Source: a virus. From it: a DNA stretch of 28,342 bases. The DNA lies in the IMG/VR virus record IMGVR_UViG_3300025674_006516, positions 1 through 28,342 of that record; one strand, written 5' to 3'. Both the position numbers and the translations under genes were made by a program. This document shows positions 1 to 28,342 of the stretch, piece after piece; the first letter of the stretch is position 1; the number at the start of each line of letters is the position of its first letter. The notes below the pieces were generated by a model. It did no database searches. It worked only from the letters and a program-made list of their open reading frames with translations, and was not told the DNA's origin.

Positions 1-184
1 CGTCCCGAAGGTCAGCGCCGGCAAGGTCAGCGCAGGCAAGGTCAGCGTCCTGAAGGTAAGCGTCCCGAAGGTCAGCGCAGGCAAGGTCAGCGTCCTGAAG
101 GTTAGCGCGCTTGCCCTGCTTGCGGCCACTTTGGACCCACAAGCGGTGCTGTTCCAGAATAACTTTTAGTTTCAAAGGCTTCAT
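1..184 (-). CDS. Pentapeptide-repeat protein, N-terminal part (cut by window edge)
   Basis: The reading frame opens with ATG at 184 behind a GAGGGAGA Shine-Dalgarno and stays open to the left edge, so only about 61 residues are visible. After a basic leader (MKPLKLKVILEQHRLW, then GRKQGKR) the protein becomes an A(D/N)LXX pentapeptide array: ANLQD, ADLAC, ADLRD, AYLQD, ADLAC, ADLAG, ADLRD. The family folds as a right-handed quadrilateral beta-helix. Some members mimic DNA and bind topoisomerase, but most phage members have no known role. The leader 'helix with HxLW, GKRA, then repeats' is a layout I recognise from phage pentapeptide proteins. It has its own near-consensus promoter just upstream. 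The 15-bp DNA periodicity at 1-110 is the codon-level image of these repeats. Confidence 0.85.
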   Translation of the reverse strand, partial: MKPLKLKVILEQHRLWVQSGRKQGKRANLQDADLACADLRDAYLQDADLACADLAGADLRD

Positions 185-206
185 GGCTTCTCCCTCTTAC
201 AAATGT

Positions 207-235
207 AATATAGCCCGACGATCACAGGCTGTCAA
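207..235 (-). promoter_or_regulatory. Sigma-70-type promoter for the pentapeptide gene
   Basis: On the minus strand TTGACA (235-230), a 17-base spacer and TATATT (212-207). The spacer GCCTGTGATCGTCGGGC belongs to a family repeated at 807, 1478 and 1726. The TGA stop of the upstream small gene lies inside the -35 hexamer. Confidence 0.85.
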
Positions 236-390
236 GCGCTTTTCTTCGTACCGCTTGGGTTAAGCAGGGACTCTGCAAAGCGGGTTAGCTTGTGATAGGT
301 GAACAAGCCGACCGTTCCGATAAGTGCTGCATGAAAAAGCAAGTTGATGGTAAGAATACCCGAAATAAGTTCTACAGTTTCAATATTCAT
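232..390 (-). CDS. Small single-span membrane protein
   Basis: 52 residues starting at the ATG at 390. A longer in-frame extension is possible but would run deep into the upstream gene. The chosen start overlaps that gene's TGA (380-382) by 11 bases and has a GGAG about 12 bases upstream, slightly far. Residues about 8-31 form one hydrophobic helix (SGILTINLLFHAALIGTVGLF), followed by a short basic tail ending KKSA. No family is recognised. The size and position are typical of phage inner-membrane micro-proteins. Its stop codon TGA is embedded in the -35 element of the next promoter, so the last residues are constrained by that site. Confidence 0.6.
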   Translation of the reverse strand: MNIETVELISGILTINLLFHAALIGTVGLFTYHKLTRFAESLLNPSGTKKSA

Positions 391-787
391 TGTTCGTTGT
401 ATCTCCTTTTTCATTGCCCTCTTTGTTGGGCAAAGCGATGCGCTTTTGCTCATGCGCCGCGTCAAGAAGCTCTTTGAGCCTCTCCGCAGTCCAAGTGGTA
501 TGGTCATGCAGGTAGGGGCTGTGGGCGAACAAGTCCTCGGTGATCTCAATCACCTTGTTTGCAAAATCAGAATTATTCACCTTCTTTCTTGCTTCTTTAG
601 ACTTCAGAATAAAAAACTCTCTCGGAATCATAATATAATGCCCGTGACCAACAGTAATGATGGCGTCTCCGTTATCATCCACAGGTAAACACAAATCAGT
701 ACCGGCAGGACAGTGGTGCTTACCGTATGCCTCATAATCGAAGTCCTTAATCAAGCGAATCTTTCTCTTTCTGTAGATCCTATTCAT
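380..787 (-). CDS. Hypothetical protein, 135 aa
   Basis: ATG at 787 follows AAGGAGAAAAAATG and lies just downstream of a strong promoter (807-835), so it is probably the first gene of its transcript. The N-terminus is basic (MNRIYRKRKIRLIKDFDYEAYGKHH). The middle looks like mixed beta strands (ITVGHGHYIMIP), and residues about 100-118 form an amphipathic helix (TAERLKELLDAAHEQKR). No membrane segment or catalytic motif is visible. I do not recognise the family. Confidence 0.7.
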   Translation of the reverse strand: MNRIYRKRKIRLIKDFDYEAYGKHHCPAGTDLCLPVDDNGDAIITVGHGHYIMIPREFFILKSKEARKKVNNSDFANKVIEITEDLFAHSPYLHDHTTWTAERLKELLDAAHEQKRIALPNKEGNEKGDTTNNEY

Positions 788-806
788 TTTTTCTCCTTAT
801 TTTCGT

Positions 807-835
807 AATGTAGCCGGGCGATCGTGGGCTGTCAA
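807..835 (-). promoter_or_regulatory. Sigma-70-type promoter (spacer family)
   Basis: TTGACA (835-830), 17-base spacer GCCCACGATCGCCCGGC, then TACATT (812-807), reading on the minus strand toward the gene that starts at 787. The upstream gene's TGA stop (832-834) is inside the -35 hexamer. Confidence 0.85.
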
Positions 836-1458
836 GTATTTTCTTTCATTTCTCTCGCGATGAAGGCGGCGACTGCTCGACGCTGCTCGTCTGGTGTGAT
901 GGTCTTGTAAAACTTTGTCTGCATGAAACTTGGTGTGTTTCTGGTCAAGTCTTCGACCTGCTCCGCAGAAAGGGGAACAGGAGTCCTGCTACTGGCAAAC
1001 TTTACTGTCGGTTCTGGATAGCGAAAGGCGAACCGCCCGGCACTTTTCAAGACATAAGTGAAATCAAATCCACGATAAAGGCAATCAAAATGTTCTTTGT
1101 CGGTCAACTGTTTCATCACCCCTCTTCCCCAACTAAAGATAACCGGCTCGGGGTTATCATCAATAAATGCTGGCATAAGAAATCTTTTCTTTGCAAAGAG
1201 GGTTTTGGCTATCCTCATTTGCGTTGGCTGTGCGTCGGTTGCTTTCAGTTTTGCTTGTTTGAACATATCTGAAGCGGCATCACAAATAAAGCATTCGCGC
1301 CCAAACACATGCTTTTCGCACAAAACACCACCTTTGTGGTTTGGTAGACAGTAGTGAAAATGATAAGCATCATCAAGCCAGTCATTCTTGATAAATGGTC
1401 TTGGTCTAAAGAGGCGAACTTTGTATGCACGATCCTTTTCAGGACGAAAAGCCTTCAT
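832..1458 (-). CDS. Possible gp32-like single-stranded DNA-binding protein with zinc motif
   Basis: 208 residues; ATG at 1458 with AAGGAG 6 bases upstream. Near the N-terminus a Cys/His cluster (C37, C47, H50, C56, C59; 'GREC FICD') looks like a zinc site. It is followed by alternating hydrophobic strands (KKRFLMPAFI, PVIFSWGRGV, GFDFTYVLKSAGRFAFRYP). This order (basic start, 'H..C...C..C' insertion, then OB-like strands, then a polar tail) resembles T4 gp32-type ssDNA-binding proteins of marine phages. The tail is not strongly acidic as in gp32, and no residue is diagnostic. The SSB call is therefore inference; an unrelated zinc-binding protein is possible. It sits between two promoters of the shared spacer family and is likely a single-gene transcript. 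Confidence 0.45.
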   Translation of the reverse strand: MKAFRPEKDRAYKVRLFRPRPFIKNDWLDDAYHFHYCLPNHKGGVLCEKHVFGRECFICDAASDMFKQAKLKATDAQPTQMRIAKTLFAKKRFLMPAFIDDNPEPVIFSWGRGVMKQLTDKEHFDCLYRGFDFTYVLKSAGRFAFRYPEPTVKFASSRTPVPLSAEQVEDLTRNTPSFMQTKFYKTITPDEQRRAVAAFIAREMKENT

Positions 1459-1477
1459 TTTTTCTCCTTGCTGTCGT

Positions 1478-1506
1478 AATGTAACCGGGCGATCATCTGC
1501 TGTTTT
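1478..1506 (-). promoter_or_regulatory. Promoter-like element of the spacer family (weak -35)
   Basis: Reads AAAACA (1506-1501), a 17-base spacer ending GATGATCGCCCGGT, then TACATT (1483-1478). The -35 is degenerate, but the spacer and TACATTACGA block match the sites at 807 and 1726. It drives the gene starting at 1458. Confidence 0.6.
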
Positions 1507-1706
1507 TATTCAGCCGCAGAGATAACACCTATATGCTCCCACTCACAGCGTACAGTATAGTAAACCTCTCCCTTGTGGTCGCCAGTAAGGTAGTAAACCG
1601 CAAGTTCACCCACCTCGTCGGGAGCGTCACAATACATGCGGAAATCGATTACGATTCCATTTCCAAGATGATCGCAAACGAGATCACCAATTTTGAAGAC
1701 AGGCAT
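1506..1706 (-). CDS. Small 'GDLV' beta-barrel-like protein
   Basis: 66 residues from ATG 1706, chosen because it follows a purine-rich GAGAGAGGAGAGAGAATG and lies downstream of the promoter at 1726-1754; a longer frame would start inside that promoter. It begins MPVFKIGDLVCDHLGNGIVIDF and continues with short strands and a conserved-looking aromatic stretch (CEWEHIGV). The 'xxGDLV...GxGxVxxF' opening also occurs in the proteins at 3141, 5264, 4802 and 12992. This suggests a paralogous set of SH3/KOW-like small domains common in phages. Function unknown. Confidence 0.7.
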   Translation of the reverse strand: MPVFKIGDLVCDHLGNGIVIDFRMYCDAPDEVGELAVYYLTGDHKGEVYYTVRCEWEHIGVISAAE

Positions 1707-1725
1707 TCTCTCTCCTCTCTCTCGT

Positions 1726-1754
1726 AATGTAACCGGGCGTTCACAGGCTGTCAA
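1726..1754 (-). promoter_or_regulatory. Sigma-70-type promoter (spacer family)
   Basis: TTGACA (1754-1749), spacer GCCTGTGAACGCCCGGT (17), TACATT (1731-1726). The -35 lies within the last codons of the TilS-like gene (CTT GAC AGC CTG TGA). Confidence 0.85.
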
Positions 1755-2337
1755 GCAGTTTCTTCTTGACAACTTTCTTGATGCCGGGATTGATCTTGAG
1801 AACATGAGGCATCATCGTGTGACGAATATAGTTCCTCATGTACTTTGTATTGTCATTACTTGGGTCTTCAATCGTGGGGACTTCCTTGCGAATACACCAA
1901 ATCGTCAGATCTCTCTTCTCGGTTGTGAGAAAAGGGCGAATGTATTGATCTCGCTTATATGGAATCAAGAACGGATTACCATTCATGCTGGTAAAGATCC
2001 AGTTCTCAACACAATCATCAAGGTGGTGTGCTGTAATGATAGGCAACTCTGTGGCCCACTCAAAGAACTTGTAACGCTGTTCTCGCCACCATGCTTCGTG
2101 AGAAACACCAGCAGGCATTTCTTTTTGGCAGGTGCCGACCATCAGATCAAGGCTGTGTCTTTCGCAATACTCACGAACAAGAGCCTCTGCCTTTGGAGCA
2201 TAAGGTGTGCCGTGATTGTAGTGAAGAACAAGAACATCGTGCTTCCTTCGTAGGAAGTCCAACACAGCCATAGAGTCAATACCACCACTTACAGCGATGG
2301 CTACTCTCTTTGGAATCTTGCCTGTAATGTGAATCAT
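1741..2337 (-). CDS. tilS: TilS-like tRNA(Ile)-lysidine synthase, catalytic core
   Basis: 198 residues with the PP-loop ATPase motif SGGIDS (17-22), AHHLDDCVEN (103-112, cf. HHxDDQxET of TilS) and the TilS signature EDPSN...RNYIRHTMMP (157-177). TilS converts cytidine-34 of tRNA-Ile(CAU) to lysidine so that it is charged with Ile and reads AUA. Cellular enzymes carry extra C-terminal domains (roughly 310-470 residues); here only the nucleotide-binding core is present. TtcA/MesJ-type 2-thiolation is less likely because the RNxIR block is specific to TilS. Its ATG overlaps the upstream TGA (ATGA), and the SD lies in the upstream gene's last codons. No tRNA gene is in this window, so the substrate would be a host tRNA or one encoded elsewhere. 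Confidence 0.85.
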   Translation of the reverse strand: MIHITGKIPKRVAIAVSGGIDSMAVLDFLRRKHDVLVLHYNHGTPYAPKAEALVREYCERHSLDLMVGTCQKEMPAGVSHEAWWREQRYKFFEWATELPIITAHHLDDCVENWIFTSMNGNPFLIPYKRDQYIRPFLTTEKRDLTIWCIRKEVPTIEDPSNDNTKYMRNYIRHTMMPHVLKINPGIKKVVKKKLLDSL

Positions 2338-2669
2338 TCTTTGTTCTCCTTTGGTCGTGCTGGAACAAGATCGTACCCTAGCTTTCTTGCTACAGCATTA
2401 AAAACGCCTGCTCTCTGTTCAGCCGTAGTTGCGTGATCTTCACTATAATGCTCATATAGATAGTCCATTGTTGCTAGACGAAATTCCTTGTATGCAGCAA
2501 CATAGGGTTTATCTTCTTGTAGAAAGATATCCAAGAGGCGAGCAGTATAGCATCGCTTGTCTTTATGCGAGTATCGAGCCTTACAGAAATCATCAGCAGT
2601 CAATTCTTGAAGAACTGGTCGCTCTTTGGGACCAGTAGTGCGGGTATAATCAATGTGGTTCGTTTTCAT
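2334..2669 (-). CDS. Hypothetical protein, 111 aa
   Basis: ATG at 2669 is preceded by AAGGAGAACGAAGAATG, a leader identical to the one at 3320. The protein looks helical and charged (AYKEFRLATMDYLYEHYSED; AEQRAGVFNAVARKLGYD). No family is recognised. The C-terminal PKENKE is encoded by the SD of the TilS-like gene (AAGGAGAACAAAGAATGA), so the two are translationally coupled and the tail is probably not under protein-level selection. Confidence 0.7.
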   Translation of the reverse strand: MKTNHIDYTRTTGPKERPVLQELTADDFCKARYSHKDKRCYTARLLDIFLQEDKPYVAAYKEFRLATMDYLYEHYSEDHATTAEQRAGVFNAVARKLGYDLVPARPKENKE

Positions 2670-2709
2670 TCTTCGTTCTCCTTATCTACGCTCGTTATCA
2701 AACTACGGG

Positions 2710-3144
2710 TCAGCCGGGGGCGTGGATAGCGTTGAAGGCGGAACTGGCATTCTTCTCCACGCGCTTGAGTTTAGCCTCCAAGGCTTCGATCCGATCGATC
2801 GCGTTGTTAATGGCGTCCGCGAAGTCGGAAGACTGCATCGTTTCGCTAACTCGATGCTGAACGAAAGCACCCTGATCACCCTTGCGGTACATTGTACCTT
2901 GGTGGTAAAACTGCTCCGATTCCAGAGAACCATCAGTCCGGTACTGGATTACGGCAGGCTGGTCACCATCGCGGTGGCGTCTGTCCTTTTTGAAGAACTC
3001 CTCCTTCTTTACCGTACCGTCGGGTCGGTATTTAATGATAGCCGGTAGATCGCCCTCGCGGTGCAAATCGCCATTCAGGCGAAAAATCTCTGCCTTTACG
3101 GATCCATCGCCACGAAGGTATACCTTATATTCGTAATTTTTCAT
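2710..3144 (-). CDS. MORN-like 'HREGD' repeat protein with C-terminal coiled coil
   Basis: 144 residues from ATG 3144, which overlaps the upstream TGA (ATGA) and has GGAGAAAG upstream. Three repeats with a 29-residue period begin at H28 (HREGDLPAIIKYR.DG), H57 (HRDGDQPAVIQYR.DG) and Y86 (YRKGDQGAFVQHR). This is the 'G..HReGd.PA.i.Y...G' pattern of MORN-like repeats found in many bacteria, phages and giant viruses. Residues about 107-133 form a heptad-like coiled coil (AINNAIDRIEALEAKLKRVEK). Likely a structural or binding module; no catalytic site is visible. Confidence 0.75.
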   Translation of the reverse strand: MKNYEYKVYLRGDGSVKAEIFRLNGDLHREGDLPAIIKYRPDGTVKKEEFFKKDRRHRDGDQPAVIQYRTDGSLESEQFYHQGTMYRKGDQGAFVQHRVSETMQSSDFADAINNAIDRIEALEAKLKRVEKNASSAFNAIHAPG

Positions 3145-3320
3145 TCTACTTTCTCCAAGGTTTTGATATGCATCCAACGAGGATTCTTCTCTCCCTTGTA
3201 TCGAAGCCAGAGGACTTTCGCGTTCGGGGTCGTGAAACCTCCCAACTCAACAACAAATCCATAGCCAAGCTTTTGGTGCGTCATGTTGTTGATTGATCTC
3301 ACAAGGTCGCCTACTTTCAT
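3141..3320 (-). CDS. Small 'GDLV' beta-barrel-like protein
   Basis: 59 residues from ATG 3320 (MKVGDLVRSINN...). An in-frame extension upstream is rejected because the ATG forms an ATGA overlap with the preceding gene and sits 9 bases after AAGGAG. The sequence shows strand-turn-strand blocks (LGYGFVVELGG, AKVLWLRYKG, RWMHIKTLEKVE), as in SH3/KOW-like domains. Paralogous by pattern to the products at 1506, 5264 and 12992. Confidence 0.75.
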   Translation of the reverse strand: MKVGDLVRSINNMTHQKLGYGFVVELGGFTTPNAKVLWLRYKGEKNPRWMHIKTLEKVE

Positions 3321-3580
3321 TCTTCGTTCTCCTTTGTAGCCAGCCAAATCTTGTATTCTTCTTCATTGAGCCATAGAGAATCACTCTCTTGAAGAGCGAG
3401 CCTTTTTACGCTTGGAGGCATGTTTGCAAAACAAAACTCCTCCATTTCAAGCCTTTCATCTATCGTTCCCTTTGCAATAAAGGCATAGACCCTATCTGAG
3501 CATGTACTGTCGCCAAGGCAATCGGCTGTGGGTTGAACTAGGCACTTAGGACAAGAAGCATACTTGACAACAGGCGTCAT
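3317..3580 (-). CDS. Hypothetical Cys-rich small protein
   Basis: 87 residues; ATG 3580 overlaps the upstream TGA. The N-terminus has CPKC, then C and C (SCPKCLVQPTADCLGDSTCSDR), a plausible zinc-binding or treble-clef-like element, followed by helical segments. No family is recognised. Its last residues KENEE are the SD and stop for the next gene (AAGGAGAACGAAGAATGA). Confidence 0.7.
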   Translation of the reverse strand: MTPVVKYASCPKCLVQPTADCLGDSTCSDRVYAFIAKGTIDERLEMEEFCFANMPPSVKRLALQESDSLWLNEEEYKIWLATKENEE

Positions 3581-3828
3581 TCTTCGCCACCTTTTTCACC
3601 TTTACCTTCGTCAATTAACCCGCTTTCTTTGACTATCTCCCGAGTTGACTCAGCCAACAACCTGCTAGTCTTTGCCGCCAGAATTAGGGTAACTAGAATC
3701 GCAACTTGCATATATAGATTTAATGCAAATGCCATATAAAGAAGATATATCCAGATACCAGCAGACGCCAAAAGCTGCGCCACACTGAAAGTCACGGAAG
3801 TAATTGCAATCAAATGTCCAACCTTCAT
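3577..3828 (-). CDS. Small two-span membrane protein
   Basis: 83 residues from ATG 3828 behind AAGGAGAACGAAAATG, first gene after the promoter at 3850-3878. Hydrophobic helices lie at about 5-26 (IAITSVTFSVAQLLASAGIW) and 27-50 (YLLYMAFALNLYMQVAILVTLILA), followed by a charged soluble tail rich in K, E and G. A shadow frame on the same strand is rejected because it lacks an SD. Function unknown; small phage membrane proteins of this kind often act on the host envelope, but nothing here shows it. Confidence 0.7.
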   Translation of the reverse strand: MKVGHLIAITSVTFSVAQLLASAGIWIYLLYMAFALNLYMQVAILVTLILAAKTSRLLAESTREIVKESGLIDEGKGEKGGEE

Positions 3829-3849
3829 TTTCGTTCTCCTTACTCTTGT

Positions 3850-3878
3850 AATATAGCATGGCTGGGCGTGTCCGTCAA
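3850..3878 (-). promoter_or_regulatory. Sigma-70-type promoter
   Basis: TTGACG (3878-3873), 17-base spacer, TATATT (3855-3850) followed by ACAAG, reading to the gene at 3828. The spacer keeps the ACGCCC element of the left-hand family. Confidence 0.8.
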
Positions 3879-3889
3879 GTCACGGAATG

Positions 3890-4312
3890 TCACGCGGCTT
3901 TGGCGTAGTTTCGTGTAAACAATGCTTTCGTACACATGATGCACTCTCCGTCTTCCAACCACCAACTGCTATGTCCACATTCCATCTTAGAAGGACCAAG
4001 GGTGGTGCCTTCAGGAACAGGCTTGTAGGGGCAGTTCTCAGCTTTGTGACCCTCTTCTCCGCACGACTTACACTTACGAACACGGCTCTTGCGCTGCGGC
4101 TTCATAACCACAACTTCTTCTACCTCTTCTACCTCCTCGGGCACAGGCTTTTTTTCTTCCACCTTTTCAGCTTGTGAGCAAGTGCGTCGGTTGTGGCCAA
4201 GTTCGCCACAGTTCCCACAAGCACGACCCTTCGGCTTTTCAGCCTTAACTCTTTTCTTAGAACAGGTGCGAGCATTGTGACCCGGCTTTCCACAAGTTCC
4301 ACACTTACGCAT
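3890..4312 (-). CDS. Triple CCHC zinc-knuckle protein
   Basis: 140 residues from ATG 4312, chosen over an upstream ATG at 4333 because it forms a TAATG overlap with the deaminase stop and lies 6 bases after AAGGGAG. It contains three CX2CX4HX4C knuckles (C4-C7-H12-C17; C32-C35-H40-C45; C81-C84-H89-C94) and a fourth Cys/His cluster (C112, H114, C124, C127). Acidic VEEVEEVVV and basic linkers separate them. CCHC knuckles bind single-stranded nucleic acid, classically in retroviral nucleocapsids and eukaryotic RNA-binding proteins; they are uncommon in phages. A role in binding ssRNA or ssDNA is inference. Confidence 0.8.
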   Translation of the reverse strand: MRKCGTCGKPGHNARTCSKKRVKAEKPKGRACGNCGELGHNRRTCSQAEKVEEKKPVPEEVEEVEEVVVMKPQRKSRVRKCKSCGEEGHKAENCPYKPVPEGTTLGPSKMECGHSSWWLEDGECIMCTKALFTRNYAKAA

Positions 4313-4758
4313 TACAGTCTCCCTTGGGCACATTTATGCTCATCAATAGTCCAATATACACGTTTGATGCCAACGTACTGCATGGCTGACGTACACATTG
4401 GGCACGGTTTGCTTAGCCTGTAGCTACCGCTTTTGCCAATTCTGGCGACATAAAGTGACGCCCCCTCGGTAATACTTCTCTCAATACCAAGTATCGCACC
4501 AAGCTCTGCATGTAGGGTTGCAACTCCGTCATGTTCGGTACAAAAGCGAGAACCAAACGAAACAAGGCGATTTTTATTACAACTTGTGTTCAAAACAGAG
4601 CCGCCCTTTACAAGCACAGCGCCATGTTTGTAATCACTCTGTTTAGAGCAGAGCGCTACTTTTCGAGCAAGCCTAAAATAGCGCGCGTTACGACCACGAT
4701 AGGCCATAATGCGCCCTATCAATGGGCCAGATTCATATTCTGACACTTGACTCGACAC
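4312..4758 (-). CDS. Cytidine/deoxycytidylate deaminase-family enzyme
   Basis: 148 residues; GTG start at 4758 supported by AGGAGAGTAG directly upstream. The zinc-dependent deaminase signature is complete: HAE (83-85) with catalytic Glu, and PCPMC (118-122). The fold order (helix YFRLARKVALCS, strand GAVLVKGG, HAE helix, PCxxC helix) fits the CMP/dCMP deaminase superfamily. A dCMP deaminase supplying dUMP would fit with the dUTPase at 21248, but I see no allosteric-site motif. A general cytidine or tRNA adenosine deaminase-like role cannot be excluded. It is followed by the zinc-knuckle gene with a TAATG junction. Confidence 0.8.
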   Translation of the reverse strand: MSSQVSEYESGPLIGRIMAYRGRNARYFRLARKVALCSKQSDYKHGAVLVKGGSVLNTSCNKNRLVSFGSRFCTEHDGVATLHAELGAILGIERSITEGASLYVARIGKSGSYRLSKPCPMCTSAMQYVGIKRVYWTIDEHKCAQGRL

Positions 4759-4801
4759 CTACTCTCCTATAGTCATAGCACAATTTTCAACAACCCGCCA
4801 G

Positions 4802-5263
4802 TCAAGTCTTATTTCTAATGGCAGTTGTTAGTATCCATCTATCTTGCTTTTTATACCATTTTGATGGTATATCATCATAATCTGAGGGCGCACGCAACCA
4901 CTTAACCAAGCAAAAATCAGTCTTCGGCTTCTTTGTTGTCATTGTGCCCCAAGAGCGAGAATATGCCTTGTTATGGTCCCAAAATGCTTCCAACACTTCA
5001 GACCTTACCTTTGGGTTATTACTGATAATCTTCTTGTTAATAGAAGAAATCAATTCGTTTCTCTCGTGAACAACAAACTCGCGAGGATCTCGTCCTTTGA
5101 AAAAGTATTCAGGATGCGTTTGGTCGTAAACCTTTCTAAAGGCTTCCGATAAATCAAATTTAGCATAAAGATTCACATCCTTTACTCTCTCCACAACAAG
5201 ACCAAGCCCGGCCACTTTACGATTTGTGGTGACAAGCGAGCCTGTTTCAATTCGTTTTGCCAT
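4802..5263 (-). CDS. Hypothetical protein with N-terminal 'GDLV'-like segment
   Basis: 153 residues; ATG 5263 follows GGAGATTAA and immediately adjoins the upstream stop. The first ~30 residues (KRIETGSLVTTNRKVAGLGLVVERV) match the 'GDLV...GxGxVxE' pattern of the small proteins in this window. The rest is a charged, mostly helical region with several aromatics (AFWDHNKAYSRSW, LVKWLRAPSDYDDIPSKWYKK). It may be a family member with an extra C-terminal domain. Function unknown. Confidence 0.7.
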   Translation of the reverse strand: MAKRIETGSLVTTNRKVAGLGLVVERVKDVNLYAKFDLSEAFRKVYDQTHPEYFFKGRDPREFVVHERNELISSINKKIISNNPKVRSEVLEAFWDHNKAYSRSWGTMTTKKPKTDFCLVKWLRAPSDYDDIPSKWYKKQDRWILTTAIRNKT

Positions 5264-5503
5264 TTAATCTCCGTTGGCTTTACTGACGAGTTCAAACCCG
5301 TCATGTATCATGTGCAACATTTGATGTGTTTTCGTATCTAACCTCACCAGCACGACTGATAAGGGATCACAGCTTGAGACTTCTATTATTATGCCGTATG
5401 CCCACACAGCATCTACGGGAAAGATCTCTCCATCATCCTTGGCTTCAAAGACCCTGTAATCTGTTATCCATCTTACAAGGTCGCCGGTCGCGAGTCTTTC
5501 CAC
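5264..5503 (-). CDS. Small 'GDLV' beta-barrel-like protein
   Basis: 79 residues beginning MERLATGDLVRWITDY and continuing with beta-rich segments (AVWAYGIIIEVS, LSVVLVRLD, GFELVSK). The start taken is GTG at 5503. No convincing SD precedes it, so the exact start is uncertain. It belongs by pattern with the GDLV proteins at 1506, 3141 and 12992. Confidence 0.65.
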   Translation of the reverse strand: MERLATGDLVRWITDYRVFEAKDDGEIFPVDAVWAYGIIIEVSSCDPLSVVLVRLDTKTHQMLHMIHDGFELVSKANGD

Positions 5504-5515
5504 ATAGTAAGTATG

Positions 5516-5758
5516 CTACTGTTCGAGAGAAAGAACTTCTGACAGTTCGTCAAAGCCGCCGACAAGATCTTCTACATAAGGATGGAGTCTCGTAATGATC
5601 GGGTAAGTCTTCCACTTAAATTGCTTTTTTTTCTTCTCTCGGTATGTCTTTGACCAGTCCATACTGACCCAAACATATTCAACGTCCTTTTCCATACATA
5701 ACGCTTGCGCGCGTAGGCAGTGGGGGCAGTCGGTCACGCCGTAGATCATATACATCAT
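5516..5758 (-). CDS. Glutaredoxin-like protein
   Basis: 80 residues from ATG 5758, chosen because it makes an ATGA overlap with the preceding micro-gene; a GTG at 5764 is also in frame. The sequence MMYMIYGVTDCPHCLRAQALC has the beta-strand-CxxC-helix start of glutaredoxins (CPHC). YPIITRLHPYVEDLVGGFDEL then gives the cis-Pro (TYP), GG and helix elements. It probably reduces disulphides, for example for a phage or host ribonucleotide reductase; no reductase gene is in this window. Confidence 0.8.
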   Translation of the reverse strand: MMYMIYGVTDCPHCLRAQALCMEKDVEYVWVSMDWSKTYREKKKKQFKWKTYPIITRLHPYVEDLVGGFDELSEVLSLEQ

Positions 5759-5889
5759 ACCCACCAGTTACGGGGGTGTTCTTCATCTTCCCAATCTTCC
5801 CAATCCCAAGCGGGCTGCTCATCAAATGGGTTTTCACACTCAACGTCCTGATACATAGAAACAAACGCTTCGTGGTCTTCTTGCCGCAT
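5755..5889 (-). CDS. Acidic Trp-rich micro-protein, 44 aa
   Basis: A short frame not obvious from length alone. ATG 5889 sits 5 bases after AAAGGAG and only 2 bases from the upstream stop, and its TGA overlaps the glutaredoxin ATG. The product is acidic with a Trp/Asp/Glu cluster (PAWDWEDWEDEEHPRNWWV). No family is recognised. The clean SD and tight packing on both sides argue that it is a real gene. Confidence 0.7.
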   Translation of the reverse strand: MRQEDHEAFVSMYQDVECENPFDEQPAWDWEDWEDEEHPRNWWV

Positions 5890-5891
5890 AT

Positions 5892-6155
5892 TCACTCCTT
5901 TAGTTTTGTTTTGAGAATCTTGGCTCTGTGGCGTCCGCCTTGCAGCGTGACAACCACATCACACCTACCATATAACACGTTGCGGAGCGTTGTCAAGGAC
6001 GGATCGCTCCAGCCGCTCTCCGTTCGGATCTTAACGGCTGACTGCCCCCTGTTGGCGATCTTCAGGGCGTCACGATACGCAGCCGAAAGAGAGGAATATA
6101 CGCCATGAAATGTATCATCCCCATCGAAAAGGCAATAGGTGTAAATCTTTGTCAT
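5892..6155 (-). CDS. Hypothetical protein, 87 aa
   Basis: ATG 6155 is preferred over the upstream in-frame GTG at 6164 because it forms ATGA with the preceding stop. The sequence MTKIYTYCLFDGDDTFHGVYSSLSAAYRDAL looks like a small alpha/beta domain with the 'xGVySSLxxAyrdAlk' wording common in phage proteins of unknown role. The C-terminal part is beta-like (DVVVTLQGGRHRAKIL). No function is assigned. Confidence 0.7.
   Translation of the reverse strand: MTKIYTYCLFDGDDTFHGVYSSLSAAYRDALKIANRGQSAVKIRTESGWSDPSLTTLRNVLYGRCDVVVTLQGGRHRAKILKTKLKE
5969..5996 (-). promoter_or_regulatory. Possible internal promoter
   Basis: TTGACA (5996-5991), 16-base spacer, TATATG (5974-5969) inside the preceding gene, about 80 bases before the micro-gene at 5889. 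A good match, but it lies wholly in coding sequence and could be chance. Confidence 0.4.
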
Positions 6156-6382
6156 GTACCACACGCTTTACATCGTGACACAAACTTTTGCTTTTTCTCC
6201 TTCATGCCAATCTTAATTTTTTTGAAGTTCTCAGCACGATCTTTGATGACTTTGCCGTTATGCAAAGCCTTTACATGACTACCGGTATAGGCACCACATA
6301 AAACAATAGCCTGAGAGGGCACGTAGAATATGTACTCACCCGGATGGGGAATTGCTTCTTCGGTTATATCATAAAATTCCAT
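6152..6382 (-). CDS. Hypothetical protein, 76 aa
   Basis: ATG 6382 is joined to the upstream stop as TAATG with TTGGATGA upstream. The N-terminal half is beta-rich (HPGEYIFYVPSQAIVLCGAY) and the C-terminal half basic (KKIKIGMKEKKQKFVSRCKACGT), ending in a single CxxC. No family is recognised. Confidence 0.65.
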   Translation of the reverse strand: MEFYDITEEAIPHPGEYIFYVPSQAIVLCGAYTGSHVKALHNGKVIKDRAENFKKIKIGMKEKKQKFVSRCKACGT

Positions 6383-7296
6383 TAATCATCCAAGGTCATT
6401 GATTGGTCATAAGCTTTATACTTTAGTTTGGTTAGGATATCAAGAAGATTATTGCGACGCAAAAGTTTAAATGCAATATTCTCAGGACTAAACTCCATAG
6501 CTTCCGTATCAAGCCCTGCTTGCCTCATGGTGCGTATTTTTTTCTTTAGACGGTCAACATGCCTTTGCACTTTTTCAAACTGTCCTCGGTCATACATGGC
6601 GCTTATAGAAGCAACTTGCTGCTCTATGTCAGACGCCTTTTTCTTGGCAGTCTCAAGATCGATAGTTGTATCTGTTCGCTCGGGTTTGTTAACCCACTCA
6701 TCCTCCATCACTGAATATATGCCAGAAGAAGAATGCTCTTCGTTTACGTCCTCAACATAGAGTTCGACCTCATAGCCTTTGATTCGGATATCGTGATGCT
6801 CATTCCAGCGCAAGCGCTTTGCATCAAACATTTCCTTTACCAACTCTTTGTTATCGTCTATCTCTTCAAAATCCACGACAATATGAAGGTCTATGTCAGA
6901 ATATCTTGACCAATGATAGTTTGCAAGCGAGCCTGTGAATCGAACGTCCTGCACGGCTACGTTGAAGGGCAGCCCATCAATAAAATCGTTTGCAATCTCC
7001 ATTAACTTCTTGCTAACAAATCCACGCAACTTTTCGTCTTTCCAAATGCGAGGCTCCAACTCATCGTTAATTTGGAAACCCTCTGGATCAACTTCAAGAA
7101 CCTCAAAGCGCAAACGGTCTGTGCCTGCACGTTGGGTCTTGTTGTTGTATGGAGCGCCTGAAGACAGGTTTTTATGTCCCGAGACGGTAGAGTATATATC
7201 GTTTTTTCGTCTCTGGCTCTTGTATTTCTTTTGTGCCTTGCTCTTAAAGGGGGTCGGCTCGGGGCGCCTTCTTGTGTCAGGTTTCCTCTGGCTCAT
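6382..7296 (-). CDS. Nucleotidyltransferase-fold protein
   Basis: 304 residues. The core has the NTase superfamily signature GS (122-123) followed by YSDIDLHIVVDF (132-143), where D134 and D136 would bind metal. A later acidic strand (YEVELYVED) could give the third carboxylate. The N-terminal ~60 residues are basic and low-complexity (RRRPEPTPFKSKAQKKYKSQRRK), suggesting RNA or DNA binding. The C-terminus is helical with a possible coiled coil (DRLKKKIRTMRQ). The superfamily includes CCA-adding enzymes, poly(A) polymerases, MNT antitoxins and lincosamide NTases; the specific substrate cannot be told. It overlaps the upstream gene by 20 bases. Confidence 0.75.
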   Translation of the reverse strand: MSQRKPDTRRRPEPTPFKSKAQKKYKSQRRKNDIYSTVSGHKNLSSGAPYNNKTQRAGTDRLRFEVLEVDPEGFQINDELEPRIWKDEKLRGFVSKKLMEIANDFIDGLPFNVAVQDVRFTGSLANYHWSRYSDIDLHIVVDFEEIDDNKELVKEMFDAKRLRWNEHHDIRIKGYEVELYVEDVNEEHSSSGIYSVMEDEWVNKPERTDTTIDLETAKKKASDIEQQVASISAMYDRGQFEKVQRHVDRLKKKIRTMRQAGLDTEAMEFSPENIAFKLLRRNNLLDILTKLKYKAYDQSMTLDD

Positions 7297-7639
7297 TCTT
7301 CTTTACCTCGCCTGTTGCAGTATAAATAGTCTGCCGACCATCATCATAAGTGATGATTGTTCCATTAGTTGGGTGAGAGCTAACATGAATTTTGATAAAG
7401 TCATCAAAGTTATCAAAGAAAGCAATGCTACCTCTTGGTGCTGGTGTTAGCCAGTGAATAACTGTGTGTCCGGTTGCAAACAGGCAACCCTCAATAACAA
7501 CACCTTCGCCTGAGATTCCCGTTTCGTCACTTTGGCGACAAACAGTAAAAGTGGTCATCCCTTGTGGGGCTTTGTTAGTCAGCTTCTTGGGCTTGAGATC
7601 TTCTATCTCGGTACTGACTGCCTCTGCGGCTTCTGACAT
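7277..7639 (-). CDS. Conserved small protein of unknown function
   Basis: 120 residues; ATG 7639 joined to the upstream stop as TAATG behind AGGAGACGC. The central pattern FTVCRQSDETGISGEGVVIEG ... FATGHTVIHWLTP ... IAFFDNFDDFIKIH matches a widespread small bacterial and phage domain of the 'R..DesG.SGtG.v.eGv.F..G.vvl.W' type. I recognise the pattern but know no function for it. An acidic/basic disordered tail follows. Confidence 0.65.
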   Translation of the reverse strand: MSEAAEAVSTEIEDLKPKKLTNKAPQGMTTFTVCRQSDETGISGEGVVIEGCLFATGHTVIHWLTPAPRGSIAFFDNFDDFIKIHVSSHPTNGTIITYDDGRQTIYTATGEVKKNEPEET

Positions 7640-7872
7640 TAAGCGTCTCCTATTGGTTTTTTATTCTTAAGCATGTCAGATATAAAATATCTGTCAAGTG
7701 CATCTTGCAAAGCCTTTTCGGAGTCTACCACATCTGGGCAAACTTCCGGCTCTTCAATCAGCCGCTTTGTTAAATCTTCTAGATCAGCATTAACTTCCAT
7801 TAGTTTTTTATCAATAGTATCCAGTTTGCCCTCCATTTGCTCATAGGGGCAATCCTTTTTGTTCTTAGGCAT
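7639..7872 (-). CDS. Small coiled-coil protein
   Basis: 77 residues from ATG 7872 with GGAG upstream. Residues about 12-42 form a heptad-like helix (MEGKLDTIDKKLMEVNADLEDLTKRL). No family is recognised. It shares a TAATG junction with the next gene. Confidence 0.65.
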   Translation of the reverse strand: MPKNKKDCPYEQMEGKLDTIDKKLMEVNADLEDLTKRLIEEPEVCPDVVDSEKALQDALDRYFISDMLKNKKPIGDA

Positions 7873-7875
7873 TCT

Positions 7876-8607
7876 TTACTCCGTTAAAGAATCGAAATTC
7901 ATTTGCCAGATTGGGACAACAATAACAAAATTGTTTAGAACTTGGTAACCAAACTCGGTCACCCCAACATCAATAGCCATAATGATTCCGATCAATTCTC
8001 CTCTTTCATCAAACATACCTGAGCCGGAAGCTCCTGACCAAGCATAAGTTTGTATAATCAAATAATCTCCGCTAAAGCCAGAGATATTCCCGGTCCACGT
8101 TGTTGGCCCGTTACTGTTAGGGTAACCTGTGTAATAAGTTTTGTCAAGCAGGTTGTAACTTTTTTTCCAATTGGCTAGGGCAGCAGGCACCCTTATCGGT
8201 GTTCTCGACTTCATTTCAGAAATCTCAACAATTGCATAATCTACTTCTCTATCGATTATTACTATTTTTTTGCACTTAGAAGTCTCTTTATCATGAAAGA
8301 TTAGAATACTCTCACAACGATCCAAAATCCCATGAGCCGAGGTTAGAACATAAAAGCCCTCTGCGAAAGAAAAGTAAGTACCACTCAAGGTAGACATGGC
8401 GCCAGAAGCAAAATCCATGGAAGCTACCCGAACTGCCGATTTTACAGATCTTCTAATCGCCTGCTTCTGATTGATGTTATAGTGTGCCGACATTGTTTCA
8501 TAACTATGGGGTGTTTCTGGTGTGGGATGCAGCAAGAGCACTTGAATCATAAACAAACCAAATATCACCCCGAACACTATCGACGCTATTGATTTGGTTA
8601 TTGACAT
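7876..8607 (-). CDS. Membrane-anchored trypsin-like serine protease
   Basis: 243 residues; ATG 8607 behind AGGAGAAAAT. An N-terminal hydrophobic helix (about 6-26, IASIVFGVIFGLFMIQVLLL) without an obvious cleavage site suggests a signal anchor, placing the catalytic domain outside the cytoplasm. The chymotrypsin-fold triad is readable: His92 in VLTSAHG, Asp123 in REVDYAIVEI, Ser194 in SGASGSGMF (cf. GDSGGP/GNSGGP). The size fits a single HtrA-type protease domain without a PDZ domain. Phage-encoded exported proteases of this class are unusual; roles in envelope remodelling, superinfection control or lysis are only inference. Confidence 0.8.
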   Translation of the reverse strand: MSITKSIASIVFGVIFGLFMIQVLLLHPTPETPHSYETMSAHYNINQKQAIRRSVKSAVRVASMDFASGAMSTLSGTYFSFAEGFYVLTSAHGILDRCESILIFHDKETSKCKKIVIIDREVDYAIVEISEMKSRTPIRVPAALANWKKSYNLLDKTYYTGYPNSNGPTTWTGNISGFSGDYLIIQTYAWSGASGSGMFDERGELIGIIMAIDVGVTEFGYQVLNNFVIVVPIWQMNFDSLTE

Positions 8608-8615
8608 ATTTTCTC

Positions 8616-10916
8616 CTATACTTGTCTTTGGTATGATATAAATACTGGCACCTCTTCGACGCCTGCCTTTATAGCATAACGCAAATCATCCTCGTTGCCA
8701 GTTATTTTTGCTCTTCCGTTTTTTCCTATCGCTATGTAAATAGGATCCCGTGGTCCGTTTTCTATAAATTTCTCGTATCCTGCATCAAAGTGGTGACCAT
8801 GTTTGCGGGGCATACGACCCAAAAGACCCTCTAGGTCTGCAACCGGCATCATAACACTATAACGAGTTAGGTTCATGTTAGTTGGTTGATCATACATGAC
8901 GCCTCCCTCAACCCAATCATCTATCAAGCCTTGGATAGACGGCGCGGGGGTTGTGCGTGGGCCAGATTGTCTTTGTGAAAATGCAGCATAATACTCACTT
9001 AGCCTTTTTTTACCAGAGGATACCAAGTCAGCGCGTTCTACCTTGTGAATACGAATGTCGCTGCTAATCTTGCGAATTTGGGGGATCAAAACTTTACGGA
9101 CCCACTCCATTCTGTTTTTCTGACCTCTCAATGCAAACTTTAGTCTTTGTAGTGACAGAGATCTATTTGCTTGTGTTCTTTTGGTATTACCAACGGTTCT
9201 AACAGTGGTAACATCAGGAATGGCACGTATAATGTTGTGTATATCGGTCATTTCGTAACCCTTTTGTAGAGGGAATGACATGACAAAATCAATTTGATAA
9301 AGTCTTACATCGAGCGGGTTTGCATTTGCTTCGTTTACTGCTACAGCAGTATCACTATTTGGTTCTTCGGGAATTTCAGAAGCCAGAAGCTTTTGTATTT
9401 CACCAACGCTTTTCTCCAAATCGCTAACCATTTCATCAATCGAATCAAGAAAAGAATAAAAACCTTCAATACTGAAATTGTCAAAGCTATGCCCTATGAA
9501 CCCTTGAATCGTATCGTTTAGATCACCCATCAAAAGGTAGTTGTTTGCTCCAGTAAGCCATTTGGCTTTAACATCCGATCTGCGCATGTTGGAGTGTTTT
9601 CTCATAGCTTCTTCATAGCTGCGGGCTTTTACTAAAAATATTTCAGGGTACTCAGACCAAGGTTTAGCAAAAAAACCATTCCGATCGTTACTTTTAAAAA
9701 TATCTATTACTTTACTGTATAGGCGCCCTCCTTCTCTTGTTGCATAAACTTGTCTAGCTGTTATTTCAAAAGGCACCTCAACAACAATTGAGTTAATAGA
9801 GGCGAGCCATGCTGGCCGATCTTGACCATCAACATCTTCTGTATCATAGACCTCAGAGCCATTATACCACACTTGATCGCTATATTTTGATGTATCTATC
9901 CAGTTATTTTCGGCTACACCTATTAGAAGTTCAAATTGTTTCATTTGCTCTTCATCAGGTATGCTAATGCCAGTTGAATTCTTTAAGTGATTCGCAAGCT
10001 GCATAAAAGATTCCACATCTCTAGAATACTCGCCCATTTCTTGTAGATTCTCGGCGCCCGTTATCTCAATGAACTTTTCTATGTATTTCCAAAGAACAGG
10101 AGGCGGGCATGAGTTGGCGCGGCCTTTGATTTGGAAAATGGTTTTGATTTCTGGATTATAAGCAACTGTAACATAAGACTTTGAAAACTTTTTTCCTTTA
10201 TCTCTTTTTCGTAATGAAAACAGGGTACCTCGATTATCGCCTCCACAATGACCCATTCGGGTGGCTTCAATGTCGCACTGGTCGGTGTTAAGATTATACC
10301 AAAAAGCTCCATCTTGAAATGTGTATATGATCTGATCAGAATCCTCCTGCTCATGCTGGAATTTGCGACATTCCTCTTCGGCTACCGAATAATCGCTGGG
10401 AGGGATATCTTTGATCATCTGGTAGTTGTTTGGATTCTGGTTTAGAGTGATTATCGTATTTTCAATTCTTGAAGTAAAATCTTGAAAAGCACCCATAACC
10501 GCTTCATCAACCAAGTCAATTAATTTTTCTGCAAAATCCATCCGATCTGGTATTATTTTTTGAGCCTTTTTGAAAAAGCGATTACGTGCTTTAAAAACTT
10601 CACCGATTTGACCATAATAAACGGAATTAGCAAAGTTCTGAACAAGTTCATATTTTCTTACTTCAGTATCTTCTTCCCGAAAGCCACCATCTTTGATAAG
10701 ATCAAGCACATTGCTCACAAAGCTTCTCCTTGCTTCATCAAACACTGCATAATACTTAAAAGCCGCCCCAACCCACATACGACCTTTTTCGCTCGCAGTT
10801 GGCATCTCAGCCCTAATTGCTTCAACAATAGGTGGGGTTAGCCCAATGTCGGCCAAGCCCTCAGTTATTAGTTCTTCTCGTATGTGTTGAAACCATTTAT
10901 CAGTTGCAAAAGACAT
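8616..10916 (-). CDS. Large multidomain phage protein with PcfJ-like and ParB-like regions
   Basis: 766 residues, the longest complete gene here; ATG 10916 after AGGAGAAAAC. Visible blocks: helical N-terminus (1-160); a central region at about 200-285 (AFWYNL, TRMGHCGGDN, LFSLR, VTVAY, FQIKGRANSCPP) resembling PcfJ-like modules; a region at about 535-625 (FPLQKGYEMTDIHNIIRAIP, VTTVRTV, LKFAL) like a ferredoxin-like domain seen in marine phage proteins; and a C-terminal segment at about 684-766 (PVADLEGLLGRMPR, DPIYIAIGKNGRAKITG, AGVEEVPVFI) that follows the ParB/sulfiredoxin-like pattern. Each likeness is by eye. The whole could be a virion-associated or DNA-handling protein; function unknown. 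Confidence 0.7.
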   Translation of the reverse strand: MSFATDKWFQHIREELITEGLADIGLTPPIVEAIRAEMPTASEKGRMWVGAAFKYYAVFDEARRSFVSNVLDLIKDGGFREEDTEVRKYELVQNFANSVYYGQIGEVFKARNRFFKKAQKIIPDRMDFAEKLIDLVDEAVMGAFQDFTSRIENTIITLNQNPNNYQMIKDIPPSDYSVAEEECRKFQHEQEDSDQIIYTFQDGAFWYNLNTDQCDIEATRMGHCGGDNRGTLFSLRKRDKGKKFSKSYVTVAYNPEIKTIFQIKGRANSCPPPVLWKYIEKFIEITGAENLQEMGEYSRDVESFMQLANHLKNSTGISIPDEEQMKQFELLIGVAENNWIDTSKYSDQVWYNGSEVYDTEDVDGQDRPAWLASINSIVVEVPFEITARQVYATREGGRLYSKVIDIFKSNDRNGFFAKPWSEYPEIFLVKARSYEEAMRKHSNMRRSDVKAKWLTGANNYLLMGDLNDTIQGFIGHSFDNFSIEGFYSFLDSIDEMVSDLEKSVGEIQKLLASEIPEEPNSDTAVAVNEANANPLDVRLYQIDFVMSFPLQKGYEMTDIHNIIRAIPDVTTVRTVGNTKRTQANRSLSLQRLKFALRGQKNRMEWVRKVLIPQIRKISSDIRIHKVERADLVSSGKKRLSEYYAAFSQRQSGPRTTPAPSIQGLIDDWVEGGVMYDQPTNMNLTRYSVMMPVADLEGLLGRMPRKHGHHFDAGYEKFIENGPRDPIYIAIGKNGRAKITGNEDDLRYAIKAGVEEVPVFISYQRQV

Positions 10917-10946
10917 TGTTTTCTCCTATTACCAAATAAATAGTTT

Positions 10947-11276
10947 CTATCTTTGATAGTCGTCTTCTAATCTCACTACATCGCCAAGATGGGGGGTGCT
11001 GACCTCCATAATCTCAACGGAGCTTTCGTTAGCTCCAAAGCGATGGATCTGATATGGCTTAACATGGAAAGCTTGCCCCGGTGTTAGCTTAGTGATATTT
11101 CCGTTTTCGTCATAAATGTATAGGGTTCCAGATAGAACATATACGGTTTCTTCTTTAATTTCGTGATATTGCAGTGATAGTCGGTGTCCTGCATTGATAT
11201 GCAGGAGCTTACCTACATAATCGGATGTCTCTGCCCAGATGATTTCAAATCCCCAAGGTTTCTCGACTCGTCTCAT
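10947..11276 (-). CDS. Cupin, phosphomannose isomerase type II-like
   Basis: 109 residues; ATG 11276 overlaps the upstream TGA. A single cupin barrel: the opening VEKPWGFEIIW and YVGKLLHINAGHRLSLQYHE..EETVYVLSGTLYI (cupin motif 1), then LTPGQAFHVKPYQIHRFGA (motif 2) and a final STPHLGDVVRLEDDYQR. This wording matches the C-terminal cupin of mannose-6-phosphate isomerase/GDP-mannose pyrophosphorylase. Free-standing copies occur in marine phages and may act in surface sugar metabolism or as sugar-binding proteins; catalysis is not proven. Confidence 0.8.
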   Translation of the reverse strand: MRRVEKPWGFEIIWAETSDYVGKLLHINAGHRLSLQYHEIKEETVYVLSGTLYIYDENGNITKLTPGQAFHVKPYQIHRFGANESSVEIMEVSTPHLGDVVRLEDDYQR

Positions 11277-11620
11277 TTGTACCTCATTTGAATATAAACA
11301 ATGGCAAAAGCCAAAATCGTTGATACGATATTTTTAATCGTAAAAAATGATTCTCCCATAAAATACCAAAAAAGCGCAGGCATTACAAGAAAAGATAGGG
11401 AGAAAATGTAAAACCTAGGTGCCCATCCATTTTGAAAATAATCAAAGGCATATTTGATACCAAAAATAAAACACAAGGTGGCTGGTATTGCGGTTATCAC
11501 AGCGATTAATATTGGCCTGTTTGCAGCCCAACTCCAAACAAATTGTGAATAAGAACTAAACCAAGTAATGCATTGCCCAACAATAAACAAAAGTGTTGCA
11601 ATTGCTAGCTTATCGTACAT
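11273..11620 (-). CDS. Four-helix membrane protein
   Basis: 115 residues with four predicted spans: about 5-22, 35-55, 67-87 and 94-112. Motifs YFQNGWAPRFYIF, ALFWYFMGESFFTIKN and AIVYIQMRYK recur in small membrane proteins of marine phages and viruses as I recall them, and resemble the EamA/SMR transporter half-fold. No function is known. It overlaps both neighbours (ATGA with the cupin). Confidence 0.7.
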   Translation of the reverse strand: MYDKLAIATLLFIVGQCITWFSSYSQFVWSWAANRPILIAVITAIPATLCFIFGIKYAFDYFQNGWAPRFYIFSLSFLVMPALFWYFMGESFFTIKNIVSTILAFAIVYIQMRYK

Positions 11621-12356
11621 TGTGAATAACTATTTCCTTTGCATTATCAGCACTAGTTGTTCTACCATGCTTATCAATATAAATCGCTTCACAATCAGAT
11701 AAGGGAAGAAGATCTGAAGGTTTTGTAAGTATAATGTGGGGCTTGGCTCTAAGCTTACCATAAATACTTTGGAAATTTATTTTTTGTTCCTCGACGCCAA
11801 CATTCAAACCTTCAGACAGAAAATTGATTTTGACCTTTGGTAACCTAAGAAACAAGATGTCGCTTACATTATCTTGATCAAAAAGCTCTGCAACGCTTTC
11901 TGCCTTAACGGTCTCTATATTTTCCGGTTTTCTGAAACGCCTTAATCTTGAAAACAAAACAGGATTTAAAAGTTCTAAATCAATGTTGCCTCTTGAGATC
12001 CACCCCTGCTCGGTGCAGTTGTTGAGGACATAGAATATAGCTGCGCGGGCCTGTGGGCTCCTATAAGACGACCAATTTTCTTGAATGATTCCTATTTCCT
12101 TTTCATATTTTAAAGGGAACAGGGACGAAGCAAACTCCGATATAGCTATGGGATCTTCAAAGATGGAGCGCCAACAATCTATGATTATGTGCTTAGTTGT
12201 TTTGCAGTTGAAGAATCTGTCTCTATTTGAAAGGAAGAACTCAATCTCACCAGAAAAGAAGTTACAAGAAGTAACAACACTTCCCTTTGGAATAAGCTCT
12301 TCCAAACAAGCAAGAGACTTGGTGTTACCCAGCGGACTTCTTATCGGGCTTCGCAT
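11610..12356 (-). CDS. Degenerate D12-class methyltransferase-like protein (tentative)
   Basis: 248 residues from ATG 12356, 8 bases after AAGGAAA; a TTG directly upstream is rejected. The order of blocks recalls D12-class adenine-N6 methyltransferases: N-terminal MRSPIRSPLGNTKSLACLEELIP, SCNFFSGEIEFFL at the PFxGSG position, and QARAAIFYVLNNCTEQGWISRG at the 'RAAxFxYLN...G' helix. Where DPPY should be, the sequence reads SDILFLRLPKVKI, so catalysis would be lost. The similarity is by eye and may be wrong. The start overlaps the upstream gene by 32 bases. Confidence 0.5.
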   Translation of the reverse strand: MRSPIRSPLGNTKSLACLEELIPKGSVVTSCNFFSGEIEFFLSNRDRFFNCKTTKHIIIDCWRSIFEDPIAISEFASSLFPLKYEKEIGIIQENWSSYRSPQARAAIFYVLNNCTEQGWISRGNIDLELLNPVLFSRLRRFRKPENIETVKAESVAELFDQDNVSDILFLRLPKVKINFLSEGLNVGVEEQKINFQSIYGKLRAKPHIILTKPSDLLPLSDCEAIYIDKHGRTTSADNAKEIVIHNVR

Positions 12357-12708
12357 CAAACTTTTCCTTAAATTGAGCTACTCTATCTTCTAACTGTTCG
12401 ATTTCAAATTCTTCAGCCTCGCTTGGCGAATCAGGAACTCTTGGCTGCTCAGGCTGAGTCATGAATTGAATATAACCTTCGACAATGTTTTGAACATCGC
12501 CAAGCGCAATATCTATCTTTGCGAGTTTGCGACGTATATAAACTATCTCTTCAAGAGCTTCATTCCCTATTTTTAATTTTGGGGGATTTTTCTCATAAGC
12601 AAGAAAAGTTATTTCTTTGTTTGCTTTCTCATATAAACGATTAACTTCGCCTTCTAAATCGCGAAGCTCAACAGAATACTGAATGTTAACTCTCTGGTCC
12701 ATGTCCAT
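12325..12708 (-). CDS. Hypothetical helical/coiled-coil protein, 127 aa
   Basis: ATG 12708 with AAGGGATAAACA upstream. Long helices predominate (YSVELRDLEGEVNRLYEKANKEI; LEEIVYIRRKLAKIDIALGDVQNIV), with a Pro-rich linker (PEQPRVPDSPSE) and a charged C-terminal helix. No family is recognised. It may act as a scaffold or a small structural subunit, but nothing in the sequence decides. Confidence 0.7.
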   Translation of the reverse strand: MDMDQRVNIQYSVELRDLEGEVNRLYEKANKEITFLAYEKNPPKLKIGNEALEEIVYIRRKLAKIDIALGDVQNIVEGYIQFMTQPEQPRVPDSPSEAEEFEIEQLEDRVAQFKEKFDAKPDKKSAG

Positions 12709-12711
12709 TGT

Positions 12712-13002
12712 TTATCCCTTCAGCACATAGTTGCGTTGATTTAGTGCTGTTTCAACTGTATTGGGGTCGCCTATGACAACGATTTCAGTGCCAGTTGTGC
12801 CCTTGTCAATCGTAATCTTTGAGAAGCGATGTTGCTTGTCAAGCCCTTCCGTAAGTATTCCTTGTTCGTTTAGGCTCTTCATTTGATGCTCTTCTCTCAC
12901 CATAACAACGTGTTCTGGATTAACGAACACTTCTCGTAGCGAGTAACGGCGACCTGCTGTTACTGCACCTGTTCCACAAACTTCTGTTAACTTAACTAGC
13001 AT
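12712..13002 (-). CDS. Conserved small phage protein, FlbD-like pattern
   Basis: 96 residues; ATG 13002 behind AAGGAGAAAGAAA. The pattern SLREVFVNPEHVVMVREE ... RFSKITIDKGTTGTEIVVIGDPNTVETAL resembles a small domain (FlbD-like: 'vfvN...I..i.......T.I.l..G....V.es') often seen in marine phages. The role in phage is unknown. Its SD lies within the last codons of the overlapping upstream gene. Confidence 0.7.
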   Translation of the reverse strand: MLVKLTEVCGTGAVTAGRRYSLREVFVNPEHVVMVREEHQMKSLNEQGILTEGLDKQHRFSKITIDKGTTGTEIVVIGDPNTVETALNQRNYVLKG

Positions 13003-13234
13003 TTTCTTTCTCCTTTGTGATTGGATAAATGTCTTTCATTCTGGTTGTCCAAATGGCATTTTTATAATAAACAAAGCCCCATTTTGGATTTTTGCTATCT
13101 ACTTCCCAAAACAATGCTTTTACAGGTTTCTTGATCTTGATAAATCGATCGAGTATTGAACTATTTTTTACATTTAATTCTTGGAGCAAGTAAGCATCTT
13201 GTGGTATGTGTACCAGTTCTCCTTTCATTATCAT
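12992..13234 (-). CDS. Small 'GELV' beta-barrel-like protein
   Basis: 80 residues. ATG 13234 forms an ATGA junction with groEL; a second ATG at 13228 is possible. It begins MIMKGELVHIPQDAY and has strands KALFWEVDSKNPKWGFVYYKN. By pattern it is the fifth member of the GDLV set. Co-translation with groEL suggests shared expression rather than a shared function. The tail KEKENAS encodes the next SD. Confidence 0.65.
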   Translation of the reverse strand: MIMKGELVHIPQDAYLLQELNVKNSSILDRFIKIKKPVKALFWEVDSKNPKWGFVYYKNAIWTTRMKDIYPITKEKENAS

Positions 13235-14808
13235 TTGACTTGTATGATCCCATAGTTAGTGGTGATTAGGGTGCCAGCACAAGAAGCAGCGTTCTTTAAT
13301 GCAGACTTTGTTACCCTCACTGGATCTAAGATACCACGCTCATAAAGGTTTGTCAAGGTGCCGTTGCGGAAATCATAGCCCATATCAGCAGGCTGATCAA
13401 TAACGTGAGCAAGCAAAATATCTTCACTTTTTCCACCATTTCTACACATTTGCCGGAATGGAGCTTGGCACGCTTGCTTAACTATAGCCATGCCGATAGC
13501 CTGTTCATCATGATCGATCTTTATAGCAACAGAATCGCTAGCACGCAACAAGGCAGTGCCGCCGCCGCCAATGACACCCTCCTCTTGTGCAGAGCGAACT
13601 GCCTCAAGTGCATCTTCAATACGGTGCTTGCGCTCAGTCATTTCCACTTGGGTTGCACCACCAACATGAATAACAGCAACACCCGAAGAGAGGCGCACAA
13701 TTCTACCTTGAATACGCTCACACTCTGCAAAGTTCTCTGTGCTTGCAATCTCGCTCTTTAGGCTCTCAATACGAGTTTCTACGGCTTCATAGTCACAGTT
13801 GCCGCCAACAAGAATAGAGCCTACCTTGGTGCTCTCAATTGACTTGGCCGCGCCCAACTGATCAAGCGTAGTGGTCTGTAGCTTCTGTCCTGACTCTCGG
13901 GTAATGAATGCTGCACCAGTCGAGATTGCAAGGTCAGATAGCAAGTTACGTCGCTCTTCGCCATAAAATGGAGCTTTGATTCCTGCAATCTTTAGAGAAC
14001 CACGCATAGCGTTCATAATCATTGCAGCTAGAGCTTGGCCCTCGATATCTTCTGCCACTATGACAAGTGGGCGAGATTCTCTAGCCACCAACTCAAGAAT
14101 GGGTAGGATTTGCTCAACCTGAGTAATCTTGTAGTCTGTGACCATGACAAGAGGCTCTTCATACTGCATCACGTTGCGTCGCTCATCGTTGACAAATGCA
14201 GATGCACAATAGCCAGCAGGAAAGCGGAAGCCCTCTGTAACATCAATAGAGGTTTCCATAGAGCGAGATTCTTCGATTGTGATTGAGCCGTCCTGTCCTA
14301 CCTTGTCCACAGCCAAAGCAATGAGGTCCCCAATAGTAGAATCATTGTTGGCAGAAATAGTGGCAATGTGCTTGATGTCATCAATACTAGTGACTGGTCG
14401 CGCCATTTCTGTAAGGTTGTTACAAATTTCTGATACTGTAGCATCGATACCTCTCTGTATTTCGATTGGAGAAACACCCGCAACGATGTGTCGCTGTGCT
14501 TCATTCAGAATTGCTCTTGCAAGGACGGTGGCAGTCGTCGTTCCATCACCTGCGCTTGTGTTGGTTTCGTTTGCAGCTTGGCGAATAACTTGTGCGCCAG
14601 CGTTCTCAAATTCATCATCTAGCTGAACGAAAGTCGCGACTGTAACGCCGTCCTTGGTTGCAAAGGCTGGCTTGTCCTTCTCTTGCAACAAGACCGTTCT
14701 ACCCTTGGGTCCGAGAGTAGAAGATACATAGTCAGCCAATGTGTTGGCTCCGTTTAATATCTTTTGTCGTAGTTCTTCGTTGTTAGCGAAGACCATTTTG
14801 TTGGTCAT
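13231..14808 (-). CDS. groEL: Chaperonin GroEL
   Basis: 525 residues, close to the usual ~545. The equatorial ATP site is intact: TLGPKGRTV (31-39), GDGTTTATVLA (87-97) with the catalytic Asp equivalent to E. coli D87, IEDALEAVR carrying the D398 equivalent, and GGGGTALL. The apical domain is present (FRFPAGYCAS; EPLVMVTDYKI). The C-terminus stops at LITTNYGIIQVK, so the GGM-repeat tail is absent. No groES is found in this window. Characterised phage chaperonins (for example of phages EL and OBP) are reported to fold substrates without a co-chaperonin, so the same may hold here. ATG 14808 has CGGAGGACTT upstream and sits behind a consensus promoter. Confidence 0.95.
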   Translation of the reverse strand: MTNKMVFANNEELRQKILNGANTLADYVSSTLGPKGRTVLLQEKDKPAFATKDGVTVATFVQLDDEFENAGAQVIRQAANETNTSAGDGTTTATVLARAILNEAQRHIVAGVSPIEIQRGIDATVSEICNNLTEMARPVTSIDDIKHIATISANNDSTIGDLIALAVDKVGQDGSITIEESRSMETSIDVTEGFRFPAGYCASAFVNDERRNVMQYEEPLVMVTDYKITQVEQILPILELVARESRPLVIVAEDIEGQALAAMIMNAMRGSLKIAGIKAPFYGEERRNLLSDLAISTGAAFITRESGQKLQTTTLDQLGAAKSIESTKVGSILVGGNCDYEAVETRIESLKSEIASTENFAECERIQGRIVRLSSGVAVIHVGGATQVEMTERKHRIEDALEAVRSAQEEGVIGGGGTALLRASDSVAIKIDHDEQAIGMAIVKQACQAPFRQMCRNGGKSEDILLAHVIDQPADMGYDFRNGTLTNLYERGILDPVRVTKSALKNAASCAGTLITTNYGIIQVK

Positions 14809-14829
14809 AAGTCCTCCGTGTGTTGTTTT

Positions 14830-14857
14830 ATTATAACCAGTTATGAAAGTTTGTCAA
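14830..14857 (-). promoter_or_regulatory. Near-consensus sigma-70 promoter for groEL
   Basis: TTGACA (14857-14852), 16-base spacer, TATAAT (14835-14830), 22 bases before the groEL ATG. Both hexamers are perfect. No CIRCE-type inverted repeat is seen, so expression looks constitutive or early. Confidence 0.88.
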
Positions 14858-14862
14858 GATTT

Positions 14863-15564
14863 TTACATAATCTCATCGGCAAGACCATACCTAACTGCTT
14901 CTTCAGCAGAAAGGTAGATGTTTACCTTTTCATTAAGTAGTTTCTCCAACTTCTTGCGAGTAAACTTTGTGTTCTCAACCATAGCGGTTATATAATCCTC
15001 TTGTAGTTGCTGGATTGCCTCAAGTTCGTTTGCAAGGTTCGGTAGTGTGCCAAAGTTTCCTGCTGCGACATTGTGAATCATCACGCGGCAGTTGCGACCA
15101 ATCTTACGCTTACCCTTGGTTCCTGCCGCGAGGAGCAGAGTACCTGCGGACATAACCTTACCAACACCGATGGTGTGGATTTCGGTTTCTTCTTTAACCT
15201 GTTGCATAACATCATACATTGCAAACATATCGTCAGCAGAGCCGCCATATGTGTTGATATAAAACTCAACTGGCTTCTTTTCTTGGCCCTCTGGGAGAAG
15301 ACGATTCATTTCGTTGAGATAGAGTAGCGCTTGGGTAAGCTCAGCGATCTTTTCATCCTCAACAGAGGAATAAAGACCAATAACTCTAAGGTCAGGCTCC
15401 TTGGGTGGTGGCTCGCCACCGCCAAGCAACTGCTCAAGGCTGATTGTCTTTACTGTTTTTGTTGGCTGCTCAGAAGAAGACTCTGAGGGGTCTGCTTCTT
15501 TTGATACTGCACCGTTGGGTGGAAGAACAATATCGAGGATCTTACCGATTATCTTTCGCATCAT
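14863..15564 (-). CDS. clpP: ClpP-type serine protease
   Basis: 233 residues from ATG 15564 (ATGA overlap, AAGGAG 8 bases upstream); the longer frame is rejected. After a ~55-residue low-complexity extension comes the ClpP core: VIGLYSSV, EFYINTYGGSADDMFAMYD (oxyanion-side GGS), VMSAGTLLLAAG with nucleophile Ser139, RVMIHN with His164, and SAEEAVRYGLADEI. The position of the catalytic Asp (ERDRFLSA in E. coli) reads EKVNIYLSA, so Asn215 replaces it. Listeria ClpP1 naturally carries the same Asp-to-Asn change. No ClpX/ClpA gene is seen; it may use host unfoldases or act in capsid processing, as ClpP-like proteases do in some phages. Confidence 0.88.
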   Translation of the reverse strand: MMRKIIGKILDIVLPPNGAVSKEADPSESSSEQPTKTVKTISLEQLLGGGEPPPKEPDLRVIGLYSSVEDEKIAELTQALLYLNEMNRLLPEGQEKKPVEFYINTYGGSADDMFAMYDVMQQVKEETEIHTIGVGKVMSAGTLLLAAGTKGKRKIGRNCRVMIHNVAAGNFGTLPNLANELEAIQQLQEDYITAMVENTKFTRKKLEKLLNEKVNIYLSAEEAVRYGLADEIM

Positions 15565-15983
15565 TTGTTTCTCTCCTTTGAAAACATAATGGCTGGGTAC
15601 TTGTGATTGTTTAGGAATCTTTGCGAGCCTCTCCAATCGTCAAATTCAATAAACTGCCTGAACATTTCAGGGTGTGCCTCAAGTAAATAGGTGATTGCAT
15701 TGTCTTTGAAAGTTTCGATTAACTTATCGTTGTCTTTCTTTAATTTTTCATATTCCTTGTGTCCATAAGACTTGTCATTCTTGCGAAGTGCCTCAAGTCT
15801 ATTTATGTGTGCGTAGTGTAAGTATTCTAACCCTTTGTTTATTATTGTCAAATAGAAAACATAAGATGACTTCATAACAACGGCTGTGATGCGTGTTGAT
15901 CTTAGAAAGTAAACGCCCGAGCACGTCATCCAGCCAAGCAAAAAAGAACATCCCGCTATCACTATGCCTAAAATTAAATTCAT
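15561..15983 (-). CDS. Membrane-anchored hypothetical protein
   Basis: 140 residues; ATG 15983 with TATGGAGAAACA upstream. One N-terminal hydrophobic helix (3-28, ILGIVIAGCSFLLGWMTCSGVYFL) is followed by a charged helical domain (LEALRKNDKSYGHKEYEKLKKD) and a small C-terminal part with several aromatics. It is the first gene after the promoter at 16031 and is coupled to clpP by ATGA. It may share the proteostasis transcript; function unknown. The terminal SKERNK is the clpP SD. Confidence 0.7.
   Translation of the reverse strand: MNLILGIVIAGCSFLLGWMTCSGVYFLRSTRITAVVMKSSYVFYLTIINKGLEYLHYAHINRLEALRKNDKSYGHKEYEKLKKDNDKLIETFKDNAITYLLEAHPEMFRQFIEFDDWRGSQRFLNNHKYPAIMFSKERNK
15824..15851 (-). promoter_or_regulatory. 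Possible internal promoter ahead of clpP
   Basis: TTGACA (15851-15846), 16-base spacer, TAGAAT (15829-15824) inside the membrane-protein gene, 260 bases before clpP. Good hexamers, but coding context makes chance possible. Confidence 0.4.
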
Positions 15984-16002
15984 TGTTTCTCCATAATGAA
16001 AT

Positions 16003-16030
16003 AACCACCTAGGGCGTACCCCAGATGGTT
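16003..16030. promoter_or_regulatory. 12-bp inverted repeat with UACG loop at predicted transcript start
   Basis: On the minus-strand RNA, AACCAUCUGGGG pairs with CCCUAGGUGGUU around a UACG loop: 12 pairs including two G-U wobbles that exist only in this RNA sense. It directly follows the TATAAT at 16031-16036, so the transcript should begin inside the 5' arm and carry a stable 5' stem-loop of about 8 pairs. As DNA it could also be an operator. Confidence 0.7.
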
Positions 16031-16059
16031 ATTATAGCGGCTTAGGAGATTTTTGTCAA
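16031..16059 (-). promoter_or_regulatory. Consensus sigma-70 promoter
   Basis: TTGACA (16059-16054), 17-base spacer, TATAAT (16036-16031): a perfect match to both hexamers. It reads into the gene at 15983 and then clpP. Confidence 0.9.
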
Positions 16060-16063
16060 GCTA

Positions 16064-16720
16064 TTATTTTGAGGCAAGCTTGTGAAAAATACGTTCAGCT
16101 AGCTTGTTCGCTATGTTTTCCTTCTTCTTCTCGCGAAGTAGACGCATGGAAACGCGACGGGCGACTTCTGCAACTATATCTTCTTCGCCCATTACCTCTT
16201 CGTCATCTTCCATCTCGGCGTCCATTTCTTCTTCGCCACCGGCCTCGGGAGCGGAATCGGCCATATCTAGTTCATCACCACCTTCTTCGGCCTCAACTTC
16301 ACCCCCCATTTCTTCATCGCCACCAACCTCTACATCGGCGTCTAGACCAAGAAGATCAGCTAGCTTGTCAACTATATCAGCAAACTGCTCTTCCTTGCCG
16401 CCGTCGGGGCCTGCGCCCATATCCATGTCCATATCCATGTCCATGTCTGCGGCTGGCTCTTCGCCCATATCCATATCCATTTCAATATCACCACCGGGTT
16501 CGGCGTCCATTTCCATGTCCATTTCCTCACCATCTGGGGGCATGGGGGCTTCATCGCCCTCTTCCTCTTCCATCATATCATCGCGCATTCCGGGGACATC
16601 TTCCTCTTCGTCGCGCATTCCGGGGACATCATAGCCGCCCATTTCCTGTAGAGGCTTGATGTTGGCCAACTTCATGAATTGGCGAATTTCTGATTCTGAT
16701 AGTAGTGTCTTACGAGCCAT
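16064..16720 (-). CDS. Highly acidic Asp-Met repeat protein
   Basis: 218 residues; ATG 16720 behind AAGGAGATATAAAACC. A conserved-looking head (MARKTLLSESEIRQFMKLAN) recurs in marine phage proteins as I recall them. It is followed by VPGMRD twice (32-37, 42-47), a long D/E/M/G-rich centre with an alternating DMDMDMDMDM run (92-101), an amphipathic insert (FADIVDKLADLLGL), and a basic helical tail (RRVSMRLLREKKKENIANKLAERIFHKLASK). The acidic middle with helical ends suggests a disordered scaffold- or DNA-mimic-like protein; neither is shown. The repeats probably arose by slippage. Confidence 0.75.
   Translation of the reverse strand: MARKTLLSESEIRQFMKLANIKPLQEMGGYDVPGMRDEEEDVPGMRDDMMEEEEGDEAPMPPDGEEMDMEMDAEPGGDIEMDMDMGEEPAADMDMDMDMDMGAGPDGGKEEQFADIVDKLADLLGLDADVEVGGDEEMGGEVEAEEGGDELDMADSAPEAGGEEEMDAEMEDDEEVMGEEDIVAEVARRVSMRLLREKKKENIANKLAERIFHKLASK
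16413..16480. repeat. CATGTC/CATATC simple repeat encoding the Asp-Met run
   Basis: Near-perfect tandem hexamers (ccatgtccatatccatgtcc) on the plus strand, coding alternating Asp-Met on the minus strand. The pattern resumes in degenerate form around 16500-16525. It is prone to in-frame length change. Confidence 0.7.
16581..16630. repeat. 20-bp direct repeat inside the acidic-protein gene
   Basis: tcgcgcattccggggacatc occurs at 16581-16600 and again at 16611-16630, a 30-bp period coding the duplicated VPGMRD. Confidence 0.85.
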
Positions 16721-16734
16721 GGTTTTATATCTCC

Positions 16735-17034
16735 TTAAAAACTCAAAGTTAAATAGTCTACATCACCAGAAGAAGCCAACATTTCTTCTCCATCTGGCAA
16801 ACGTTTCTTTAGTTTAAATAGTGCGCTATCTTGTAACTGCTTGATTCTTGCGAAAGAAAGTCCTTCGCGCTTAGCTACCTCTCTTAAAGAAAGGGGCCCA
16901 TTAACATGGACTGTAATAAGGCAGCAGTTGTATTCTTCTTCGTAGTCTATATGATAACGGCATTGTGTAGCATCACAACATTCCTTATCTTTTAAGCACT
17001 GTTGAGCGCATATTAAAAGTTCGTCTTTGTTCAT
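16735..17034 (-). CDS. Sigma-70 region 4-like helix-turn-helix protein
   Basis: 99 residues; ATG 17034 in an ATGA overlap. Residues about 47-79 (GPLSLREVAKREGLSFARIKQLQDSALFKLKKRL) match sigma region 4.2, which contacts the -35 element ('tL.eIa...gvS..RV.Qie..Al.kLr'). The N-terminal part has clustered Cys (C9, C13, C19, C20, C25) and CRYH, resembling small region-4-like proteins with a 'CxxxxCRYHL' head in some Proteobacteria. No region 2 is present, so it is not a complete sigma factor. A promoter-targeted regulator or host RNA polymerase modifier is plausible. Confidence 0.75.
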   Translation of the reverse strand: MNKDELLICAQQCLKDKECCDATQCRYHIDYEEEYNCCLITVHVNGPLSLREVAKREGLSFARIKQLQDSALFKLKKRLPDGEEMLASSGDVDYLTLSF

Positions 17035-17372
17035 AGGTCTGGAAACTCCTGTGCGATTAGGTCAAAAATATTTTCTTTTTCAGCATCATCAAGTAGACCC
17101 CAATCTTCTAGTGCGTCTGTTCCCTTTTTTCTCAGTTTATGAGACTTGGAAAAGCGTTTACGACTTAGGAGTTTATGCTCTAAGACATAAGAGTCCAAAA
17201 AAGCCATCAAGTTTGGTTCCTCTACCAAGATGCCATCAATAACAGCACGAAAAAACTGGGAAGCTGCGAGTTTGTTATGTCGCAACCTCACCAGCAATCT
17301 CGCATGATCATCATCCGAAACCCAAAAGCGGATAGATTTTACGTCTTGTCCGTATTTTGGATCATCTGGCAT
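17031..17372 (-). CDS. Possible ribbon-helix-helix protein
   Basis: 113 residues from ATG 17372 (TAATG with the upstream stop, GAGGAAG before it); an upstream GTG is rejected. The segment SIRFWVSDDDHARLLVRLRHNKLAASQFFRAVIDGILVEE has the strand-helix-helix spacing of MetJ/Arc-type ribbon-helix-helix domains. A basic stretch follows (RKRFSKSHKLRKKG). The neighbour is a sigma region 4-like protein, so the pair may be regulatory. The RHH call rests on pattern only. Confidence 0.6.
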   Translation of the reverse strand: MPDDPKYGQDVKSIRFWVSDDDHARLLVRLRHNKLAASQFFRAVIDGILVEEPNLMAFLDSYVLEHKLLSRKRFSKSHKLRKKGTDALEDWGLLDDAEKENIFDLIAQEFPDL

Positions 17373-18394
17373 TACCACTTCCTCGTTTGGATATGGGTCC
17401 TACTCTCTCCAAGTCCAGCAGAAGTTTGCTGAACAAACTGGACCTTGGCTTGTAGTTCCGAGATCGAACGAACACCAGAATAGGACAGTCCAGAGCGGAT
17501 ACCACGCTCCAAATCTCCGAGAACATTACAAACCTTACCACGATAAGGTACAGTAGAGGAGATTCCTTCAAGCGAAGAATACTTACCTCTCCAATCGTGT
17601 TGTGCTTCCTTGGAAGCCATCCCTCGATAAGTCTTGTACTTTGTTCCATCTGCTCTGGTATGTACCGGCCCCGGCGTCTCCTTGGTGCCCGCCAATAGAG
17701 AACCCAACATAACAGCGTCCGCTCCTGCGGCAAGAGCCTTTACAATGTCGCCAGAGTTGCGTATACCGCCGTCTGCAATGATCGTTACGTTGCGGTCAGT
17801 TCTGGCACAATCAAAGATTGTTTGCAAGCCGGGATGACCATGCCCTGTCTGCACCCTCGTAGAACAGATAGAGCCACCCCCAATGTTGCAGCGAACAGAG
17901 TTTGCTCCCCAATCTGAAAGGTCATTGATACCCTGTAGGGTAGCTACATTGCCTGCCATAATATGCAGGTCGTCGCCAAAAGCATCACGCAGCCCGCGCA
18001 GGGCTTCTCTCATCATGATGTGGTGCCCATGCGCCACATCAACGCAAATAAAGTTTCCGCCTGCGGAAAGGCACATATCTGCTCTCTCCAAATAATCCCC
18101 ACCAATACCAACAGCGAAACCAATATTTTCTATTTCATGGGTTGTAGCGTGTACAACCAACTGGGCTTGCTCTCTTGGGGTATTGTATCTATGAATGATA
18201 GAACACCCGCCTGCGGCGGCCATTGAACCAGCCATAAGGTCTTCCGAAATCGTATCCATTGGAGACGATATGATCGGCAGACCAAGCTTGAGTCCATTAC
18301 CAAGGTCGGTTGAGATATCTACTTCTGACCGAGAGCGAATGTCAGAGTATTGTGGCAGGAGCAGGACATCATCATAAGTTAAAGCTTTTTGCAT
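17372..18394 (-). CDS. guaB: IMP dehydrogenase/GMP reductase family enzyme without CBS domains
   Basis: 340 residues; ATG 18394 with AAGAGGTAAT. TIM-barrel landmarks: [17 protein letters not shown] (6-22), SSPMDT (43-48), the phosphate and active-site loop [11 protein letters not shown] with Cys177, [36 protein letters not shown], and C-terminal [16 protein letters not shown] oxidises IMP to XMP, the committed step to GMP; GMP reductase does the reverse branch. SSPMDT and the C-terminus favour IMPDH, whereas the short flap ([13 protein letters not shown]) and overall length also fit GMP reductase. The Bateman (CBS) regulatory domains of typical IMPDH are absent, so it may escape nucleotide feedback. 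It pairs functionally with PurA at 23452. Confidence 0.85.
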
Positions 18395-18396
18395 TA

Positions 18397-18759
18397 TTAC
18401 CTCTTGTTGTTTTCAATAAATGATCGAATATCATCGGGGCGATACCAAGTCTTGCCATCTGGGTTGTCGGGTTCTTGCATAAACCTGATAGTTGGTTTGG
18501 CGCCTCCGGTTCTAATATAACAGATCGATGGTACGCCGTCAAATCCAAGCCTCTTTTCAAGACCTTCCCCATCTGACATATTGAATGCATAGAAATATAC
18601 ATCGTCATATTGGTTGGAAATCTCCACAAAATGTTCACGCAGAGCGTGACAAAGGTGGCAATTTTGTCCATAGAACTTGATTATAACATCATGGGGCTCG
18701 GAAACCTTGCCCCCTATGATGGATTCTAGATTGCTCTTGTTGATTCTGTTAACTGCCAT
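18397..18759 (-). CDS. Thioredoxin-like protein
   Basis: 120 residues; ATG 18759 behind GAGAGGATAG. The thioredoxin fold is suggested by VIIKFYGQNCHLCHAL (active-site CHLC instead of CGPC), VYFYAFNMSDGEGLEKRLGFDGVPSICYI (cis-Pro after GV) and a terminal helix. The CHLC pair suggests an oxidoreductase whose redox potential differs from classical thioredoxin. It may serve nucleotide reduction or a phage enzyme. Overlaps the DUF3310 gene by 11 bases. Confidence 0.8.
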   Translation of the reverse strand: MAVNRINKSNLESIIGGKVSEPHDVIIKFYGQNCHLCHALREHFVEISNQYDDVYFYAFNMSDGEGLEKRLGFDGVPSICYIRTGGAKPTIRFMQEPDNPDGKTWYRPDDIRSFIENNKR

Positions 18760-19012
18760 TTTCTATCCTCTCGATTAGTCGGTCAAGATACCAACGTGCC
18801 TTCTTGAGATCTTCAAGGGGTTCTGACTTGTGTTGGTGTCTCGCAACATACTTTACCACATTGCCTGCGTTGAAGTCAAGTCCCCAATCCTCAATTGCAT
18901 CGATTACTTCGATGTTTCCGGTATTGTAGTGTGGTGGATGGTTTATGGCTTCTCGCGCGGCTAGACCCTCAAGGCCGGCGAGGGTTTTATTCTTCTGAGT
19001 TGGTGTTGGCAT
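18749..19012 (-). CDS. DUF3310 family protein
   Basis: 87 residues from ATG 19012 (AAAGGAAATAATTG upstream). NHPPHYNTGNIEVIDAIEDWGLDFNAGNVVKYVARHQHK.EPLEDLKKARWYLDRLIERI is the textbook pattern of DUF3310, a small helical protein found in very many phages and sometimes labelled 'nucleotide kinase-like'. Its biochemical role is not settled. It is placed in the nucleotide-metabolism block, consistent with that label. Confidence 0.88.
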   Translation of the reverse strand: MPTPTQKNKTLAGLEGLAAREAINHPPHYNTGNIEVIDAIEDWGLDFNAGNVVKYVARHQHKSEPLEDLKKARWYLDRLIERIENGS

Positions 19013-19244
19013 CAATTATTTCCTTTGCTTTGTTGATACAATCGGGGCAAAATAGGCTTACCCGTGTTGGATTCTCTCTTACTACTACTCGCCATGTCAT
19101 GGCGTGCTCTTTGGATTTTGCGTCGAATGCGGTGTTACACGCTGAACATGCGTCTGGTCTGTGGCTGAAGGTGGAAATTTTTTGGACGAGTTTTTCGTTG
19201 CCTTTATTCTTCTTCTTGAGTCGCCGCCGCTGTGCTCTATTCAT
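18987..19244 (-). CDS. Small zinc-finger protein
   Basis: 85 residues; ATG 19244 overlaps the upstream TGA. A basic head (MNRAQRRRLKKKNKG) is followed by CSACNTAF and FCPDCINKAK, two CxxC pairs about 30 residues apart forming a zinc ribbon. H48 lies between them. This type (MNRAQRR start plus zinc ribbon) is frequent in phages, with unknown function, probably nucleic-acid or protein binding. Confidence 0.75.
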   Translation of the reverse strand: MNRAQRRRLKKKNKGNEKLVQKISTFSHRPDACSACNTAFDAKSKEHAMTWRVVVRENPTRVSLFCPDCINKAKEIIDANTNSEE

Positions 19245-19720
19245 GGTCGCTCCATTCCGGTGATGCGTGGTCCGTTAAAAGATGACTGGCGGAACACCAC
19301 CACGGCTGATGGGAATGGTGCGGAGTTGGTGCCGTCACCAAACTTGATACGACCTCGGACAAAACGAATCTCGTCTGCCTTCATCACATAGTCGTGCCAA
19401 TACTTGGTATCGGTGCGAGCAGGAATAAGCATGACGACAACGGTGTCGTCCTTCTGCCCCTCTTCGTAACCCTTGCGAATCCAGTCCTTTAGGGCTCGAC
19501 CATATGGCGGGTTGAGGAAAACGCGGTTACCTCCCCAATCCTGTGATAGTGAATCGTCGGCTTGGGTGTAGTAGTTGGCGACCTTGTAGTTATCTGATGA
19601 CGCTGCTGCATCAAGAGTAAAAGGCCCAAATATACCATCTAGCTTATCGAAGAAAGACTGGGGAGTTGCCCACTCGTTGCTCGCTGAGCTAAACATGACC
19701 TTTTGTGTATTCTTATCCAC
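19241..19720 (-). CDS. Phage-type DNA N6-adenine methyltransferase (Dam)
   Basis: 159 residues; GTG at 19720 with GGAGGATAA five bases upstream. The phage Dam family (PF05869-like) is clear: EWATPQSFFDKLDGIFGPFTLDAAAS at the SAM-binding start, FLNPPYGR as the catalytic NPPY motif, then TVVVMLIPARTDTKYWH and RGRIKFGDG. It methylates adenine in short sites, and in phages it often protects against restriction. It lies directly after a MORC-like GHKL ATPase with no gap, with a promoter-like site in that gene's 3' end. Confidence 0.9.
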   Translation of the reverse strand: MDKNTQKVMFSSASNEWATPQSFFDKLDGIFGPFTLDAAASSDNYKVANYYTQADDSLSQDWGGNRVFLNPPYGRALKDWIRKGYEEGQKDDTVVVMLIPARTDTKYWHDYVMKADEIRFVRGRIKFGDGTNSAPFPSAVVVFRQSSFNGPRITGMERP

Positions 19721-21244
19721 TTATCCTCCAAATAGTTGTGATTTAATGCGTGAAATGTTGCGATATGTATTCTTATAACCTATCTCGATAGTATTGTCAA
19801 TCTGGATTGTCGAATAAACAACTTGTGCGATGGCTTCATTGATGAAATCGCTAGCAACCTCATTGCGAGGACCGGAAATAATGCCACGCACAAAAGGTAT
19901 GTCGTAGTTGAATACGACTACGATTTGTAGCTTGTCGTTTATAAGTCGTTCCTCTACATCCCACATGAAGTTGTCTGTTCCAAGGGGCCTTATATCGATG
20001 TTAAAAAGACCTTGGGTGAAGGCAGTCGAGGTCGTTGTGACGGTAACTGTGTCCATTTGAGTGGAAATTTTTGGCGCCGAAATAACGCTGATAATCTTCT
20101 CTCCAATCTTGTTGATAGCGGGCGGTGCGGGTTTAAGAGCCAATGTCTTTTCTCTATTCTCAATATAGCTTGCAAACTTGTTTGGTAACTTTTCTCGCAA
20201 AGAATCCAAGCCAGTAAGCATTCTTGTGTGTTGGCTCAGAGGAATGTGAATCTCGTTCGCTGTTGGGGCTGACTCAATGATCTTCTTTATTTCATTTGTC
20301 AGGCCGGATTGAAAAAAGAAGGCGCGACGAAAAGTTCTGTTTATAGATTGGTTTGGGCTAATCGTCTTCATGGGGGTCATCTTTAAGAAATCATCTAGCC
20401 CATCGTCACACCAAAGAACAATTTGATGGTTTGCCATACCGGGATCAGATATTCCGGGTATGCCCATGGCAAAACCACTAACAATAAGCCTATTATTTCT
20501 CACGATGGTTAGACCAGCAATTTGTTCCTCATTATCTCTAGCTAGGATAGAGACTGAAAAAGACGTATCGCCAAAGGTTATTCTCTTTTTGTCAAACTCA
20601 GGAGAATGTGGGGTTCCAAAGAGTTCTGCATAGGGAACTGGCGATCCGTTTAGCTCTACAACTATGTTCTTTTGCTTAAAGTTGATGGCGTATGTTCTCG
20701 ATACAAACATCTGCAAAGAAGCAATATCAACGTTGCTAAACTCTTCCTTAAGGGATTTGATGAAGATTATTGTACCACTATCGCTGTTTGTAGCTTTGTT
20801 TTCATCCCACATGGTCTGGTATCTGGGGTGATCTACATCGTCTTTTGGAATAAAAGTTATTTCATATTGCCAATCTTCATTTGGTTCTGCCTTACCCCAT
20901 GTAAAATCATCACCCTGCTTTCCTAGCACGTATGTATCGCTTCCCAAAAAAGCAGTAGCCGACTTGAATCCATAGCCAAATTTGCCAGTTTCGCCTTGTG
21001 CGTGTTCATTGCGCTTGATACGAAACATAGAAACCATAGTCCTAGGGCTCAAGCCAGCACCATCATCGCTGATTGTGATAGAGTTATCTTTTGCTTCAAT
21101 TTTAACTTTTGTGGTGTTTCCATACTCTCCCGAGTTATCAATCAACTCTGCAAGAGCAGTGTTTTTATCTGGGTACACCCCGAGGGCACCATAGAGTGCT
21201 TTTTTTTCAGGTGGTGCCTTTTCTGTCAAAAATGAAGTAGCCAT
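19721..21244 (-). CDS. GHKL (Hsp90/MutL/MORC-like) ATPase
   Basis: 507 residues; ATG 21244 behind AGGAGGATAGATT. The Bergerat ATP fold is complete: N-box ALAELIDNS (30-38, Glu33 and Asn37), DDGAG (60-64), GKFGYGFKSA (87-96), and a later Thr-containing strand (SGTIIFIKSL). The order and the 'aLaELIDNS' wording recall MORC-type proteins more than MutL (no endonuclease motif) or histidine kinases (no H box). The C-terminal ~200 residues contain a low-complexity TVTVTTTST linker and a terminal alpha/beta domain I do not recognise. MORC-like ATPases next to methyltransferases are known from bacterial restriction-modification loci. Here it may be a chromatin-like DNA-compaction or counter-defence factor (inference). 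Confidence 0.85.
   Translation of the reverse strand: MATSFLTEKAPPEKKALYGALGVYPDKNTALAELIDNSGEYGNTTKVKIEAKDNSITISDDGAGLSPRTMVSMFRIKRNEHAQGETGKFGYGFKSATAFLGSDTYVLGKQGDDFTWGKAEPNEDWQYEITFIPKDDVDHPRYQTMWDENKATNSDSGTIIFIKSLKEEFSNVDIASLQMFVSRTYAINFKQKNIVVELNGSPVPYAELFGTPHSPEFDKKRITFGDTSFSVSILARDNEEQIAGLTIVRNNRLIVSGFAMGIPGISDPGMANHQIVLWCDDGLDDFLKMTPMKTISPNQSINRTFRRAFFFQSGLTNEIKKIIESAPTANEIHIPLSQHTRMLTGLDSLREKLPNKFASYIENREKTLALKPAPPAINKIGEKIISVISAPKISTQMDTVTVTTTSTAFTQGLFNIDIRPLGTDNFMWDVEERLINDKLQIVVVFNYDIPFVRGIISGPRNEVASDFINEAIAQVVYSTIQIDNTIEIGYKNTYRNISRIKSQLFGG
19772..19800 (-). promoter_or_regulatory. Promoter for dam inside the ATPase gene
   Basis: TTGACA (19800-19795), 17-base spacer, TATAAG (19777-19772), ending 52 bases before the dam GTG. 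It lies within the last codons of the GHKL gene. Confidence 0.65.
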
Positions 21245-21247
21245 AAT

Positions 21248-21703
21248 CTATCCTCCTGTGCTACCCAATGCTCCATCACCTCTATCTGAAATGCAGATTG
21301 GCTCTCTATCATCATAGATAAGCCCGCCATGCTCCTCGAATGCGCGGAAATGAACCACTGGAATCATAACTAGTTGGGCAATCTTCTGACCGAACTTTAT
21401 GATTTGTGGATCGTTACCAATGTTGTGAAGATTGATGAATACCTCCCCGTCATAACCCGCATCAATAACATGAGCCCCCACAACAAGGCTACGCTTTGCT
21501 GCCACACTTGAGCGATTCATTACTTGTAGCATGTACCCATGTGGGATACCAAAGCGCAGTCCAGTCTTGATTAGGGCAGATTCACCGGGAGCAATCGTTA
21601 CAGGCTCCTCCAAATGAGCATATACATCGAGGCCCGCATCTGATGGGTTTGAGCGAGTAGGTGCCCTTACATACTTATCTAGACGATGATACTCTATAAT
21701 CAT
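21248..21703 (-). CDS. dut: dUTP pyrophosphatase (dUTPase)
   Basis: 151 residues, full length for the trimeric family; ATG 21703 in ATGA with the gene before. All five motifs are present: SDAGLDVYA (21-29), NRSSVAAK (63-70), GAHVIDAGYDGEV (76-88) with catalytic Asp81, GQKIAQLVMIP (105-115) and RGDGALGSTGG (141-151). In motif V the usual stacking Phe (GFGSTG) is replaced, as the text reads GALGSTG. It hydrolyses dUTP to dUMP, lowering uracil incorporation and feeding dTMP synthesis. Confidence 0.93.
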   Translation of the reverse strand: MIIEYHRLDKYVRAPTRSNPSDAGLDVYAHLEEPVTIAPGESALIKTGLRFGIPHGYMLQVMNRSSVAAKRSLVVGAHVIDAGYDGEVFINLHNIGNDPQIIKFGQKIAQLVMIPVVHFRAFEEHGGLIYDDREPICISDRGDGALGSTGG

Positions 21704-21957
21704 TCTCCCTCCGTACCTTCGCCAGAGATAGCCTTGTAGTTATCATAAACATCGTCAATGTTTACCTTGCCCTTGAACAGACGGTAAGCCTTCACAGCCG
21801 CACGAATCTCGTCGGTGTTAAGCCAGCCCTGCTCTCGGTACTCAGTACGCAGTTCGCGCTTCTGCTCCTTGTAAGGCTCCATGGCTTCTTCGATTGCCAC
21901 GAGTGAACGGATGTACTCTAGAACATAGCGCTTCTTCTCTTCAGTTGATGTAGACAT
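21700..21957 (-). CDS. Small helical protein
   Basis: 85 residues; ATG 21957 behind AAGGAGAATAT. Almost entirely helical and charged (LEYIRSLVAIEEAMEPYKEQKRELRTEYREQG, then DEIRAAVKAYRLFKG). The second half is faintly like GapR/DUF2312 DNA-binding proteins, but the match is too weak to call. Coupled to dut by ATGA. Confidence 0.6.
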   Translation of the reverse strand: MSTSTEEKKRYVLEYIRSLVAIEEAMEPYKEQKRELRTEYREQGWLNTDEIRAAVKAYRLFKGKVNIDDVYDNYKAISGEGTEGE

Positions 21958-21989
21958 ATATTCTCCTTGTTAATGTCGTTAAAGCAAAC

Positions 21990-22427
21990 TTAGTTATCAA
22001 GATTCTTTTTAGTGTGCCTGCTGGGAGTCACATTGGTTGGAAAATCATCAGGCTCCCACTTATTCACACTAAAACTTTTTGTTGGAATATTAGAGTAGTT
22101 TTCGTGTCTGTAATAGAAAACCTTTCCATCTTCTTTTCTAACTCCAGCTAGCCAATCTACTCTATGCTTGGCGTAATCTAGAGAATTTCTTACCTTACCA
22201 TTATGCGATACTCGTTCGTGCGAGCGATCTATTACTTTGGCGATAGAGTTTCCGCACATCGTCTTAACTTGGATTGTTTGAAAATCTTTATCACCCAAAT
22301 CTACAACAAAATCATAGATTGAATCCCTTGAAGATGGTGAAAGAACAATCCAGCCTTTCTTTACCAAGTCCTGCATGACTGTAATCTCTGACAAGTCGCC
22401 AGAGACGTTTGATGAATCTCTATACAC
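21990..22427 (-). CDS. PD-(D/E)XK nuclease-like protein
   Basis: 145 residues; GTG at 22427 after AAGGGAG, downstream of the promoter at 22452. The first ~60 residues carry the PD-(D/E)XK core: GDLSEITVMQDLVKKGW (Glu14), SIYDFVVDL (Asp39) and FQTIQVKTM (Gln53-Lys55). This 'G.l.E....L...G......yD..vd....riQVK' wording resembles PDDEXK_5-type and archaeal resolvase-like nucleases. Candidate roles are Holliday junction resolution, recombination or host-DNA cleavage; the specificity cannot be read. Confidence 0.7.
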   Translation of the reverse strand: MYRDSSNVSGDLSEITVMQDLVKKGWIVLSPSSRDSIYDFVVDLGDKDFQTIQVKTMCGNSIAKVIDRSHERVSHNGKVRNSLDYAKHRVDWLAGVRKEDGKVFYYRHENYSNIPTKSFSVNKWEPDDFPTNVTPSRHTKKNLDN

Positions 22428-22451
22428 GTCAATCTCCCTTTGTATATCCCC

Positions 22452-22480
22452 ATCTTATCCTTTTATGCTGCCGCTGTCAA
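22452..22480 (-). promoter_or_regulatory. Sigma-70-type promoter in the UVDE gene end
   Basis: TTGACA (22480-22475), 17-base spacer, TAAGAT (22457-22452). The -35 is formed by codons TTG ACA of the terminal Leu-Thr of the UVDE gene. Confidence 0.82.
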
Positions 22481-23419
22481 GCGTGCGATATCGTTTTTTT
22501 GCAGACCAAATAGTGCAAGCTCCTTTGCCTTGGCCTCAATCATCACATCGAGGTCGTAGCCGTAGTCATCGATAGGTCCGTTGACGTAATCTGAGTGGGC
22601 ATGTGGACGAATCTTGGCGTCCTTCTTTTCTTCTGCTCTCGACTCTGAATAATGGACTACTGGCTTGATATCTCCCCATGTTGAGATTGCGATTTCGAGC
22701 GCCTCTCTTTCGCTAATACCGCCAGTACAAAAACCATGATGATGGTAATCAAAGACAATCGGAATACCAGTCCGTTCAAATAGACCTTCGTAGAGTTCAA
22801 TAGTTGAGTAAAGCGATTCACGGTCATCATTCTCCACAGTCAGTCTAGACGTAACCGATTCCGATAGTCGTTCAAAGTTCCTTACAAAAGTATCTAGTGC
22901 GACCGGCTTGTTTCCGTATGCTGCACCGACATGAATGTTGATCTTTGCGTAGTGATCTCGGGGCAAACCAAGCATGTCGAAGAACTCGCCATGAATCTCC
23001 AAGTCTCTCTTGGTGTTCTGAAACACCTTCTCTTTTGGAGAAGCCAGCTTGTTGAATGGTCCGGGATGAGAAGTAAGTCGAATACCATGTTCTCGGGCAT
23101 AGTTGCCTGCCTTCTCACATGCTTCAAGGATTGCTTCATAGTCGGGCATGTCGTGAAGCTGGTACTCCGAAGCCCAAGGAAAGACGTTGGAGGACAGACG
23201 GAAGAACTTGATCCCGTGCTCAACATTCCATTCAAGAATCTTTTGGAGATCGAGTACGTTTAGGAGAGACAAAGAGGACGCATACTCGATCCCCTTCTCT
23301 TCAAAAGTTCTCTTGATCATGGAGCGATTAGTGGTGATTCTATCATTCTTGTGTCCACCGTAATCTTGTGGGTTTGAAAGCTGCATGTTGATGCAAGCAT
23401 ATCCATAGTTCTTCGGCAT
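22463..23419 (-). CDS. uvsE: UV-damage endonuclease (UVDE)
   Basis: 318 residues, close to bacterial UVDE length; ATG 23419 with TTGGAGGACAG. The family's TIM-barrel signatures are visible: NYGYACINMQL (4-14), FFRLSSNVFPWAS (72-84), LTSHPGPFNKL (115-125) with metal-ligand His118, NIHVGAAYGNK (161-171), TVENDDR (194-200), FDYHHHGF (223-230) and RPHAHSDYV (271-279). UVDE nicks DNA 5' of pyrimidine dimers and abasic sites, starting repair independent of UvrABC. Cellular copies are scattered, and a phage copy implies strong UV exposure of virion or infected cell. It has its own promoter at 23441. Confidence 0.92.
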   Translation of the reverse strand: MPKNYGYACINMQLSNPQDYGGHKNDRITTNRSMIKRTFEEKGIEYASSLSLLNVLDLQKILEWNVEHGIKFFRLSSNVFPWASEYQLHDMPDYEAILEACEKAGNYAREHGIRLTSHPGPFNKLASPKEKVFQNTKRDLEIHGEFFDMLGLPRDHYAKINIHVGAAYGNKPVALDTFVRNFERLSESVTSRLTVENDDRESLYSTIELYEGLFERTGIPIVFDYHHHGFCTGGISEREALEIAISTWGDIKPVVHYSESRAEEKKDAKIRPHAHSDYVNGPIDDYGYDLDVMIEAKAKELALFGLQKNDIARLTAAA

Positions 23420-23440
23420 CTGTCCTCCAACGACAAGGGT

Positions 23441-23469
23441 AGTGTAGCCCGTCAGGCGGCTGCTGTCAA
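23441..23469 (-). promoter_or_regulatory. Sigma-70-type promoter in the purA gene end
   Basis: TTGACA (23469-23464), 17-base spacer, TACACT (23446-23441). Codons TTG ACA encode the Leu-Thr of the C-terminal LTAAA of PurA. Confidence 0.82.
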
Positions 23470-24459
23470 GGGGTTTTCTTCACTGATTGAAGCGGGGTTG
23501 TCCGAGAAATAAATCTTGTCTACTCCCATTTTCGGACCAAATTCTTCTTCAAGATAAGTACGAAAATGGCGTTCACCATGAATATACCTGTCGGTTGTTC
23601 CCCAACAACCAACTTGCCTTAGAACGTCCATCTTGTTCACAACAAGCCGATTAACCCCATTCATTGCGATAGCTTGGTGAATTTCTTCGACATTTAGCCA
23701 GTTACACTGCCTAACACGTCCCGTGGTGGCTCCAAACTCTTGCCCGACCTCTTGGATTCGATCAAAAACTTCTCCTTCTGGCTGGAACTTGCGCTTGCCT
23801 ACATAGGTTTCGTAAGCCTTGATAACGCCCCAGACATTACGAATAGAGCGTGGATTAATGCCATTTTGGATTGCGGCAGCGACACCGGTATGTGAGGAAG
23901 TGACATACGGATAGTCACCCCAATCTGGGTCAAGCCAGAAGCCCTGTGCGCCTTCCATAAGGATTACGGTATCGCCTCTTAGTTCTTCATAGATATCGAC
24001 TATGAAAGGAAGAAGAGAAGATACGTCACAGGCGCGAATGCCGCTACGAGCATACTTATCACGATAAGCGGGCCCGTTACCGGTTCTAGTTGTTCCAATC
24101 TTCTCGTCAACGCCGTCTTCGGCTTTATGTTGTTCGGTGATAACATGAGCATTTCCTGCAATCCTTAAGTTTTGTCGCACGGGGATTCCGTGGGATTCTA
24201 AGTAGTCAATCTCTTTATGTAACTTCACTGGATCTACCACACAACCGCTGCCGATGACAGATGTGACTCCGAAAAACACGCCTGCGGGGATGTGGTGGGT
24301 TACAAACTTTTTTCCGTTGTGAATGATCGTGTGTCCTGCATTGCAGCCACCATTAAATCGAACACAATGGGTATATTCCCCACTCTTTAATAGGTGGTGT
24401 GTAACTTTACCCTTGCCTTCGTCTCCGTGCTGGAGACCTAGCACAATATCTGTAATCAA
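23452..24459 (-). CDS. purA: Adenylosuccinate synthetase, short form
   Basis: 335 residues against ~430 in most bacteria, a length nearer to archaeal PurA and phage PurZ. TTG start at 24459 with a strong AAGGAGGAAAC. Motifs: GLQHGDEGKGK (P-loop with the catalytic Asp retained), CNAGHT, GTTRTGNGPAY, EGAQGFWLD...YPYVTSS, GATTGRVRQCNW (RVRQ instead of the usual RRRR) and VNKMD (guanine recognition). It joins IMP and Asp with GTP to form adenylosuccinate, the first step to AMP. The retained Asp separates it from classical PurZ, in which this residue is Ser, but a PurZ0-like dGMP activity cannot be ruled out by eye. Ends LTAAA because a promoter overlaps its stop. Confidence 0.9.
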   Translation of the reverse strand: MITDIVLGLQHGDEGKGKVTHHLLKSGEYTHCVRFNGGCNAGHTIIHNGKKFVTHHIPAGVFFGVTSVIGSGCVVDPVKLHKEIDYLESHGIPVRQNLRIAGNAHVITEQHKAEDGVDEKIGTTRTGNGPAYRDKYARSGIRACDVSSLLPFIVDIYEELRGDTVILMEGAQGFWLDPDWGDYPYVTSSHTGVAAAIQNGINPRSIRNVWGVIKAYETYVGKRKFQPEGEVFDRIQEVGQEFGATTGRVRQCNWLNVEEIHQAIAMNGVNRLVVNKMDVLRQVGCWGTTDRYIHGERHFRTYLEEEFGPKMGVDKIYFSDNPASISEENPLTAAA

Positions 24460-24621
24460 GTTTCCTCCTTGTGGTTGAACTTATACCAATACCGTAACAT
24501 GGGAAGCGAATTGATGCAAGCAAAAAGTGCTACCCATTCGCCGTGACAATTTAACAAGTGTTCCATTTAGACCTCAAAATCTCAAAAATTTGGCTCGAAA
24601 AAAATTTAGGATTTCGCTATT
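24460..24621 (-). promoter_or_regulatory. Structured purA leader with possible extended -10
   Basis: 162 bases without a gene. An extended -10 TGGTATAAG (24488-24480) lies about 20 bases before the TTG start; no good -35 is seen. Upstream, two crossing inverted repeats occur: atggg/cccat (24499-24503, 24533-24537) and gcgaat/attcgc (24506-24511, 24536-24541). The region 24570-24615 is very A/T-rich. Confidence 0.4.
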
Positions 24622-25311
24622 TTACAATCCATATACCTGTTTCAAAAACACTTGAACAAGTCTATCCCTCTCGGCATCCGTATCACACTCCGCATACGCA
24701 TAATTGAAGCTAGCTTTTTGAGCTTGAATTTGGCTATCCAATTCTTTGGCTCTCGCCTTCATCCATCTTGTTTGTTGGTTATAGTTATTTGGTAGCCTGA
24801 TTTTGAATCTGTCTGAGAGGTCTAGAAGGAAGAAATAGCGCTCCTCGTCCAAGGCTTGCTTCGCCTGCTTGAACATCTCTAATCTATCACGCCTCTCGTC
24901 ATCTGTCAAGCCCATGACCTTATCGGGGTGCAGATGGACGGCTAACTTCTTGAAAAGTTTTTTGAAAATACTGTGCATTTCATGTTCTTCTTGGTTTATT
25001 GGAGTGTTGTTATCTTCTTCGTTATCTATGTCGCTCACACTACCCGGTAAACCACTGTCAGTTATCATTCTGGTTTCTTTCTCCTCCTTTCTTTCGTGGT
25101 TTTGCTTTCCTTTTTTGACCGTTGTTGACAAGCCAACACGCTTTTTAACATCATCAAGATCTATATCATTATCCTCACAATATTTTCTCACATGATTGTG
25201 AAAAATGGGATTGTATTCATCGGCCATTTCTTTAAGCAACTCTAGTTCAGTGTGCTTGTATCTCATCTCATTTACAGCCCTGTGCCATTTAACCAAATCT
25301 TTTGTTCGCAA
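24622..25311 (-). CDS. J-domain (DnaJ-like) protein
   Basis: 229 residues. The start taken is TTG at 25311, 9 bases after GGGAGG; an overlapping ATG at 25316 opens only a 14-codon frame. Residues about 115-165 hold a J-domain-like core: IFKKLFKKLAVHLHPDKVMGL with HPD at 128-130, then a helix RRDRLEMFKQAKQALDEE. The N-terminal ~100 residues are charged and low-complexity (KKGKQNHERKEEKETR; DNEEDNNTP), and the C-terminus is a long helix. J domains stimulate DnaK ATPase, so the protein may recruit the host Hsp70; no zinc-binding or client domain is seen. Its ribosome-binding site is buried in a hairpin. Confidence 0.75.
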   Translation of the reverse strand: MRTKDLVKWHRAVNEMRYKHTELELLKEMADEYNPIFHNHVRKYCEDNDIDLDDVKKRVGLSTTVKKGKQNHERKEEKETRMITDSGLPGSVSDIDNEEDNNTPINQEEHEMHSIFKKLFKKLAVHLHPDKVMGLTDDERRDRLEMFKQAKQALDEERYFFLLDLSDRFKIRLPNNYNQQTRWMKARAKELDSQIQAQKASFNYAYAECDTDAERDRLVQVFLKQVYGL

Positions 25312-25319
25312 AACATGAA

Positions 25320-25346
25320 GCCTCCCACCTTAAATAGATGGGAGGC
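25320..25346 (-). promoter_or_regulatory. 11-bp hairpin sequestering the J-domain gene SD
   Basis: Minus-strand RNA GCCUCCCAUCU / AUUUA loop / AGGUGGGAGGC forms 11 consecutive pairs (one G-U). The 3' arm contains GGGAGG, the only SD for the TTG at 25311. The bases after the stem (CUUCAUGUUUUG) are not a clean U-run, so a classical terminator is less likely. Confidence 0.75.
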
Positions 25347-25352
25347 ATGTGT

Positions 25353-25496
25353 TTAGCGCTTACCCTGACCTCGGTAACGCTTCTTGTAGTGCTTGTTCCC
25401 GCCATTTGGACCGGGCTTTCCGGTCTTTGTTCTCGGGCTCATACCAATACTTGTCTTTTTCTTAACTGCTGTCTTCTGTACGGTCTTCTTAGCCAT
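25353..25496 (-). CDS. Small basic protein, 47 aa
   Basis: ATG 25496 with a perfect AAGGAGG six bases upstream, 16 bases after dnaE. The product is very basic and Gly/Lys/Arg-rich: MAKKTVQKTAVKKKTSIGMS ... NGGNKHYKKRYRGQGKR. Small proteins ending in '(N)KHK.+.YK.YRGQG+' are common in large phages as I recall; function unknown, probably nucleic-acid binding. The excellent SD and position make it a confident gene despite its length. Confidence 0.8.
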   Translation of the reverse strand: MAKKTVQKTAVKKKTSIGMSPRTKTGKPGPNGGNKHYKKRYRGQGKR

Positions 25497-25512
25497 GCTT
25501 ACCTCCTTATTG

Positions 25513-28342
25513 TTAGCCTAGCAATCTAAAGTTTCTGTAAACGGATCTAGTGGAGAAACCCCACTTTGGATCATATTCTAGTCTTGACATGTAAGGGCGA
25601 TTTATGTGAATCCTATCCTTCTTGGGATCCACTCCCCAACACTTAATCTTTTCTGTTTCGTTATTGGAGTCAATCACTTCCACAATCCAAAAATCTTTGC
25701 CCTTCTTTGTCTTCTTTGGGATAACCTTGCGTGGAATAAACCAGCAGAGTTGTAGCTCTTCATCAAATTCAGAGATAGGTGGAATAAACTTTTCTTTTAG
25801 TTTCTCGATTGTTTCTGTACTGATAACCAAGTTCATGGGGAACACACCAGTCAAATCAGTCTTAAACTGAATGATCTCTTCCTCGGAAAAGTCGCCCTCT
25901 CCTCTATACAGATCAATGTTGCCATGAAACTTTTTCTTAGTCTTGGGCCTATCAACCACTGATGCAGACCAGAAGTGTTTACGACCAGTAAATCGATCAT
26001 CGATAAGAGAATCCATGGCCCCAGCCCTACAAAGAGCATCAAGAGCTTTCTTATTTAGTTTGGCATATTTTACTTCTTCTCGGAAGAGAAAATCCTCAAT
26101 ATCTGTAAATGGGCGATTGTTTAGAACCTGCTCCATCGCAGACTCACCAAAACCCTTGATACTTGTGAGCGGCTGAATGAGCGTCTTGCCGTCCTGACCA
26201 ATCTCCCAAGTACGACCAGAAGTGTTCACATCGACAGGCGCAATCTTGTAGCCAAGAGACTTCGCCAAGTTGATAGCGTTCTCCTTCTTGCTCTCGGGCT
26301 CTTTGTCGAGGAAAGCAGCAAGCCACTCTGCCTCAAAGTAAGTTAGGAGCCAAGCACACTGATAAGAAATGATAGAATAGGAAACAGCGTGGGACTTGTT
26401 GAAGCCATAGCCAGAGAAGTATTCAAACTTCTCCCATAGATCCTGCGCTTCAGCCCTAGCGATGCCCTTGTCAACACAGCCATCAATGAACTTCTTGTGA
26501 ATCCTATCCTTAACCTCAAAACCCTTGCCCGTCCCCTTTTTAGTTAGGAGCTTACGAAGCAAGTTGCCTTCGTCAAGAGTTAGTTCCTTGCCGAGTGCAT
26601 GAGCAATCTTGGCGATTTGTTCCTGAAAGATCAAGAAACCAAACGTTTCTTCGGTGATCTCCTGAACCTGTGGAGTGAGATACTTGATATACTGAGGGCT
26701 TTCCTTAGCGTCAATGTAATCCTCGTGGACGTTGGCCGATAGAGGGCCGGGACGATAGATAGAAGTGATAGCGGAAACATCAATAATGTTGTTTGGCCTC
26801 ACGCGCTCGGCAAAGTTCTGTGCTCCATCCTCGGTGAACTGGAATGTACCTACAAAGTTACCCTTGTGAAAAACATTTTCATAGACTCTCGCATCATCGA
26901 GGTTGATAACATCGGGATGCAGGTTCTTGTCGTAGAAGTCCTTGACCTGCTTGAACGTCGGCTCTGCAATACCATGATGTCGCTTTAAGATCAACTCAAT
27001 AGCAGTCTCCATCATGGCAAGAGTCGAAAGTCCGAGAAGATCGAACTTAATGAAGCCCATTGGCTCCAAGTGACGGACGTTCTGACCCTCAGACCAAGGA
27101 GTCTGACGAACACCCTTGGAGTTGATAAGGGGCATATTCTTATCCAAGTCCTCGGCAATCACAACACCGCCAGCATGACGGGAGGCAGACCGCACCTGAC
27201 CGACAAGAGCCTTAACATGCGTCTTGACATTTGGATACTTGCCCAAGAATCCCTTGAGAGAATCAGAGAACTCAAGAACCTCCTGCCAAGTTGGATTGTA
27301 AAGACCAGCCTTGATACCGTGCTTTGCCTTAGCAAGCGGAGTTGCTTCCTTGATCATTGCATTTGTGACCAAGTTAACTTCGCCGAACGGAATACCATAC
27401 AACTTTGAGATATCCTTGATCAGTGACTTCAACTGTAGGGTGTTCCAGTTTGAGATTGGAGCAACACAATCCTCGCCCCACAACTCAATCAACTTATCCT
27501 TCAACTCCATAGGGCGGCTGATGTCGTAGTCAATGTCGGGGTAGTCCTTGGCGTCGGAACGCAAGAAGCGAGAGAATAGAAGGTCGTACTTGATTGGATC
27601 AACCTGCGTGATGCCGAGAGCATAAGCAACAAGTGAGCCAGCAGCAGAACCACGACCCGGTCCAGCAAGCATCATTGTGTCTGTAACATCAACGATTGCT
27701 TTCATAGTCAAGAAATACTTTGAGAAGCCTCGGTCATCAATAACGTGGAGTTCTTCTTTTAGTCTCGCAAGGTACTGCTTGTTGTCAGCAAGGCCCAACT
27801 TACGGAGTCCCTCAAGAGAGAAGTTGATTAGCGCCTCAGTCGCGGTGTGTCCAGCAGGAACAACGAACGAAGGAAGACGAACAGTGTTGTCGGGAAGAAA
27901 GTTCTCAATGCGATCGAACGCAATGCGATGTGTCTCTTCGATAGAACGCAACACAAGGTCGTCATCGTACTCAGCGCCACAATCGGCTGAATACTTCTTG
28001 TAACTCTCCCACATTTCGTCGCCGTTCTTGGGGTAGAGTTCGTAACCAATCTCATCAACAGAGACAGGTAGTTCGCTCTCGGTGTCAGCCCACTGCGGGC
28101 GACCCTTGCCAAGCCAGCCAAGACGCTTGTATAGTTCGCGGTCCTTCCAAGCATCACGATTGGGATAGTGCGAGTCTGCGGTCGAGATCACCTTGACGCC
28201 AAACTCGTCACAAACTTGAATGACAAACTTGTTGAGTTCATGCTGCTCAGGAACATTGTTCCACTGAATCTCTCCGTGCCAGCGATCACCAAACACATCA
28301 ACCATCTTGCGGGTTGTATCTCGCATAGCCTCAAGCACAGCC
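25513..28342 (-). CDS. dnaE: DNA polymerase III alpha subunit (DnaE-type), 5' end outside window
   Basis: The frame is open through the right edge; about 942 residues are visible, lacking most of the N-terminal PHP domain (its end remains: VISTADSHYP). Motifs: LAGPGRGSAAGSLVAYALGI (224-243), catalytic PDIDYD (267-272), RHAGGVVIA (388-395), FIKFDLLGL (429-437) with the third carboxylate, FQFTEDGA, YRPGPL, FQEQI, GYGFNKSHAVSYSIISYQ, and a helix-hairpin-helix-like LNKKALDALCRAGAMD. The C-terminal ~100 residues include an OB-like stretch (QLCWFIPRK, KDFWIVEVID). It is the likely replicative polymerase of this phage. The tau-binding end appears shortened. Confidence 0.95.
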   Translation of the reverse strand, partial: AVLEAMRDTTRKMVDVFGDRWHGEIQWNNVPEQHELNKFVIQVCDEFGVKVISTADSHYPNRDAWKDRELYKRLGWLGKGRPQWADTESELPVSVDEIGYELYPKNGDEMWESYKKYSADCGAEYDDDLVLRSIEETHRIAFDRIENFLPDNTVRLPSFVVPAGHTATEALINFSLEGLRKLGLADNKQYLARLKEELHVIDDRGFSKYFLTMKAIVDVTDTMMLAGPGRGSAAGSLVAYALGITQVDPIKYDLLFSRFLRSDAKDYPDIDYDISRPMELKDKLIELWGEDCVAPISNWNTLQLKSLIKDISKLYGIPFGEVNLVTNAMIKEATPLAKAKHGIKAGLYNPTWQEVLEFSDSLKGFLGKYPNVKTHVKALVGQVRSASRHAGGVVIAEDLDKNMPLINSKGVRQTPWSEGQNVRHLEPMGFIKFDLLGLSTLAMMETAIELILKRHHGIAEPTFKQVKDFYDKNLHPDVINLDDARVYENVFHKGNFVGTFQFTEDGAQNFAERVRPNNIIDVSAITSIYRPGPLSANVHEDYIDAKESPQYIKYLTPQVQEITEETFGFLIFQEQIAKIAHALGKELTLDEGNLLRKLLTKKGTGKGFEVKDRIHKKFIDGCVDKGIARAEAQDLWEKFEYFSGYGFNKSHAVSYSIISYQCAWLLTYFEAEWLAAFLDKEPESKKENAINLAKSLGYKIAPVDVNTSGRTWEIGQDGKTLIQPLTSIKGFGESAMEQVLNNRPFTDIEDFLFREEVKYAKLNKKALDALCRAGAMDSLIDDRFTGRKHFWSASVVDRPKTKKKFHGNIDLYRGEGDFSEEEIIQFKTDLTGVFPMNLVISTETIEKLKEKFIPPISEFDEELQLCWFIPRKVIPKKTKKGKDFWIVEVIDSNNETEKIKCWGVDPKKDRIHINRPYMSRLEYDPKWGFSTRSVYRNFRLLG

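What the first reader, a model, noticed from the sequence alone, without database searches (positions are those of the whole stretch)
25311..25346. Possible RNA thermometer or translational switch on a phage J-domain gene
An 11-bp hairpin with an AUUUA loop buries the whole GGGAGG SD of the J-domain gene, whose start is a weak TTG. One pair is a G-U that exists only in the minus-strand RNA. Heat-shock genes in bacteria are often controlled by SD-sequestering thermometers. Coupling control over a chaperone cofactor in a phage this way would be new to me. The stem is rather GC-rich, so a protein- or ribosome-operated switch or an attenuator is also possible.
Basis: partly seen in the sequence, partly recalled or inferred. 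Interest (0 to 1): 0.66.

Follow-up and report, generated by a model that had tools for sequence, protein, structure and literature searches.

The report
Late promoter nested in ribosome-site hairpin
In a group of uncultured viruses of bacteria, a stable RNA hairpin hides the ribosome-binding site of a chaperone-helper-like gene while the virus's own late promoter sits in the hairpin's loop, so the gene is probably readable only from the RNA made late in infection; this is the trick known from phage T4, found here in another phage group and on another gene.

Summary
In detail: an 11-bp hairpin (minus strand 25346-25320, loop AUUUA) buries the GGGAGG SD of the TTG-started J-domain-like gene. 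It is real RNA structure: 20 distinct homologous hairpins keep the stem, with compensatory changes. It is not a thermometer: the SD stays paired up to 70 C in silico. CTATTTA (25337-25331) is the 7-mer most enriched upstream of genes in the two largest related contigs. It mostly lacks a -35 box, precedes virion genes, and resembles the T4/Aeh1 late-promoter box. Transcripts from it should start inside the 3' arm, lack the 5' arm and expose the SD; read-through transcripts from the polymerase operon fold the hairpin and hide it. This is the T4 e/soc/I-TevI design. The hairpin accompanies the J gene, not the upstream gene. A second gene of these phages, an exonuclease, uses the same layout with a sigma70 promoter in the loop and no U tail. 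Overlapping terminator activity, or translational coupling (stop codon 3-7 nt before the stem), is not excluded. No transcript was mapped; late timing is inferred. New variant of a known kind.

The parts
25320..25346 (-). Hairpin: 5' arm 25346-25336, loop 25335-25331, 3' arm 25330-25320; 11 bp with one U-G pair
   Evidence: covariation in 14 aligned homologues
25331..25337 (-). CTATTTA, inferred late-promoter box; its first two bases form the top two pairs, the rest is the loop
   Evidence: CTATTTA or CTAATTA in 20 of 20 hairpins
25321..25326 (-). Shine-Dalgarno GGGAGG, wholly inside the 3' arm
   Evidence: hidden in read-through RNA at all temperatures computed
25324..25329 (-). Predicted late transcription start zone (6 nt after the box by analogy with T4, +1 near 25325); not mapped
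   Evidence: inference from T4 late promoter geometry (PMC2988020)
25312..25319 (-). T-rich spacer TTCATGTT between stem and start; weak terminator-like tail
24622..25311 (-). Controlled gene: J-domain-like protein, 229 aa, TTG start
25353..25496 (-). Upstream gene: 47-aa very basic protein (GGNK-YKKRYRGQGK); stop codon 6 nt before the stem
25513..28341 (-). DNA polymerase III alpha-type gene (start outside window), presumed source of read-through RNA

Best explanation
The 40-nt element is a combined promoter and ribosome-site lock. RNA read through from the DNA-polymerase/basic-protein genes carries both arms, folds the hairpin and hides the SD, so the J-domain gene is not translated from it. 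Late in infection the phage's late sigma factor recognises CTATTTA in the DNA of the loop; transcription starts about 6 nt further on, inside the 3' arm, so the late mRNA lacks the 5' arm, the SD is free and the J protein is made. Shown here: the hairpin, its covariation, SD burial, and the statistical identity of CTATTTA as a promoter-like motif upstream of virion genes. Inferred: that it is used late, the start site, that a gp55-type factor reads it, and that read-through RNA is silent.
For: CTATTTA ranks first of 12,398 7-mers for enrichment 12-60 nt upstream of starts in the related 191-kb and 70-kb contigs (33/66, p 1e-22), 77 against 9 on the other strand over five contigs. It precedes baseplate wedge, tail sheath and head-tail adaptor genes, mostly lacks a -35 box, and differs at two places from the Aeh1 late box (a/g)CTAAATA. 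A weak gp55-like ORF is present. All 20 distinct J hairpins hold CTATTTA (17) or CTAATTA (3) at the loop. Stem pairs covary: 97% of cells paired, score 0.354 against 0.173 shuffled, 0/500. The hairpin persists where the basic gene is absent (L108, L113, L116, L118) and is absent where the basic gene is not followed by J (L078, L085, L098, L100, L102, L103). Same layout at the exonuclease gene, with TTGACA-17-TATATT, -10 in the loop and GGAGG in the 3' arm, conserved with compensatory changes and no U tail. SD inaccessible in read-through RNA, far more accessible in a late-type RNA.
Against: No transcript data. The computed late leader still pairs partly elsewhere (SD bases on average 37% free at 37 C). 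A sister group (L117-L128) has the promoter box but no hairpin, so the lock is not universal. The stop codon lies 3-7 nt before the stem, which could let a terminating ribosome open it. Many members also score as weak terminators. The base before the box is usually A at other sites (85%) but T here.
Confidence: 0.7

Rival explanations
1. Intrinsic terminator at the end of the polymerase/basic-protein unit, with the late promoter and RBS of the next gene overlapping it. RNA polymerase from upstream stops at the stem, so J is silent early by lack of RNA rather than by lack of translation. Not exclusive of the best explanation.
For: First-listed terminator-like site of its half of the window; T4-T5 tails in L077, L079, L081, L091, L094; Carafa score above zero in 12 of 13 members scored; C-rich 5' arm and G-rich 3' arm like several ordinary terminators of these phages.
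Against: Scores mostly below the ordinary terminators (window 17.9 against 22-62); no U tract directly after the stem in L108, L092, L099; the sister hairpin at the exonuclease gene has no U tail at all; the stem is 3-7 nt from the upstream stop, where a ribosome would interfere; it does not stay with the upstream gene.
Confidence: 0.17
2. Translational coupling: the ribosome that finishes the upstream gene opens the base of the stem and frees the SD, so J is made early in proportion to the upstream gene, as well as from the late promoter.
For: The stop codon lies 3-7 nt before the stem whether the upstream gene is the basic-protein gene or the polymerase gene; the SD pairs with the basal part of the 5' arm, which such a ribosome would cover.
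Against: Compact phage spacing could give the same distance; coupling alone does not explain the promoter box in the loop; in the T4 precedents the read-through RNA is poorly translated.
Confidence: 0.1
3. RNA thermometer that opens on heating.
For: SD in a stem; J-domain proteins belong to the heat-shock world (established knowledge).
Against: Near-perfect GC-rich stem, SD closed to at least 70 C in silico; relatives have comparable stability, -14 to -26 kcal/mol.
Confidence: 0.01
4. DNA-level inverted repeat, an operator for a protein, with no RNA role.
For: Long inverted repeat centred on a promoter box.
Against: 12 G-U pairs and no A-C mismatches in the aligned J stems (partly explained by keeping the SD G-rich); stems differ widely in sequence, so there is no common protein site except the loop box.
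Confidence: 0.02

Closest known systems
Phage T4 gene e (lysozyme), soc and gene 49 leader hairpins (PMC3014915)
   Same: SD hidden in a hairpin of longer early RNA; late promoter placed so that late RNA lacks the 5' strand
   Different: Different phage group, J-domain-like gene, box CTATTTA instead of TATAAATA, box exactly at the loop of a long near-perfect stem with wide covariation
I-TevI, I-TevII, segB and Aeh1 mobE hairpins (PMC2988022)
   Same: Late-expressed gene buried in an early/middle unit, SD sequestered, promoter placed so that its RNA cannot form the hairpin
   Different: Those genes are homing endonucleases; here a conserved gene next to the DNA polymerase
Aeromonas phage Aeh1 late promoter (a/g)CTAAATA (PMC2988020)
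   Same: Eight-base box without -35 element, C at the second place; the CTAATTA variant differs at one place
   Different: Two T for A at the centre (ACTATTTA)
Tn10/IS10 protection from outside transcription (own knowledge, not looked up)
   Same: Read-through RNA folds and hides the start region, own-promoter RNA does not
   Different: Transposon end repeats, not a phage timing device

Membership tests
T4-type promoter-in-hairpin RBS lock | SD and/or start sequestered in a stable hairpin of upstream-initiated RNA | tested here: met
   (computed structure and covariation)
T4-type promoter-in-hairpin RBS lock | Late-promoter box inside the hairpin so that its RNA lacks the 5' arm | tested here: inconclusive
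   Box at the loop in 20 of 20 hairpins and motif statistics fit; promoter activity and start site not mapped
T4-type promoter-in-hairpin RBS lock | Gene translated from late RNA and not from early RNA | not testable with these tools
   needs infection or reporter experiments
T4-type late promoter | Single box near -10, no conserved -35, upstream of virion genes | tested here: met
   (by sequence statistics only)
T4-type late promoter | Phage gp55-type sigma factor | tested here: inconclusive
   253-aa ORF, weak match over nearly the whole profile, E 2e-4 per genome and 0.005 in the library scan
RNA thermometer | SD opens within a physiological temperature range | tested here: not met
Intrinsic terminator | GC-rich stem followed directly by a U tract | tested here: inconclusive
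   Good in some members, poor in the window, absent in L108, L092, L099
J-domain protein | DnaJ profile match with HPD motif | tested here: inconclusive
   HPD invariant; 12 of 15 members match at E<=0.01, window protein below Pfam cut-off

The most novel reading that the evidence does not exclude
This phage clade uses a general read-through-proof start module, with a promoter -10 box in the loop, the 5' arm upstream of the transcription start and the SD in the 3' arm, for genes of two promoter classes: the late-type box for the J gene and a sigma70 box for the exonuclease gene. It works as a translation insulator in genomes where most genes lie on one strand.
Probability: 0.5. Interest if true: 0.62.

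Novelty: new variant of a known kind. Interest (0 to 1): 0.52.

Why it matters
It extends the T4 lysozyme/I-TevI timing trick to a group of uncultured phages and to a chaperone-cofactor-like gene. It gives comparative evidence for the arrangement, points to a likely late-promoter box (CTATTTA) for the clade, and shows the same layout with a sigma70 promoter. If confirmed, it yields compact natural parts in which RNA from a built-in promoter is translated and read-through RNA is not.

Tried and rejected
Rfam gave nothing. tblastn in annotated phages gave no J relative. TATAAATA as late box: few copies and no bias to the coding strand. GTTACATTA as a second late box: rejected, it is the -10 of TTGACA-type promoters. 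A short ORF ATG..TAG across the loop in G1-G3: not kept in the window or L041. Start at ATG 25316 (14-aa reading frame): rejected, homologues use the TTG/ATG of the J frame. PDB profile search of the J family: no hit. Literature search for CTATTTA as a late promoter: no paper in the held library. Search for papers on a promoter within an SD hairpin with the words readthrough and phage: none.

Full report
The hairpin. On the minus strand the 47-aa basic ORF ends at 25353; after ACACAT comes GCCTCCCATCT-ATTTA-AGGTGGGAGGC (25346-25320), then TTCATGTT and the TTG start of the J-domain-like gene at 25311. The fold has -21 kcal/mol and z -5.6.

Homologues. The J protein has no match in annotated phages but relatives in uncultured viral contigs. 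Loci with about 40-70% identical J proteins carry a hairpin at the same place; 20 distinct ones were read. The stems differ greatly in sequence (for example CCCCCATTCT/AGAATGGGGG, CCCCTCAACT/AGTTGAGGGG, CCTCCTATCT/AGATAGGGGG) yet stay paired. On a 14-sequence alignment 97% of cells form standard pairs, five of ten pairs change on both sides, and the covariation score is 0.354 against 0.173 in shuffles (0 of 500) and at most 0.146 when slid (11-sequence version). The 14 were chosen to share one register of the stem; four relatives with the stem shifted by one base (G001, G002, G003, L087) and L084 and L099 were left out of this count. L092 and L099 have imperfect stems. The start is confirmed by alignment: homologues begin at the same residue, with TTG or ATG.

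The loop is a promoter box. In every hairpin the loop region reads CTATTTA (17) or CTAATTA (3) although the flanking stem varies. In the related contigs G001 (191 kb) and G002 (70 kb), CTATTTA is the 7-mer with the strongest enrichment 12-60 nt upstream of gene starts (33 of 66 sites, background 6.2%, p 1.4e-22, first of 12,398; gene starts from a simple ORF model), and over five contigs it occurs 77 times on the coding strand against 9 on the other. It is usually preceded by A (85%) and mostly has no -35 box, whereas GTTACATTA belongs to a TTGACA-type class. Genes behind it include a baseplate wedge protein, tail sheath and a head-tail adaptor. T4 late promoters have one box and no -35; Aeh1 has a/gC in place of TA at the first two positions (PMC2988020), that is (a/g)CTAAATA, which ACTATTTA resembles. 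A 253-aa ORF weakly matches the gp55 profile. I therefore call it the late-promoter box of this clade, by inference. In the window it also lies just upstream of the ORFs starting at 16720 and 10916.

Mechanism. By T4 geometry the late RNA would start near 25325, inside the 3' arm, with the SD at its 5' end. The computed SD accessibility is essentially zero in read-through RNA at 4-70 C and much higher in the late-type RNA. This matches what is established for T4 e, soc, 49 and I-TevI (PMC3014915; PMC2988022).

What the hairpin belongs to. In L108, L113, L116 and L118 the basic gene is missing and a hairpin still precedes J; where the basic gene is followed by something else (L078, L085, L098, L100, L102, L103) there is no such hairpin. 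A sister group (L117-L128) has CTAATTA upstream of J but no hairpin. So the promoter is more widely kept than the lock, and the lock goes with J.

A second case. In G001 and G002 the most stable SD-burying leader is that of an exonuclease gene (phrog_107), the J leader being second. There a TTGACA-17-TATATT promoter has its -10 in the loop, GGAGG in the 3' arm and TAATCT-ATG after it, with no U tail. Some 28 distinct homologous leaders keep it, with paired changes such as CCACCC/GGGTGG to CCAGCC/GGCTGG and CCTCCC/GGGAGG. This makes SD locking with a nested promoter the common denominator and termination an optional extra.

Open points. Terminator scores of the J hairpins are mostly positive but lower than those of ordinary terminators in G001. 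The stop codon lies 3-7 nt before the stem, so coupling to the upstream gene is possible. No RNA data were available. G-U pairs outnumber A-C mismatches (12 to 0 in J, 17 to 2 in the exonuclease set), in favour of RNA-level pairing, but selection for a G-rich SD arm alone would favour the same bias.

Noticed in passing
L160 (G001 183925-183962) and L163-L212: Exonuclease gene with a sigma70 promoter whose -10 lies in the loop of an SD-burying hairpin, conserved in nearly 30 distinct leaders; remote cousins L228, L235, L239 have TTGACC/G..TATAAT in a similar hairpin.
   Followed up: partly
window 16059-15990, minus strand: Perfect TTGACA-17-TATAAT promoter overlapping the base of a 15-bp hairpin (AATAACCATCTGGGG), conserved in G001 19431, G002 19762 and G003 15287 ahead of a membrane-protein-like ORF.
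   Followed up: no
L058 (G001 about 40-55 kb): A run of small genes behind a uniform early-type promoter CTTGACAG-17-GTTACATTA.
   Followed up: partly
window 25353-25496: Family of 46-49 aa very basic proteins ending GGNK-YKK-YRGQGK, next to polymerase and J genes in many uncultured phages; function unknown.
   Followed up: partly
window 13231-14808 and 14857-14830: Phage GroEL-like gene directly behind a perfect sigma70 consensus promoter, unlike the J gene, which has the late-type box.
   Followed up: no
window 17372-18394, 22463-23419, 23452-24459, 14863-15636: Phage-borne IMP dehydrogenase/GMP reductase-like, UvdE-like, adenylosuccinate synthetase and ClpP-like genes.
   Followed up: no
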